A stretch of 64,000 nt of DNA from Stutzerimonas balearica DSM 6083 (lineage in GTDB: Bacteria; Pseudomonadota; Gammaproteobacteria; Pseudomonadales; Pseudomonadaceae). Within the stretch, counting starts at the first letter, position 1. Each line of letters opens with the position of its first letter. The notes under the pieces are model-generated. The model made no database searches and was not told the origin of the DNA. It saw only the letters and a list, made by a program, of their open reading frames with translations. A program made the translations under genes and the position numbers. Location: the NCBI RefSeq assembly GCF_000818015.1, contig NZ_CP007511.1, positions 2,156,001-2,220,000 of the forward strand, in the 5' to 3' direction. This document shows, in pieces, positions 1 through 64,000 of this stretch.

Positions 1-1212
1 ATCTTCGTGCTGCTGGCCTTTCTCGTTTATTACCGGGACTGGCTGCCCATCGTCGTCGCGGCGACCACCATCGCCGTGCATCATCTGGCGTTCTTCGCCC
101 TGCAGCAGCAGGGCACGCCGGTTTATCTGGTACCAGCCGGCAGCTGGGGCGTGATCGCTCTGCACGCGGTGTATGTCGTGGTCGAGAGCGCCATTCTCGT
201 CTACCTGGCGCTGCGCGCCGCACGTGAGGCGGCCGAGGGCGATGCCCTGATGGCGACTGTCGCCGGCATCACACGCGATGCGCAGCGCTTCGATCTGAGC
301 GTGCGTCACCGCGGGCGCGGCCTGATCGCCGAACGCTTCAATGGTCTGCTCGTCCAGCTTGGGCAGTTGCTGCATTCGGCGCTTGCCGACGCGGGCCAGG
401 TAGGCGCCTCTGCCGGACAGTTGCGCGAGGCCACCGCCACCCTGCGCAGCGGCGCGACCGGCCAGCTGGCCGAGGCCGCGCAGATGACCGAGGCCATGCA
501 GCAGATGAGCCTGGCCATCGATGACGTTGCCGAGCATGCCGATCACGCCGCTAAGGCGGCCGCGGATGCCACCCGCCGCGCCACTGAAAGCCGTGCGTCG
601 GTGGGCGCGGCGCTGAGCGAGATCGGCCGGCTCGCCGAGCACATCGAAGGGACCGATCAGCGGGTGCAAAGCCTGGTCGCCGAAGTTGCGGAGATCGGCC
701 GCGTGCTCGACGTCATCAGTGCCATCGCTGCGCAAACCAACCTGCTGGCGCTCAACGCCGCTATCGAAGCGGCGCGCGCCGGCGACCAGGGCCGAGGCTT
801 CGCGGTGGTGGCCGACGAGGTGCGCAGCCTCGCACGTCGGACTGCCGAGTCGACCGACGAAATCCAGGGCGTCATCGGCCGCCTGCAACTGCAGAGCCAG
901 CAGGCCAGCCAGGCGATGCAGGAAAGCCGGCAGAGCGTGCAACGCTGCGTCGACGGCAGCCAGACCACGCGCGCGCTGCTGGAGGCCATCGGTGGCGAGA
1001 TCGAGGCCATCTCGCGGATGAACGAGCTGATCGCTGCGGCCACGCATGAGCAGAGCGCAGTTTGTGCGGACGTCGCCAGCCATCTGCGCAACGTCCAGCA
1101 TGTCGCCGAGCGCAACGCCGACGATGCCGGTCGGCTGGATGAACAGGCCGGCCAGCTGCACATCCTTTCCAGCCGCCTGGGGGCGATCGGCTCGCGGTTC
1201 CAACTGACCTGA
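1..1212 (+). CDS. Methyl-accepting chemotaxis protein, 5' end outside window
   Basis: The reading frame is open to the left edge, so the N-terminus is missing; the GTG at 7 is not a convincing start. The visible part begins with hydrophobic segments (about residues 1-30 and 48-70 of the visible protein), followed by a long helical cytoplasmic region. The conserved signalling hairpin tip is present ([19 protein letters not shown], then [17 protein letters not shown]), which couples receptors to CheA/CheW. The hydrophobic N-terminus looks like a multi-TM sensor rather than a classical periplasmic ligand domain, but too little is visible to name a signal. It is followed by the nirB leader on the same strand, with an independent sigma-54 promoter between them. 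Confidence 0.93.
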
Positions 1213-1372
1213 TCGCGCCCCCGAATGGGGAGTCGTACGGCCGTGGCGCACTCTCGTGGTTCATGCGCACTGGCCGGGTCGGCCCGGCCGGGGCTGTAGC
1301 GATAGCGCTCAGGTGACCCGGCAACGGCTCTGTGCCGCGCCTTTCCAGCCTTCGCCAGCGCTTTTCGGAATC

Positions 1373-1388
1373 TGGCACGCAACCTGCT
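1373..1388 (+). promoter_or_regulatory. Sigma-54 (RpoN) promoter for the nirBD operon
   Basis: TGGCACG at 1373-1379 is followed by CTGCT at 1384-1388, with GG (1374-1375) and GC (1386-1387) separated by exactly 10 nt, the spacing of -24/-12 elements. A start near 1399 would give a leader of about 209 nt before the nirB GTG, containing both hexaloop hairpins and the terminator. Sigma-54/NtrC control suits nitrogen assimilation; no clear NtrC site was assigned. Confidence 0.75.
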
Positions 1389-1432
1389 TATCCCTAGGCA
1401 CAGGCCGCTCCCGATGCGAGTGGCAGTCCCGG

Positions 1433-1497
1433 GTGGTCAGCGTCGACCACTGCGCCCCAAGGCGGCGGGACAGTGCGATCCGGGCAACGGGGCTCGG
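1433..1497 (+). promoter_or_regulatory. ANTAR-type dual hexaloop RNA motif (NasT antitermination target) in nirB leader
   Basis: Two short hairpins each have a six-nucleotide loop with A at position 1 and G at position 4, the signature recognised by ANTAR antiterminators. Hairpin 1 is GTGGTC/GACCAC (1433-1438/1445-1450) with loop AGCGTC. Hairpin 2 is CCGGGC/GCTCGG (1480-1485/1492-1497, one G-U pair) with loop AACGGG. A strong terminator follows 34 nt later, upstream of nirB. In P. aeruginosa the nirBD operon is known to be controlled by NasT-dependent antitermination, so this is read as the NasT site. nasS/nasT are not in the window. Confidence 0.75.
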
Positions 1498-1531
1498 GCG
1501 AATCGACACAAGAAACCTACGAATACCAGGC

Positions 1532-1571
1532 AAAGGCGCCTGGGGCCGGCAGCGGCTCCAGGCGCCTTTTT
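1532..1571 (+). terminator. Leader attenuator terminator upstream of nirB
   Basis: A 16-bp stem pairs 1532-1547 with 1554-1569 (one G-U pair) around the hexaloop GGCAGC, and a T-run follows. It lies 36 nt before the nirB start codon on the same transcript, so it must be read through for nirB expression, consistent with conditional antitermination. Confidence 0.88.
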
Positions 1572-1607
1572 GTTTTGCGGACCGAGCGGTCCGGCGGAGG
1601 AACGGCT

Positions 1608-4163
1608 GTGAATTCGATCGTCACCCCGATCAAGCGAGAAACCCTGATCATCGTCGGCAACGGCATGGTCGGCCACCACTGCGTCGAGCAACTGGTCGAG
1701 CGCGGCGCGCTGGGACGTTACCAGGTGCATGTCTACGGCGAGGAGCGCCAGCGCGCCTACGACCGCGTGCACCTGTCCGAATACTTCGGCGGCCGCGATG
1801 CCGAGTCGCTGGCCATGTGCGAGGCCGACTACTACACCAGCCACGGCGTGCAGGCGCACCTCGGCGTGCAGGTGCTGGAGATCGATCGCGAGCGCCGCGA
1901 AGTGCTTACCAGCGTCGGCCGCCAGCCTTACGACAAGCTGATTCTCGCCACCGGCTCCTATCCCTTCGTACCGCCTATTACCGGCGCCGAAGGCAATGCC
2001 CGGCTGGTCTACCGCACGCTTGAGGACCTTGATGCAATTCGTGCCGCCGCAGCCAGCGCCCGCCGCGGCGTGGTGGTCGGCGGCGGCCTGCTCGGCCTGG
2101 AAGCGGCCAATGCGCTCAAGTCCCTCGGCCTGGAAGCGCACGTGGTCGAGTTCGCCCCGCGGCTGATGCCGGTGCAGCTCGACGATGCCGGCGGCGCCGC
2201 GCTCAAGGCACGCATCGAGGCGCTGGGCGTGGGCGTGCACCTGTCGCGCGCCACCCAGGACATCATCGTCGGCGAGGAATACGCCTACCGCATGAACTTC
2301 CAGGACGGCGACTTCCTGGAAACCGACCTGATCGTCTTTTCCGCCGGCATCCGCCCGCAGGACGCGCTTGGTCGCGCCTGCGGGCTGGAAGTCGGGGCCC
2401 GCGGCGGCGTGGTGGTGGACAACGACTGCCGCACCTCGGACCCGGCGATCTTCGCCGTCGGTGAATGCGCCGCCTGGAACGGCAGCGTGTTCGGCCTGGT
2501 CGCGCCCGGCTACACCATGGCCCGCACCGTCGCCGCACAGCTGGCCGGCGAGGCGCACACGCCCTTCACCGGCGCCGACATGTCGACCAAGCTGAAGCTG
2601 CTCGGTGTCGACGTCGGCTCCATCGGCGATGCCCACGGCGCCACGCCCGGCAGCAAGAGCTACCGCTTCATCGACGAGGCCAGCGCCAGCTACCGCCGGC
2701 TGGTGGTCTCACCGGACGGCAAGACGGTGATCGGCGCCGTGCTGGTCGGCGACAACAGCTACTACGACACCCTGCTGCAATACGCGCAGAACGGCATCAA
2801 GCTGCCGGCCGAACCGTCGAGCCTGATCCTTCCGGCAGGCGAAGGCGCACCGGCGCTCGGTGCCGACGCCCTGCCGGACAGCGCCACCATCTGTTCGTGC
2901 CACAACGTCAGCAAGGGCGCGGTGTGCTGCCAGGTCGACGCCGGGGTCACCGACCTCGGCGAGCTGAAGGCCGCGACCAAGGCCGGTACCGGCTGCGGCG
3001 GCTGCTCGGCGCTGCTCAAGCAGGTGTTCGAGCATGAGCTGGCGGCGCGGGGCGTCGAGGTCGACAAGAGCCTGTGCGAGCACTTCGCCTACACCCGCCA
3101 GGAGCTGTACGGGATCGTCCGCGTCGAGGGCATCCGGCGTTTCGAGGAACTGCTGGCCAAGCACGGCCGCGGGCATGTCGGCTGCGACATCTGCAAGCCG
3201 GCGGTGGGCTCGATCCTCGCCTCCTGCTGGAACCAGCCGATCACCGATCCGGCGCTGATCCCGCTGCAGGACACCAACGACACCTTCATGGCGAACATGC
3301 AGAAGAACGGCACCTACTCGGTGGTGCCGCGCATTCCGGGCGGCGAGATCACGCCCGAGGGGCTGATCGCCATCGGCCAGGTCGCGAAGAAATACGACCT
3401 CTACACCAAGATCACCGGCGGTCAGCGGATCGACCTGTTCGGCGCCCAGCTGCACCAGCTGCCGGACATCTGGGGCGAGCTGATCGCCGCCGGTTTCGAG
3501 ACCGGCCACGCCTACGGCAAGAGCCTGCGCACGGTGAAATCCTGCGTCGGCAGCACCTGGTGCCGCTATGGCGTGCAGGACAGCGTCGGCATGGCCCTGC
3601 TGCTGGAGAACCGCTACAAGGGCCTGCGCTCGCCGCACAAGATCAAGTTCGCCGTCTCCGGCTGCACCCGCGAATGCGCCGAGGCGCAGAGCAAGGACGT
3701 CGGCGTGATCGCCACCGACAAGGGCTGGAACCTCTACGTGGCCGGCAATGGCGGCATGCGCCCGCGGCATGCCGAGCTGTTCGCCACCGACCTCGATGAC
3801 GCCACGCTGATCCGCTACATCGACCGCTTCCTGATGTTCTACGTGCGCACCGCCGACAAGCTGCAGCGCACCTCGGTCTGGCGCGAGTCGCTCGAGGGCG
3901 GGCTGGACTACCTCAAGGCCGTGATCATCGACGACAGCCTGGGCCTCGCCGCCGAGCTGGAAAGCCAGATGCAGCACGTCGTCGACACCTACGAATGCGA
4001 GTGGGCCAACGCCATCAGCGACCCGGAAAAGCTCAAGCGCTTCCGCACCTTCGTCAACGATGCGCGCCCAGACCCGGACATCCACTTCGTCAAGGAGCGT
4101 GGCCAGCGCCGCCCGGCCCGCGCCGCCGAACTTCACCTGATTCCCGTCGCCGAGGAGGTTTGA
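1608..4163 (+). CDS. nirB: Assimilatory nitrite reductase [NAD(P)H] large subunit
   Basis: NirB carries the six-electron reduction of nitrite to ammonia in the cytoplasm. In order: an FAD/NAD(P)H pyridine-nucleotide reductase region (GNGMVGHHC near the start, a second dinucleotide fold GGGLLGLEAANAL), a BFD-type [2Fe-2S] region (C429, C431, C463, C466), and the siroheme/[4Fe-4S] sulfite/nitrite reductase module with CVGSTWC (C646, C652) and CTREC (C686, C690). The protein is 851 aa from GTG 1608, which has GGAGG 7 nt upstream. An in-frame extension to 1473 would translate the hexaloop and terminator region and is rejected. nirD follows one base after the stop. Siroheme could be supplied by CysG encoded at 50965-52359. 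Confidence 0.97.
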   Translation: MNSIVTPIKRETLIIVGNGMVGHHCVEQLVERGALGRYQVHVYGEERQRAYDRVHLSEYFGGRDAESLAMCEADYYTSHGVQAHLGVQVLEIDRERREVLTSVGRQPYDKLILATGSYPFVPPITGAEGNARLVYRTLEDLDAIRAAAASARRGVVVGGGLLGLEAANALKSLGLEAHVVEFAPRLMPVQLDDAGGAALKARIEALGVGVHLSRATQDIIVGEEYAYRMNFQDGDFLETDLIVFSAGIRPQDALGRACGLEVGARGGVVVDNDCRTSDPAIFAVGECAAWNGSVFGLVAPGYTMARTVAAQLAGEAHTPFTGADMSTKLKLLGVDVGSIGDAHGATPGSKSYRFIDEASASYRRLVVSPDGKTVIGAVLVGDNSYYDTLLQYAQNGIKLPAEPSSLILPAGEGAPALGADALPDSATICSCHNVSKGAVCCQVDAGVTDLGELKAATKAGTGCGGCSALLKQVFEHELAARGVEVDKSLCEHFAYTRQELYGIVRVEGIRRFEELLAKHGRGHVGCDICKPAVGSILASCWNQPITDPALIPLQDTNDTFMANMQKNGTYSVVPRIPGGEITPEGLIAIGQVAKKYDLYTKITGGQRIDLFGAQLHQLPDIWGELIAAGFETGHAYGKSLRTVKSCVGSTWCRYGVQDSVGMALLLENRYKGLRSPHKIKFAVSGCTRECAEAQSKDVGVIATDKGWNLYVAGNGGMRPRHAELFATDLDDATLIRYIDRFLMFYVRTADKLQRTSVWRESLEGGLDYLKAVIIDDSLGLAAELESQMQHVVDTYECEWANAISDPEKLKRFRTFVNDARPDPDIHFVKERGQRRPARAAELHLIPVAEEV

Positions 4164-4164
4164 C

Positions 4165-4551
4165 ATGACCCCGACCAATGCAGCCCGTTCCCAGACCGCA
4201 CGTTCCGCCGCTCCTGCGCAGTGGCAAAACCTGTGCGCCCGCCAGGACCTGGTCGCCAACTCCGGCGTGGTCGCCTGGGTCGACGGCCAGCAGGTGGCGC
4301 TGTTCCACCTGCCCGACAGCGAGGCCGGCGAGCAGCTCTTCGCCATCGCCAACAAGGACCCCAAGTCCGGCGCCAACGTCATCGGCCGCGGCCTGCTCGG
4401 GCAGATCCGTGGTGAGCTGGTGATCGCCTCGCCGCTCTACAAGCAGCACTTCCGCCTGGCCGATGGCCGCTGCCTGGAATACCCCGAGCAGCAGCTCAAG
4501 GTCTGGCCGGTGCGGCTGGCCGGCGACACCGTGCAGATCGCCGTGAACTGA
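4165..4551 (+). CDS. nirD: Nitrite reductase [NAD(P)H] small subunit
   Basis: This 128-aa Rieske-fold protein partners NirB. The expected Rieske Cys/His ligand pairs are absent, as is usual for NirD subunits, so it is probably structural rather than a cluster carrier. It starts one base after the nirB stop, with GGAGG within the nirB 3' end as its ribosome site, indicating translational coupling. The N-terminal 20 residues are Ala/Thr/Arg-rich and poorly conserved in character; the fold begins near WQNLCARQDL. Confidence 0.95.
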   Translation: MTPTNAARSQTARSAAPAQWQNLCARQDLVANSGVVAWVDGQQVALFHLPDSEAGEQLFAIANKDPKSGANVIGRGLLGQIRGELVIASPLYKQHFRLADGRCLEYPEQQLKVWPVRLAGDTVQIAVN

Positions 4552-4612
4552 CCGCCGCACCCGAACAAGAGACCGCCAGCCAAGCCATCACCGCCCACAC
4601 AGAGAGAGCGCC

Positions 4613-5425
4613 ATGTCCTACATCATCCCCTCCGAGTTCGCCACCAAGATGGTGGACGCCGGTGAATCGAAAGTCTTCATGTCCACCCGCGACACCCTGA
4701 TCCGCGGCTTCATGGCCGGCGCCATCCTGGCCCTCGCCGCGGTGTTCGCCGTGACCATCACCGTGCAGACCGGCCAGCCGCTGGTCGGCGCGATGCTCTT
4801 CCCGGTGGGCTTCGTCATGCTCTATCTGATGGGCTTCGACCTGCTCACCGGCGTGTTCATGCTGACCCCGCTGGCCCTGCTCGACCGCCGCCCGGGCGTC
4901 ACGGTGCAGGGCATCCTGCGCAACTGGGGGCTGGTGTTCGTCGGCAACTTCGCCGGCGCGCTTACCGTGGCCTTCATGATGGCGTTCGTCTTCACCATGG
5001 GCTTTTCCACCGAGCCGGGGCCGATCGGCGAGAAGATCTCGCACATCGGCGAGGCGCGCACCCTGGGCTATGCCGAGTACGGGCTGGCCGGCTGGCTGAC
5101 CATTTTCCTGCGTGGGATGCTGTGCAACTGGATGGTCTCGATGGGCGTGGTCGGCGCGATGATCTCCACCAACGTCAGCGGCAAGGTCATCGCCATGTGG
5201 ATGCCGATCATGCTGTTCTTCTACATGGGCTTCGAGCACTCGGTGGTGAACATGTTCCTGTTCCCCTCGGCGATGATCATGGGCGGCGACTTCTCGGTCA
5301 TGGACTACATGATCTGGAACGAGATCCCCACGGCGCTCGGTAACCTCGTCGGCGGCCTGGCCTTCACCGGGCTGACCCTCTACGCCACCCACGTGCGCAC
5401 CGCCGCCAAGCGCTCGTTCGGTTGA
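4613..5425 (+). CDS. nirC: Formate/nitrite transporter (FocA/NirC family)
   Basis: A 270-aa inner-membrane protein of the FNT channel family, with about six hydrophobic segments (for example GFMAGAILALAAVFAVTI and GAMLFPVGFVMLYLMGFDLL) and the FNT half-helix region LLTGVFM. It sits 61 bp after nirD in the same direction, which points to nitrite uptake for NirBD, although FNT proteins also carry formate and other small anions. The ATG at 4613 follows an AGAGAGAG purine tract. A strong hairpin (5434-5471) follows. Confidence 0.9.
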   Translation: MSYIIPSEFATKMVDAGESKVFMSTRDTLIRGFMAGAILALAAVFAVTITVQTGQPLVGAMLFPVGFVMLYLMGFDLLTGVFMLTPLALLDRRPGVTVQGILRNWGLVFVGNFAGALTVAFMMAFVFTMGFSTEPGPIGEKISHIGEARTLGYAEYGLAGWLTIFLRGMLCNWMVSMGVVGAMISTNVSGKVIAMWMPIMLFFYMGFEHSVVNMFLFPSAMIMGGDFSVMDYMIWNEIPTALGNLVGGLAFTGLTLYATHVRTAAKRSFG

Positions 5426-5433
5426 GCATCCAA

Positions 5434-5471
5434 CAGACGGCCCGGCAGGCGTCGCGCTGCCGGGCCGTCTG
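5434..5471 (+). other. 15-bp intercistronic hairpin after nirC
   Basis: CAGACGGCCCGGCAG (5434-5448) pairs perfectly with 5457-5471 around an 8-nt loop. No T-run follows, so it is not a canonical intrinsic terminator. It could stabilise the nirBDC message or reduce read-through into the kinase gene, whose ATG is 9 nt downstream and might be occluded by the stem. Confidence 0.6.
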
Positions 5472-5480
5472 GCGAACGCC

Positions 5481-7199
5481 ATGAACCCACGACTCTCCAT
5501 CAGCCTCGGCCAGCATTCGGACCGGGGTCGCAAGCCAACCAACCAGGATTTCCACGGCGCCCTGATACCGGACGAGCCGCAGCGTTCGACCAAGGGCATT
5601 GCGCTCGCCATCGCCGACGGCATCAGCAGCAGCGCGGTGAGCCACGTCGCCGCGGAAACCAGCGTCGCCAGTTTTCTCGCCGACTACTACTGCACGTCCG
5701 ACGCCTGGTCGGTGAAGAAGTCAGCCGGCCGGGTGCTGGTCGCCATCAATTCCTGGCTGCACGCGCAAACCCGGCAAAGCATCCATCGTTACGAGCGCGA
5801 CCGTGGCTACGTGTGCACCTTCAGCGCGGTGGTGCTCAAGTCCACCACCGCGCATCTGTTCCACGTCGGCGATGCGCGGATCTACCGCCTGCGCGGCGGC
5901 ACGCTGGAACAACTGACCCGCGATCATCGCGTGCAGCTCAGCGCACAGACCTGCTACCTCGGCCGCGCCCTGGGCATCGAGGCACATCTGGAAATCGACT
6001 ACCAGGCCGTGCCGCTGGCCGAAGGCGACCTGTTCCTGCTGACCACCGATGGCGTTCACGAGCACTTGAGCGACGCGGCGATGGCGGGCTTCATCACCGC
6101 GCATGCCGAGGACCTGCAGCGCGCCGCAGCGGTGCTCGTGGAGCAGGCGCTGGCCGCCGGCAGCGACGACAACCTCACCGCTCAACTGGTGCGCATCGAG
6201 CGCCTGCCCGCGTACGGTGCCGAAGAACTGCCGTTGCAGCTTGCCGATCTCGTTCTGCCACCGATGCTGGAAGCCGGCATGTCGCTCGACGGCTACCGCA
6301 TCGTCCGCGCGCTGCATACCAGCAGTCGCAGCCATGTCTTCCTTGCGCAGGACGAAGCCTCTGGCGAACAGGTCGCGCTGAAGATCCCGTCGCTCGAAAA
6401 GCGCCAGGACAGCGCCTATCTGGAGCGCTTCATGGCCGAGGAATGGATCGCCAGGCGCATCGATAACCCGCATGTGGCGCGCGGCCGCCTGCCTGCGCAG
6501 CCGCGTCGGCACCTGTTCACCGTGACCGACTTCATCGAAGGCTGCACGCTCTGGCAATGGATGGTCGATCATCCGCAGCCGGATCTGGAGACGGTGCGCA
6601 GCATCGTCGAGCAGATCGCCCGCGGTCTGCAGGCCTTCCACCGCCTGGACATGCTGCACCAGGACGTGCGCCCGCAAAATCTGATGATCGACCGTAACGG
6701 CACGGTAAAGATCATCGACTTTGGCTCGACGCACGTCGCCGGGCTCGAGGAGATCAGTGGCACTCATGCTGAGCAGGTGCCTGGCACTGCCGCCTATACC
6801 GCGCCGGAATACCTGCTCGGCGAGCCGGGGTCGCCGCGCTCGGATCAGTTTTCGCTGGCGGTGATCGCCTACCAGCTGCTCAGCGGGCGGTTGCCCTATG
6901 GCAGCGAGGTCGCCAGAGCCCGCAGTCGCGCGGCCCAGCTCAAGCTCCGCTATCGCTCGGTGCGCGATGCGCACAGCGAGCTGCCGGCCTGGCTGGATGA
7001 GGTACTGGCCAAGGCCTTGCACCCGGAGCCCGCGCGCCGTTTCGAGGCGCTGTCGGAATTTGTCACCCAGCTGCGCGAACCGGGCCCGGCACTACTGGCG
7101 CGCAGCCGCCCGCCGTTGCTCGAGCGCAATCCGCTGCGATTCTGGCAGGGCCTCTCGTTGATCCTGGCAACCGCCCTGGGCTGGGTGCTGGTACGCTGA
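5481..7199 (+). CDS. PP2C phosphatase - Ser/Thr protein kinase fusion with C-terminal membrane anchor
   Basis: This 572-aa protein has an N-terminal PP2C-type phosphatase domain (about 1-240; DRGRKPTNQD, ADGIS, HVGDARIY, TTDGVHEHL, GSDDN are the metal-binding motifs). A Hanks-type kinase domain follows (about 270-530) with VALK (K301), HQDVRPQN (H393, D395) and DFG (D413), and a single C-terminal hydrophobic segment (about 553-571) ends the protein. The catalytic loop reads HQDVRPQN instead of the usual HRDxKPxN, so the catalytic Asp is kept but the Lys is Arg. The gene follows the nitrite operon, an arrangement also known from P. aeruginosa (PA1782 by nirBD). A role in nitrate/nitrite assimilation is inferred from position only. 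Confidence 0.92.
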   Translation: MNPRLSISLGQHSDRGRKPTNQDFHGALIPDEPQRSTKGIALAIADGISSSAVSHVAAETSVASFLADYYCTSDAWSVKKSAGRVLVAINSWLHAQTRQSIHRYERDRGYVCTFSAVVLKSTTAHLFHVGDARIYRLRGGTLEQLTRDHRVQLSAQTCYLGRALGIEAHLEIDYQAVPLAEGDLFLLTTDGVHEHLSDAAMAGFITAHAEDLQRAAAVLVEQALAAGSDDNLTAQLVRIERLPAYGAEELPLQLADLVLPPMLEAGMSLDGYRIVRALHTSSRSHVFLAQDEASGEQVALKIPSLEKRQDSAYLERFMAEEWIARRIDNPHVARGRLPAQPRRHLFTVTDFIEGCTLWQWMVDHPQPDLETVRSIVEQIARGLQAFHRLDMLHQDVRPQNLMIDRNGTVKIIDFGSTHVAGLEEISGTHAEQVPGTAAYTAPEYLLGEPGSPRSDQFSLAVIAYQLLSGRLPYGSEVARARSRAAQLKLRYRSVRDAHSELPAWLDEVLAKALHPEPARRFEALSEFVTQLREPGPALLARSRPPLLERNPLRFWQGLSLILATALGWVLVR

Positions 7200-7385
7200 A
7201 CCTCGCCTCGGGCATCACGAAATTCAATCAAGGAAGTTGCTATCAACCTGGCGAGCTATTCATTGGAATTGAGCTGAAGCCTGATAGAGAATGTCCCATG
7301 ATTTTGCAGTCGTCAGACTGACGAATCGGTCGTCTCATCGCGGCCCTGGTCGTGGCGGGACCTAACAAGAAGCAAGGAAAACACC

Positions 7386-7700
7386 ATGAAGAAAACCGTG
7401 ATTTCGCTGTTGGCCCTTGGCGGCGCGCTTGCCCTGCAACCGGCGCTGGCCCAGGACGGAGAGAGCCTGTACAAGAGCAAGGCATGCGTGGCCTGCCACG
7501 CGATCGACAGCAAGCTGGTCGGCCCTGCTTACAAAGAGGTCGCTGCCAAGTACGCTGGCCAGGACGGCGCCGTCGAGATGCTCGCCGGCAAGATCAAGAA
7601 CGGCAGCCAGGGTGTCTGGGGTCCTGTTCCCATGCCGCCGAACGCTGTAACCGAAGAAGAAGCCAAGATCCTCGCCGAGTGGGTACTGAGCCACAAGTGA
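7386..7700 (+). CDS. nirM: Cytochrome c551 (class I periplasmic c-type cytochrome)
   Basis: A 104-aa precursor with signal peptide [22 protein letters not shown], a single haem motif CVACH (C34, C37, H38) and the axial Met in the PMPPNAV loop (M83). This is the typical Pseudomonas cytochrome c551/c8, the periplasmic one-electron donor to cytochrome cd1 nitrite reductase and other oxidases. Here it is monocistronic, with its own terminator, and no cd1 nitrite reductase gene is in the window. The symbol is therefore by family; it may be a paralogue of the copy in a denitrification cluster. AGCAAGGAA lies upstream of the ATG. Confidence 0.88.
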
Positions 7701-7710
7701 GGTCTTGCTG

Positions 7711-7738
7711 GGGGGGCAGGCTCCGCTGCCCTCCTTTT
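7711..7738 (+). terminator. Rho-independent terminator after cytochrome c551
   Basis: GGGGGGCAG (7711-7719) pairs with CTGCCCTCC (7726-7734) around a 6-nt loop and is followed by TTTT, 10 nt after the cytochrome stop codon. Confidence 0.75.
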
Positions 7739-7776
7739 CCAACCGCATCACACTCCTCTCTTCCATGACCGCAGGC

Positions 7777-7790
7777 TTGTCCCCGGTCAA
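7777..7790 (+). promoter_or_regulatory. Possible degenerate Anr/Dnr box upstream of the HemN-like gene
   Basis: TTGTC-N4-GTCAA matches the FNR-family consensus TTGAT-N4-ATCAA at 7 of 10 positions and is centred about 40 nt before a plausible start near 7825, with TACAGAT at 7811-7817 as a possible -10. The match is weak. Confidence 0.3.
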
Positions 7791-7852
7791 CACCGCTTCG
7801 CACAATCCGTGTACAGATAGCAGCACCCCCTAAGCGCCGTCCGGAGGCTCCC

Positions 7853-9169
7853 ATGCTTGGCCGTGCCAGCTGGAACGACAGCTTGATGCAGCGATACGGG
7901 CAGACGCGCCAGGCGACCTGCTGGTATCCCGGCCCCGGCGATCTGCGCGACCGCCTCTCCCCACTGGATCTGTTCCGCGCGCTGCGTGACAGTCGTCGTG
8001 CTCAGCGCCCGCTGGCGCTGTCGATCGAGGTCGATGACCTCGCCGGCGTCGTGCAGCAAACCCGGCAGATCGCCTGCCATCTTGGCCCGCGGCAACCCGT
8101 GGTGCAGCTCAGGTTGCGCCCCGGGCGCCTTGGCCTCGGTGCGCTGCCCGAACTGCTTGCGCATCTGCGCGACTGTTTCCACTTCTCCGAGCACGCCGTC
8201 TGCCTGGCCGAGGTGGAACTGGCGCATGCCGACTGGCCGCTGGTGGGCATGCTGCGCTCGCTTGGCTTCAGCCAGCTGAGCGTCGGTGTGCCTGACATGC
8301 ATGCCGGTGACGGCGGCTCGGTCGAGTATTTCCGCAGCGCCGCGCGCATCCGCGGCCTGCTCGAAGCCGCACGCGCCCTGCAGTTCGAGGCAATCAACGT
8401 CGACCTGGGCTACGGCCGCTCCTGGCAGACCGGCAGCAGCTTCGCGCGCAAGCTGGCCTCGATCATCGAACTCCAGCCCGATCGCGTCAGCCTGTTCGAC
8501 TACCGCTCACTGAGCATCGCCGGGCGCCTGCCCTCGCCCCGCCTGGGCCTGGCTTCACGCAGCGCCGCCCGGGACATGCATCGCCACGGCGTGGAGCAGC
8601 TGACAGCGGCCGGCTATCGCCTGCTCGGGCTGGGCTGCTTCGTGCTGCCGCATGACGAGCTCGCGCTGGCGCAGGAGAACGAGAGCCTGCGGCATGACGT
8701 GGCGGGCTACAGCACGACACCGGAAGGTACCGACCATCTGTCCCTCGGCGTCGGCGCCATCAGCCGCCTGGGCGACTGCTACGTGCAGTGCCTGCAGCAG
8801 CCGGCACGCTACCGCGAGGCGCTGCAGCAGGATCTGCTGCCGGTCTGGCGCGGCCTGCACGCCGCCCATGTCGACGGCTTGCGCCGGGCGATCTGCCAGG
8901 GCCTGATCTGCCAGGGGCGGCTCGATCTGCAGGCGCTGGACGCACGCTTCGGCGCCCAGGCGCAGCGATGGTTCGCAGCCACATGGCCGTTGCTGCGGCA
9001 GTTGCAGCGCGAGACCGTGCTCGAACTTTCGTCGCATGGCCTGATGCTGGCACCGGAGCACCAGCTGCTGCTACCGGGCCTCTGCGAAGCCCTCGTGCAG
9101 CCCCTGATTCCTGGCCTGGCCGCGCAGCCGAAACCGGACCAGCCGCGTCGTTGCGGTACCCACCGATAG
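7853..9169 (+). CDS. HemN-like protein lacking the radical-SAM cysteine motif
   Basis: The 438-aa product resembles oxygen-independent coproporphyrinogen III oxidase over most of its length: SVGVPDMHAG, LEAARALQFEAINVDLGYG, SFARKLASIIELQPDRVSLF, AGYRLLGLGCFVLPHDELA, LSLGVGAISRLGDCYVQ and a HemN-type C-terminus. HemN enzymes bind a [4Fe-4S] cluster through CxxxCxxC just after a YVHIPFC-like strand. Here the matching stretch (about residues 58-80, LSIEVDDLAGVVQQTRQ) has no such cysteines, and the RYTSYPTA-like N-terminal motif is degraded. It is unlikely to be a functional coproporphyrinogen oxidase; a haem-binding, regulatory or scaffold role is possible. The ATG has CCGGAGG upstream. No frameshift is seen. 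Confidence 0.8.
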   Translation: MLGRASWNDSLMQRYGQTRQATCWYPGPGDLRDRLSPLDLFRALRDSRRAQRPLALSIEVDDLAGVVQQTRQIACHLGPRQPVVQLRLRPGRLGLGALPELLAHLRDCFHFSEHAVCLAEVELAHADWPLVGMLRSLGFSQLSVGVPDMHAGDGGSVEYFRSAARIRGLLEAARALQFEAINVDLGYGRSWQTGSSFARKLASIIELQPDRVSLFDYRSLSIAGRLPSPRLGLASRSAARDMHRHGVEQLTAAGYRLLGLGCFVLPHDELALAQENESLRHDVAGYSTTPEGTDHLSLGVGAISRLGDCYVQCLQQPARYREALQQDLLPVWRGLHAAHVDGLRRAICQGLICQGRLDLQALDARFGAQAQRWFAATWPLLRQLQRETVLELSSHGLMLAPEHQLLLPGLCEALVQPLIPGLAAQPKPDQPRRCGTHR

Positions 9170-9185
9170 GCGGCGGTCATCGGTC

Positions 9186-9217
9186 GCAGCCTTTAGTCGA
9201 CTAGGCTGCTTTTTTTT
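9186..9217 (+). terminator. Rho-independent terminator after the HemN-like gene
   Basis: GCAGCC (9186-9191) pairs with GGCTGC (9204-9209); the loop contains the palindrome AGTCGACT, and a run of eight T follows at 9210-9217. Confidence 0.9.
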
Positions 9218-9266
9218 GCTCGGTAAGCTCTGGCACAGGCGTTAGGACAACGCACAGGAGTTCACC

Positions 9267-10025
9267 TTGATCCCGTCTGCACAACTCGCCGCGCTGCGCA
9301 ACGCGCGCCACCTGGTGGTCTTCACCGGGGCGGGCGTTTCCGCCGAAAGCGGTATTCCTACTTTTCGAGATTCGCTGACCGGCCTCTGGCAGCGTTTCGA
9401 TGCGGCCACACTGGCCACCCCCGAAGCCTACGAGCAGGATCCTGCCCTGGTCTGGGGCTGGTACGAATGGCGACGCATGCAGGTGCTGAAGGCACAGCCC
9501 AACGCTGCGCACCGCGCGATTGCCGCGCTGGTCCAGCAGGTGCCGCGCCTGACCCTGGTTACCCAGAACGTCGACGACCTGCACGAGCGCGCCGGCAGCA
9601 GCGATGTCATTCACCTGCACGGCAGCCTGCATCATCCGCGTTGCGTGGTCTGCAGCCGGCAGCCGAGCAAGCCCTTGCCGCCGCCGGACGAACCGCAGGA
9701 AGGCCGTCGCCTTCCGCCGCCGCGCTGCGAATACTGCGATGGCAAGCTGCGCCCGGGCGTGGTCTGGTTTGGCGAGAGCATGCCGGGCGGCGCGCTGGAC
9801 GATGCCTTTGCCGCTGCGCGGCATTGCGACGTGCTGATCTCCGTCGGCACCTCCGGCGTGGTCTACCCCGCGGCGGAAATGCCCGAGCGCGCCTGGCGCG
9901 CCGGCGCCACCGTGATCCACGTCAACCCGCAACCGAACGTCACCCACAGCGAGCGCGAGTACGCGCTCGGCGGTTCGGCGGGCGAAGTTCTGCCGCAGTT
10001 GTTCGAGGAGGCGTTCGGTCGCTGA
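9267..10025 (+). CDS. cobB: NAD-dependent protein deacylase, sirtuin (CobB-type)
   Basis: A 252-aa SIR2 protein that removes acyl groups from lysines using NAD. It has GAGVSAESGIPTFRD (NAD binding), TQNVDDLHERAG, catalytic His in VIHLHGSL, two zinc cysteine pairs (CVVC, CEYC) and VSVGTSG-like nucleotide contacts. WYEWRR contains the Y-x-x-R pair that in SIRT5/CobB-type enzymes recognises negatively charged acyl-lysines, so desuccinylation is plausible as well as deacetylation. It starts at TTG 9267, with AGGAG 6 nt upstream; no better in-frame ATG exists near the GAG motif. A terminator isolates it from the upstream gene. Confidence 0.93.
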   Translation: MIPSAQLAALRNARHLVVFTGAGVSAESGIPTFRDSLTGLWQRFDAATLATPEAYEQDPALVWGWYEWRRMQVLKAQPNAAHRAIAALVQQVPRLTLVTQNVDDLHERAGSSDVIHLHGSLHHPRCVVCSRQPSKPLPPPDEPQEGRRLPPPRCEYCDGKLRPGVVWFGESMPGGALDDAFAAARHCDVLISVGTSGVVYPAAEMPERAWRAGATVIHVNPQPNVTHSEREYALGGSAGEVLPQLFEEAFGR

Positions 10026-10032
10026 AGGCGCT

Positions 10033-11979
10033 TTACGTACGAACCTGGCGCTGCTGCAAGATGCGCGTGGCGCCCTGCACGCGGCCGGTGTACCAGAGCA
10101 CCCGGCTGACGCCGCGAGTCACGGCGACATAGGCCAGGCGCAAGCCCTCGTCGGCCATCGCCTCGTCATAACTGTTACCGAAGAATCCGCTGGCGGCGTA
10201 CAGCGCATTGCGCAGTGGGTGCGGTTCGCTCGGTAGGCAATCGTCGACGATGATGGCGACCTCGGCCTGCAGCCCCTTGGCCCGGTGGATGGTCATGGCC
10301 TTTACCGGCGGGCACGCCTGCAGCTGCCCCTGGATTGCCTGCAACGGCTCGTTACGCCGGCTGAGCAACAACACCGCGGTGCGGTCGGCGCCGGTACGCG
10401 ATGCCACATGCGTGCACTGCCGCTGGATCTCCTCGATCAGCGCGGGCAACTGCCGACGACTGTCGAAGCCGCTCACCAGCTTCACCCCGTAGTCGCCCGG
10501 CTGCATCGAACGGCCGGCGCGGCTGCGTTTGGCCTGCTTGAGCCGCACCTCGTCAAGCAGCGCCTCGGCGTCGCGTATCACCGGTTCGATGGAGCGATAG
10601 TTGGTTTCCAGCTTGAGCACCGTGCTCTTGGCCGAGCCCTTGCGCGGGAAGTGGCGATCGAAGTCGATGAACAGCTCCGGCGAACTGCCGCGCCAGCCAT
10701 AGATTGACTGCCAGTCATCGCCGATCGCCATCAGGCTGACCGCCTCGCTGCCCGCCAAAGCCCGATGCAAGGCCTGCAGCCAGCGCACGATCTGCGGCGA
10801 AATATCCTGGAACTCGTCGATCAACAGGTGCTGAAAGCGCTGCAGCGGCGCCGCCGCGACTGCGCCTTGCGTCAGGCGCTCGGTCAGTGCCGCGAAGGCC
10901 CGGTTGAACGTCGTCAGGCCCTTGCTCTCGAGCGTGGCGTAGAAGGCCTCGCGAAAGCGCGCCAGTGCCGCGACGAAGTCCTGCTCACGGGGTGTGCCTG
11001 GCAAGCGCTGCGTATCGAGGGTGGCAAAATCCAGCGCGATGCTCTCGCAGAACTCCAGCTGGGCGTGCAAGGCCTCGAACAACGGCTTGGCCTGGTACTC
11101 CCCGGCCAGGCGCAAAGTGTCCATCGGCGCCTTGGCATCCACGGGTGCCTGCCCGAGCAAGCGCCCTACCTGCTCGCGAAAGGTCGCGTCATCCCGGTAG
11201 AGCCGCTGGTAGACCTGCTTCAGCAAGCGCTGCTGCGCGCTGCGCAGACGCGCCGAGGCCAGCGGGTTGTCAGGCTCGCCCGGTGCGCGCTCATCCATCT
11301 GCTCGAACCAGCTCGGCTCGCCCAGTACCTCGCGGGCGAGCTGCGCCATGGCCGAATGAAAGGTCCGCACGCACTGGCGCGCCTGCGCGTCATCAAAGGG
11401 CGCCCCCCAGAACGCCAACACGCGGATCAGCTGCTCGCGCAGTTGCGCGCAAGAGGCATTGGTAAAGGAAATCACCGTGAGGCGCTCGACCGGCACCTGC
11501 AGGTGACAGAGCATGAACACCACCCGCAGCACCAGTGTCGTCGACTTGCCCGATCCGGCGCCGGCGAAGATGCGCGTCAGCGGGCTGTCGCAGAGAATCA
11601 TGCGCCACTGCTCATCCGACGGCGCGCAGATGACCCCGGCCTGTACCGCCTGCGCGGCACGTTCGCGCATCGCCGCTACCTGGCCTGGCGCGACCTCCAG
11701 CGCCCGGCTCGGGTAGATGCCTGCGCTACGGCGTGCGCCGCGTCCACCGCCAGGTTTGTCGGCTGCGGCCTTTTTCTCGGCTGTCGCCTTCTTGCCTTTG
11801 CGGCGCGGCGCGCCCGGCTTGGCGGTGGCTTCGCGCTTGCCCGCCCCCGTTTCGGCCGCCTTGGGCCAGCGGCGGAACAGCGCATCGTCCTCGCTTTTCA
11901 GGTAAGCCGTGGTGCGGGGAAAACAGCGGGAAAGCGCACCGGAAACCAGTGCCTTGTAGCGTCTGACGGTCGACAACAT
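10033..11979 (-). CDS. UvrD/Rep-family superfamily 1 DNA helicase
   Basis: A 648-aa ATP-dependent helicase. Motifs in order: GAGSGKST (Walker A), TVISFTNASCAQLREQL (Ia), LLIDEFQDISP (II, DEFQ), MAIGDDWQSIYGWRGS (III), LETNYRS (IV), TIHRAKGLQAEV (V) and LRLAYVAVTRGVSRVLW (VI). All catalytic motifs are intact. The N-terminus carries a Lys/Ala-rich low-complexity stretch (about 45-80) before the helicase core. It is shorter than UvrD or Rep (about 670-720 aa), so it is a distinct paralogue. The start is ATG 11979; a GTG two codons upstream is also possible, and no good Shine-Dalgarno is visible for either. Confidence 0.9.
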   Translation of the reverse strand: MLSTVRRYKALVSGALSRCFPRTTAYLKSEDDALFRRWPKAAETGAGKREATAKPGAPRRKGKKATAEKKAAADKPGGGRGARRSAGIYPSRALEVAPGQVAAMRERAAQAVQAGVICAPSDEQWRMILCDSPLTRIFAGAGSGKSTTLVLRVVFMLCHLQVPVERLTVISFTNASCAQLREQLIRVLAFWGAPFDDAQARQCVRTFHSAMAQLAREVLGEPSWFEQMDERAPGEPDNPLASARLRSAQQRLLKQVYQRLYRDDATFREQVGRLLGQAPVDAKAPMDTLRLAGEYQAKPLFEALHAQLEFCESIALDFATLDTQRLPGTPREQDFVAALARFREAFYATLESKGLTTFNRAFAALTERLTQGAVAAAPLQRFQHLLIDEFQDISPQIVRWLQALHRALAGSEAVSLMAIGDDWQSIYGWRGSSPELFIDFDRHFPRKGSAKSTVLKLETNYRSIEPVIRDAEALLDEVRLKQAKRSRAGRSMQPGDYGVKLVSGFDSRRQLPALIEEIQRQCTHVASRTGADRTAVLLLSRRNEPLQAIQGQLQACPPVKAMTIHRAKGLQAEVAIIVDDCLPSEPHPLRNALYAASGFFGNSYDEAMADEGLRLAYVAVTRGVSRVLWYTGRVQGATRILQQRQVRT

Positions 11980-12099
11980 GAACACACAAACAAGCCGAGA
12001 CGAAGGGGCCGGCTATGGTACGGCTTTTCCTTTCGGCTGGGCGGCGCTCCGTCGCCCAGCCGGTCGATTCGCCCGCCATGTCGGCCGGCTCAACGTTGC

Positions 12100-13131
12100 T
12101 CAGTTGCCCGCGACCTTGTCGCGGTCGTCCACTTGCAGCTGCGAGGCCAGAGCCAGCGAGAACTGCTGGGCGGCGCTCCAGCGCAGGTGGATCGCATCGA
12201 CGAAGCCGTCTTCCGGTGCCGACCATTCACGGTCGGCGTTCCAGTAGCGCCCGTCGGTACCCGCCAGTGCCTGCTCCAGGCGCCTGTCGAAGCCGCGAAC
12301 GAAGCTGCCGTCCGGGTCATAGGTCGATTTCCAGTCCGGATGCAGCGGGGTGGAGACGACCAGCAGCTTGCGCCCTTCGCTCTCTAGCCGCCCGGCCAGC
12401 CCGGCGAGCGCCTTGAAGCAGCCCGCATCCAGCGCCTCGGGCTTGCCGTAGAACAGCCCGCGGTCACCCTGCGGCTCGAGCGGCCCATCGCCGAAACGAC
12501 TGAACACCAGCGGGTCCCACTCGATCAGGTTGGCACGCTGGTCCTTGACCGTCAGCGAGTTGCGCAGCAGCGAGCGCGGGTCGAAGTACCGCAGGTAATA
12601 GGCCCAAGGCGAGACCTGGCCGTAGACGTAGGCATCGGCGTCCTGCCGATTGAAGACCGCATCCGGTACGCGCCAGCAGCCTGCGAAATCGATCGGATCG
12701 ACCACCATCACGACCAGGCGAATGGTCGGCTCGCGGTCGAGCAGCCAGTTGGCGACGTATGCGCTCTGGTTCGCGTGCAGGCCGCAGAAACCCGCATTCA
12801 GCGGTTGTGTTGCCAGCGACTGGGCCTTGAACACGCTGCTGTCGACGTGGCGCCAGGCGACCGACGAACCGACTACCAGCAGATCGGGTGCATAAACCGG
12901 GCGCTCACGCAGAAAGCTCAACTTCTCGTCCACGCACAGGCTGTTGGAAAACGCCGGTGGCGGCAGGTTGCCGGTGTTGTTCAGCAGCGCCAGCAGCAGC
13001 GCAAAACCGCCCAGCGCGCCCAGCGCGCCGGCAATCAGCGCTCCCAGGTAGCTGGCCGGTATGCCCGATGCGGCGCCCTGCGCCGGTTGTGCGACCCCCT
13101 TTCCCTTGGGAACCTCGGCGGCGCTTGCCAT
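12100..13131 (-). CDS. SGNH-type membrane-anchored acyltransferase/hydrolase partner of the MBOAT unit
   Basis: A 343-aa protein with one N-terminal membrane helix (about 27-52) and a periplasmic domain. Features resembling SGNH/AlgX/AlgJ-like proteins are VVGSSVAWRHVDSS (nucleophile candidate S89/S90) and DAIHL near the C-terminus (Asp-x-x-His dyad). It is the last gene of the minus-strand unit MBOAT, FkbH-like, carrier protein, SGNH, and starts 3 nt after the carrier protein stop. In alginate- and Dlt-type systems the equivalent protein completes acyl transfer to the glycan outside the cytoplasmic membrane; that role is inferred here. Confidence 0.75.
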   Translation of the reverse strand: MASAAEVPKGKGVAQPAQGAASGIPASYLGALIAGALGALGGFALLLALLNNTGNLPPPAFSNSLCVDEKLSFLRERPVYAPDLLVVGSSVAWRHVDSSVFKAQSLATQPLNAGFCGLHANQSAYVANWLLDREPTIRLVVMVVDPIDFAGCWRVPDAVFNRQDADAYVYGQVSPWAYYLRYFDPRSLLRNSLTVKDQRANLIEWDPLVFSRFGDGPLEPQGDRGLFYGKPEALDAGCFKALAGLAGRLESEGRKLLVVSTPLHPDWKSTYDPDGSFVRGFDRRLEQALAGTDGRYWNADREWSAPEDGFVDAIHLRWSAAQQFSLALASQLQVDDRDKVAGN

Positions 13132-13134
13132 GAT

Positions 13135-13383
13135 TTACCCCCTGTCGAGCTTGGCGCGGATCAGTTCGGCGAAGTGGCCGACGTTCTTCAGTGACTCGAG
13201 CTCGGCGGTGCGGAACTTGACGCCGAAGCGCTGCTCGGCGGCCACGATCAGCAGCACATGCGTCTGGCTGTCCCAGCCGTCGATGTCGTTTGCCGTGGTG
13301 TCGGGTGTGAGCACGATGTCGTCGTCATCGAACACGTCGCGAAACACCTCGGTAAGCGCGTTGAGAATGTCCTTTTCGTTCAT
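13135..13383 (-). CDS. Acyl carrier protein
   Basis: An 82-aa helical carrier protein. GWDSQTHV contains the Ser (S39) expected to carry 4'-phosphopantetheine; the usual DSL/DSM is replaced by DSQ. It is too divergent to be the fatty-acid AcpP. Its ATG overlaps the FkbH-like stop by 4 nt, so the two are translationally coupled, as expected if the FkbH-like enzyme loads this carrier. Its position beside an MBOAT gene is reminiscent of DltC. Confidence 0.9.
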   Translation of the reverse strand: MNEKDILNALTEVFRDVFDDDDIVLTPDTTANDIDGWDSQTHVLLIVAAEQRFGVKFRTAELESLKNVGHFAELIRAKLDRG

Positions 13384-15284
13384 GCCTGCACCTCGATGAA
13401 ATGGCGGGGTTGAATCGACTCGGCCAGCGAAAGGCGCCAGAAGGTGGCGTCATCGCCGGCACCGAGTGGGTGGGGATGCGACGCGAAGCCGAGCCGCGGG
13501 TAGTGTTCGGCGACCATGCCGTTGCGTTCGGCGGGCCGGTATTCACCGACCAGCGCCGCGTAGCCACGCGCGCGCGCGGCCTCGGCGAGCACCTGCAACA
13601 CGGCCTCCTCGACCTGCCGGCCGAGTACCCGGCAGCTCATCAGCCAGCTGTCGATCAACAGCTCGTCAGCGGCCAGCGCCTCGTGCGGAGCGGCCAGCAC
13701 GACGCTGATCAGGCCGTTGTCGCCGAACTTGTCGCGCAGGCGGATCGCCAGCGTTACCGCCGCCGGATCTTCGGCCAGGCGCTGCACTTCGGCTTCGCCG
13801 TAGCGCCGGGTGGTGAGGTTGAACTGGTTGGTCTTGTTCACCAGCTGAGTCGCGCGCGCCAGCTCGGCCGGGCCGATGGATGTGGCGGTGAGGACCATTT
13901 CCAGGCCGCGCAGGTAACCCTCCATGTCGGTGGCCTGGTTCAGCGCCTGCTTGCGTTCGGCGTTGGCGGCGTAACTCTGCGCCCGCGCCGAATCGTCCGC
14001 GGTGAACGACACCGCCTCGAAATAGCCGGCCGCGGCAATCCGCGCCGGGTAGTCGGCGACATCGTCGGGCAGCTCCGGCACCGCCACTTCGGGCAACTCG
14101 CGGCGCACGATGTCGCGCTCGGCGGGGTTGTCGTCGACGAAGACCAGGCTGTCCAGACCGATGTCGAGCATTGCGGCGATGCGTCTGAGGTTGCCGGCCT
14201 TGTCTTCCCAGTTGGCGACGAAGGCCGCGATGTCGCGGCGTCGGAGCGCCATTTCCACGTGCTCGAAGGCGGCTTCGGCGACGTGCGCATCGTTCTTGCT
14301 GCACACGGCAAGAATCACCCCGCGCTGGGCGAGCAGCGCCGCGTAGCGCTGAAACGCGACATAGGCTTCGCCGCTCGGGCTGCCGGCGCCGAGCTTGATG
14401 CCCTCCAGGCCATCATCGCCGATCACGCCGCCCCACAAGGTGTTGTCCAGGTCGAGCACCAGGCATTTGCGCGAAAGCCCGACGCTGGCCGCAGCCACCC
14501 GCGCCAGATGGTCGCCATACAGCGGCGCCATTTCCGGGCTGACCAGCTGCTTGGCCTGATGCCAGCGCGCCGGGTCGGCCAGGCCGTTGCCGTAGCTGCC
14601 GTCGGCCGCGTGCCAGGCCAGATCGAGCAGCAGCACGCCCTCTTCCCGCGCGGCCATGCGAATCGCCTCGTTCAGCCGCTGCACCAGGGCAAATGGCGCG
14701 GCGGGGACCTGCGCCTCGAACGAGCCGAACAGCGGCGGATCGACCGGTACCAGCGTCTGCTGCACCACCTGCGCGGCGAAGCGTTCATGCGCCCGGCGCC
14801 ACAGGCCGCGCAGCTCGTCAACCCGCGCGGCGATCGCCGCGTCGACCTCCTCGCGGCCGCTGGTCAGCGGCAGTTGCAGCGGCGCATCGCGCGCATCCAG
14901 CGCCAGCACCACCAGCTGGGGCGCGAAATCGGCCAGTTGCGGGTCGTCGAGCAGCAGCGCCTGCCGGTAGAGGCCATAGGGTGTGACGAACAGGGAAAGC
15001 GCCAGCCGCCGCTGCAGCCCGGCCACGCGAATCGCCGGCAGCAGGTGATCGACGGTGTGCGACGACAGCAAGGCGATGCGCAGCGGCGTGAAGCCCTGTG
15101 GCGCCGGCCCCTGCAGGCCCGCGGCGGCGAGCCGGTCGAGCTTGGCCGTCTGGGTGAAATCGCGGCGGTAGCCGGCCAGCCGCGCGGCCTGCTGCAACCG
15201 CGCGAGGGGGTCGGTTTCCTGTTTGGCTTGGCTGATCGCAGCGCCCATATCGGCGTGCGGCGGTAACCAGAGCAGCTGTTCCAT
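13380..15284 (-). CDS. FkbH-like HAD-IIIC enzyme (acyl/glyceryl loading of a carrier protein)
   Basis: A 634-aa three-part protein: an N-terminal SGNH-like region (about 65-260), a HAD phosphatase domain of subfamily IIIC with DLDNTLWGG (D278, D280 region), VCSKND and FVDDNPAER, and a C-terminal GNAT-like region (VNKTNQFNLTTRRY through RPAERNGMV). In polyketide pathways FkbH-family enzymes convert 1,3-bisphosphoglycerate to glyceryl-S-carrier protein. Here the immediate neighbours are a carrier protein, an MBOAT acyltransferase and an SGNH protein, not a polyketide synthase, so the product probably feeds glycan or surface modification. The acyl group (glyceryl or other) is inferred. Confidence 0.85.
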   Translation of the reverse strand: MEQLLWLPPHADMGAAISQAKQETDPLARLQQAARLAGYRRDFTQTAKLDRLAAAGLQGPAPQGFTPLRIALLSSHTVDHLLPAIRVAGLQRRLALSLFVTPYGLYRQALLLDDPQLADFAPQLVVLALDARDAPLQLPLTSGREEVDAAIAARVDELRGLWRRAHERFAAQVVQQTLVPVDPPLFGSFEAQVPAAPFALVQRLNEAIRMAAREEGVLLLDLAWHAADGSYGNGLADPARWHQAKQLVSPEMAPLYGDHLARVAAASVGLSRKCLVLDLDNTLWGGVIGDDGLEGIKLGAGSPSGEAYVAFQRYAALLAQRGVILAVCSKNDAHVAEAAFEHVEMALRRRDIAAFVANWEDKAGNLRRIAAMLDIGLDSLVFVDDNPAERDIVRRELPEVAVPELPDDVADYPARIAAAGYFEAVSFTADDSARAQSYAANAERKQALNQATDMEGYLRGLEMVLTATSIGPAELARATQLVNKTNQFNLTTRRYGEAEVQRLAEDPAAVTLAIRLRDKFGDNGLISVVLAAPHEALAADELLIDSWLMSCRVLGRQVEEAVLQVLAEAARARGYAALVGEYRPAERNGMVAEHYPRLGFASHPHPLGAGDDATFWRLSLAESIQPRHFIEVQA

Positions 15285-15317
15285 GCGAGCTCCTGTAGGG
15301 GTGGCTGAAGCCAGTCG

Positions 15318-16856
15318 TCAGAACTGGAAGTAGAGAAACTCGGTCGGCGCAACCGAAAAGGCGATCGCCAGGCCGAAGAAGCCGAGCACCCCGACCGCTA
15401 CGCCAATGGCCGGTGCCGGGCGCCACCAGGCAGCCGGCACCAGACGTTCGAGCCAGTGGCCCTCGGCGCGGAAGTTCAGCGCCGTGCGGAAGTGGCCCAT
15501 CCACTGCTCGACGTTCGGCATGCTCCAGACGAACAGCAGCAGCGCGCCGATCATGGCGAAGTCCGAGCGGTCCATCCGGGTGGTTTCCGGGCTGAGCCCG
15601 AGCATGCCGCTGAGCACGGCGAGCGCGGCCGGCACATCTGCCGAGCGGAAGAACACCATGGCGACCACCACGCAGCCAAAGGTCAACAGCACCGCAACGA
15701 CCTGATGCAGCGGGTTGTCGCTATCGACCTTCCAGCCCTGGCGCACCTTGTAGGCGCGCCAGCCATGCGCGACCACCAGGTAAAAGCCGTGCAGCAGGCC
15801 GAACACCACGAATTGCCAGCCTGCGCCATGCCAGACGCCGGAGACGAACATGGTGAACACCGTCGGGTAGGCGACCAGTGCGAGAAAGGTGCCGAGGGTC
15901 ATCTTGCCCCGCCGCGGCTGTGGCTTGCCGGCGGCCATGCGCGCGCGCGTCACTCGCAGCACGATGGGGTTGTAGATATAGGCGGTCAGGAAGCGCGTCA
16001 GCGTCATGTGCCAGCGCGACCAGTATTCGATGACGTTGCGTGCCTTGAACGGGCTGTTGAAATTCATCGGCAGGCGCACGCCGAACAGCAGCGCCAGGCC
16101 GATGGCCATGTCGCTGTAGCCGGAAAAGTCGAAGTAGATCTGCAGCGTGTAGGTCAGCGCCCCGGTCCAGGCATCGTAGAACGATGGAATCGCGCCGCTG
16201 GCCGCCACCTCGAAGATGGGAGTCGCCTTTTGCCCGAGCGTATCGGCGATCGCCACCTTCTTGAACAGCCCGAGCAGAAACACCGTGGCGCCCAGCGCGA
16301 TGAAATCGACCCGCGGGCGGAAGGTGGTGCGATTGTTGAACTGCTCGAGCATCTCGCCGTGGTGGGTGATGGGGCCGGCGATCAGCTGCGGGAAGAAGGT
16401 GATGAACAGGCAGTAGTTGACGAAGTCATGCTCCTGCACCTCGCCATCGTGTGCGTCGACCAGGTAGGCGATCTGCTGGAAGGTGAAGAAGGAAATGGCC
16501 AGCGGCAGGAGGATGTCCTCGATCTGCCAGCTGAATTCGAACACCGAATCCAGCGTGCCGAAGAGAAAGCCGGTGTACTTGAAATAGCCGAGCAGCAGTA
16601 CGTTGGCCGCCACACCGAACACCAGCACCGCACGCGACGGCCGGCGTACCAGAAAGCCGCCGAGCAGGTAGTTGAAGACCAGGCTTGCGCCCAGCAAGGG
16701 CACGTACAGCGGGTTCCACCAGCCGTAGAACACCAGCGAGGCGAGCACCAGCCACACCGCCGCCGCACGCTGCCGTCCGCTGCCGGCCAGGAGAATGAAG
16801 CCGAGAAGCACGATCGGCAGGAACACGCCGATGAACACTGCAGAATTGAAGAGCAT
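15318..16856 (-). CDS. MBOAT-family membrane O-acyltransferase (AlgI/DltB-like)
   Basis: A 512-aa polytopic membrane protein with more than ten hydrophobic segments. It has the MBOAT signatures FDFSGYSDMAIG, EYWSRWHMTLTRFL and the invariant His in SGVWHGAGW. Members move acyl groups across or onto cell-envelope polymers. ATG 16856 with AGGA upstream is preferred; an in-frame extension to 16967 has no membrane character and no ribosome site. It is the first gene of the four-gene unit. The FkbH-like gene starts 33 nt after its stop. Confidence 0.92.
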   Translation of the reverse strand: MLFNSAVFIGVFLPIVLLGFILLAGSGRQRAAAVWLVLASLVFYGWWNPLYVPLLGASLVFNYLLGGFLVRRPSRAVLVFGVAANVLLLGYFKYTGFLFGTLDSVFEFSWQIEDILLPLAISFFTFQQIAYLVDAHDGEVQEHDFVNYCLFITFFPQLIAGPITHHGEMLEQFNNRTTFRPRVDFIALGATVFLLGLFKKVAIADTLGQKATPIFEVAASGAIPSFYDAWTGALTYTLQIYFDFSGYSDMAIGLALLFGVRLPMNFNSPFKARNVIEYWSRWHMTLTRFLTAYIYNPIVLRVTRARMAAGKPQPRRGKMTLGTFLALVAYPTVFTMFVSGVWHGAGWQFVVFGLLHGFYLVVAHGWRAYKVRQGWKVDSDNPLHQVVAVLLTFGCVVVAMVFFRSADVPAALAVLSGMLGLSPETTRMDRSDFAMIGALLLFVWSMPNVEQWMGHFRTALNFRAEGHWLERLVPAAWWRPAPAIGVAVGVLGFFGLAIAFSVAPTEFLYFQF

Positions 16857-17084
16857 CTTCCTGACTCCCCCGGGTTTCCATGTGACCGACACCGGCTCCA
16901 AGGGAGCCTGGACCAATTCCGCAACGGGGCTCAGCCCGTATCGGGGCCTGAACCGTGCAGTCACCACCGACCCAGAAAGTGACAGGGAAGTGTGAGAGAA
17001 AGTTTCAGGCCCTCGACGAGCGCTTGATATTTGTCAGTAACGTCGTTCCACCACCCGACGAGAGGGCCGAAACGGCCTCTGGAC

Positions 17085-17098
17085 TTGAGCGTGATCAA
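17085..17098 (+). promoter_or_regulatory. Anr/Dnr (FNR-type) box upstream of the DUF3079 gene
   Basis: TTGAG-CGTG-ATCAA matches TTGAT-N4-ATCAA at 9 of 10 positions, and a start about 41 nt downstream would fall before the ATG at 17164. It lies in the 307-bp gap between the divergent MBOAT and DUF3079 genes, so it might also affect the MBOAT operon. Besides this site the gap shows only a short GC-rich hairpin at about 17061-17081. Confidence 0.6.
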
Positions 17099-17163
17099 GT
17101 CTGTCCGGGGGCGTGACGCGTAGCCTGAAGCTCCCCCTCGGATCCCGCCGGAGGCCGCCCGTC

Positions 17164-17391
17164 ATGGCCAAGAAGTTCCCGCTCAACCCACCGCACCCGG
17201 AACGCATCTGCTGGGGCTGTGACCGTTACTGCCCGGCCGATTCGCTGGGCTGCGGCAATGGCTCGAGCCGCACGATGCACCCGGCCGAAATGCTGGGCGA
17301 GGATTGGTACGAGATCGGCGACTGGAACATCGAAGTCCCCGAAGACAAGTCGACCCGGCCTGCCGCCGAGCTGATCGCGCGCTCGCACTGA
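17164..17391 (+). CDS. DUF3079 family small cysteine-containing protein
   Basis: A 75-aa soluble protein, with the motif PHPERICWGCDRYC near the N-terminus and a further Cys in SLGCGNG, suggesting metal or redox chemistry. It matches in character the DUF3079 family, whose function is not known to me. The ATG has CCGGAGG 8-10 nt upstream; a longer start at 17113 lacks a ribosome site. The near-perfect Anr box upstream suggests induction at low oxygen. Confidence 0.8.
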   Translation: MAKKFPLNPPHPERICWGCDRYCPADSLGCGNGSSRTMHPAEMLGEDWYEIGDWNIEVPEDKSTRPAAELIARSH

Positions 17392-17521
17392 GTCACCAAG
17401 CGCCTCTGCCCTGCTCCGCTGGCCAATCGCCTGCGCCGTTCCGTTCGTCTAGCGGTACAAACGCCGCGCCGCCGAACGGCTAGGCTTGTCGTTAGATTCA
17501 CAGACAGCCAGGCACGGTGAA

Positions 17522-20500
17522 ATGGGCGCAGTATGGCGGTCCTCCACTTCGGCGGAAGGGCGTTCGACACGCGCTCCTGAGCCCTCTTCAGATTCGGACA
17601 AACGGCGCAGGCGCCGCCGGCGGACTGCACGGCGGCTCGGCTGGTCGCTCGGGCTGTTTCTGCTCGTGGCGTTCGCTTACGCCGGTTGGCACGAGATGCA
17701 GACCTCGAAGATCCAGGCCCGCTGGCTCAGCCGTTACGCCGCGACGCTGACCTATGCCCTCGAGCCGGGGCCGAGCGACGCCATTCGCTTCCCCGAAGAA
17801 GGACCGTTCGACCGCCGCCTCGGCTACGTCGCCCTGCCCGATCACATCGCCCGGCTGACCGAGCGCGGCTACGAGGTCCAGGCCCAGGCGCGCTTTTCGC
17901 CCGCCCTGCTGAACTACGCCGACCACGGCTTCTTCGTGCCCTATGCCGAGCGATCGCAGGTTGGCCTGACGATCCACGACTGTCGCGGCGAACCCTTGTA
18001 CGCCAACCGCTACCCGCACCAGTTCTACGCCCGCTTCGAAGACATTCCCCCGCTTGTCTCGCTCAGCCTGCTGTTCATCGAAGACCGCGGCCTGCTCGAT
18101 CTGCAGCGGCCACATGCCAACCCCGCCGTCGATTGGCCGCGTTTCTCCAAGGCCGCGCTGAGCCAGCTGGAGAGCGGCCTCGGCCTGCCCGGACAGGCCG
18201 CCGGCGGTTCCACGCTCGCCACCCAGGTCGAGAAATATCGCCATTCGCCCGAGGGCCGCACCGGCGACCCGCAGGAAAAGCTGCGGCAGATGGTCTCGGC
18301 CAGTGTGCGCGCCTACCTGGACGGCCCGCTGACACTGGCGGCGCGCCAGCGCATCCTGCGTGACTACCTCAACAGCGTGCCGCTGTCGGCGGCACCGGGG
18401 CATGGCGAAATCCATGGCATTGCCGATGGCCTGCGTGTCTGGTTCGGCGCCGATTTCGACGAGGTCAATCGTCTGCTCGCCTCGAGCCAGGCGGAGGATG
18501 ACGCGGCGCGCGGGCTCGCGCTGCGCCAGGTACTCTCGCTGCTGATCGCCCAGCGCCGGCCTTCTTACTATCTCGGCGCCGGCCGGGAGGAACTCGCCGG
18601 CCTGGCCGACAGCCATTTGCGCCTGCTCGCCGGGGGCGGCGTGATCGATACCGCCTTGCGCGACACGGCGCTGCGTCAGCAGGTGAGCTTTCGTGATATG
18701 GACCGTGAACCGGCGATCCGCCCGGTGGAAGCCAGCAAGGGCATCAGCGTGGCGCGCACGCGCCTGGCCGGTCTGCTGAACCTGCCGCTCTATGACCTGG
18801 ATCGGCTCGACCTCACGGCGACCACGCCGTTGCAGGGGGCGCTGCAGGAGCAGATCAGCGACTACCTGCTGAAACTGGCCGATCCGGCCTTCGCCGAGCA
18901 GGTCGGGTTGTTTGGCGATCGCATGCTCTCGCCGGAGAAAACCGCCGACGTACGCTACAGCTTCACCTTGTTCGAGCGTGCCGGAGGGGGCTTCCGCGTA
19001 CGCGTGCAGACCGACAACACCAATCAGCCGTTCGACATCAACGAGGGCAGCAAGCTGGAGCTGGGCTCCACTGCCAAGCTGCGCGTGCTGACCACCTATC
19101 TCGAGGTGATCGCCGAGCTGCACGCGCGTTACGCCAGCCTGAGCAGCGCCGAACTGCGCGCGACGCAGACTCGCACCACGCTCGGTCGCTGGGCCGTCGC
19201 CTACCTGGCGCAGACCAGCGACCGTAGCCTGGCGAGGATGCTCGATGCGGCGATGGAGCGGCGCTATTCGGCGAGCCCGGCCGAGCGCTTCTTTACCGGC
19301 GCCGGCCTGCACCACTTCAACAACTTCCGCCGGGAAGACGACCACCGCATCCCGACGGTACGCGAGGCCCTGCGCGAATCGATCAACCTGCCCTTCGTGC
19401 GGCTGATGCGCGACCTGGTGAATTTCAGCACCTACGAAGAGATCAACAGCGCCGAACTGCTGAAGAACGACAAGGACCCGCGCCGGCTGGAATACCTGAC
19501 GCGCTTCGCCGACCGCGAAGGCTCGGTGTTCCTCCAGCGGTTCTGGCGCAAGTACCGCGGGCAGAGCGAGCGCGAGCGCATCGAGACCTTTCTGCAGGGC
19601 ATGCGACCCACGCCGGTACGCCTCGCGGCGGTGCACCGCTACCTCATGCCCGACGCCGACCGCACGACCTTTGCGGCATTCCTGGCCAACCGGCTGCCGG
19701 AGGCCAGGCTCAGCGAGAAGAAGCTCGACGAGCTCTATACCCGCTATGGCCCCGGCCAGTTCAGCCTGCCGGACCAGGCCTACATCGCCCGCACGCACCC
19801 GCTCGATCTCTGGCTGCTCGGCTACCTGACGGCACACCCGGAGGCGAGCCTGTCCGAGGTGGTTGCCGCCAGTCGCGCCGAACGCCAGGAGGTCTACGGT
19901 TGGCTGTTCCGCAGCCGGCACAAGAGCGCTCGCGACAGCCGCATCCGCATCATGCTCGAGGTCGAAGCCTGCACCGACATCCATCGCCGCTGGCAGCGCC
20001 TGGGCTACCCCTTCGGCAGCCTGGTGCCCTCCCTGGCCACCGCGCTGGGCAGCTCGGGTGACCGTCCGGCTGCACTGGCCGAGCTGATGGGCATCATCCT
20101 CAACGATGGCGTGCGGCTGCCGAGCGTGCGGATCGACAGTCTGGACTTCGCTGCGCAGACGCCCTACGAAACCCGCTTGCGCCTGGCCGGTGGCGCCGGC
20201 GAGCGCGTGCTGCCCAGCGAAGTCGCCGCTACCCTGCGCGAAGCCCTGGCGCTGGTGGTCGAGGGAGGAACGGCGCGGCGCCTGCAGGGCACCTTTGTGC
20301 GCGAGGATGGCAGCACGCTGCCGGTCGGCGGCAAGACCGGTACCGGCGACAACCGCATCGACACGGTCGGCGCCGGTGGCCGGTTGATCAGCTCGCTGGC
20401 GATGAACCGCACCGCGACCTTCGTGTTCTACCTGGGCCCCGATCACTTCGGTACCCTCACGGCCTACGTGCCTGGCCGGGCAGCAGACAGCTTCCGCTTC

Positions 20501-20626
20501 ACCTCGGCGCTGCCGGTGCAGGTGCTCAAGGGCATGGCGCCGATCCTGGCGCCCTACCTCGCCAATGGCGCACACACCCGGTGCACGCCGCGCCTGCAGA
20601 TGGCGGAGGCCGCGACCGCTCGCTAG
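17522..20626 (+). CDS. Class A penicillin-binding protein-like transglycosylase/transpeptidase
   Basis: A large (about 1034 aa) inner-membrane protein: a basic N-terminus (RRRRRRR), one TM segment (LGWSLGLFLLVAFAYAGW), a GT51 glycosyltransferase region with LLFIEDRGLLD (catalytic Glu) and GGSTLATQVEKY, and a transpeptidase domain with STAK (S516, K519 counted from 17522), SIN and KTGTGDN motifs. The second glycosyltransferase motif departs from the common GGSTITQQ. There is a long insertion between the SIN and KTG boxes (about 250 residues). The product is about 200 aa longer than PBP1A/1B. The start is uncertain: ATG 17522 or TTG 17486. Confidence 0.85.
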   Translation: MGAVWRSSTSAEGRSTRAPEPSSDSDKRRRRRRRTARRLGWSLGLFLLVAFAYAGWHEMQTSKIQARWLSRYAATLTYALEPGPSDAIRFPEEGPFDRRLGYVALPDHIARLTERGYEVQAQARFSPALLNYADHGFFVPYAERSQVGLTIHDCRGEPLYANRYPHQFYARFEDIPPLVSLSLLFIEDRGLLDLQRPHANPAVDWPRFSKAALSQLESGLGLPGQAAGGSTLATQVEKYRHSPEGRTGDPQEKLRQMVSASVRAYLDGPLTLAARQRILRDYLNSVPLSAAPGHGEIHGIADGLRVWFGADFDEVNRLLASSQAEDDAARGLALRQVLSLLIAQRRPSYYLGAGREELAGLADSHLRLLAGGGVIDTALRDTALRQQVSFRDMDREPAIRPVEASKGISVARTRLAGLLNLPLYDLDRLDLTATTPLQGALQEQISDYLLKLADPAFAEQVGLFGDRMLSPEKTADVRYSFTLFERAGGGFRVRVQTDNTNQPFDINEGSKLELGSTAKLRVLTTYLEVIAELHARYASLSSAELRATQTRTTLGRWAVAYLAQTSDRSLARMLDAAMERRYSASPAERFFTGAGLHHFNNFRREDDHRIPTVREALRESINLPFVRLMRDLVNFSTYEEINSAELLKNDKDPRRLEYLTRFADREGSVFLQRFWRKYRGQSERERIETFLQGMRPTPVRLAAVHRYLMPDADRTTFAAFLANRLPEARLSEKKLDELYTRYGPGQFSLPDQAYIARTHPLDLWLLGYLTAHPEASLSEVVAASRAERQEVYGWLFRSRHKSARDSRIRIMLEVEACTDIHRRWQRLGYPFGSLVPSLATALGSSGDRPAALAELMGIILNDGVRLPSVRIDSLDFAAQTPYETRLRLAGGAGERVLPSEVAATLREALALVVEGGTARRLQGTFVREDGSTLPVGGKTGTGDNRIDTVGAGGRLISSLAMNRTATFVFYLGPDHFGTLTAYVPGRAADSFRFTSALPVQVLKGMAPILAPYLANGAHTRCTPRLQMAEAATAR

Positions 20627-20728
20627 CACCGGACATGCGCCGCCTGAACGTATCGACGGCAGCGACTTCAAAGAAAGACATTCATCGATTCGGCCCACGC
20701 CCGCGTGGTGGGCCGACGCATTCGAGCC

Positions 20729-21460
20729 ATGTCTGCAACCTTAATCGCCAGCTTTCTTGCCGCACTGATGCTTGCCTCGGTTCATCTGCTCTGCGTCAGG
20801 CTGCGCTTCCTTGACCGTACGCCGCGCAGCCGCTGGCTGTCGTTCGCCGGTGGCGTCGCGGTGTCGTACGTGTTCCTTCACCTGCTGCCGGAGATCGCCA
20901 AGGGGCAGCGCCTGATGGATGAGCGCACCCGCGGCGTGCTCGCCTTCTTCGAGGGCCACGCGTACCTGCTGGCACTCGCCGGGCTGGTCGGTTTCTACGG
21001 TGTCGAACGCCTGGCCAAGGAGCACCGTCGCCGGATGGCCACCGGCGGCCCACCGAGTGCCGGTGTGTTCTGGGTACATATCAGCAGTTTTGCCGCCTAC
21101 AACATGCTCACCGGCTACCTGCTGCTGCACCGCGAGGAGCCCGGCCTCGGCAGCTTGGCCTGGTTCACGCTGGCGATGGCGATGCATTTCGTGGTCAACG
21201 ACTTCGGCCTGCAGGCCGACCATCGGCAACGCTACGACCGCAAGGGCCGCTGGCTGCTGGCCGGGGCGCTGCTGCTGGGCTGGGCGCTGGGCTTGGTGAT
21301 CGAGATATCCGATCTGGCGATTTCCGCCTGGATCGCCCTGCTCGCCGGCGGCGTCATCCTCAACGTGCTCAAGGAGGAACTGCCGGCCGAGCGGGAGAGC
21401 CGCTTCAGCGCCTTCGTGCTTGGCGTGGCGGGCTACGCGCTGGTGCTGCTCGGGTTGTAG
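20729..21460 (+). CDS. ZIP-like multi-pass membrane protein
   Basis: A 243-aa integral membrane protein with about seven hydrophobic segments. GGVAVSYVFLHLLPE, the histidine-bearing HISSFAAYNML and MHFVVNDFG, and the C-terminal LLAGGVILNVLKEELP resemble ZIP metal-permease helices, where conserved His/Glu bind divalent metal. The similarity is weak, so the metal role is tentative. ATG 20729 is chosen over 20705 because the hydrophobic region begins directly after it. Its 3' end overlaps the convergent LysR gene by 28 bp. Confidence 0.6.
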   Translation: MSATLIASFLAALMLASVHLLCVRLRFLDRTPRSRWLSFAGGVAVSYVFLHLLPEIAKGQRLMDERTRGVLAFFEGHAYLLALAGLVGFYGVERLAKEHRRRMATGGPPSAGVFWVHISSFAAYNMLTGYLLLHREEPGLGSLAWFTLAMAMHFVVNDFGLQADHRQRYDRKGRWLLAGALLLGWALGLVIEISDLAISAWIALLAGGVILNVLKEELPAERESRFSAFVLGVAGYALVLLGL

Positions 21461-22359
21461 GCGTCGGCGGCCTGGCCGAGCAGACGCGCCTGGTGCGTCT
21501 GCGCCATCTCCTTGAGGAAGTCCCAGGTGGTGCGCATGCGGGCCACGTCCTTGAATTCGATCGGCATCAGCATCCAGAAGGTTCGGGTGAAGCTGACCTG
21601 CTCGGGCAGCAGCACCTGCAAGCGCGGGTCGGCGTCAGCGGTGAAGGCCGGCAGGATGGCGATACCGGCGCCGGCGGCAACCGCCTCCTGCTGCGCCAGG
21701 ACGCTGGTACTGCGCAGCGCTACGGTGCGGCTGTCGACCAACCCGTCGAGAAACAGCAACTCGCGGGAAAACAGCAGGTCATCGACATAGCTGACGAAGC
21801 GGTGGCGCTGCAGGTCGTCGCGCGCGGTGATCGGCGGGTGCTCGTCGAGGTAGCTCGGTGCCGCGTACAGGCGCAGCAGGTAATCGGTCAGCCGGGTGAT
21901 GATGAATGGCCCGCGCTCGGGGCGTTCAAGCGTGATGACGATATCCGCCTCGTGGCGTGACAGCTGCACCGCGCGCGGTAGCGCCAGCAGGTCGATGTTC
22001 AGATGCGGGTGGCGCCGGCCCAGCCCGGCCAGCTGCCCGGCAAGCATCACCGAGCCATAACCCTCGGTCGCGCCGATACGCACCTGGCCGGAGAGACCGT
22101 GATCCAGATCAGGTAGCGACTGCTGGATGGCGACGCTGGCACTTTCCATCGCCTCGACCCGGGGCAGCAGGTTGCGCCCTGCCTCGGTGAGCCGATAGCC
22201 GCCGGGCTCACGCACGAACAGCTGCATGCCCATGCTTTTTTCCAGCGCCTGCAGCCTGCGCGATACCGTGGTGTGGTCAACGTTCAAGCGCCGCGCCGCG
22301 GATGTCAGCCGCCCGGCGCGCGCGACTTCGAGAAAATAACGCAGGTTGTCCCAGTCCAT
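21433..22359 (-). CDS. LysR-family transcriptional regulator, divergent from mmsA
   Basis: A 308-aa LTTR: N-terminal winged HTH (NLRYFLEVARAGRLTSAARR, then VDHTTVSRRLQALEKSMG) and a C-terminal periplasmic-binding-like effector domain. ATG 22359 has GGAGG upstream; the longer frame lacks family character. It is divergent from the valine-degradation operon with a 143-bp shared intergenic region, so local control of mmsA is likely. The well-known Pseudomonas regulator MmsR is of AraC type, so this is a different arrangement. Confidence 0.92.
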   Translation of the reverse strand: MDWDNLRYFLEVARAGRLTSAARRLNVDHTTVSRRLQALEKSMGMQLFVREPGGYRLTEAGRNLLPRVEAMESASVAIQQSLPDLDHGLSGQVRIGATEGYGSVMLAGQLAGLGRRHPHLNIDLLALPRAVQLSRHEADIVITLERPERGPFIITRLTDYLLRLYAAPSYLDEHPPITARDDLQRHRFVSYVDDLLFSRELLFLDGLVDSRTVALRSTSVLAQQEAVAAGAGIAILPAFTADADPRLQVLLPEQVSFTRTFWMLMPIEFKDVARMRTTWDFLKEMAQTHQARLLGQAADAYNPSSTSA

Positions 22360-22470
22360 ACGGCCCTCCGGCTGTGCATTTTTGCAGAGCGACTCTGCAG
22401 CCAGCCGCATTGTAATGAGAATTTTCGCAGCTAGGATCAAGTCAGCACCCTCGCCGCGGTTCGCCGGGCG

Positions 22471-22487
22471 ACAAGAACAACAACAAA
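22471..22487 (+). promoter_or_regulatory. CA motif (Hfq/Crc target) in the mmsA leader
   Basis: ACAAGAACAACAACAAA ends 6 nt before the GGAGG of mmsA and contains overlapping AAnAAnAA repeats, the signature bound by Hfq with Crc to block translation. A CrcZ/CrcY-type decoy RNA gene lies at 31162-31523. Confidence 0.75.
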
Positions 22488-22502
22488 CCACGCGGAGGTC
22501 CC

Positions 22503-24008
22503 ATGACCGGCAGCATCCCCACCGTCAAACTGCTCATCGACGGTCAGCTCATCGAGTCCAACAGCAAGCAGTGGCGCGACGTGATCAACCCGGCCACGCA
22601 GGAAATCCTCGCGCAGGTTCCCTTCGCCACCGCCGAGGAAGTCGATCGCGCCGTGGCCAGTGCCAAGACGGCCTTCAAGACCTGGCGCAAGACACCGATC
22701 GGTGCCCGTGCGCGCATCTTCCTCAAGTACCAGCAGCTGATCCGCGAGCACATGAAAGAGCTGGCGGCGATGCTCACCGCCGAGCAGGGCAAGACCCTGG
22801 CCGATGCCGAAGGCGACGTGTTCCGCGGCCTGGAAGTGGTCGAGCATGCCGCCGGCATCGGCAACCTGCAGCTCGGCGAGCTGGCCAACAACGTCGCCAG
22901 CGGGGTGGATACCTACACCCTGCTGCAGCCGCTGGGCGTCTGTGCCGGCATCACCCCGTTCAACTTCCCGGCAATGATCCCGCTGTGGATGTTCCCCATG
23001 GCCATCGCCACCGGTAACACCTTCGTGCTCAAGCCCTCCGAACAGGACCCGATGGTCACCATGCGGCTATGCGAACTGGCGCTCGAAGCCGGCGTGCCGC
23101 CGGGCGTGCTCAACGTGGTGCACGGTGGGCCGGACGTGGTGAACGCGATCTGCGACCATCCGGACATCAAGGCCGTCTCCTTCGTCGGCTCGACCAGGGT
23201 CGGCACCCACGTCTATAACCGCGCCTCCCAGGCGGGCAAGCGCGTGCAGTGCATGATGGGCGCGAAGAACCACGCCATCGTGCTGCCCGATGCGCACAAG
23301 GAGCAGAGCCTCAACGCCATCGCCGGAGCGGCCTTCGGCGCGGCCGGCCAGCGCTGCATGGCGCTGTCGGTGGTGGTGCTGGTCGGCGAGGCGCAGCAGT
23401 GGATTCCCGACCTGGTCGCCAAGGCCAAGTCGCTGAAACTCAGCGCCGGCACCGAGCCGGGTGCCGACCTCGGCCCGCTGGTGTCCTGCGCGGCGCTGGA
23501 TCGCGTCAGCGGGCTGATCGAGCGTGGCGTTGCCGAAGGCGCAACCCTCGAGCTCGACGGTCGCAACCCGCAGGTGAGCGGCTACGAGAAAGGCAACTTC
23601 GTCGCGCCGACGATCTTCTCCGGCGTGAAGGCCGAGATGAGCATCTACCGCGAGGAAATCTTCGGCCCGGTGCTCTGCGTGATGGGCGCGGCGACCATGG
23701 ACGAAGCCATCGAGCTGATCAATGCCAACCCCAACGGCAACGGCACCGCCATCTTCACCCGTTCGGGCGCCGCGGCGCGGCACTTCCAGGAAGAGATCGA
23801 CGTCGGTCAGGTGGGCATCAACGTACCGATTCCGGTGCCGGTGCCGATGTTCTCCTTTACCGGCTCGCGTGCGTCGAAGCTCGGCGACCTCGGCCCCTAC
23901 GGCAAGCAGGTGGTGCAGTTCTACACCCAGACCAAGACCGTCACCGAACGCTGGTTCGACGAAGAGGCGGTCGGCTCCACGGTCAACACCACCATCAACC
24001 TCAAGTAA
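22503..24008 (+). CDS. mmsA: Methylmalonate-semialdehyde dehydrogenase (CoA-acylating)
   Basis: A 501-aa aldehyde dehydrogenase converting (methyl)malonate semialdehyde to propionyl-CoA/acetyl-CoA at the end of valine degradation. The NAD-binding fold includes [16 protein letters not shown] and FVGSTRVG; the catalytic Cys is in [10 protein letters not shown] (C285), the family signature. Start ATG 22503 with GGAGG 4 nt upstream. It is the first gene of a five-gene catabolic operon also containing mmsB. The CA motif in the leader indicates catabolite repression. Confidence 0.96.
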
Positions 24009-24050
24009 CCCACACGGGGCCGGCCAGCGGGCCGGCCCGAAGGAAGCCCC

Positions 24051-24824
24051 ATGACATTCGAAACCCTGCTCGTCGACATCCAGGACCGCGTTGCGCTGAT
24101 CACCCTGAACCGCCCGCAGGCACTCAATGCGCTGAACAGCCAGCTGATCAGCGAGCTGAACAGCGCGCTCGGCCAGCTCGAAGCCAACCCTGAGGTCGGC
24201 TGCATCGTGCTGACCGGCTCGGCCAAGGCCTTCGCCGCCGGTGCCGACATCAAGGAAATGGCCGAGCTCAGCTACCCGCAGATCTACCTCGACGATTTCT
24301 TCGCCGAAGCCGATCGCATCGCCAACCGGCGCAAACCGCTGATCGCCGCGGTGGCCGGCTATGCACTGGGTGGCGGCTGCGAGCTGGCGCTGTTGTGCGA
24401 CATGATCTTCGCCGCCGAAAACGCCCGCTTCGGCCAGCCGGAGATCAACCTCGGCGTGCTGCCGGGCATCGGCGGCACTCAACGACTGACCCGCGCCGTG
24501 GGCAAGGCCAAGGCCATGGACCTGTGCCTGACCGGGCGTCAGATGGACGCCGAAGAAGCCGAGCGCGCCGGCCTGGTGGCACGCATCTTCCCGCAGGAAA
24601 GCCTGCTGGAGGAAACCCTGAAGGCCGCCCGGGTGATCGCCGAGAAGTCGCTGCCGGCCACCATGATGGTCAAGGAAAGCGTCAACCGCGCCTTCGAGAC
24701 CACGCTGGCCGAAGGTATTCGCTTCGAGCGTCGCGTGTTCCATGCGGTGTTCGCCACGGCCGACCAGAAGGAAGGCATGGCGGCGTTCGCCGAAAAGCGC
24801 AAGCCGGACTTCAAGAACCGCTGA
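24051..24824 (+). CDS. Enoyl-CoA hydratase (crotonase family)
   Basis: A 257-aa crotonase. The oxyanion-hole and catalytic motifs are present: [27 protein letters not shown] and [16 protein letters not shown] with the two glutamates. In this operon it should hydrate methacrylyl-CoA to 3-hydroxyisobutyryl-CoA, though such enzymes are broad. It is separated from mmsA by a 42-nt gap containing a GGGCCGGCC-type hairpin, and from mmsB by a 164-nt repeat-like spacer. Confidence 0.93.
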
Positions 24825-24832
24825 GCCACATT

Positions 24833-24985
24833 CAACAGGCCGTTCGAAAGCGTCGCGAGCGACGGCTATGCCAGGCGAAATCGCCCGAGGAAGCGGAGTT
24901 TACAAGTCGTGAATGAGCTTTCGAGGGGATTTCAACGCCGCAGCGCCTGGCGCGGTAACTTTCGGATGGGCTGCAAAAGGAACGA
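24833..24985. repeat. MITE-like interspersed element within the valine operon
   Basis: The spacer between the enoyl-CoA hydratase and mmsB is unusually long for this operon. Its ends form imperfect inverted repeats (CAACAGGCCGTTCGAAAG against the complement of CTTTCGGATGGGCTGC). Inside are the palindrome GTCGCGAGCGAC and the segment GAGGAAGCGGAGTTTACAAG, which I recall as common in Pseudomonas intergenic repeats. No coding sequence was seen. Copy number cannot be judged from one window. Confidence 0.5.
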
Positions 24986-24988
24986 GCC

Positions 24989-25888
24989 ATGCATATCGGA
25001 TTCATCGGATTAGGCAACATGGGCGCGCCAATGGCGCGCAACCTGCTCAAGGCTGGCTACACGCTCAGCGTGTTCGACCTGAATACCCAGGTCATGGAGG
25101 CGCTGGCGCAGGCCGGAGCACTGCCGGCCGAGTCGCCGACCGCCATCGCGCGCGGCAACGCCGACGTCATCATCACCATGCTGCCCGCCGCGCCCCATGT
25201 GCGCAGCGTCTATTTGGGCGACGACGGGCTGATCCAGAACGTGCGCCCCGGCGTATTGCTGATCGACAGCTCGACGATCGACCCGCACAGCGCGCGTGAC
25301 GTCGCCGCCGTGGCCGCACAGCACGGCAACCCGATGCTCGATGCGCCGGTCTCCGGTGGCACGGGCGGCGCCGCAGCCGGCACCCTGACGTTCATGGTCG
25401 GTGGCAGCCGTGAGCACTTCGAGCGCGCACGGCCGATCCTCGAGGCGATGGGCAAGAACATCATCCATTGCGGCGATACCGGCAACGGCCAGGTGGCCAA
25501 GGTCGCCAACAACATGCTGTTGGGCATCTCCATGATCGGCGTCGCCGAGGCGATGGCACTGGGCGTCGCGCTGGGCATGGACGCCAAGACCCTGGCCGGC
25601 GTCATCAATACCTCCAGCGGCCGCTGCTGGAGTTCGGACACCTACAACCCCTTTCCCGGCGTGCTGGACAACGCCCCCGCTTCGCGCGGCTACAGCGGCG
25701 GCTTCGGCACCGACCTGATGCTCAAGGACCTGGGCCTGGCCACCGAGGCCGCACGCCTGGCGCGCCAGCCGGTCGTGCTCGGCGCGGTCGCGCAGCAGCT
25801 GTACCAGGCCTTCAGCGCCGGGGGGCACGGCGCGCTGGATTTTTCCGCGATCATCAATCAGTACCGCAAGGATTCTCCCCATGAGTGA
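24989..25888 (+). CDS. mmsB: 3-hydroxyisobutyrate dehydrogenase
   Basis: A 299-aa NAD-dependent beta-hydroxyacid dehydrogenase that oxidises 3-hydroxyisobutyrate to methylmalonate semialdehyde. GFIGLGNMGAPMARNL is the nucleotide fold, DAPVSGGTGGAAAGTL the substrate region, and GQVAKVANNMLLG holds the catalytic Lys. ATG 24989 is preceded by AAAGGAACGAG. It overlaps the next gene by 8 nt. Confidence 0.96.
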   Translation: MHIGFIGLGNMGAPMARNLLKAGYTLSVFDLNTQVMEALAQAGALPAESPTAIARGNADVIITMLPAAPHVRSVYLGDDGLIQNVRPGVLLIDSSTIDPHSARDVAAVAAQHGNPMLDAPVSGGTGGAAAGTLTFMVGGSREHFERARPILEAMGKNIIHCGDTGNGQVAKVANNMLLGISMIGVAEAMALGVALGMDAKTLAGVINTSSGRCWSSDTYNPFPGVLDNAPASRGYSGGFGTDLMLKDLGLATEAARLARQPVVLGAVAQQLYQAFSAGGHGALDFSAIINQYRKDSPHE

Positions 25889-26972
25889 AGCCGAACGCCC
25901 CGTGCTGGCAGCCGTACGCAACCACGTCGGCCACCTCACGCTGAACCGCCCCGCCGGGCTCAACGCCGTCAATCTGGAGATGGTGCGCCTGCTCGACGAG
26001 CAGTTGCGCGCCTGGGCCGCCGACCCGTCGATTAACGCCGTGGTGCTGCGCGCCAACGGCGAGAAGGCGTTCTGCGCCGGCGGTGACATCCGCTCGCTGT
26101 ACGACAGCTTCAAGCGTGGCGATACCGAGCACGAGACCTTTTTCGAGGAGGAATATGCGCTCGATCAGTACATCCATGCCTATCCCAAGCCCCTGCTGGC
26201 GCTGATGGACGGCTTCGTCCTCGGTGGCGGCATGGGCCTGGTCCAGGGTGCGGCGCTGCGGGTGATCAGCGAGCGTGCGCGCATGGGCATGCCCGAGGTC
26301 GGCATCGGCTACTTCCCTGACGTCGGCGGCAGCTATTTCCTCTCGCGTCTGCCCGGCGAGCTGGGCACTTACATGGGTGTGACCGGCCTGCCGATTCGTG
26401 CGGCCGATGCGCTCTACACGGGGCTGGCTGACTGGTGCATCAGCCATGAGCAGATCGCCGAGCTCGACCGCTGCCTGGACCGCATGAGCTGGTCAGTGCA
26501 TCCCCGCGAAGCGCTCCAGACACTGGTCGGGTCGTTGGCCACCCGAGATCTGCCGGGCTCCGAGCTCAAGGCGGTGCGCCAGGCGATCGACGAGCACTTC
26601 GCGCACGCCGACGTTCAGGCGATTCGCGCATCGCTGGCCGCCGAGCGGCGGCCCGAGTTCGAGGACTGGGCACGGGAGACCGTCAAGGTGCTCGACAGCC
26701 GCTCGCCGCTGGCCATGAGCGTCACCCTCGCCATGCTCAGGCGCGGCCGCGAACTGGCGCTGGCCGACTGCTTTGCGCTGGAGCTGCATCTGGATCGGCA
26801 GTGGTTCGCCCGCGGCGACATCATGGAAGGCGTGCGCGCGCTGATCATCGACAAGGACAAGAGCCCACGCTGGAACCCGCCGCAACTGTCCGAAGTCACC
26901 ACCGAGCAGGTTCAGAGCTTCTTCGCCGACTTCAAGCCGGCCACCCGCTCGCGGCGAACCGCCACGGCCTGA
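25881..26972 (+). CDS. 3-hydroxyisobutyryl-CoA hydrolase (crotonase family)
   Basis: A 363-aa crotonase-fold hydrolase, longer than hydratases because of the C-terminal extension typical of HIBYL-CoA hydrolases. Motifs: [53 protein letters not shown]. It releases free 3-hydroxyisobutyrate for MmsB. It starts inside the mmsB 3' end, and the pathway order hydratase, hydrolase, dehydrogenase is complete in this operon. Confidence 0.93.
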
Positions 26973-27036
26973 CGCCGGCGGGCGGCGGTTATCGACCGCC
27001 CGCCCCGGCCTGAACAACGATAAAGAGAACCCTGCG

Positions 27037-28188
27037 ATGAACGACCTCGAACTCACCGAAGACCAGCGCATGATCCGCGACATGGCCCGCGACTTCGCCC
27101 GTCGCGAGATCGCTCCGCACGCCCAGGCGTGGGAAAAGGCCGGCTGGATCGACGACGCACTGGTCGCCCAGATGGGCGAGCTCGGCCTGTTGGGCATGGT
27201 CGTCCCGGAACAATGGGGCGGCAGCTACGTCGACTACGTCGCCTATGCGCTGGCGGTGGAGGAAATCTCTGCCGGCGATGGTGCCGTGGGCGCGTTGATG
27301 AGCATTCACAATTCCGTGGGTTGCGGCCCGGTACTCAAGTACGGTTCCCAGGCGCAAAAGGACGAGTGGCTCGCCGAGCTGGCCAGCGGGCGCGCTATCG
27401 GCTGCTTTGCCCTGACCGAACCCCAGGCCGGCTCCGAAGCGCACAACCTGCGCACCCGCGCCGAACGGGTGGACGGCCACTGGGTGCTCAACGGCGCCAA
27501 GCAATTCTGCAGCAACGCCAAGCGCGCGAAGCTGGCGATCGTGTTCGCGGTGACCGATCCGGACCTTGGTAAGAAGGGCCTTTCGGCCTTCCTGGTGCCG
27601 ACCGACACGCCCGGCTTCGTGGTCGAACGCAGCGAGCACAAGATGGGTATTCGTGCCTCCGACACCTGTGCCCTGGCGCTGACCGACTGCCGGGTGCCCG
27701 AAGCGAACCTGCTGGGCGAGCGCGGCAAGGGCCTGGCCATTGCCCTGTCGAACCTCGAGGGCGGGCGCATCGGCATCGGCGCGCAGGCACTGGGTATCGC
27801 CCGCGCGGCGTTCGAAGCAGCCCTGCGCTATGCCCGTGACCGGGTACAGTTCGGCAAGCCGATCGCCGAGCACCAGAGCATCGCCAATCTGCTCGCCGAC
27901 ATGCAGACACAGCTCAACGCCGCGCGCCTGCTCATTCTGCATGCAGCGCGGCTCAAGTCGGCGGGGCTGCCCTGCCTTTCCGAAGCCTCACAGGCCAAGC
28001 TGTTTGTTTCGGAGATGGCCGAAAAGGTCTGCTCGCAGGCGATCCAGATCCATGGCGGCTACGGCTACCTGGAGGACTACCCGGTCGAGCGCTACTACCG
28101 CGACGCCCGCATCACGCAGATCTACGAGGGCTCCAGCGAGATCCAGCGCCTGCTGATCGCCCGCGAGCTGGCCAGCTATTCGCTGTAG
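27037..28188 (+). CDS. Acyl-CoA dehydrogenase, probably isobutyryl-CoA dehydrogenase
   Basis: A 383-aa FAD-dependent dehydrogenase with [16 protein letters not shown] (flavin contact), the [19 protein letters not shown] region, and the catalytic Glu in [16 protein letters not shown]. The operon partners point to isobutyryl-CoA as substrate. A GGCGGGCGG hairpin lies in the gap before it (26977-27004). Its stop abuts the stop of the convergent small gene with no spacer, so no intrinsic terminator is visible. Confidence 0.93.
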
Positions 28189-28560
28189 TTACACCGCCGG
28201 GCCGCGGCGCGACTCGTGGCCCATCGGCGTAGCGTCGGGGATTTGCACGTCGGGGGCCTGGAAATCCGGGCTGTGCACTTCCGAATCCAGCGGCATGTGG
28301 GCGTAGCGCTCCGGCGGAAAATGGCCCTTGTGGTCATGCCGAGCGCCACTGGCCTCATGCTCGGTCAACATGCGCTTGGCCTCGCAACGCCCGGTTACGC
28401 CGCGAGCCAGCGCCATGCCACCTAGGGCCAGCTCCACCAGGCCGAACAGGCCGCCGCGGCGCAGGCCCTTGGCCAGCAGCATCACACCGCCGGCCACCGA
28501 AGCGGTACGCTCCCAGCCGTGGACGTTTTGCGGTGCGTTCTTGTCGTACAGGCGGTTCAT
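28189..28560 (-). CDS. Small membrane protein, DUF2892/YgaP-like
   Basis: A 123-aa protein with a Gly/Leu/Ala-rich hydrophobic region (about 22-60, including ASVAGGVMLLAKGLRRGG and LVELALGGMALARGV) resembling the YgaP/DUF2892 inner-membrane domain, followed by a hydrophilic His/Asp/Pro-rich tail. ATG 28560 has GAGGTG upstream; an in-frame GTG three codons earlier is less likely. Function is not known. It lies convergent to, and abutting, the acyl-CoA dehydrogenase. Confidence 0.7.
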   Translation of the reverse strand: MNRLYDKNAPQNVHGWERTASVAGGVMLLAKGLRRGGLFGLVELALGGMALARGVTGRCEAKRMLTEHEASGARHDHKGHFPPERYAHMPLDSEVHSPDFQAPDVQIPDATPMGHESRRGPAV

Positions 28561-28767
28561 GGTGGTCACCTCGTGTGTTTTCGGTCCTTATAGCTGACTG
28601 CGTGAACCCCAAGCCGTTCCGGTCCAGCCGACGACGCGACTTCTGTGCCCCAGGCTTTCGTCGGCGGGTAACGGCGGCCGCACAAGCTGTATATCCATAC
28701 ATAAAAACATTGCCTGATCTCGACGGGCCCGCCATGCTGTGCCAGTCATCCCTGCGGCCCGCCAAGC

Positions 28768-30720
28768 ATGCGTCTGTTTCTCTGCGAAAAGCCCTCCCAG
28801 GCCAAGGACATCGCCCAGGTGCTCGGCGCGCGGCGCCGCGGTGAGGGCTGTTGGATCGGTAGTGACGTCACCGTGACCTGGTGCATCGGCCACTTGCTCG
28901 AAACGGCACCGCCGGACGCCTATGACGGCCGCTACAAACGCTGGGCGCTGGCCGACCTGCCAATCGTGCCGCAGCGCTGGAAGCTGCAGATCAAGGGCAA
29001 GACGGCAAGCCAGTACAAGGCGGTGAAGCGCCTGCTCGGCGAATGTGCCGAACTGGTGATCGCCACCGATGCCGACCGCGAAGGCGAAATGATTGCCCGT
29101 GAGCTGGTCGAGCACTGCCGCTACCGTGGGCCGATTCAGCGTCTGTGGCTGTCGGCGCTCGATGAGGCCTCGATCCGCAAGGCATTGGCCGCACTGAAGC
29201 CCGGCGCCGAAACCTTCAACCTGTATCAGGCGGCGTTGGGACGCTCGCGCGCCGATTGGTTGATCGGCATGAACATGAGCCGGCTGTTCACCCTGCTCGG
29301 CCGCCGCAGCGGCTACCAGGGCGTGCTCACGGTTGGCCGTGTGCAAACGCCCACGCTGCGCCTGGTGGTCGATCGTGACCGCGCCATCGCCGCGTTCGTG
29401 CCGATGCCGTTCTGGGGAATCGAAGCGACGTTGCAAGCCGACGGCGAAACCTTCAAGGCCGACTGGATCGCGCCCGAAGCAGTTTGCGACGATCAGGGCC
29501 GCTGTCTGAACCAGGCGCTCGCCGCAGAGGCTGCCGAAGCCATGCGCTTGGCGGCTCTGGCACAGGTCAGGGAGATCAAGACCGAACGCCAGCGCGAGGC
29601 CGCGCCGCTGCCCTTCGACCTGGGCACGCTGCAATCGGTTTGTTCGAAAAAGCTCGGGCTGGGCGCGCAGGAAACCCTCGATATCGCCCAGGCGCTTTAC
29701 GAAACGTACAAGCTCATCACCTATCCACGCAGCGACTGTGGCTATCTGCCACTCAGCCAGCATGGCGAAGCGCCCACCATCCTTGCCGCGCTGGAACAGG
29801 CGGACCCGGTGCTCGCCGCCTTGCGCCCCCACCTGCTGCCCAGCCGCAAGTCGCGCGCCTGGAACGATGCCAAGGTAGGCGCGCACCACGGCATCATTCC
29901 CACCGCAGCGGCCGGGGCCCTGGCCCGCCTGAGCGGCAAGCAGCGCGCCGTCTATACGTTGATCCGCGCACGCTACCTGGCGCAGTTCCTGCCGCCGCAC
30001 GAGTACGACCGGACCCAGGCCGAGCTGGACTGCGCCGGCCACGCACTGCGGGCAGTAGGCAAGCAGGTGATCGAGCCGGGCTGGAAACGCGCGCTGCCCG
30101 AGGCGCTGGCTGCGGCCGGCCCGCGCCCGGCGCCTACTGCCCAGGTGCTGCCGAGGCTCGTTCGCGGGCAGACCTGCAACGTGCCCGCGGTAGCCCTCAA
30201 GGATCAGTTCACCCAGCCGCCCAAGCCTTACACCGAGGGCGACCTGATCCAGGCGATGAAGAACGTCGCCCGCCTGGTCGAAGATCCGCGCCTCAAGCAG
30301 AAACTCAAGGACACGACCGGCATCGGCACCGAAGCGACGCGCGCCGGGATCATTCAGGGCCTGCTCGAGCGTGGCTATCTGACCCGCCAAGGCAAGGCGC
30401 TGGCGGCTACACCCGCCGCGTTCAGCCTGATCGACGCCGTGCCGCGGCCGATCGCCGATCCGGGCACCACAGCGATCTGGGAGCAGGCACTGGACATGGT
30501 CCAGGCCGGTGAAATGCCGCTGGACGAATTCGTTGCAAAGCAGTCCGCCTGGATGAGCAAGCTGGTGGAACGCTGCGCAGGGCTGCAGCTGAGCATCAGC
30601 GGCCCCGCCATCGGCACGCCCGCCAGGCGCAAGGGTGGCAAGCGCCCGCGCTACGGCAAGCCGGGTACCTCCACGAAGGCAACGGGTGCCAAGGGCAGGA
30701 AGCGCGCCGCACCGAAGTGA
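28768..30720 (+). CDS. topB: DNA topoisomerase III
   Basis: A 650-aa type IA topoisomerase. The Toprim domain has FLCEKPSQAKDIAQVLG and ATDADREGE (acidic residues). The nucleophilic Tyr is in LITYPRSDCGYL (Y319). HHGIIPT and KDTTGIGTEATRAGII follow, with a basic C-terminal tail (KGGKRPRYGKPGTS, ending GRKRAAPK). It relaxes negative supercoils and decatenates with RecQ-like partners. The start ATG at 28768 is the first codon before the Toprim strand. Confidence 0.96.
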   Translation: MRLFLCEKPSQAKDIAQVLGARRRGEGCWIGSDVTVTWCIGHLLETAPPDAYDGRYKRWALADLPIVPQRWKLQIKGKTASQYKAVKRLLGECAELVIATDADREGEMIARELVEHCRYRGPIQRLWLSALDEASIRKALAALKPGAETFNLYQAALGRSRADWLIGMNMSRLFTLLGRRSGYQGVLTVGRVQTPTLRLVVDRDRAIAAFVPMPFWGIEATLQADGETFKADWIAPEAVCDDQGRCLNQALAAEAAEAMRLAALAQVREIKTERQREAAPLPFDLGTLQSVCSKKLGLGAQETLDIAQALYETYKLITYPRSDCGYLPLSQHGEAPTILAALEQADPVLAALRPHLLPSRKSRAWNDAKVGAHHGIIPTAAAGALARLSGKQRAVYTLIRARYLAQFLPPHEYDRTQAELDCAGHALRAVGKQVIEPGWKRALPEALAAAGPRPAPTAQVLPRLVRGQTCNVPAVALKDQFTQPPKPYTEGDLIQAMKNVARLVEDPRLKQKLKDTTGIGTEATRAGIIQGLLERGYLTRQGKALAATPAAFSLIDAVPRPIADPGTTAIWEQALDMVQAGEMPLDEFVAKQSAWMSKLVERCAGLQLSISGPAIGTPARRKGGKRPRYGKPGTSTKATGAKGRKRAAPK

Positions 30721-31160
30721 GGGGCGTGCATAACGTGCCTGCTACTCGAGCGTTGGACGACCCGGCGTCAGGTAGGGGAACGGGGCAATGGTTTGGCCGG
30801 CAGGGCTTGCGGTGGGCAAGGCTGCACCGTTGCCCACCCTCCGGATCAGCGCCGGCTGGCGCTACGGGATCCTTTTCCACCATCGGCCCCTGTTGCACCC
30901 CGCACTGAACTCGTGAGAGTGGCCATCCCTATCGCTGCCGGATCCCGCACCGCGCCGTAGGGTGGAAAGCGACCACGGGGCTTTTTCCACGCGCGTACAC
31001 GCGTGCGCGAGATGCGGCGCAACGGCACTGCGCCGCCGACCTCCCGAGCCAAGCGATGACGCCGACAAGACTGCTCCGTGCCCACGGGCCGCGCAGCCGG
31101 GAGCGTGGCCGGCCTTGTCGGCAACCCGGTGCGCGCACACCAAAATGGCAGACCGCAGAA
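30721..31160. repeat. Gene-free stretch with decayed intergenic repeat units
   Basis: About 440 bp without a credible gene. It contains hairpin units such as GTGGGCAA/TTGCCCAC (about 30811-30836) and the segment CGTAGGGTGGAAAGC followed by GGGGCTTTTTCCACGCG (about 30956-30994), which look like degenerate dispersed palindromic repeats. Longer frames here have no protein-like character. Confidence 0.4.
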
Positions 31161-31161
31161 A

Positions 31162-31523
31162 AGCAAAAGGGGAAGCCGTGAGGCTTCCCCTTGAAGGGAT
31201 CGTGCTTTGTTCTTCTTCTGCTGACGGGCTTGTTGTTCTTGTTTGCAGCCCGGCCGGGCCTCAGGGCCCATGGTTCCAAATGGAACCGAGGAACAAACGG
31301 ATTATTTTGGTCGCTGATGCTGCCTGCCCTCGCGGGCCAACCGGTTCTGGTGCTGCCTTGCATGGCAGTTTTGTTGTTCTCGCTCCGGTCGAGAGAAACC
31401 TCTGGGCAACTCCTCTCCAAAAGAATCAGTTTGCTACGTCCCCATCCTGTTGTTCTTGTTATTCAGGAGCCGCTTCGTTTTGTTCTTGTTATGGGTGCTT
31501 CTGGTTTTTTGTTTTTGTTGTGC
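31162..31523 (-). ncRNA. crcZ: CrcZ/CrcY-family small RNA (Hfq/Crc decoy)
   Basis: On the minus strand an RNA of about 360 nt would start near 31523 (GGCACAACAAAAAC), 11-12 nt after the -12 element, and end at the terminator at 31165-31192. It carries six A-rich CA motifs, on the plus strand as TTGTT-type tracts at about 31505-31520, 31477-31490, 31449-31460, 31369-31380, 31230-31244 and 31205-31220, separated by GC hairpins such as GGTTCCATTTGGAACC. This is the design of CrcZ/CrcY/CrcX RNAs, which sequester Hfq-Crc and relieve catabolite repression. There is no cbrB gene beside it, so by position it is probably the CrcY-type copy; the symbol reflects the family. Confidence 0.85.
31165..31192 (-). 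terminator. Terminator of the CrcZ/CrcY-type RNA
   Basis: On the minus strand AAGGGGAAGCC (31192 to 31182) pairs with GGCTTCCCCTT (31177 to 31167) around TCAC and continues into TTTTGCTTTT. The T-run is on the minus strand only. Confidence 0.88.
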
Positions 31524-31533
31524 CAGTAATAGA

Positions 31534-31549
31534 GCAGCAGTCGTGCCAA
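31534..31549 (-). promoter_or_regulatory. Sigma-54 promoter of the CrcZ/CrcY-type RNA
   Basis: Minus strand reads TTGGCACGACTGCTGC. GG (31547-31546) and GC (31535-31534) are exactly 10 nt apart. crcZ and crcY genes are known to be sigma-54/CbrB dependent. Confidence 0.88.
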
Positions 31550-31623
31550 CTTTACGAAAGCCTTTTATATCAATGACTTGTGAAGCGTATGAGATTTTCC
31601 AGGGCCGCCGGAACGGGAATTTC

Positions 31624-31700
31624 GTTACCGCCCTGCCCAGCAGGCGTTACGCCCGGCCGGCCGCGGTAACACTCGGCAAGCGTTACCGCGAGGTGGTTAC
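31624..31700 (-). promoter_or_regulatory. Cluster of CbrB-like binding half-sites
   Basis: Five GTTAC/GTAAC pentamers occur within 77 bp: 31624-31628, 31646-31650, 31666-31670 (GTAAC), 31682-31686 and 31696-31700. The pair at 31646 and 31666 forms an inverted repeat with a 15-nt spacer, close to the TGTTAC...GTAACA pattern described for CbrB. They lie about 75-150 bp upstream of the sigma-54 promoter, a usual enhancer position, and partly overlap the 3' end of the racemase gene. Confidence 0.65.
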
Positions 31701-32789
31701 CCGCGGATGCCAGGCGATCTCGCTCGCCGACAGCTCGACCGAAACCCGGGCTTGACCAGGCGTGCGTGAGAAGCGTGGTGCCGGCGCCACCTGCAGGCCA
31801 CCCTCCTGGTTGCGATAGACGCCGCGTGCCTTGAGGTGCGGGTGCTCCGGTGCCTCGTTCAATTCGAGCACCGGTGCAAAGCAGGCATCGGTCCCCTCCA
31901 GCAGCGCACACCACTGATCACGGCTGCGGTTGGCGAACAGCGCCTGAAGTTCGGCGCCCTGCTCGGCCCACGCGGCGGGATCGCGGCCGACCCGGCGCAG
32001 CGATTCCGGCGCATCGATACGCTCGCACAATAGTTCCCAGAACTTGGGCTCCAGCGCGCCGATGGCGATTTCGCGGCCGTCGGCGCAGCGATAGCAGCGG
32101 TAGTTGGGCGCCGCCCCGGCCAGCGGGTTGGCCGCACGCTCCATCGACAGCCGGCCAGTGGCCAGAAGGCCCGAGAAGAAACTCATCAACGACGAGACGC
32201 CATCGACGATGGCCGCATCGACGACCTGGCCCTTGCCTGATCGCTCACGCTCGAACAGCGCGGCGAGGATACCCACGGCGAGGAACATCGAGCCCCCGCC
32301 AAAATCACCGACCAGATTCAGCGGTGGGATCGCGGTTCCCTCGGCGCCGCGAATCGCCGCCAGCGCGCCGGTCAGCGCGATGTAATTGATGTCGTGGCCC
32401 GCCGCACCGGCCAGTGGCCCGCTTTGCCCCCAGCCGGTCATGCGTCCGTAGATCAGCCTGGCGTTGCGCTGCAGGAGCGGTTCGGGCCCGAGCCCCAGGC
32501 GTTCCATCACCCCGGGACGAAAGCCCTCGATCAGCACATCCGCCTGGTCAGCGAGGCTCAGGCAGCGCTCGCGCCCGGCTGCACTGCGGATATCGAGCGT
32601 TACGACGCGCCGGCCGCGGTCCACCACCGGGTTCGACCAGCCCGTTCCGCCCTCACGCTGAACGCGTATGACATCGGCCCCCAGATCGGCCAGCAGCATG
32701 GCGCAGTGCGGCCCCGGGCCGATGCCGGCGAACTCCAGCACGCGCAGCCCGGCAAGCGGGCCAGGGCCTGATTCCTGCGTGTCGCTCAC
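31683..32789 (-). CDS. CaiB/BaiF-family CoA-transferase, alpha-methylacyl-CoA racemase type
   Basis: A 368-aa family III CoA-transferase fold protein. The motifs GHDINYIALTG and NLVGDFGGGSMFLAVG hold the His and Asp acid/base pair of alpha-methylacyl-CoA racemases, so epimerisation of 2-methylacyl-CoA is more likely than CoA transfer. It is the last gene of the branched acyl-CoA cluster; its 3' end contains part of the CbrB-like site cluster of the adjacent small RNA gene. Confidence 0.88.
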   Translation of the reverse strand: MSDTQESGPGPLAGLRVLEFAGIGPGPHCAMLLADLGADVIRVQREGGTGWSNPVVDRGRRVVTLDIRSAAGRERCLSLADQADVLIEGFRPGVMERLGLGPEPLLQRNARLIYGRMTGWGQSGPLAGAAGHDINYIALTGALAAIRGAEGTAIPPLNLVGDFGGGSMFLAVGILAALFERERSGKGQVVDAAIVDGVSSLMSFFSGLLATGRLSMERAANPLAGAAPNYRCYRCADGREIAIGALEPKFWELLCERIDAPESLRRVGRDPAAWAEQGAELQALFANRSRDQWCALLEGTDACFAPVLELNEAPEHPHLKARGVYRNQEGGLQVAPAPRFSRTPGQARVSVELSASEIAWHPRVTTSR

Positions 32790-32858
32790 ATGACCTCCAG
32801 AGCTAGGCTCTTCATGGCGGAACGCCGCCGCCCGACCAGCAGCCAGGCGGCGGGCGGC

Positions 32859-34499
32859 TCAGAAGCTCGCCGCGTTGCGCTGATTCTCGACGAGGTGGTT
32901 GCGGTAGCGCTCGCGTAGCACCTTCTTGTCGATCTTGCCGGTGGCCGTGAGCGGCACCCGGTCGAACACCACCGCATCAGGTATCCACCACTTGACGAGG
33001 TTCGGCTCCAGATGGGCCAGCACCTGGTCGGCGCTGACCTCGGCGTCGGCGTGCGGCTCGATCACCAGCAGCGGGCGTTCCTCCCACTTGGGGTGGAACA
33101 CGCCGACGACGGCGGCCACCTTCACGCCGGGACAGGCGGCCGCGACGTTCTCGATGTCGATGGAGCTGACCCATTCCCCGCCGGACTTGATCACATCCTT
33201 GCTGCGGTCGGTGATGCGCAGGAAACCATCGGCGTCGAGGGTGGCGATGTCGCCGGTGTCGAACCAGCCCTCGGCATCCAGTGCACTTCTATCGCTGCGG
33301 TAGTAGCGCTCGACCGTCCAGGGCCCGCGCACCAACAGCTTGCCCGAGCTCTGCCCGTCGCGTGGCAGCTCGCGGCCCTGGTCGTCGACGATTCTCAGCT
33401 CGATGCCGAACTGCAGCCGGCCCTGACGGCTCCAGATGGTGTCGTTGGTCGCCGCATGACCACGCTCCATGAGCTTCGGCGTTGGCGTTGCCACCACGCC
33501 CAGCGGGCTGGTCTCGGTCATGCCCCAGAGTTGGCAGACGGCGACGCGGTACTTGCGCTGGAAGGTCTCGGCCATCATGCGCGGCACGGCCGAGCCACCG
33601 ATGACCAGGCGCGCCAGGCTGCCGGCATCCTCGCCGGTGCGTTCCAGGTGGTCGAGGTACATGGTCCAGATCGTCGGTACGCCGCCGGAAAGGGTTACCC
33701 CCTCGCCCTTGATCAACGCCTGCAGGCTCGTGCCGTCCATCTTGTCGCATGGCAGGACGAACTTGCAGCCGTTGATCGCCGCAGCAAACGGCAGCCCCCA
33801 GGCGGTGCCGTGGTAGAGCGAGGAACAGGGCATCACGCAATCGAAGGCGGAAAGCCCGAACGCGCCGGACAACCCCGCCGCCATCGCGTGCAAGACGACC
33901 GAGCGATGGCTGTAGAGCACGCCCTTGGGGTCGCCGGTGGTACCGGAGGTGTAACAGAGAATGGCGCCGGCATTCTCATCGAACTGCGGCCAGACGACCG
34001 GCGCCTCGTTGGCGATCAGCGCCTCGTAGGCCTGCACCCCGGCGCCGGCTTCGGCCAGGGCGGCCTCCTCGGCGAGCATGACGAAATGACGAATGTTCGG
34101 CAGCCGATCGCGCAAACGTTCGACGCAGGGAATGAAGCTCTGGTCGAACAGCAACACCTGGCTGCCGGCATGGTTGATGGTGTAGACGATCTGGTCGTCG
34201 GACAGCCGCGGGTTGGCGGTATGCAGTACGGCGCCGATGCCCGGCACAGCGAAGAACAGTTCGTAATGGCGATGGGTGTTCCAGGCCAGCGACGAGACCG
34301 CGTCGCCCGGCGCGATGCCAAGGCTGCGCAGCATGCTGGCGGCCCGCGCGGCACGCTCGGCAAGGCCGGCATAGTCGTAGCGCCACAGCGGGCCGTCGAG
34401 CTGACGCGAGACGATCTCGCGGTCGCCGTGGGCGGCGGCGGCATGGGTGAGGATGGAGGTGATGGACAACGGGGCTTGCTGCATCAGTCCTGTTTGCAT
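32859..34499 (-). CDS. Acyl-CoA synthetase (AMP-dependent ligase)
   Basis: A 546-aa adenylate-forming enzyme: ILCYTSGTTGDPKGV (P-loop), LWGMTETSPLG, GWFDTGDIATLDADGF, RSKDVIKSGGEWVSSIDIE and a C-terminal TATGKIDKKVLR with the catalytic Lys. It activates a medium or branched carboxylic acid as acyl-CoA. ATG 34499, preceded by GAGGTCGGAAAC, is chosen over a longer frame from 34589. A CA motif lies 15 nt upstream of the start. Confidence 0.92.
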   Translation of the reverse strand: MQTGLMQQAPLSITSILTHAAAAHGDREIVSRQLDGPLWRYDYAGLAERAARAASMLRSLGIAPGDAVSSLAWNTHRHYELFFAVPGIGAVLHTANPRLSDDQIVYTINHAGSQVLLFDQSFIPCVERLRDRLPNIRHFVMLAEEAALAEAGAGVQAYEALIANEAPVVWPQFDENAGAILCYTSGTTGDPKGVLYSHRSVVLHAMAAGLSGAFGLSAFDCVMPCSSLYHGTAWGLPFAAAINGCKFVLPCDKMDGTSLQALIKGEGVTLSGGVPTIWTMYLDHLERTGEDAGSLARLVIGGSAVPRMMAETFQRKYRVAVCQLWGMTETSPLGVVATPTPKLMERGHAATNDTIWSRQGRLQFGIELRIVDDQGRELPRDGQSSGKLLVRGPWTVERYYRSDRSALDAEGWFDTGDIATLDADGFLRITDRSKDVIKSGGEWVSSIDIENVAAACPGVKVAAVVGVFHPKWEERPLLVIEPHADAEVSADQVLAHLEPNLVKWWIPDAVVFDRVPLTATGKIDKKVLRERYRNHLVENQRNAASF

Positions 34500-34513
34500 G
34501 TTTCCGACCTCAT

Positions 34514-34527
34514 CTTGTTTTTGTTTT
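34514..34527 (-). promoter_or_regulatory. CA motif (Hfq/Crc target) in the acyl-CoA ligase leader
   Basis: Minus strand AAAACAAAAACAAG fits overlapping AAnAAnAA and lies just before GAGG and ATG 34499, where Hfq-Crc binding would block ribosomes. Confidence 0.7.
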
Positions 34528-34624
34528 AGAGTGGCGACCGGAGCACTCCGGCCAACCAATTGGCACGGCAAAAAAGGCTTATCAATCAACGCGCTATGGC
34601 TTAAAGCTCAAGCCGCGTGAGGTT

Positions 34625-35764
34625 TTACTTCAACTCCTGCAGGTTGCGCGCGATCACCAGCCGCTGGATATCGCTGGTGCCCTCGTAGATCTGGCAGACC
34701 CGGACGTCGCGGTAGATGCGCTCGACCGGGAAGTCGCGCAGGTAGCCATAGCCACCAAGGGTCTGGATCGCGGCCGAGCAGACCTTCTCGGCCATCTCCG
34801 AGGCGAACAGCTTGGCTATCGAGGCCTCCACCAGCGCCGGCTTGCCGGCTTCGCGCAGTGCCGCGGCGTGCCGCACCATCTGCCGCGCAACGGCGATCTG
34901 CGTGGCCATGTCGGCCAGGCGAAACGCCACCGCCTGGTGCTCGAGGATCGGCTTGCCGAATGCCTCGCGTTCGCCGGCATAGTCGCGTGCCGCCTCGAAT
35001 GCCGCCTGCGCCATGCCCACCGCCTGCGCGGCGATACCGATACGGCCGCCCTCGAGGTTGGCCAGTGCGATGCGGTACCCCTCGCCCTCCTCGCCGAGGC
35101 GATTGGCGATCGGCACGCGCAGGTCGTTGAAGGCCAGCTGGCAGGTGTCCGAGGCATGCTGGCCGAGCTTTTCCTCGACGCGCACCACCTCATAGCCGGG
35201 CGTGTCGGTCGGCACGATGAAGGCGCTGATACCCCGCTTGCCGGCCTGTGGATCGGTGACCGCAAAAACGATCACCGTCCCGGCGTGGCGACCGGAGGTG
35301 ATGAACTGCTTGGCACCATTGAGCACGTAGCTGTCGCCATCACGCACCGCTCGGGTGCGCAGGCTGCTGGCATCCGAACCGGCGTGCGGCTCGGTCAGGG
35401 CGAAGGCACCGATCTGCTCGCCGCGCGCCAGGGGCACGAGGAAGTCACGCTTCTGCTGTTCGTTGCCGAATGCCAGGATCGGCACGCAGCCGACCGAGTT
35501 GTGCACGCTCATGATGGTCGAGCAGGCGCCGTCGCCGGCGGCGATCTCCTCCAGGGCCATGGCATAGGCCACGTAGCCGGTATCGCTGCCGCCCCACTGT
35601 TCGGGTACCAGCATGCCGAAGAAGCCGAGCCCGGCCATTTCGGCGATCGCCTCGGCCGGGTAGCGGTGCTCGCGGTCCCAGGCCTCGGCGAAGGGCTTGA
35701 GCCGCTCGCGGGCGAACTGCCGCGCCATCGCGGCGATGGCTTGTTGATCCTCGTTCGGTAGCAT
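34625..35764 (-). CDS. Acyl-CoA dehydrogenase (branched/short chain)
   Basis: A 379-aa FAD dehydrogenase with [19 protein letters not shown], the [20 protein letters not shown] region and catalytic Glu in [18 protein letters not shown]. With the thiolase and SDR next to it, oxidation of 2-methylbutyryl-CoA (isoleucine) or a related 2-methylacyl-CoA is likely. The same gene set occurs in P. aeruginosa around PA2552-PA2557. It starts 11 nt after the thiolase stop. Confidence 0.92.
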
Positions 35765-35775
35765 CGGCCGCCTCC

Positions 35776-36960
35776 TCAGATCAGTTCGATGGCCATCGCC
35801 GTCGCTTCGCCGCCACCGATGCAGATGGCTGCCACGCCGCGGCGCAATTGACGCGCGCGTAGCGCATGAATGAGCGTCGCGAGAATGCGCGCGCCGGAAG
35901 CGCCAACGGGGTGGCCCAGAGCACAGGCGCCGCCATTGACGTTGAGCCGCGCATGATCGATGTCCAGCTCGCGCATCGCCGCCATCGGCACCACGGCAAA
36001 GGCTTCGTTGATCTCGATGAGGTCGACGTCGGCCAGGCGCCAGCCGGTGCGTTCCATGAGCTTGCCGATCGCCCCGATGGGCGCGGTGGTGAAGCGGCTG
36101 GGGGCATCGGCATAGGCCGCGTGGCCGTGGATCACCGCCTGCGCCTGCAGGCCCCAGCGTTCGGCTTCGGACCGGCGCATCATCACCAGCGCGGCGGCGC
36201 CGTCGGAAATCGAGCTGGAGTTGGCCGCGGTCACCGTGCCGCCTTCACGAAACGCCGGGCGCAGCTGCGGGATCTTGTCCAGCGACGCCTTGGGCGGCTG
36301 CTCGTCATCGCGCACCTGGCGCTGCTGTTTGCCATCGGTCACGTCCAGCGCGACGATTTCGTCGGCGAACGCGCCGCCGGCAATGGCGGCCTGCGCCCGG
36401 CATAGCGATTCGATGGCATAGGCGTCCTGCTGCTCACGGGTGAAGCCAAAGGCATCGGCGCACTCCTCGGCGAAGCTGCCCATCAACCGGCCCTTGTCGA
36501 ACGAGTCTTCCAGGCCGTCGAGGAACATGTGGTCGAGCACCCGGCCGTGCCCCATGCGGTAGCCGGCTCGGGCCTTCTCCAGCAGATAGGGGGCGTTGGT
36601 CATGCTCTCCATGCCGCCGGCGACAACGATGTCGCTGCTGCCGGCCAGCAGCTGGTCATGGGCGAGGATGGCGGTCTGCATGCCCGAGCCGCACATCTTG
36701 TTGACCGTGGTACAGGTCGTGGCGCGGGTCAGGCCGGCGCCTAGAGCGGCCTGGCGTGCCGGTGCCTGGCCCTGCCCGGCGGGCAGTACGCAACCCATCA
36801 GCACGTCCTGGACGTTCTCCGGCGGCAGGCCGGCACGCTCGACGGCAGCGCGGATGGCAGCAGCGCCCAATTGTGGCGCCGTCAGGCTCTTGAGGTCGCC
36901 CTGGAAGCCGCCCATGGGCGTGCGGGCGCAACTGACGATGACGATCGGATCCTGTTTCAT
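35776..36960 (-). CDS. Acetyl-CoA acetyltransferase (thiolase)
   Basis: A 394-aa thiolase. The nucleophilic Cys is in [12 protein letters not shown], the second site in [15 protein letters not shown], and the C-terminal Cys in [15 protein letters not shown]. It cleaves (2-methyl)acetoacetyl-CoA. ATG 36960 with GGAAG upstream is preferred to a GTG at 36975. It starts 11 nt after the SDR stop, indicating one transcript. Confidence 0.93.
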
Positions 36961-36971
36961 GCTTGCTTCCT

Positions 36972-37739
36972 TCACTTGGCGGCCATGCGCAACGCACCGT
37001 CGAGGCGGATCACCTCGCCGTTGAGCATGGGGTTCTCGAAGATATGCCGTACCAACGCGGCGTATTCGGCCGGGCGGCCCAGGCGCGGCGGGAACGGTAC
37101 GCCGGCGGCCAGCGAATCACGGATTTCCTGGCTCATGCCGGCCATCATCGGCGTCTCGAACACGCCGGGCGCCACGGTCATCACGCGGATACCGAAGCGC
37201 GCCAGTTCACGCGCCGCCGGTAGCGTCATGCTGACCACGCCACCCTTGGAGGCGGCATAGGCGGCCTGGCCGATCTGCCCGTCGAAGGCGGCAATGGACG
37301 CCGTGTTGACGATCACACCGCGCTCGCCCTCGGCATTCGGCGGGTTGTCGGCCATCGCTTCGGCGGCCAGACGCAGCATGTTGAATGTACCGATCAGGTT
37401 GATGCCGACGATGCGGCCAAAGCTGTCCAGCCCATGCGGCCCCTGACGACCGAGGATTTTCTCGCCGCCGGCTACACCCGCACAGTTGACCAGCCCGTGT
37501 AGCGCACCGAAGCGCTCGCGGGCCTGGGCCACGGTGCGGCGGGCAGCCGCTTCGTCACGGATGTCGGCCTGGACGGCAATCGCACCGGCGCCGAGGGGCT
37601 CGACGCAGGCACTGCCGGCGGCCTCGTCGAGATCGGCCACCACCACCTTCGCCCCGGCTTGTGCCAGCTCGCGTACGGCGGCGGCGCCCAGACCTGAACC
37701 ACCGCCGGTGATCAGAAAGACGCTGTCTCGAATCTGCAT
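36972..37739 (-). CDS. 3-hydroxyacyl-CoA dehydrogenase, SDR type (HSD17B10-like)
   Basis: A 255-aa short-chain dehydrogenase: [12 protein letters not shown] cofactor loop, [20 protein letters not shown] with the Ser and YxxxK catalytic residues, and the C-terminal [14 protein letters not shown] of 3-hydroxy-2-methylbutyryl-CoA dehydrogenase-like enzymes. It is the first enzyme gene after the AraC regulator. ATG 37739 with GCGGGAG upstream is chosen over a longer frame. Its leader has a CA motif. Confidence 0.92.
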
Positions 37740-37750
37740 GGCGTTCTCCC

Positions 37751-37766
37751 GCTGTTGTTGTTCTTC
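37751..37766 (-). promoter_or_regulatory. CA motif (Hfq/Crc target) in the SDR operon leader
   Basis: Minus strand GAAGAACAACAACAGC ends 11 nt before ATG 37739 and contains AACAACAA, matching AAnAAnAA, directly before the ribosome site. Confidence 0.75.
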
Positions 37767-37872
37767 GGATCGAAGCCGGAGCCATGTTCGGTCGCCATGC
37801 GGGCCGCCAGCAATGGTCGATGCACTCAAGCGTACTGAGCGTTTTGGCCAATGGCCGCTGGCTATCAGCCGC

Positions 37873-38937
37873 TCACTCGTCGGCGGTGCCCAGGATCAAC
37901 GTGCGGTAGTGCCCGGGGTTGGTACCCGACCACTTGCGAAAGGCCTTGTAGAACGAGCTGACGTCGGCGAAGCCGAGGCGCTCGGCGATTTCCGCGTAGC
38001 TCAGGGCCGCATCGGCCAGCCAGCGCGTCGCCAGCTCGCGTCGTACGGCATCCTTGATGCCCTGGTACGGCTGTCCGGCCTCGGCCAGCCGGCGACGCAG
38101 CGTGGCCGGGGACATGCACAGCTCGCCGGCGAGCGTCTGGCTGTCCGGCCAGCGATCGGCAGGCCGTTCACGCAGCAGTTGCTTGATGCGGCTGGCCAGG
38201 CTGCTGCTGTCGCGATAGCGAACCAGGATATTGGCCGGTGCGTCCTGGAGAAATGCGCGCAGCTCCTCTTCGCTGCGCCGTATCGGCAGGTCGAGCACCT
38301 CGGCGGCAAAGATGATGCGGGTCGAGGCCTGCGAGAAACGCAGGTTCTCGGAGAACATCACCCGATAGTCGTCGGTGTAGTCCGGCTCGGCGCAGCGCGA
38401 CTCCACCGCCAGCAAGGGTATCCGCCGGCCGACGAGCCAGCAGGCCAACCCGTGGACGAGCATCCAGAAGGTGAAGTAGGCAAAGGCGCGACCGGGCGTG
38501 CAAGCGCCCTCTTCCAGCACGATCTCCGCCAGGCTGTGGCGGCGCACCAGGCGCCCGCGAAAGCGCTCGAGCGTGAGGCCATAGAAGCGCAGCATCTGGC
38601 GCAGCGCCGCTTCCAGCGTCGGCTGGGCGACGCAGCAGCGACTGATGAAGACGAAACTGCCCGAACGCAGGCGCCGTGCGTCCATGCCAAAGAACTCGTC
38701 GTCGAAGCGCTCGGCCAGCCCCAGCCACATGCGCCGGTAATAGTCCACGCTCACGCGTCCGTCCGGCTCGGCCAGACACGCCGACGACAGGCCAAGCGAC
38801 TCGAGCAGTTGCGCAGGCGACCTGCCGGCGTCGGTAAAGGCCAGCAGAGCCTGCTGGACCAGGCGCACGGAAATGCTGTCGCGCTCGGCGGTCGAGGCGC
38901 TGTCGTGAAGGGCGAATGATTCAGGCAACGGGTTCAT
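37873..38937 (-). CDS. AraC-family transcriptional regulator
   Basis: A 354-aa regulator with an N-terminal Arabinose_bd/ArgR-like sensing region ([19 protein letters not shown] onwards) and a C-terminal pair of HTH motifs ([40 protein letters not shown], ending GTNPGHYR). It lies immediately upstream of the SDR-thiolase-dehydrogenase-ligase-racemase cluster on the same strand and is the obvious candidate activator of it. Confidence 0.92.
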
Positions 38938-38997
38938 CCTGGGCTGAAGCGACCGTGACAGCGCACCATGATGGTCCACCGTGCCAGGCATCGCCAG

Positions 38998-39432
38998 TCA
39001 TAGCCAGCCAAGCGTCAGGCCGGCAACGACCAGGTAACGCAGGGTCTTGGCCAGCCCGACGATCAGCAGAAAGCTCCACCAGGGTTCGCGCATCACCCCG
39101 GCCACCAGCGTCAGTGGATCGCCGATCAGCGGCGCCCAGCTGAGCAGCAGCGTCCAACGACCATAGCGATGGTAATGGCGCTGCGCCTGGTCCAGCTGTC
39201 GTTCGCTGAACGGAAACCAGCGGCGGTGGCGAAAATGCTCCAGATAGCGGCCCAGCAGCCAGTTCACCAGCGAACCCAGGACATTGCCGAGGCTGGCGAA
39301 CGCGATCAGTGCCCAGGTCGAGTGGCCGCCCGCGGCGAGCAGCCCTGCAAGCAGCGCTTCCGAGCCCAGTGGCAGCAACGTGGCGGCGCCAAAGGCGGCC
39401 AGAAAAAGTCCTGCGTAGCCGGTGAGCTCCAC
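38998..39432 (-). CDS. YqaA/DedA-like small membrane protein (VTT superfamily)
   Basis: A 144-aa protein with four hydrophobic segments (AGLFLAAFGAATLLPLGSE, WALIAFASLGNVLGSLVNWL, the segment ending LIGDPLTLVAGV, and the C-terminus). The GNxxGSLxNWxLGR and SWxPLxGDPLTLVAG patterns are typical of YqaA. Function in membrane or lipid homeostasis is known only broadly for the superfamily. It is isolated between the AraC gene and a divergent kinase. Confidence 0.85.
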   Translation of the reverse strand: MELTGYAGLFLAAFGAATLLPLGSEALLAGLLAAGGHSTWALIAFASLGNVLGSLVNWLLGRYLEHFRHRRWFPFSERQLDQAQRHYHRYGRWTLLLSWAPLIGDPLTLVAGVMREPWWSFLLIVGLAKTLRYLVVAGLTLGWL

Positions 39433-39561
39433 TCGATTGCTTGCCTTCGCGCTGTTGCACAGCCCGCCAGTATGCCTGCGCCAAGCGATACGAGACAGGC
39501 CGTCAATAGGCAGCCACCCGGGCCGCCGCTATAGTGGCGCCTTGACTATCGGAGCTGAGAA

Positions 39562-41586
39562 TTGAAGCGCGTCGTTCCGAGCTGGTGGTTGTGGCTCCTG
39601 TTGCTGGCGCATGGGCTGGCGCAGGCCAGCTGGCATGAAACGGGTACCGAGCCGGTTGCGCTGGGTGGCCGCTGGGCGCTGCTCGTCGACCCGGATGAGC
39701 GCCTGAGCGTGGAAGATCTGGAACGTCCCGGCATGGCGGCTCGCTTCATGACGCAGCAAGGCAACCCCGGGCTTGGCTATCGTAGCGGCGCCGTCTGGCT
39801 GCGCCTGCAGCTCGAAAGGCCCGCCCCCGACATCCCGATCTGGTGGCTGGACCTGCAGTCCTCCACGCTGGACGAGGTGGTGCTGTATCAGCGCCGAGCG
39901 GATGGCAGCTTTCGCCAGGCCGTCGCCGGCGACCACCGCAACAGCGAGGCGCAGGACATCCACTTTCGCAATCCGCTGTTTCGTCTCGAGCTCCCGGCCG
40001 AAGGGAGCACCACCCTCTACCTGCGCATCAAGAGCCACAATCCGATCAGTTTCGCGATGGTGCTCTGGCCGCCCGAGCGCTTCATCAGCTCGATCATCCG
40101 CCTGCAGTTGCTGCATGGGCTGATCTTCGCAACCTTCGTCCTGCTGATCGTCAGCAACCTCTGGCTGTACTTCGCCAGCCGAGACACCACCTTCGGGCTG
40201 TTCAGCCTGTTCACCCTGGCCAACCTGATCACCATGCTCGGGGCAGAAGGCTACCTGCCGTACTACCTGCTCGGTGCGCTGGCCGGGCCAAAGGATCTGC
40301 CGAGTACCCTCGCCTGGATCTGGGCGCCGGTGCTCGGTGCGATCTTCCAGGTCCAGTACCTGGGCCTGTTGCGGATGCGGCTGTTGGCCAGCCTGGCACG
40401 CTGGGGCCTGGTGGCGATGTTGCTGGCGGCGCTGCTCGCCTCGATGAACCTGCTGATTCCCTGGTCGTTATGGCGACTGATCTATCAGGGCTGGATATTT
40501 CTGTGCGCATTCGCGTTGTGCCAGATCGCCTTCTGGCTCGGGCTCAGCGGTCTCAAGCGAGCGCGGGTGTTGGCGGCGGTGCAGGCGCTGTTCCTGCTGA
40601 GCCTGGCACTGCGGATCGGGCGCAACCTCGGCTGGTTCGAGCCCGGGCTGCTGATCGACAACGCCCTGTATTTCGCCATGGCCGCCTACGCGCTGGTGAT
40701 GAGTTCGGCGGTCAGTCGCAGCCACGAGAACCTGCGTCGGGAAAAGGAGGCCGCCCAGGCCGAGGCACTGGCGCTGGCACAGCGCAACGAGCAACACCTC
40801 GAAAGCCAGGTTGCCGAGCGTACCCGCGCGCTGGAAGCCACGGTTGCCCAGGTGCAGGCTGCGCTTTCGCTCGAGCGGCACGCCAAGGAGGAGCAACGGC
40901 ACTTCCTCGCCACCGCGTCCCACGAACTGCGTACTCCGCTGGCCGTTATCGACGCCACCGCGCAGAACCTCGAGCTCGACCATGAAGGTGATCCCGCCAC
41001 CCTCGAGCGATACCGCAAGATCCTGCGGGCAACCGAGCGTATGACCCGGCTGCTCAGCAGCTCGCTCGACGAGCGTCATTTCGGCTTTCTGCGCAACGTG
41101 GCGCACCTGCGCGAAACGGCTACCGCGCCGTTGCTGCATGATGCCGCCAGCTCCGCACGACTGCTCGGCGAGAAGCACATCATCCGTGTCGATGAATCCC
41201 ACCTGCCGCCAAGCCTGCGCTGCGACAGCGAACTGATGCTGCTGATACTGCGGACGATCACCGACAACGCCGTCAAGTACACGCCGGCCGGGACCAGGAT
41301 CACCCTCAGTGGCCGGGTCGGCGATGAGGGCGTCAGCCTGCAGGTCACCGACGACGGCCCGGGCATCGCCGCCGAAGACCTGCCGCATGTGTTCGAGCCC
41401 AACTACCGTGGCCGCTCCGCTGGCGACAAGAGCGGTACCGGGCTAGGCCTGTCGCTGGCCAGGCGGATGATGCAGATGCAGGGTGGCAGCGTTGCCATCG
41501 CCAGCGCACCGGGCGAAGGCTGCCAGGTCACGCTCACACTGCCGCATGCGCCCTACGCCACGACGATCGGCGCAGTGAAACTGTAG
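39562..41586 (+). CDS. Sensor histidine kinase with 7TMR-DISM sensor
   Basis: A 674-aa kinase: signal peptide (about 1-22), periplasmic DISMED2-like beta domain (about 25-155, SGAVWLRLQLERPAP), seven hydrophobic helices (about 180-385), a coiled coil (SHENLRREKEAAQAEALALA), the dimerisation His in FLATASHELRTPLAVID (H454), and an ATPase domain with DNAVKYTPAG, DDGPGI and GTGLGLSLARR. The periplasmic domain suggests a carbohydrate-like or envelope ligand. The last 34 bp overlap the convergent response-regulator gene. Confidence 0.93.
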   Translation: MKRVVPSWWLWLLLLAHGLAQASWHETGTEPVALGGRWALLVDPDERLSVEDLERPGMAARFMTQQGNPGLGYRSGAVWLRLQLERPAPDIPIWWLDLQSSTLDEVVLYQRRADGSFRQAVAGDHRNSEAQDIHFRNPLFRLELPAEGSTTLYLRIKSHNPISFAMVLWPPERFISSIIRLQLLHGLIFATFVLLIVSNLWLYFASRDTTFGLFSLFTLANLITMLGAEGYLPYYLLGALAGPKDLPSTLAWIWAPVLGAIFQVQYLGLLRMRLLASLARWGLVAMLLAALLASMNLLIPWSLWRLIYQGWIFLCAFALCQIAFWLGLSGLKRARVLAAVQALFLLSLALRIGRNLGWFEPGLLIDNALYFAMAAYALVMSSAVSRSHENLRREKEAAQAEALALAQRNEQHLESQVAERTRALEATVAQVQAALSLERHAKEEQRHFLATASHELRTPLAVIDATAQNLELDHEGDPATLERYRKILRATERMTRLLSSSLDERHFGFLRNVAHLRETATAPLLHDAASSARLLGEKHIIRVDESHLPPSLRCDSELMLLILRTITDNAVKYTPAGTRITLSGRVGDEGVSLQVTDDGPGIAAEDLPHVFEPNYRGRSAGDKSGTGLGLSLARRMMQMQGGSVAIASAPGEGCQVTLTLPHAPYATTIGAVKL

Positions 41587-42209
41587 CCCTCGCCGTGTTC
41601 GGTCTTCAGCGGCAAGTCGTCATTCAGCGTATCGCGGCAGCGCTTGCGCAGGCGGCTGATCAGCGTATCCATGCGTCGCTGGTCGTAACTCAGCCACTGC
41701 TCGCCATAGGCCTGGACGATGGCGCGGCGAGAAACCGGAACGCCCGGCCGCTCGGCGAGTAGCTGCACGAGGGTGAACTCGTTGCGGCTGAGCTGCAGCG
41801 CCAGGCCGCGCGGCGAAATCAGCTGGCGCGCACCGGATTGCAAGGTCCACGAGGTGGGCACCCGGCGGCTGAGCGAGACGATCACCGCTTCGAGTTCGAT
41901 CAGTTTCACCGGCTTGACCAGATAGTGATCGGCGCCATCGTGCAAACCCTGCACCACGTAGTCAGAACTCCCGCGCGCCGACAACGCAATGATGCCGGCG
42001 CCGGGTGACGCTTGCCGCAAGCGGGTGATGGCGTCGAAGCCACTGCCGTCGGGCAGCATGATGTCGATGATGGCCAGCCCGGCCTGATCCATGAGCGCCT
42101 CGAACTCCTGCAGCGAGCCGGCGCACAGCACCGACCAGCCGCGTCGGCTGAGAAACGCGGAGATTTCTTCGCGCAGTTCAGCGCTGTCTTCGACCAGCAG
42201 AATGTTCAA
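41553..42209 (-). CDS. OmpR/PhoB-family response regulator
   Basis: A 218-aa regulator: receiver domain with E7/D8, phospho-acceptor D49 (IIDIMLPDGSGF) and K99 (YLVKPVKL), then a winged-helix DNA-binding domain (SRNEFTLVQLLAERPG through MDTLISRLRKRC and EHGEGYSF). It is convergent with, and overlaps, the kinase gene at 39562-41586. This is unusual for a cognate pair, which normally share an operon, but pairing is still the simplest reading. Confidence 0.93.
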   Translation of the reverse strand: MNILLVEDSAELREEISAFLSRRGWSVLCAGSLQEFEALMDQAGLAIIDIMLPDGSGFDAITRLRQASPGAGIIALSARGSSDYVVQGLHDGADHYLVKPVKLIELEAVIVSLSRRVPTSWTLQSGARQLISPRGLALQLSRNEFTLVQLLAERPGVPVSRRAIVQAYGEQWLSYDQRRMDTLISRLRKRCRDTLNDDLPLKTEHGEGYSFTAPIVVA

Positions 42210-42341
42210 GCATGCCTCGCGGGATTGCCGTCAAGGTTCCAGACCCACGCATTATGCCGTGACGACCAGCAGCCAGTCGGCCACCGCGGCGTCGCTTTGG
42301 TCGTATGGTTTTTCCAGGGTAGCGGCTTCGCTGTGGGCCGA

Positions 42342-43070
42342 TCAGCCGGCCGCCTGGTACGCCTCGTTGCCTGATCCAGCCCAGTAGGCGCCCTGGCCCA
42401 AGGCAAAAGGCAAGCCGCTGACCACCCGTTGCTGCCAGGCGGTGACGACATTCGAGGCCCAGAGCTCGGCCCGATGGCGCTCGACAATGGCGTACAACAA
42501 AGACCGCAAGGTCTCGTAGCGGCTCAGCAGAAATGCCGAGCGAAAGCCTGCGCCGACCTCCAGATGCGCCATGCTCAGCTTTACCGCGCGGCAGAGGCCG
42601 AGTTCGAGCTCGGGAGGCACACCGCTCAGATCAGGGTCCGCCAGGACGACGGCGATGTTCGCCTGTTGTAGGCGAATCAGCGCATCGATGTAGCGCTGCG
42701 CTCCGCCGTGCGCTGTGAAGGGCGCAGCGGTGGCCACCACGTTGAGTCGATAACCGCACGCTCGGAGATCCAGAGCTGCCTCGGACAGCAGCCCTACCAC
42801 TTCGGGTTTGCCAAGCACCGCCTTGCTCAGGTTGAGGTACAGCTGGGGCTGCGCCCCGCCGTCCGCATGAGGACGGGTCAAGGCATGCAGCCGCAGGCGA
42901 AATAGAAACTGCGCAGCCAACTCGGCCGGCCTGCCATGCTGGGGGGCGGCATAAGTGAGGCCGGAACCCGCCTGCATTGATGTTTCGTAGCCTATCGGCC
43001 GCAGGCGCCGGTCGAAGACCGGCAGCCAGACCATGTCACGGATCGCACGTTCGTACTGCCTGCGATTCAT
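42342..43070 (-). CDS. Degenerate EAL-like domain protein
   Basis: A 242-aa soluble protein whose layout follows EAL phosphodiesterase domains: LPVFDRRLRPIGYETSMQ at the place of the GYEALxR motif, LYLNLSKAVLGKPE at the N-L-S strand, and QRVVSGLPFALGQGAYWAG like the C-terminal QGYxFxxP. The EAL motif reads ETS, the E-x-T-E strand reads NVVATAA, and the DDFG loop reads ADPD, so cyclic-di-GMP hydrolysis is unlikely. It may bind protein or nucleotide. It pairs with a second such gene 153 bp upstream. Confidence 0.65.
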   Translation of the reverse strand: MNRRQYERAIRDMVWLPVFDRRLRPIGYETSMQAGSGLTYAAPQHGRPAELAAQFLFRLRLHALTRPHADGGAQPQLYLNLSKAVLGKPEVVGLLSEAALDLRACGYRLNVVATAAPFTAHGGAQRYIDALIRLQQANIAVVLADPDLSGVPPELELGLCRAVKLSMAHLEVGAGFRSAFLLSRYETLRSLLYAIVERHRAELWASNVVTAWQQRVVSGLPFALGQGAYWAGSGNEAYQAAG

Positions 43071-43223
43071 CGCCTCTCCTTACCGCCGGTGTGCTTCCGG
43101 CAACGCGGCTCGGTCTGACGCCAGCACGCCAGATTCGTGTTGTGACGCCGGTCACGATATTAAGGCGGTGGCCGCGGCAATTGCTGACAGAACCTTACGG
43201 TTGCCCTCTGGGTACCAGACGAT

Positions 43224-43994
43224 TCAGATGGGCTCAGGCGGCGAATAGTAGTCACCGCTGAGCAAGTGGAACGGTAGCCGCAGGGCGAGCTGGTGGTCGG
43301 CGTGGCACTCGATCCGGTCGGCCATGAAGCAGACGTCGCAGCGCTCGAGCAGTGCGGTCATGGCCCCGTGCGTCCTGTCCAGCACCTCGTCCTGCCCAGC
43401 CGCAGCCTCAACGCAGCATTGGCGCAGATCGACCTTTACATAGCGGCACAGCCCTAGCGCCAATACGCGTGCGCTCAAGCTGCCCTGCTGCGCAGCGAGC
43501 CGAGCCATCAGCTCGACGCCGTGATCGAGCAGGCCATACAGGTGCCCGAAGATCACCCGGCTGGCTCGCGGGGCAGCGGCCAATCCGCTTGCCTCGAGCC
43601 GTCCACTCAGCTCCAGCACCAGCTGCAGGCCGAATGGCTTGAGCTCGGCCGCAGTCCAGGCCATATCGTCCATCAGCGAATGCTCGAGCAGGAGCGACTC
43701 ATCAATCGTGACAACGCAGCGCAGCGGCCAGGGTCGCCCGCCGCGCAATGCCAGGCGTCGGGCCGCCGCGGGAATCAGGCGAATGCGCTCGAGCAGTTCG
43801 GCGCAGAGAATCGCACGGCGGTCGTCTGGCGCGAGCGCCTGGCCCAACCTGCCGAAGCAACTGAAGTAATGGCTGCCGTGCAGTCGTAAATGCCGGTCGA
43901 CGATCTGCTGGCGGAAAAACTCGGTTTCGCCGTGGCTCCGCAGCCTGCTGCGATGTAACGCGACGAGCCGATCAAGATTCTGGCTGATCCCCAT
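43224..43994 (-). CDS. Degenerate EAL-like domain protein, second copy
   Basis: A 256-aa protein with EAL-like secondary layout: LRCVVTIDESLL, FGLQLVLELSGRLEASG (the E-x-T-E strand), LCRYVKVDLRQ (the K-x-D strand) and CFMADRIECHADHQLA leading to LLSGDYYSPPEP (the AExVE and QGxxFxxP equivalents). No canonical EAL or DDFGxG motif remains. It differs strongly from the downstream copy, so the pair is old or separately acquired. Function unknown; receptor or adaptor roles are possible. Confidence 0.6.
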   Translation of the reverse strand: MGISQNLDRLVALHRSRLRSHGETEFFRQQIVDRHLRLHGSHYFSCFGRLGQALAPDDRRAILCAELLERIRLIPAAARRLALRGGRPWPLRCVVTIDESLLLEHSLMDDMAWTAAELKPFGLQLVLELSGRLEASGLAAAPRASRVIFGHLYGLLDHGVELMARLAAQQGSLSARVLALGLCRYVKVDLRQCCVEAAAGQDEVLDRTHGAMTALLERCDVCFMADRIECHADHQLALRLPFHLLSGDYYSPPEPI

Positions 43995-44126
43995 GCGCCC
44001 TCCGAGCCGCCAGACATCGGCGGTGAGTCCGTTTCTTTCAGCAAAGCAGGACGTTCCCGGGGCGCGTCGGAGGAACCCGTTGTTTTAACAACAAATGAGC
44101 TTGATGGGCGGGGCCGGCAGCCGTCG

Positions 44127-44582
44127 TTACATCTCGTGGATGCGATTGACCTGCTGCGCCAATCGCATCGTTTCATGCTGCTCCAGCTCGAGCAGCTCGC
44201 GGGCCAGCTCACGGGCCGTGTCGATCTCCGCGCGTCTAGCCAGCGAGCGGTAGAGGTCGAGAATCCGGTTGTGCATTTCGAACACGTCGGCACAGATCTC
44301 TTCGACCGTCATCTGGTGATAGGCCTTGCACTTCTGGCCGAGGTGCATGGGTTCGCGCACGAGGTAGTCGTAAATCCAGGTGTGCAGCGCCTTGCCATCG
44401 GCGTGCGCTTCGATCTTGGAGATGGTTTCCGACAGGACCTTTTCGTGATCCGCCAGGTAGAGCAGCAGCCACTTCGCACGCGTTTCCGCCTGCTTGCTGG
44501 CCCCGGCGCTCATGCAGCGGGCCAGTTGCGCATGGGCGTCGCGCGTCCAGTCGATGAGATCCTCGAAGCGTTCGATTTTCAT
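44127..44582 (-). CDS. Hypothetical all-helical protein
   Basis: A 151-aa protein predicted from its pattern to be almost wholly alpha-helical, with heptad-like charged helices. Two His-containing segments (LADHEKVLSETISKIE and LLELEQHETMRLAQQ, the latter E-x-x-H-E) could indicate a ferritin-like or hemerythrin-like bundle, but the ligand set is incomplete by eye. I do not recognise the family. It lies 120 bp downstream of rsmN on the same strand. ATG 44582 follows GAGGAGCGCTGCC. Confidence 0.7.
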   Translation of the reverse strand: MKIERFEDLIDWTRDAHAQLARCMSAGASKQAETRAKWLLLYLADHEKVLSETISKIEAHADGKALHTWIYDYLVREPMHLGQKCKAYHQMTVEEICADVFEMHNRILDLYRSLARRAEIDTARELARELLELEQHETMRLAQQVNRIHEM

Positions 44583-44702
44583 GGCAGCGCTCCTCGCTCG
44601 GGCCAGGGGTCATATAGGCAGGATAGCTGTGGGCCTGCCGCCGTGCCCAAGCCAGGGTGTGGCGTTCAGTCGCGAACGGGCGGAACGTGACCTGCAAGCC
44701 CG

Positions 44703-44924
44703 TCAGACTTCGGTCGATGTGTCTTCCACCAGTTCGGCACGTAGCACCTTGAGCTCTGCTGGCGCGTGAATGGCAAGACGGACCCGGCCACCGCTCACCT
44801 CGCCACACATGATGGTCACACCATCGGTGGTCAGATGCCTGACGAGGTCGTCGAGGTTGGCGCCGGGCGCAACCGTCAGGCGCAGTTTTTCGCCCGGACG
44901 GCGGGAAAGTGTCAGATAACCCAT
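44703..44924 (-). CDS. rsmN: RsmN/RsmF-type CsrA-family RNA-binding regulator
   Basis: A 73-aa CsrA variant. The first strand is MGYLTLSRRPGEKLRL. It is followed by an inserted helix (GANLDDLVRHLTTDG) that ordinary CsrA/RsmA lacks, then VTIMCGEVSGGRVRLAIHAP and KVLRAELVED. The insertion is diagnostic of RsmN (RsmF) of P. aeruginosa, and the RNA-contacting Arg falls at residue 62, the same number as the essential R62 of that protein. It would bind GGA-containing loops in mRNA or Rsm RNAs. ATG 44924 follows GGAAGCGACAAC; a longer frame upstream is spurious. Confidence 0.9.
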   Translation of the reverse strand: MGYLTLSRRPGEKLRLTVAPGANLDDLVRHLTTDGVTIMCGEVSGGRVRLAIHAPAELKVLRAELVEDTSTEV

Positions 44925-45006
44925 GTTGTCGCTTCCTTTGTATAGGGCGCTTGGCCCGTGATGGTTCGTATAGTCGGATCGTGGCGTCCGGCAGCCGGCG
45001 CTCTGG

Positions 45007-45489
45007 CTAGCGTCTGCTGTAGCAGCGCACCAAGTCGCCCTCGTAGTGGTACAGGCAGAGATGGTTTTCCGGCGCCGCGAGCAGGCGTAGCTGCACGACC
45101 TCCCCTTCATACAGGCCGAAGCCCTCGGAGTAGCCGCTGGCCATGTAGGAGCATCGGTTCGCGGCCGCGGTGTGCGTGACCGCGACGACTTCGTAGCTGA
45201 TGTAGCGCTCGGTGCGCACCTTCAAGGCACCGGAGACGGTATCGATCGGCTGGCCGCTTTCGTCCAGGCAGGCATCGAACAGGCGCGGGCCGGTCTTGCG
45301 CCACTCTCGGAACAGCCGTGCGCGCGGCTCGCCACTCTTGGAGAACGCCATGAGCTCGGACAGGTAGCGGCCACTCTCTCCGCCCGGTAGCCGCAACGAC
45401 AGGGCGAGCGCGACGCCTACCAGCAGCAAAGCCAGCTGCAGCCCCAACAGGCCGACGGCTAGCCGCTTGCCGGCGTTCATGCCGAACAC
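45007..45489 (-). CDS. ToxS-like membrane-anchored periplasmic partner protein
   Basis: A 160-aa protein with one N-terminal membrane helix (RLAVGLLGLQLALLLVGVAL) and a periplasmic domain holding several cysteines (FDACLDES, NRCSYM, HLCLYHYE, RCYSRR) that could form disulfides. It overlaps the 3' end of the ToxR-like gene by 13 nt. Pairing of a wHTH-TM-periplasmic regulator with a small single-pass partner is the ToxR/ToxS or PsaE/PsaF plan, so a stabilising or effector-sensing role is inferred. Sequence identity with ToxS is not evident. Confidence 0.7.
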   Translation of the reverse strand: MFGMNAGKRLAVGLLGLQLALLLVGVALALSLRLPGGESGRYLSELMAFSKSGEPRARLFREWRKTGPRLFDACLDESGQPIDTVSGALKVRTERYISYEVVAVTHTAAANRCSYMASGYSEGFGLYEGEVVQLRLLAAPENHLCLYHYEGDLVRCYSRR

Positions 45490-46307
45490 CGCCGGAGAAA
45501 TGCCGACACGGCCGGAGCGAGGCCACGGCCCTTCGGAATGATCGCGTTGACCGCAGTGCCGCTGGCTGGCACGCAGGACAGGCTGAAGTCATTGCTGCGC
45601 GGCACGACCCAGTAGTCGGCGCTCGCTTCGGCGAACGCCGGCGCGACGATAGCTTCCAGCAATTCGTCGACCGGATTGCCGTTGCGCACGATGTTGAACC
45701 GATAACCGAGATGCTCCCGGGTATCCAACGCCACCGGGCCAGCGAGCAGGCTGGGCGTGTAGTTGGCGTAGTCGTATTGCTGCCACAGCCAGAACATGAG
45801 CAGAACCAGGCCGAGCGAGGCATTCCAGACCCAGAGCAGCCCCGCCCCCTGCCCCGCGCTCACGGTTGGCCGGACAACGGCATCGGCATCCGCATCGGCT
45901 TCGCAGGTTGGCGTCGTGAGCAACGGTGGCGCAGCCGGCAGCGGCGTCGCTGGCGCGCTGGGCTCGGTGAGGGCGAAATCGGGGTTCCAGCGGTATCCGC
46001 GGCGGGGGACCGTCTGGATGATCTCGTGCAGCTTCTCGTCGCCAATCAGGTTGCGCAGGTTGAAGATGCACTGGTTCAGGCTACCGGTACTGACGATCCG
46101 GTGTTCCCAGGCGTAGCGCAGTATTTCTTCTCGGCTGCGGATTTGCCCGGGAACCGACAGCAGCAGCTCCAGGGCGCGGCTATCGGTGTAACTGATCGTC
46201 AGGCTCTCTTCGTTCCCGCTGGCATCTTGAATGAGCAGCAGGTTCTGCTCCGGGCGGAACTCGGCACGCCCGGCGCCCTTGTGGACTCTCAGATGATGGC
46301 TCTTCAT
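45477..46307 (-). CDS. ToxR/CadC-like membrane-bound transcriptional regulator
   Basis: A 276-aa protein: N-terminal OmpR-type winged helix (about 20-110; LELLLSVPGQIRSREEILRY, IFNLRNLIGDEKLHEIIQTV, PRRGYRW), an Ala/Pro-rich linker (about 112-150), a single TM helix (VWNASLGLVLLMFWLWQQ, about 158-175) and a C-terminal periplasmic domain of about 100 aa with two Cys (LSCVPAS, RRCSA). No receiver domain is present, so DNA binding occurs directly from the membrane. Co-encoded with the overlapping ToxS-like protein. Target genes unknown; rsmN and the unknowns downstream are candidates. Confidence 0.85.
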   Translation of the reverse strand: MKSHHLRVHKGAGRAEFRPEQNLLLIQDASGNEESLTISYTDSRALELLLSVPGQIRSREEILRYAWEHRIVSTGSLNQCIFNLRNLIGDEKLHEIIQTVPRRGYRWNPDFALTEPSAPATPLPAAPPLLTTPTCEADADADAVVRPTVSAGQGAGLLWVWNASLGLVLLMFWLWQQYDYANYTPSLLAGPVALDTREHLGYRFNIVRNGNPVDELLEAIVAPAFAEASADYWVVPRSNDFSLSCVPASGTAVNAIIPKGRGLAPAVSAFLRRCSA

Positions 46308-46496
46308 AGCGGCTTCCTGCAGACATCCGTGTCCCCTATGAGGAGGGCTGTGCCAGTCCCGTCCGTCCTTCTTGTTGTGATGTAGGCGTCATTCGCGACG
46401 CGTGGCCCTTCCCAACCACGCGTCGCCTTGATCTACCTTCATTCTAGAAGGGAGTTGGCAGCGGAAATCTGTCAGTTTCTTACAGCGCGAGCCGCT

Positions 46497-47504
46497 CTAG
46501 CGGTGCTCCTGACGGAGCCAGAGCCCCTTGCCCGCCAAGGCCTCGCGATCATGCGGGCGATCCAGATCCAGCCATGGCCCCTTCGGCACGAGCCCGTTGC
46601 CGTTGATCTGCCGATGGCTACCGTAGTAATGCCCTTTGATGTGCTGGAAATCGACCGTCGCGGCGATCCCGGGCCACTGGTATACCTCGCGCAGCCAGCT
46701 GGACAGGGCCGGGTAATCTTCGATGCGTCGCCAGTTGCACTTGAAGTGCCCGAAGTAGACGGCATCGAAGCGGATCAGTGAGGTGAACAGGCGAATATCG
46801 GCCTCGGTCAGGTATTGGCCCGCCAGGTAGCGTTGCCGGGCGAGACGCCGTTCCAGCCAGTCCAGCTCCTGGAAAAGTGCGTCGAAGGCCTCTTCGTAGG
46901 CTTCCTCGGTGGTGGCGAACCCCGCGCGATAGACGCCGTTGTTCACCGCCGCATAGACGCGCGCGTTGAGCGCGTCGATTTCGCCCCGCAGCGGCTCCGG
47001 ATAGAGGTCGACCTGCGAGCCGGTCAGATGATCGAAGGCCCTGTTGAAGATGCGCAGAATCTCGGCCGACTCGTTGTTGACGATGCAGCGGCGCTCGCGA
47101 TCCCAGAGTACCGGTACCGTGACCCGCCCGCTGTAGCGTGGGTCATCGAGGAGATAGCGCTGATAGAGGTATTCGAGGCCGTCCAGCCGGTCGCCGGTCG
47201 AACCACTGGCAGGCTCGAAGGTCCAGCCGTTTTCCAGCATCAGCCAGCCCACCACCGAGACGTCGATCAGCCCCTGCAGCGATTTCAGTTCACGTGCGAT
47301 CAGCGTCCGGTGCGCCCAGGGGCAGGCCAGCGATACGTAGAGGTGGTAGCGCCCGGGCTCGGCCTTGAAACCGCCGCGCCCATCGTCACCCGGCCTGCCC
47401 TCGGGCGTCACCCAGCTTCGCCGTTTCGCCTGCTCCCGCTCGAAGCGCCCGTCTCGGCTCTCGTACCAGCGGTCGTGCCAGCGCCCGTCGATCAGTAATC
47501 CCAT
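46497..47504 (-). CDS. Glutathionyl-hydroquinone reductase (GST xi class, YqjG-type)
   Basis: A 335-aa GST-fold enzyme that reduces glutathionyl-hydroquinones. The N-terminal thioredoxin-like half has the active Cys in YVSLACPWAHRT; NGVYRAGFATTEEAYEEA and RYLAGQYLTEADIRLFTSL, DAVYFGHFKCN belong to the all-helical half. Family members typically are 310-350 aa. ATG 47504 with GGGAGG upstream. It stands alone between the regulator pair and the ybiB-tus group. Confidence 0.93.
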   Translation of the reverse strand: MGLLIDGRWHDRWYESRDGRFEREQAKRRSWVTPEGRPGDDGRGGFKAEPGRYHLYVSLACPWAHRTLIARELKSLQGLIDVSVVGWLMLENGWTFEPASGSTGDRLDGLEYLYQRYLLDDPRYSGRVTVPVLWDRERRCIVNNESAEILRIFNRAFDHLTGSQVDLYPEPLRGEIDALNARVYAAVNNGVYRAGFATTEEAYEEAFDALFQELDWLERRLARQRYLAGQYLTEADIRLFTSLIRFDAVYFGHFKCNWRRIEDYPALSSWLREVYQWPGIAATVDFQHIKGHYYGSHRQINGNGLVPKGPWLDLDRPHDREALAGKGLWLRQEHR

Positions 47505-47589
47505 GCTGCCTCCCGTCGTTTGTCTTCGGAAAACAGTCTAGGGGCGATGGTTCAGCCGATCGGCCGGATTCGCGGAAGCCTATGATCGA

Positions 47590-48570
47590 TCAGATCGATC
47601 GGTCCCGCTGTTGCCAGTACGCTCGCGCCTGTTCAAAGGCCTCGTCGCGGCTGGCACCCAGCCCGCGAAGCGCCAGTGCCATGGTGGCCGTCGTGGCGAG
47701 CTCTCCATAGGCATCGGGCTCGCCGCGCCACACCGCCAGCAGGTGCGCCGGATCGAGTTCGGCCGGCTTGACGTGACGCTGCGCGGAAAGCGCCGGCCAT
47801 GGTTCGTCCCAGGCTTCGCCATTGGCCGTTCCGTAGAGCACCGCAGCGCTGTCCGGGTTGATCTCCACCTCGCCGCCCTCGCCCTTGACCACGATGGCGG
47901 TGTCGCCGAGCAGTCGACTGGCTTGGCGATGGATCTCCTGATAGCCAGGGTGAAAGATGCTCTGCAGCCCGCATCGCGCCCCGAGCGGGTTGAGGATGCG
48001 CGCCAGCGAATGGATCGGCGAACGCAAGCCGAGCACGTTGCGCAGATCGATCATGCGCTGCAGGACGGGCATCCAGGCCCCAAGCGGGATGAAGGCGAGG
48101 CTGTCCCGATCGAGCGTCTCCTGTACCTGCGTCCAGTTCTCGCAGCGACCGATACCCAGCAGATCGAGCAGCTGCTCGGTGTACAGTCGCCCGGCGGTAT
48201 GCGTGCCACCGCCATGCAACAGGATGCGCACGCCATTGCCTGCCAGACAGCGCGCCGCCAACAGATACCACGGCAGATGGCGCTTCTTGCCGGCATAGCT
48301 TGGCCAATCCAGATCGACGCGGACGGCCGGGCTGGGCAGACGTGCCCGTACCGCCTCGGTGAAACCCGCAAGCTCTTCGGCGCTTTCTTCCTTGTGCCTG
48401 AGCAACATCAGAAAGGCGCCGAGCTGGACATCTTCCACCTCGCCGTCGAGCAACATGCCCATGGCCACACGGGCTTCGTCGCGCGTCAAGCCACGCGCAC
48501 CGCGTTTACCCTTGCCCAGGATGCGTACGAATTCGGCGAAGGGATGTTCTACAGGAGAGGTCATAGGCAA
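47590..48570 (-). CDS. ybiB: YbiB-family (TrpD2-like) protein
   Basis: A 326-aa homologue of anthranilate phosphoribosyltransferase. GSxHT-like RILLHGGGTHTAGRLYTEQLL and LRNVLGLRSPIHSLARILNP match the family, whose E. coli member YbiB binds nucleic acid rather than making anthranilate derivatives. It overlaps tusE by 10 nt and is the last gene of the tus operon. Confidence 0.88.
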   Translation of the reverse strand: MPMTSPVEHPFAEFVRILGKGKRGARGLTRDEARVAMGMLLDGEVEDVQLGAFLMLLRHKEESAEELAGFTEAVRARLPSPAVRVDLDWPSYAGKKRHLPWYLLAARCLAGNGVRILLHGGGTHTAGRLYTEQLLDLLGIGRCENWTQVQETLDRDSLAFIPLGAWMPVLQRMIDLRNVLGLRSPIHSLARILNPLGARCGLQSIFHPGYQEIHRQASRLLGDTAIVVKGEGGEVEINPDSAAVLYGTANGEAWDEPWPALSAQRHVKPAELDPAHLLAVWRGEPDAYGELATTATMALALRGLGASRDEAFEQARAYWQQRDRSI

Positions 48571-48896
48571 TTGGTCGGCTTCGGCAGGCCCGCGAGCTTC
48601 GCGGCCAGTTTGGCGGGAGTGCCCTTGAACAGGCGGTTCAGATGCAGGCTGTTGCCCTTCTGCGGCCCGAGTTCGGTGGCCACGTACTTGACCAGCGGGC
48701 GGTTCGCGGGTGAAAGCTGATAGCGGTCGTAGAAGCGCCGCAACAAATGCAGGATTTCCCAGTGGGCCTCCTCCAGCGCGAGGCCTTCACGCTCGGCGAG
48801 CGCCTCTGCGACGGCCTCGTTCCAGTCGCTCAAGTCGACCAGGTAGCCATCGGCGTCCAGCGCGATGGCGCGGCCCTGTACGCTCAAGTCACTCAT
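48561..48896 (-). CDS. tusE: Sulfurtransferase TusE (DsrC family)
   Basis: A 111-aa DsrC/TusE protein with the conserved C-terminal arm KPTNCL holding the penultimate Cys (C110) that receives persulfide from TusBCD and passes it to MnmA for 2-thiolation of U34 in tRNA-Lys, -Glu and -Gln. Typical motifs WNEAVAEALAEREGL, HWEILHLLRRFYDRY. Overlaps both neighbours by a few bases. Confidence 0.95.
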   Translation of the reverse strand: MSDLSVQGRAIALDADGYLVDLSDWNEAVAEALAEREGLALEEAHWEILHLLRRFYDRYQLSPANRPLVKYVATELGPQKGNSLHLNRLFKGTPAKLAAKLAGLPKPTNCL

Positions 48897-49195
48897 AACC
48901 AGCTATTGACCCGGTCATAGCGACCGCAGAGTTCAACGAACTCAGGGTAGTCGACCAACTGAACACGCGTGGCGAGCGGTATCGCGCCGCGCGCCGCATG
49001 GTCTTCGGCCAGGGTGAAGACATGGATGCTCGGGTCGAGGCCGACCAGCGCCTCTTGGGGCGCACTGCCCGGCTGCAGGGCATAAACCGCGTCGCCACTG
49101 AGCAGCACGGCGTCGGAGCGCTCCAGCAGGCGAAGGCAGCTGGCGAAGCGGCCATCGTCGAAGGGTGAGTGGGACAGCAGGTGCAGAGTGGCCAT
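48893..49195 (-). CDS. tusB: Sulfur relay subunit TusB
   Basis: A 100-aa DsrH/TusB-family subunit of the TusBCD heterohexamer (MATLHLLSHSPFDDGRFASC, ATRVQLVDYPEFVELCGRYD). It overlaps tusC by one base and tusE by 4 nt. Confidence 0.92.
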   Translation of the reverse strand: MATLHLLSHSPFDDGRFASCLRLLERSDAVLLSGDAVYALQPGSAPQEALVGLDPSIHVFTLAEDHAARGAIPLATRVQLVDYPEFVELCGRYDRVNSWL

Positions 49196-49557
49196 CAGAG
49201 CGTAATCACATGGTCGAAACGGTTGAGAAGCGCGCGCAGCTCGTCTTCGCCGAGCACGTCCACGGGCAGCGCCAGTGACCCGGCGTCGAGGCCACGTTCG
49301 TCAAGGCTGCGGGCGCAGGCATAGAGGGTATCGACGCCGAACATCGGCAGGGCCTGAAGGTTGGCCGAGAGGTTCTTCTGCTCGATGGCGGCAGGTTGCT
49401 GTGCCGCGGCGAGTTGGAACACGCCGTCGTCGAGAAACAGCAAGCCCAGCGGCAGCTCGAAGGCGCCGCCTGCGAGCGCGATGTCCAGCGCCTCGCGCGC
49501 CGATGGGCCGCTCCAGGGGCCCTGCCGGCTGATGATCAGCATCGAACGCGTCATCAA
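49195..49557 (-). CDS. tusC: Sulfur relay subunit TusC
   Basis: A 120-aa DsrF/TusC-family subunit: SMLIISRQGPWSGPSAREAL, FLDDGVFQLAAAQQP, YACARSLDERGL. It overlaps tusD by 4 nt. Together with TusD and TusB it forms the sulfur-transfer complex feeding TusE. Confidence 0.93.
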   Translation of the reverse strand: MMTRSMLIISRQGPWSGPSAREALDIALAGGAFELPLGLLFLDDGVFQLAAAQQPAAIEQKNLSANLQALPMFGVDTLYACARSLDERGLDAGSLALPVDVLGEDELRALLNRFDHVITL

Positions 49558-49946
49558 TTGCCTCCAAAGCAGACCAGACGGTCGGCCTCCTGCGCGGCCT
49601 CATGGAGCTGGCCGAGGCCGGACAGCGTCCATCCCGCGCTCAGGTTCGCAGCCGGACGCCGGTAGCGTGCGGCCTCCTGCTCGTCCAGCACACCGCGGCG
49701 CAAGCCGGCCGCAATGCAGACCACCCCGTCGAGCTGATTGTCCGTGACGAAACGGCTCCAGGCCGCCGCCACGTCGAGCTCGTCCTGGGCGAACACGACG
49801 TTGGCCGATGCGCTATGCACGCCGTCCTGGTAGAAGAACAGCCGCACGATTTCATGCCCGCCTGCCAGCGTCGCCTCGGCAAACCGCAGGGCACGGCGCG
49901 CGGCCGGCGAATGAGGCGGGGAAAACAGTGCGATTGCGAATTTCAT
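49554..49946 (-). CDS. tusD: Sulfurtransferase TusD
   Basis: A 130-aa DsrE/TusD-family subunit with the catalytic Cys in GVVCIAAGLRRG (C77) that accepts sulfur from TusA. ATG 49946 (MKFAIALFSPP) is the family start; the longer frame from 49994 is rejected. It is the first gene of tusDCBE-ybiB, downstream of the YccA gene and its terminator. Confidence 0.94.
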   Translation of the reverse strand: MKFAIALFSPPHSPAARRALRFAEATLAGGHEIVRLFFYQDGVHSASANVVFAQDELDVAAAWSRFVTDNQLDGVVCIAAGLRRGVLDEQEAARYRRPAANLSAGWTLSGLGQLHEAAQEADRLVCFGGN

Positions 49947-49997
49947 GACGCATCCATCGTTATGCAGGGCTGCAATGATACGCCAGGCACACAAATG

Positions 49998-50019
49998 AAA
50001 AAGCCCGCCGAAGCGGGCT
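49998..50019 (-). terminator. Rho-independent terminator after the YccA gene
   Basis: On the minus strand AGCCCGC (50019 to 50013), loop TTCG, GCGGGCT (50008 to 50002), then TTTTC; it lies 20 nt after the stop of the YccA gene. Confidence 0.88.
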
Positions 50020-50038
50020 GATTCGATAGCACGAACCG

Positions 50039-50704
50039 TCAGTCGTCGCCCGCAATGCCCAGCAGCTGCAGCAGGCTGATGAACAGGTTGTAGAGCGAAA
50101 CGAACAGGCCAATCGTGGCCATGATGTAGTTGCGCTCGCCACCGTGGATGATGGCGCTGGTCTGGAACAGGATGCAGGCCGAGGAAAACAGCACGAAGCC
50201 GGCGCTGATGGCCAGTTGCAGACCGCTGATCTGGAAGAAGAAGCCAACCAGCATCGCTCCCAGCAGCACGAAGAAGCCTGCGGTGATGAAGCCGCTCAGG
50301 AAGCTCATGTCCTTGCGCGTTATCAGCACGTAGGCCGACAACCCGAAGAACACCAAGGCAGTCATGGATAGCGCGGACGTCACCAGCTCGCCACCGTTGG
50401 CGAGGCCGAGATACAGGTTGAGGACCGGGCCCAGCGTATAGCCCATAAAACCGGTCAAGGCGAAGGTACTGACCAGGCCCCAGGCCGAGTTGCGTAGCTT
50501 CACGGTGAGAAAGAACAAGCCATAGAAGCCGATCAGCACCACGAAGATGTTGGGATACGCGGCATTGGCCTGCATGGCCAGATAGGCAACCAGGCCGCTG
50601 AAAGCCAGGGTCATGGCCAGCAGGCCGTAGGTGTTACGCAGCACTTTGCTGACTTCGCGCTGCTCCACTTCTGCGTGGCTAAGCGCGTATTCGTGTTCTC
50701 GCAT
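50039..50704 (-). CDS. Bax inhibitor-1/YccA-family membrane protein
   Basis: A 221-aa inner-membrane protein with seven hydrophobic segments (LLAMTLAFSGLVAYLAMQ through FVSLYNLFISLLQLLGIAGDD), the family hallmark. E. coli YccA interacts with FtsH and SecY quality control. The open frame continues upstream across the tRNA-Ser gene to 51256, but ATG 50704 (MREHEYALSHAEVEQ) with GGAGCG upstream is the true start. Confidence 0.94.
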   Translation of the reverse strand: MREHEYALSHAEVEQREVSKVLRNTYGLLAMTLAFSGLVAYLAMQANAAYPNIFVVLIGFYGLFFLTVKLRNSAWGLVSTFALTGFMGYTLGPVLNLYLGLANGGELVTSALSMTALVFFGLSAYVLITRKDMSFLSGFITAGFFVLLGAMLVGFFFQISGLQLAISAGFVLFSSACILFQTSAIIHGGERNYIMATIGLFVSLYNLFISLLQLLGIAGDD

Positions 50705-50825
50705 GGCGACGCTCCTGACGATGATCGAAGAGAATTTGCCCGGACTATAACAGAGGCGAGGCAGAACTCTGCGCTCAGAGTTTGACAGTCTGTTTCGATC
50801 CGGTACTATGGCGCCCGCTTCATGC

Positions 50826-50915
50826 GGAGGTGTGGCCGAGTGGTTGAAGGCAGCGGTCTTGAAAACCGCCGAAGGGGAAACTCTTCCGTGAGTTCGAATC
50901 TCACCGCCTCCGCCA
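50826..50915 (+). tRNA. tRNA-Ser(UGA)
   Basis: A 90-nt class II tRNA. Acceptor stem GGAGGTG (50826-50832) pairs with CGCCTCC (50905-50911), followed by discriminator G and encoded CCA (50913-50915). The anticodon TGA is at 50860-50862 between GCGGT and ACCGC stems, a long variable arm follows, and the T-loop is TTCGAAT. A terminator follows 11 nt later. Confidence 0.97.
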
Positions 50916-50925
50916 TCTGCATAGC

Positions 50926-50954
50926 AAAAGCCCCGGTTCTCCGGGGCTTTTTTT
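50926..50954. terminator. Bidirectional terminator between tRNA-Ser and cysG
   Basis: AAAAGCCCCGG (50926-50936), loop TTCT, CCGGGGCTTTTTTT (50941-50954). It has T-runs on both strands, so it can end tRNA-Ser on plus and cysG on minus. Confidence 0.92.
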
Positions 50955-50964
50955 CGGGCTACCG

Positions 50965-52359
50965 CTATTCTGTCTGCGCAGCGCCCTCGAACCAGGCGAG
51001 CTTTTCGCGCAACTGGACGACTTCCCCCACGATCAGCAGCGTCGGAGCCTGCACCTGTTCGGTGGCCACCCGCCCGGGCAAATCGGCCAGCGTTGCGGCG
51101 AAAACCCGTTGATTGCGCGTGGTGCCCTGCTGCACCAGTGCCGCCGGTGTCGAGGCGGCGCGGCCGTGTGCGATGAGCTGCTCGCAAATCACCGGCAGTC
51201 CGACCAGCCCCATATAGAAAACCAGCGTCTGCGCCGGCGCGGCCAGCTCCGCCCATGGCAGGTCGCAGCTACCGTCCTTCAGGTGACCGGTGACGAAGCG
51301 TACCGATTGCGCATGATCCCGATGGGTCAATGGAATGCCGGCGTATGCGGCGCAACCACTGGCTGCGGTGATTCCCGGCACCACTTGGAATGGCACACCA
51401 TTGGCTGCGAGCTCTTCGATCTCTTCACCGCCACGCCCGAAGATGAACGGATCCCCCCCTTTGAGCCGCAACACGCGCTTGCCCTGTTTCGCCAGAGCGA
51501 CCAGTTGCTGGTTGATCTGCTCCTGAGGCAGCGCGTGATTGGCCCGCTGCTTGCCCACGTAGATCCGGTCGGCATCGCGCCGGCACAGTTCGAGGATGGC
51601 CGGGGCAACCAGGCGGTCATACAACACGACATCGGCCTGCTGCATCAGGCGCAAGGCACGGAACGTCAAAAGATCCGGATCACCGGGCCCAGCACCGACC
51701 AGATAAACCTCACCCAGCAGCTGCTCCCTGTCGCCCGCGAGCTTTTCCTCCAGCAACTGCTCGGCTTGCGCCTGTCGCCCGCTCAGCGCCTGTTCAGCGA
51801 TCGGCCCCTGAAACACTTCTTCCCAGAAGATGCGGCGCTGCTGGACGTTGGCGAAGCGCGCCTTGACCCTCGCCCGATAGCGCCGCGCCAGACCCGCGAG
51901 CTGGCCGTAGGCAGCAGGTATCCACGTCTCGATGCGGGCACGCATCAACCGCGCCAGTACGGGCGCGTCGCCGCCGCTGGATACCGCGATCATCAGCGGC
52001 GAGCGGTCGACGATGGCCGGAAAGATCACACTGCACAGTTCCGGCGCATCCACCACGTTCACGGGGATCCCGATCGTACGGGCGTCGGCGGATACCTGTG
52101 CATTGGTAGGCTCGCTATCGGTAGCGGCAATCGCCAGCACGCAGCCGTGCAGATCATCGGCCGTGTAGTTGCGCGCCCGGCTCTCACCGCCGCTTTCTGC
52201 GACAAGCGCAACCAGCGATTGATCGATGCTCGGCGCTACCACGCGCACGCAGGCGCCGGCATCGGCCAGCAGTCGCGCCTTGCGCAAGGCGACCTCGCCG
52301 CCGCCGACGACGAGCACCAGCCGGCCCTTTAGATCGTGAAACAGCGGAAGGTAATCCAT
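50965..52359 (-). CDS. cysG: Siroheme synthase (uroporphyrinogen methyltransferase / precorrin-2 oxidase / ferrochelatase)
   Basis: A 464-aa bifunctional enzyme. The N-terminal part ([17 protein letters not shown], about 1-210) oxidises precorrin-2 and inserts iron. The C-terminal SUMT part ([65 protein letters not shown]) methylates uroporphyrinogen III. It makes siroheme for NirB and sulfite reductase. ATG 52359 ([13 protein letters not shown]) is the family start. Confidence 0.97.
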
Positions 52360-52517
52360 GAGCGAATCCTGGCAGTTGGGGTATCCATCACAGCGGCTGC
52401 CGCTGCGCGTGCCCTTGTCGAGCATCAAGTAAGCGCGCGGCGGCTACCGTGCGATGAGGCCTGGCCCTTCGGACTACCACATCCAGGGCCGGCCTCGGCA
52501 CGCTCGCCCGGGCCCGG

Positions 52518-53843
<1,326 letters not shown>

Positions 53844-53864
53844 TTACTGGCGATCGCACGTCAT

Positions 53865-54239
53865 TCATAACCTGGCGAGCGCCAGGCCGGCCCATGCCGC
53901 CAGCAATCCGCCGACGACGCTGCCACTCGTATACAGCAGCGCGGTCAGCACCTGGCCGCTTTCCAGGAGCCGCAAACTATCGAGCGAAAAACTGGAAAAG
54001 GTCGTCAGCGAACCGAGAAAGCCGATGATCAGCGCCCCGCGCAGCTCCGGCGATACCTCTGGGCGCGTCAGAAAATGCGCGTAGAGGAAGCCGATGATCA
54101 GGCAGCCAGCCAGATTGACGGTCAGGGTGGCAAAGTAGAAATGCCGCGGCCATTGGTTGGACACCCATAGCGATATGCCGAAACGCATCAGCGTACCGAC
54201 GATTCCACCCAGCGCGACGGCCAGCAGCATGCGCATCAA
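53865..54239 (-). CDS. crcB: Fluoride channel CrcB (Fluc)
   Basis: A 124-aa four-helix membrane protein exporting fluoride. The family motif [17 protein letters not shown] contains the fluoride-path Phe/Thr residues, and [18 protein letters not shown] the N-terminal Gly/Arg motif. Its ATG overlaps the rarA stop by 4 nt, so expression follows the ftsK-lolA-rarA transcript; no fluoride riboswitch was seen. Confidence 0.94.
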
Positions 54240-55561
54240 CGCTTCCTCCGCTGGATCGGGCTGGCACTGTCGAGCTGTGCCAGGTGCTCGAGCTTGTCGC
54301 GAATCTTGCTCTCCAGGCCGCGCGGCACTGGGTGGTAATAGCGGCGCGGCTGCAGCGCTTCCGGAAAATAGTCTTCGCCAGCGGCGTAGGCATCAGGCTC
54401 ATCGTGGGCATAGCGGTACTCCATGCCATAGCCGAGCTCTTTCATCAGGCGAGTCGGGGCGTTGCGCAGGTGCAGCGGCACTTCCTGCGAACCGTGCTCT
54501 GCCGCATCGCGCATCGCTGCCTTGAAGGCCGTGTAGACGGCATTGCTCTTCGGCGCGCAGGCCAGGTAGACGATCGCTTGCGCGACCGCCAACTCACCCT
54601 CGGGGCTGCCAAGGCGCTCCTGCACATCCCAGGCATCGAGGCACAGCGCCAGCGCTCTGGGGTCGGCATTGCCGATTTCCTCGCTGGCCATTCGCACCAC
54701 GCGGCGGGCTATGTACAGCGGGTCGCACCCGCCATCGAGCATTCGCGCGAACCAGTACAGGGCTGCGTCCGGGTTGGAACCGCGCACCGACTTGTGCAAT
54801 GCCGAAATCTGGTCGTAGAAGGCTTCGCCCCCCTTGTCGAAACGACGTCGACTATCACCCAGCAAATTCTGCAGCAACTCCGGTTCGATGCTGCCGCCAG
54901 GCTCGGCAAGGTCCGAAGCGTTTTCCAATAGGTTGAGCAGACGCCGACCATCGCCATCGGCCGCCGCGAGCAGGATCTGGAAGCTGGCTTCCGGCAGCTG
55001 CAAACGCAGCTCCCCAAGCCCCTTGGATTCGCTCAGCGCGCGTGCGACCAGATTGCGCAATGCGCTTTCATCAAGACTCTTGAGGACGTACACGCGCGCT
55101 CGGGACAGCAGTGCATTGTTCAACTCGAACGACGGGTTTTCCGTAGTCGCGCCGATGAAGATCAGCGTGCCGTCCTCGACGTAGGGCAGGAAAGCGTCCT
55201 GCTGGGACTTGTTGAAGCGATGGACTTCATCGACGAACAGGATGGTCCGCCGTCCATACTGGGCCGCCTGCTGCTTGGCGATTTCGACCGCCTGGCGAAT
55301 CTCCTTTACGCCGGCAAGCACCGCCGAGACTGTCTCGAAGTGCGCGTCCGACACCTTGGCCAGGAGCCGTGCCAGGGTAGTCTTACCGACCCCGGGAGGC
55401 CCCCAGAAGATCATCGAATGCAACGCGCCCTGTTCCAGCGCTTCGCGCAGTGGTCGGCCGCGGGCAAGCAGATGCTCCTGCCCGACGTACTCGTCCAGAC
55501 TTGCCGGACGCAGGCGAGCCGCCAGCGGCTGGGCAACGGGCTCCCGACTGAACAGGTCCAT
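54236..55561 (-). CDS. rarA: Replication-associated recombination protein A (AAA+ ATPase)
   Basis: A 441-aa RarA/MgsA/WRNIP1-family clamp-loader-like ATPase acting at stalled forks. Walker [15 protein letters not shown], Walker [16 protein letters not shown], sensor [12 protein letters not shown], and the C-terminal tetramerisation region ([20 protein letters not shown]). Located between lolA and crcB as usual for the genus. Confidence 0.96.
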
Positions 55562-55604
55562 TCAGTGCTTTACCTTGATCGCCTGGCCGTCGCGTGGCCG
55601 ACCA

Positions 55605-56231
55605 TTACTCGGAGATGACATCTGCCCCCTCAGGGATCTCGAACTGGAACAGCCCCGACTTCAACGGCTCGTTCATCTTCACGCCCATGAACAGGATGTT
55701 GGTCCGCTGACCGACGCTGTCGATCAGTTGCATGTCGTTGATGACGCCGCCGCGAAAGGACAGCCGCAGGCTGTCGAACAGGGTGTCTCGCGCCTTGGGC
55801 CGAAGCGTGAAATCGATGACGTCGCCCACTTCCTTGTGCGAGACCTCGAAGTTCTCGCTGATCGTCGAAACGTCACCCGACAGCAACAACGCCGGGGTAT
55901 GCGTCAGCCGCTGGTCCAGCTGCTGGATGGTGACCTGCTGCAGATCAGGATCGTAGAGCCAGACCTTTTCGCCATTGGAAACCAGCAGCTGCTCCATCGG
56001 CTCATCGGTATGCCAGCGGAACTGCCCCGGGCGCTTTAGCGCAAGCTCCCCCGAGGTTTCCTGCAGCTGGGTCCCGCTGGCATCGAGCGACAGCTGAGAG
56101 AATCGTCCGGTCAGCGTGTCGGCCTGGCTGAGCAGGCTTGTCAGGCGCTTGGTAGAGGCGTTCTCGTCGGCCTGCACGGGGGCCAGCACGAGCAACAGGG
56201 CGAACAGGGAAAACAGGCGAATCAGCTGCAT
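55605..56231 (-). CDS. lolA: Outer-membrane lipoprotein carrier protein LolA
   Basis: A 208-aa periplasmic chaperone with signal peptide [21 protein letters not shown]. It carries lipoproteins from LolCDE to LolB; the half-barrel fold is indicated by [20 protein letters not shown] and [20 protein letters not shown]. Starts 18 nt after the ftsK stop. Confidence 0.96.
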
Positions 56232-56249
56232 GAAAAGCCTCGCTACGAC

Positions 56250-58658
<2,409 letters not shown>

Positions 58659-58861
58659 AACGCTTCTTTTCCTGCGCTTTCAGCGCGCTCGATGAACCGG
58701 TAACAGCCGTAAGCCGGGCATTGTACGGGTTTGTCGGCCTGATCGCATGTCGGTTCCGCTGCCCGGGCAATTCGCCTCGACTTCGGTGTAGCATAAACGC
58801 CACTTTTCACCGCGCGGCTCGACTGGAGCACGCTTTTCTATTTGGCAACAAAGGCTTATGA

Positions 58862-59818
<957 letters not shown>

Positions 59819-59863
59819 CGCGAAGGCGGGCCTGGCCCGCCTCCCCTCCTGACGGCACGGCCT

Positions 59864-60544
59864 ATGCTGACCTGGCTGCAACGCGATGATCTCGGCTTTC
59901 CTCCGCTTGAACAGGCGCTACGTGAGCCGAACGGGCTGCTGGCAGCCGGCGGCGATCTGAGCGCCGAGCGCTTGGTCGCGGCCTACCGGCACGGCTGCTT
60001 CCCCTGGTACCAGGAGGGTCAGCCCATACTCTGGTGGTCTCCCGATCCACGGACCGTGTTGTTCCCGGGCGAACTACACGTATCGCGAAGCCTGCGCAAG
60101 CGCATCCGCCAAGGCGAGCTGCGGGTTACCTTCGACCAGGCGTTCGCCGAGGTCATCCAAGGCTGCGCCGAGCCCCGCAGCTATGCCGAAGGAACCTGGA
60201 TCACGCCTGCTATGCAGCACGCGTATATCCGCCTGCATGAGCGGGGTATTGCGCACTCAGTAGAGGTGTGGCGACAGGGTGTCCTGGTAGGCGGCTTATA
60301 CGGCCTGGCAATGGGGCGCCTGTTCTTTGGCGAGTCGATGTTCAGCCGGGAGACGGACGCCTCCAAGGTTGGTTTCGTGCAACTGGTGGAACGACTGCGC
60401 GACTGGGGATTCGAAATGATTGACTGCCAGATGCATACGCACCATCTAGCCAGTTTCGGCGCCCGCCCGATTCCTCGCAGCGAGTTCAAACGGCTGCTCG
60501 CTCAGCATCTGCAACGACCTGGCGAAACGAATTGGCGTGCGTAG
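59864..60544 (+). CDS. aat: Leucyl/phenylalanyl-tRNA-protein transferase
   Basis: A 226-aa N-end-rule enzyme that adds Leu or Phe to proteins with N-terminal Lys/Arg. Motifs [57 protein letters not shown]. It is followed by ate, with the ClpA protease ATPase also nearby. Confidence 0.96.
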
Positions 60545-60596
60545 TCGAGCAAGGCAAGCTGACCTACACTGAACGCAAGTTTCGTGAGAGTTGACC

Positions 60597-61304
60597 ATGA
60601 CTTCACTGGCCCGCCTCAAGTTCTACGCAACCCAGCCCCATCCGTGCAGCTATCTGCCCGACGAACAGGCCACGACGCTGTTTCTCGACCCCAGCCAGCC
60701 GATGGATGTGCAGGTATATGCCGAGCTTTCCGAGATGGGCTTTCGTCGCAGCGGAGACCACCTCTATCGACCTCACTGCCAACGATGCTCTGCCTGCATT
60801 CCTGCCCGCATTCCCGCCAACGCGCTGTTACCCAGCCGCCAGCAAAAACGCATTATCAAACGTAACGCGGACCTGAAAGTCCAAGCGGTGCGCGCGGGCT
60901 TCACCGAGGAGTACTACTCGCTGTACGCGACCTACATCGAGAAGCGGCACGCTGATGGCGACATGTATCCACCGAGCCGCGAGCAGTTCAACACCTTCCT
61001 CGTGCGCGACCTGCCATTCAGTCGTTTTTACGAGTTTCGACTCGACGGCCGGCTACTGGCGGTGGCGGTCACCGATGTGCTGCCGAACGGCCTTTCGGCG
61101 GTCTACACCTTCTACGACCCCAACGAAGAGCGCCGAAGCCTCGGGCGCTACGCCATTCTCTGGCAGGTCGCCGAAGCGGCGCGACTGGGACTGAAGGCCG
61201 TTTACCTGGGCTATTGGATCAAGAACTGCCGCAAGATGAATTACAAGACCGAGTACCGCCCCATCGAACTGCTGGTCAGCCAGCGCTGGATAACACTGAG
61301 CTGA
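60597..61304 (+). CDS. bpt: Arginyl/aspartate-glutamate leucyltransferase (Bpt/Ate family)
   Basis: A 235-aa transferase: N-terminal [10 protein letters not shown] and [18 protein letters not shown] (Cys-rich), central [19 protein letters not shown]-terminal [20 protein letters not shown]. Bacterial members transfer Leu to N-terminal Asp/Glu. ATG 60597 is preferred to a TTG two codons earlier. Co-directional with aat and infA. Confidence 0.93.
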
Positions 61305-61395
61305 CGGCTTGGCGCATCAGGGGAATTCAGGCACAATACTTGCCGTTTTTGCCGACGTATCAGTCGGCGTTCATTGATATCGAGGGCTTTGCTGA

Positions 61396-61614
61396 ATGTC
61401 GAAAGAAGACAGCTTCGAAATGGAAGGTACTGTCGTCGACACCCTGCCCAACACCATGTTCCGCGTGGAGTTGGAGAACGGGCACGTCGTTACTGCGCAT
61501 ATTTCCGGCAAGATGCGCAAGAACTACATCCGCATTCTTACTGGTGACAAGGTTCGTGTAGAACTCACCCCTTACGACCTGAGCAAGGGGCGCATCACCT
61601 ACCGCGCACGCTAA
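61396..61614 (+). CDS. infA: Translation initiation factor IF-1
   Basis: A 72-aa S1-fold protein ([52 protein letters not shown]) that binds the 30S A site. Full length and typical. Confidence 0.98.
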
Positions 61615-61631
61615 TCGAGCGCGAGAAAAAC

Positions 61632-61655
61632 GCCCGGTTCAAACCGGGCATTTTT
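61632..61655. terminator. Bidirectional terminator between infA and clpA
   Basis: GCCCGGT (61632-61638), loop TCAA, ACCGGGC (61643-61649), T-run at 61651-61655 on plus and a matching AAAAA at 61626-61630 giving a T-run on minus. Confidence 0.92.
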
Positions 61656-61697
61656 GTTTTGGGGCCGGTGAAGGCGACGTTGCGCCGCCCTCCTCCA

Positions 61698-63968
61698 CTA
61701 CACCAGCTCAGCGGTTGTCTCGAACTCGAAGAAGAGTTCGTCGTCCCGTATATCGACCCGCACGACCCCACCATGATCGGCCAGCTCGCCAAACAGAATT
61801 TCTTCTGCCAGCGGGCGCTTGATCTTGTCCTGGATCAGACGCGCCATCGGCCGGGCACCCATTCTGGCATCGTAACCATGTTCGGCCAGCCAACCCCTTG
61901 CTGCATCCGACACCTCGAGCGTGACGTGCTTGTCCTCCAGCTGCGCCTGGAGTTCGATGAGGAACTTGTCCACGATGCTCTTGATGACTTCGTGGCTGAG
62001 TCGGCCGAACTGAATGATCGTGTCAAGCCGGTTGCGGAACTCCGGCGTGAAGCTCTTCTTGATCACCTCCATTGCATCAGAGGCATGATCTTGCAGCGTG
62101 AAGCCGATGGACGCTCGCGCAGCCGTCTCCGCCCCGGCATTGGTCGTCATGATGATGATTACGTTGCGGAAGTCAGCCTTGCGGCCGTTGTTGTCAGTTA
62201 GCGTGCCGTGGTCCATGACCTGCAGGAGCAGGTTGAATACCTCCGGGTGCGCCTTCTCTATCTCGTCAAGCAACAGTACGCAATGAGGCTGCTTGGTGAT
62301 CGCCTCGGTGAGCAAGCCACCCTGGTCGAAGCCGACATAGCCAGGCGGCGCGCCGATCAAGCGCGACACCGTGTGTCGCTCCATGTATTCGGACATGTCA
62401 AAGCGGATCAGTTCGACTCCCAAGGCTCGAGCGAGCTGCCGTGCGGCCTCGGTCTTGCCCACCCCGGTGGGCCCGGCAAAGAGGAACGAGCCGACCGGTT
62501 TGTCTGGCGCCTTAAGGCCCGCGCGCGAAAGCTTGATCGCGGTCGCCAGCGAATCGATCGCATCGTCCTGGCCGAATACCGTGAGCTTCAGATCACGCTC
62601 GAGATTGCGCAGCAGCTCCTTGTCAGAGCTCGAAACATGCTTCGGCGGGATGCGGGCGATCTTCGCCACGATGTCCTCGATCTGCTCGACGCCAATGCGC
62701 TTGACCCGAGCCTCTTCCGGCTGCAGCCGCTGAAACGCACCCGCCTCGTCGACCACATCGATTGCCTTGTCCGGCATGTGACGGTCGTTGATATAGCGTG
62801 ACGCCAGCTCGGCAGCCGCGCGCAGCGCCTCATCGCTGTACTCGATGTTGTGGTGCTGCTCGAAACGGCCCTTCAGCCCTCGAAGGATGCCGACCGTGTC
62901 CTCAACCGAAGGCTCGGATACGTCGACCTTCTGAAAACGGCGAGCCAGTGCGCGATCTTTTTCGAAGATTCCGCGGAACTCCTGGAAGGTGGTCGAACCG
63001 ATGCAGCGAATCTCACCTGAGGACAAGAGCGGCTTGAGCAGGTTGGAGGCGTCCATGACACCACCGGATGCTGCCCCCGCACCAATGATCGTGTGGATCT
63101 CGTCGATGAACAGGATCGCCTGCGGACGCTTGCGCAGCTCCCCGAGCAGTGCCTTGAAGCGCTTCTCGAAATCCCCGCGATACTTGGTTCCCGCCAGCAA
63201 GGCACCGAGATCCAATGAATAGACGACGCTGTCGCGCAGCAAATCAGGTACCTGTCCATCCACGATCCGCTTGGCCAAGCCCTCAGCGATGGCGGTCTTG
63301 CCCACACCGGCTTCGCCCACCAGCAGCGGGTTGTTCTTGCGCCGACGCGCCAGGATCTGCGCGACACGCTCAACCTCGTGTTCGCGGCCGACCAAGGGAT
63401 CGATACGACCCTGGCGAGCTTGCTCGTTCAAATTGCTGGCATAGGCATCGAGCGGATTCTTGCCGGCAGCGGTATCTCCGCTCTCGTCATCCTGCATCTC
63501 CGACTCGGAATCGGGACTGGCGCCACTTCCCGGGACCTTGGAGATACCGTGCGCAATGTAATTGACGACATCGATACGCGCGACGTTCTGCTGCTTGAGC
63601 AAGAACACCGCCTGGCTTTCCTGCTCGCTGAAGATGGCAACCAGCACGTTGGCTCCAGTTACTTCCCGCTTGCCAGAGCTCTGTACGTGGAACACCGCAC
63701 GCTGAAGAACGCGCTGAAAACCCAGCGTCGGCTGTGTTTCGCGCTCCTCATCGTGCTGGGGAATCAATGGCGTGGTGGAGTCGATGAACTCCTGTAGATC
63801 GTGTCTCAACTTATCAAGGCTGGCGCCACAAGCCCTCAGTACGGTGGCGGCCGCTTCATTGTCCAGCAGGGCCAACAGGAGGTGTTCAACCGTCATGAAT
63901 TCATGGCGCTTGGCACGTGCCTCTTTGAAAGCCAGATTCAGGGTGACTTCGAGTTCACGGTTCAACAT
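61698..63968 (-). CDS. clpA: ATP-dependent Clp protease ATP-binding subunit ClpA
   Basis: A 756-aa double-AAA+ unfoldase. N-terminal ClpN domain that binds ClpS (about 1-145), an acidic linker, D1 with GEAGVGKTA and [14 protein letters not shown]2 with GPTGVGKTE and [13 protein letters not shown], plus an IGL-type ClpP loop region. It delivers N-degron substrates (made by Aat and Bpt, delivered by ClpS) to ClpP. clpS is expected just beyond the right edge. ATG 63968 has GAGGTGAAG upstream. Confidence 0.97.
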
Positions 63969-64000
63969 AGCTTCACCTCTTACCCCAGCAGTCGGAGTTA

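What the first reader, a model, noticed from the sequence alone, without database searches (positions are those of the whole stretch)
12100..16856. Dlt-like four-gene unit in which an FkbH-like enzyme replaces the adenylation enzyme
Gene content mirrors the D-alanylation system: MBOAT (DltB-like), carrier protein (DltC-like), membrane-anchored SGNH protein (DltD-like). The charging enzyme is not DltA but an FkbH-like HAD-IIIC protein of the type that makes glyceryl-S-carrier protein from 1,3-bisphosphoglycerate. Tight spacing (33 nt, 4-nt overlap, 3 nt) shows a coupled operon. This suggests transfer of a glyceryl or related hydroxyacyl group to a surface glycan, which I do not know to be described.
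Basis: inference. Interest (0 to 1): 0.8.

Follow-up and report, generated by a model that had tools for sequence, protein, structure and literature searches.

The report
Sugar-coat acylation operon charged by glycolysis
Four neighbouring bacterial genes look like a machine that takes a small acid from sugar breakdown, loads it on a carrier protein and passes it across the membrane onto a surface sugar polymer; the export parts are known elsewhere, but this way of loading them seems to be a new combination.

Summary
Window 16856-12100 (minus strand) is a tight four-gene unit: MBOAT, FkbH-like enzyme, carrier protein, membrane-anchored SGNH protein. The host is probably Stutzerimonas balearica. 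The four genes occur together in 39 of the 80 best related loci (3 more are cut by contig ends). Of 63 FkbH-linked MBOATs, 54 end in this motif; 8 of the other 9 have a separate DltX-like one-helix ORF ending in YxxF; the ninth is cut off. So a tyrosine relay beside a carrier is conserved in two architectures, in several phyla. The SGNH protein models as an SGNH fold (DltD is Foldseek's top match); the FkbH model is SGNH-like + HAD + GNAT with invariant catalytic residues. Best explanation: FkbH loads glyceryl from 1,3-bisphosphoglycerate on the carrier; MBOAT, tyrosine and SGNH pass it to a surface glycan. The route is supported by sequence only; acyl group and acceptor are inferred. A 2025 paper states that non-Dlt MBOAT/SGNH pathways lack a carrier; this unit goes against that. 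New variant of a known kind.

The parts
15318..16856 (-). MBOAT membrane O-acyltransferase, 512 aa (gene 1 of the unit)
   Evidence: PF03062 3.9e-25; DltB model 191.1 bits, below cut-off 375; DltB structures 6bug/8jem E about 1e-31; His283 and His343 conserved in 64 of 64 aligned MBOATs (numbering checked)
15321..15338 (-). C-terminal acyl-shuttle hexapeptide F507-L-Y509-F-Q-F512 (FXYXXF); Tyr509 (codon 15330-15332) predicted acyl carrier
   Evidence: motif and role from PMC12148441; DltX motif FLYFGF in PMC11035591
13380..15284 (-). FkbH-like enzyme, 634 aa: SGNH-like N domain, HAD-IIIC phosphatase domain, GNAT-fold C domain; predicted acyl-carrier charging enzyme
   Evidence: TIGR01686 292.3 bits over cut-off; model pLDDT 90.9; 3slr 2.5e-30 then GNAT folds; D278, D280, K330, D384, D385, C551 invariant in 43 sequences
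13135..13383 (-). Acyl carrier protein, 82 aa, phosphopantetheine Ser39 (codon 13267-13269)
   Evidence: PF00550; Ser39 in 78 of 78 aligned carriers; closest solved relative 2lml, 83.9 bits
12100..13131 (-). Membrane-anchored SGNH protein, 343 aa, helix 26-52 then SGNH domain; G88-S89-S90 and D312-x-x-H315

Best explanation
A carrier-charged MBOAT-SGNH acylation system for a cell-surface glycan. (1) Inferred: the FkbH-like enzyme takes the glyceryl group of 1,3-bisphosphoglycerate, removes phosphate with its HAD domain and loads glyceryl on the phosphopantetheine of the carrier, probably through Cys551 of the GNAT-fold domain. (2) Inferred from architecture: the MBOAT moves the acyl group from the cytoplasmic carrier to Tyr509 of its own C-terminal FXYXXF motif on the outer side of the inner membrane. 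(3) Inferred: the SGNH protein takes it on its active-site Ser and transfers it to a glycan hydroxyl (EPS or LPS), giving a glycerate ester. Shown here: gene linkage, conserved catalytic residues, modelled folds and the conserved tyrosine motif. Not shown: acyl identity and acceptor. About 0.65 for the route; about 0.5 for unmodified glyceryl.
For: Four genes together in 39 of the 80 best loci (of 182 relatives found), 3 more cut by contig ends. An MBOAT lies within 4.5 kb of FkbH in 63 of 80 loci. 54 of 63 MBOATs end exactly in F.Y..F; 8 of the other 9 have a separate 39-61 aa one-helix ORF ending Y..F; the ninth is cut. Of 6417 small plus-strand ORFs in 81 loci, 63 pass motif plus hydrophobicity: 54 are MBOAT C-termini, 8 are these small ORFs, 1 (L079) is neither. 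FkbH catalytic columns invariant in 43 rows, carrier Ser in 78 of 78, MBOAT His in 64 of 64. Only MBOAT and FkbH match in the genome; no DltA over cut-off. In a Rhodobacteraceae plasmid the order is carrier, HAD-IIIC, MBOAT ending FIYFNF, a protein with GSS, VOC. [quoted passage not shown] MaoC and SDR genes both sit near FkbH-carrier-MBOAT in 10 of 22 loci outside the window clade and in 0 of 42 inside it, so no such tailoring pair is linked here.
Against: No biochemistry. No glycan biosynthesis genes directly flank the unit in this window. 17 of 80 FkbH loci show no MBOAT match (some of these loci are short or cut, and distant MBOATs could be missed), so FkbH-carrier pairs probably serve other ends too. 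The FkbH donor could be a different acyl phosphate. A tailoring enzyme encoded elsewhere could alter the glyceryl group. The only relevant glycan report from the genus that I met names lactyl rhamnose, not glyceryl (PMC7026135, passage).
Confidence: 0.62

Rival explanations
1. Same relay, different acyl group: glyceryl-carrier is reduced, dehydrated or methylated by enzymes encoded elsewhere, so that lactyl, methylglyceryl or another hydroxyacyl group is transferred.
For: MaoC plus SDR, fused or separate, accompany FkbH-carrier-MBOAT in 10 of 22 loci outside the window clade (Pfam on members); in bryostatin assembly an FkbH-fed module is thought to make lactyl (recalled; one search found no paper). 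An EPS of a Pseudomonas stutzeri strain is reported with lactyl rhamnose (PMC7026135 and PMC4432689, passages).
Against: None of the 42 window-clade loci has both MaoC and SDR near the unit.
Confidence: 0.2
2. Ordinary O-acetylation: MBOAT and SGNH use acetyl-CoA like PatAB or AlgIJX, and the FkbH-carrier pair makes a separate metabolite.
For: The MBOAT has the C-terminal shuttle of the acetyl-CoA systems, and several of the 120 listed relatives are named AlgI in public sources.
Against: Linkage kept across rearranged gene orders and several phyla; FkbH and carrier lie between MBOAT and SGNH genes in the 39 complete loci. In the genus the 7 genomes without the SGNH gene also lack FkbH, and 6 of them lack any MBOAT match.
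Confidence: 0.1
3. The acceptor is not a polysaccharide but a periplasmic protein, a lipid or a small molecule.
For: No glycan genes directly beside the unit in the window; MBOATs also acylate proteins and lipids (established knowledge).
Against: SGNH partner resembling DltD and PatB, and glycan genes beside some relatives: an RmlD cluster in 4 and a GT4 cluster in 6 of the 39 loci compared (Pfam on two and one members).
Confidence: 0.08

Closest known systems
Dlt D-alanylation of teichoic acids (DltABCDX)
   Same: Carrier protein, MBOAT, tyrosine shuttle motif, membrane-anchored SGNH protein
   Different: No DltA; FkbH-like enzyme in its place; shuttle fused to the MBOAT instead of a DltX microprotein (separate small ORFs of that kind do occur in 8 distant FkbH loci); Gram-negative host
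PatAB peptidoglycan O-acetylation and AlgIJX-type MBOAT-SGNH pairs
   Same: MBOAT with C-terminal FXYXXF and conserved His, SGNH partner (PMC12148441)
   Different: Those are described as lacking a carrier, evidently because they use acyl-CoA; here a carrier and its likely charging enzyme are part of the operon
FkbH glyceryl-ACP synthases of polyketide pathways (tetronates, methoxymalonyl-ACP)
   Same: FkbH-like enzyme next to a free-standing carrier (PMC7489565)
   Different: No polyketide synthase, FabH-like, dehydrogenase or methyltransferase gene in the unit; acyl group seems destined for export
Campylobacter jejuni dimethylglyceric acid on flagellar pseudaminic acid
   Same: An fkbH-domain gene (cj1302) is compared among strains in the flagellar glycan context, and a glyceric-acid-decorated sugar is made (PMC7099621, passages)
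   Different: The tested gene for that group there is cj1295; that cj1302 charges it is my guess. No MBOAT/SGNH export route known to me
Aminoacyl-tRNA-synthetase-like carrier-charging systems
   Same: A carrier charged outside the DltA family, predicted in print to feed modification of a cell-surface sugar (PMC2922099, passages)
   Different: Charging enzyme, predicted amide linkage and ligase differ; no MBOAT/SGNH relay mentioned in the passages I saw

Membership tests
Dlt D-alanylation system | DltA adenylation enzyme | tested here: not met
   No TIGR01734 match over cut-off in the genome; best of 13 is 209.6 of 559.85 bits; none in the unit
Dlt D-alanylation system | DltB of the equivalog family | tested here: not met
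   TIGR04091 191.1 bits against cut-off 375
Dlt D-alanylation system | DltX microprotein | tested here: not met
   Motif is fused to the MBOAT C-terminus
Dlt D-alanylation system | DltD-like SGNH protein | tested here: inconclusive
   No family hit; Foldseek top match DltD 3bma E 4.7e-5 but TM 0.39/0.35; profile match to DltD 6pfx E 0.049
MBOAT-SGNH acyl-shuttle systems (PatAB type) | MBOAT with C-terminal FXYXXF and conserved His | tested here: met
   FLYFQF; His343 64 of 64
MBOAT-SGNH acyl-shuttle systems (PatAB type) | SGNH partner with Ser, Asp, His | tested here: met
   Fold; G88-S89-S90 and D312xxH315 invariant in 70 rows; geometry of the triad not measured
MBOAT-SGNH acyl-shuttle systems (PatAB type) | Acyl-CoA as donor, no carrier protein | not testable with these tools
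   Donor needs biochemistry; a carrier gene is present in the operon
FkbH glyceryl-ACP synthase family | FkbH domain over curated cut-off | tested here: met
   TIGR01686 292.3 bits against 146.65; Pfam FkbH_N 25 bits is just under its cut-off of 27
FkbH glyceryl-ACP synthase family | HAD Asp pair and C-terminal acyltransferase domain with conserved Cys | tested here: met
   D278, D280, C551 invariant in 43 rows; GNAT folds in the model search. Role of the Cys is recalled
FkbH glyceryl-ACP synthase family | Loads glyceryl from 1,3-bisphosphoglycerate on a carrier | not testable with these tools
   Needs the in-vitro assay
Methoxymalonyl-ACP pathway | Two dehydrogenases and an O-methyltransferase beside FkbH and carrier | tested here: not met
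   None among the four genes or the neighbours scanned on either side

The most novel reading that the evidence does not exclude
Bacteria of several phyla own a general class of cell-envelope acylation, parallel to Dlt, that is charged by a glycolytic acyl phosphate instead of ATP: FkbH plus carrier makes a hydroxyacyl thioester (glyceryl, or lactyl where MaoC and SDR are added), and an MBOAT hands it to a tyrosine shuttle, either fused to the MBOAT or on a separate DltX-like microprotein, for SGNH transfer to surface glycans. It could be the missing genetic basis of glycerate (and some lactate) esters on exopolysaccharides.
Probability: 0.5. Interest if true: 0.82.

Novelty: new variant of a known kind. 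Interest (0 to 1): 0.72.

Why it matters
Glyceryl groups on exopolysaccharides have been known since gellan (Kuo 1986, as cited in PMC4432689, passages), and I know of no described charging and transfer route (one search found none in the held library); this four-gene unit is a concrete candidate that can be tested in one operon. It also goes against the statement in PMC12148441 that MBOAT-SGNH pathways other than Dlt lack a carrier protein, and points to DltX-like microproteins outside D-alanylation. A charge taken from 1,3-bisphosphoglycerate would tie surface decoration directly to glycolytic flux.

Tried and rejected

Led nowhere: consensus promoter scan found 0 promoters and 4 terminator-like sites against 3.5 expected. 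Paper searches for gellan glyceryl acyltransferase genes, FkbH-like plus glyceryl plus polysaccharide and bryostatin/FkbH/lactate gave nothing useful. FkbH plus MBOAT gave two natural-product papers, seen as listings only; FkbH plus saccharide plus carrier protein gave 7 listings, of which I read passages of one; glyceryl/MBOAT/ACP/SGNH gave 4 listings, of which I read passages of one. Subscription papers are mostly not held, so these absences are weak. The DltX mechanism paper (Nat Microbiol 2023) is not held. A DNA comparison with plasmids gave 73 records, none covering 80% of the unit; I opened three, of which one has carrier, HAD-IIIC and MBOAT together, one carrier and HAD-IIIC with a methyltransferase and VOC, and one an MBOAT without either nearby.

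Full report
WHAT IS THERE. On the minus strand of the window, 16856 to 12100, lie four genes in the order MBOAT (512 aa), FkbH-like (634 aa), acyl carrier (82 aa), SGNH (343 aa), separated by 33 nt, overlapping by 4 nt, and separated by 3 nt. Pfam and NCBIfam place the first three; the fourth has no hit in those libraries at 0.01, although a precomputed PF27429 label appears on many listed relatives. The nearest database entry to the SGNH protein, 99% identical, is named Stutzerimonas balearica, so that is the likely host. In the genome (4.38 Mb, one contig) I found one MBOAT match, one FkbH-like match and no DltA over the curated cut-off (13 weaker matches, best 209.6 of 559.85 bits).

CONSERVATION. 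A scan of genome contigs with the FkbH-like protein found 182 relatives and kept the best 80. All four proteins are found in 39 of these 80; L037 and L045 (MBOAT and FkbH only) and L041 (no MBOAT) lie at contig ends. By record title these 42 loci are Stutzerimonas, Pseudomonas, Halopseudomonas and, among Alphaproteobacteria, Roseomonas, Belnapia, Siccirubricoccus, Craurococcus and Acetobacter. In the 39, the FkbH-carrier overlap is 4 nt in 34, and the carrier-SGNH distance lies between -8 and +7 in 36 (the other values partly reflect choice of start codon). An FkbH tree of 59 rows (22 of 81 left out: 18 near-copies and 4 incomplete) joins the window with these groups at 100/99 support; the mix of Alpha- and Gammaproteobacteria suggests transfer between them. 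L071 is labelled 'no MBOAT' in that tree although it has an MBOAT cut by the contig end. In the genus, 35 of 56 genomes have the FkbH-like gene, 50 of 56 an MBOAT match (49 close, one at 33% identity) and 49 of 56 the SGNH gene. In the 14 genomes with MBOAT and SGNH but no FkbH match, the fetched loci contain long stretches that read N (15 of 15 loci), so FkbH cannot be scored there; the 7 genomes without SGNH also lack FkbH. Some genomes hold two full-length copies (G001, G022, G037).

THE TYROSINE SHUTTLE. The MBOAT ends in FLYFQF. PMC12148441 (abstract and passages) reports that PatA acylates the Tyr of a C-terminal FXYXXF motif, that PatB accepts the group from an acetylated peptide, and that DltX carries the same motif in the Dlt system; PMC11035591 (passages) gives FLYFGF for DltX. 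An MBOAT match lies within 4.5 kb of FkbH in 63 of 80 loci, and 54 of 63 end exactly in F.Y..F. Of the other nine, L071 is cut; the eight others (L056, L058, L063, L065, L070, L072, L075, L077) have a separate ORF of 39-61 aa with one hydrophobic stretch ending in YxxF. In five of them (L058, L065, L070, L072, L077) it starts within 80 nt after a DltB-sized MBOAT of 391-411 aa; in L063 it is 439 nt away; L075 may be a frameshifted fused form; in L056 the MBOAT match itself is a fragment and the small ORF lies upstream. As a control, 6417 small ORFs on the plus strand of 81 loci contained 63 with motif and hydrophobicity: 54 are MBOAT C-termini, 8 these small ORFs, 1 (L079) neither. I set the motif and the threshold after seeing the first examples, so this is a specificity check, not an independent test. 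The shuttle motif is thus present in both known architectures, fused and separate, in FkbH-linked systems.

WHICH ACYL GROUP. [quoted passage not shown] direct assays of such enzymes are recalled). The four-gene clade has no linked MaoC/SDR pair: both near FkbH in 0 of 42 loci (single hits in L008, L011, L042, and a VOC hit in L033). Outside it, 10 of 22 loci with an MBOAT have both, fused in one protein or separate; L073 has SDR only (Pfam on members). Four of those ten supplied the profiles. Such a pair could turn glyceryl into lactyl, by analogy with bryostatin (recalled). Exopolysaccharides with glyceryl (gellan) and lactyl groups are known (PMC4432689, passages), the lactyl reference being a Pseudomonas stutzeri strain, described elsewhere as containing lactyl rhamnose (PMC7026135, passage); whether that is an ester I could not see. 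I therefore rate plain glyceryl at about 0.5.

THE ACCEPTOR. The window offers no glycan genes directly beside the unit. In the 39 complete loci compared by clustering of mechanically chosen ORFs (so these are lower bounds), an RmlD cluster (dTDP-rhamnose) flanks it in 4, a GT4 glycosyltransferase cluster in 6, and an LpxR-like outer membrane protein in 7; Pfam was run on two, one and one members. A Rhodobacteraceae plasmid has carrier, HAD-IIIC, MBOAT ending FIYFNF, a 358-residue protein with GSS (not family-tested) and VOC genes, with sulfotransferase and glycosyltransferase genes within 10 kb. This favours a surface polysaccharide but does not name it.

KNOWN OR NEW. [quoted passage not shown] The unit here has both the fused shuttle and a carrier with its own likely charging enzyme. 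Full-text searches for FkbH with MBOAT, FkbH with saccharide and carrier protein and glyceryl/MBOAT/ACP/SGNH listed no title or abstract that describes such a system, in a library that lacks most subscription papers. I file it as a new variant of MBOAT-SGNH acylation: it should work like Dlt, but is not a member of Dlt by the tests above.

Noticed in passing
L058 5291-5464, L063 12588-12761, L065 4519-4668, L070 11329-11457, L072 12231-12350, L077 11222-11359: DltX-like small ORFs (one hydrophobic stretch, C-terminal LYxxF) beside short MBOATs in FkbH loci: DltX-type shuttles outside D-alanylation.
   Followed up: partly
L043 12996-14522, L054 6565-7995, L066 5726-6897, L080 6104-6532 and 9258-10007: MaoC dehydratase and SDR, fused or separate, beside FkbH-carrier-MBOAT; might turn glyceryl-carrier into lactyl-carrier.
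   Followed up: partly
L051, L053, L061, L062, L067, L069: FkbH and carrier with an ORF matching both MaoC and SDR profiles but no MBOAT match nearby: perhaps another use of the same acyl-carrier chemistry.
   Followed up: no
window 7853-9169: HemN-like protein below the hemN cut-off (175.3 of 324.95 bits) with only HemN_C matched in Pfam and no radical SAM domain hit; possibly a degenerate HemN relative.
   Followed up: no
window 17486-20626: Large (1046 aa) penicillin-binding-protein-like ORF with a transglycosylase domain and weak transpeptidase match, divergent from the unit; a 72% relative also flanks the unit in L006.
   Followed up: no
L009 11293-12276 and six further loci: LpxR-like outer membrane protein gene downstream of the SGNH gene in 7 of 39 compared loci.
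   Followed up: no
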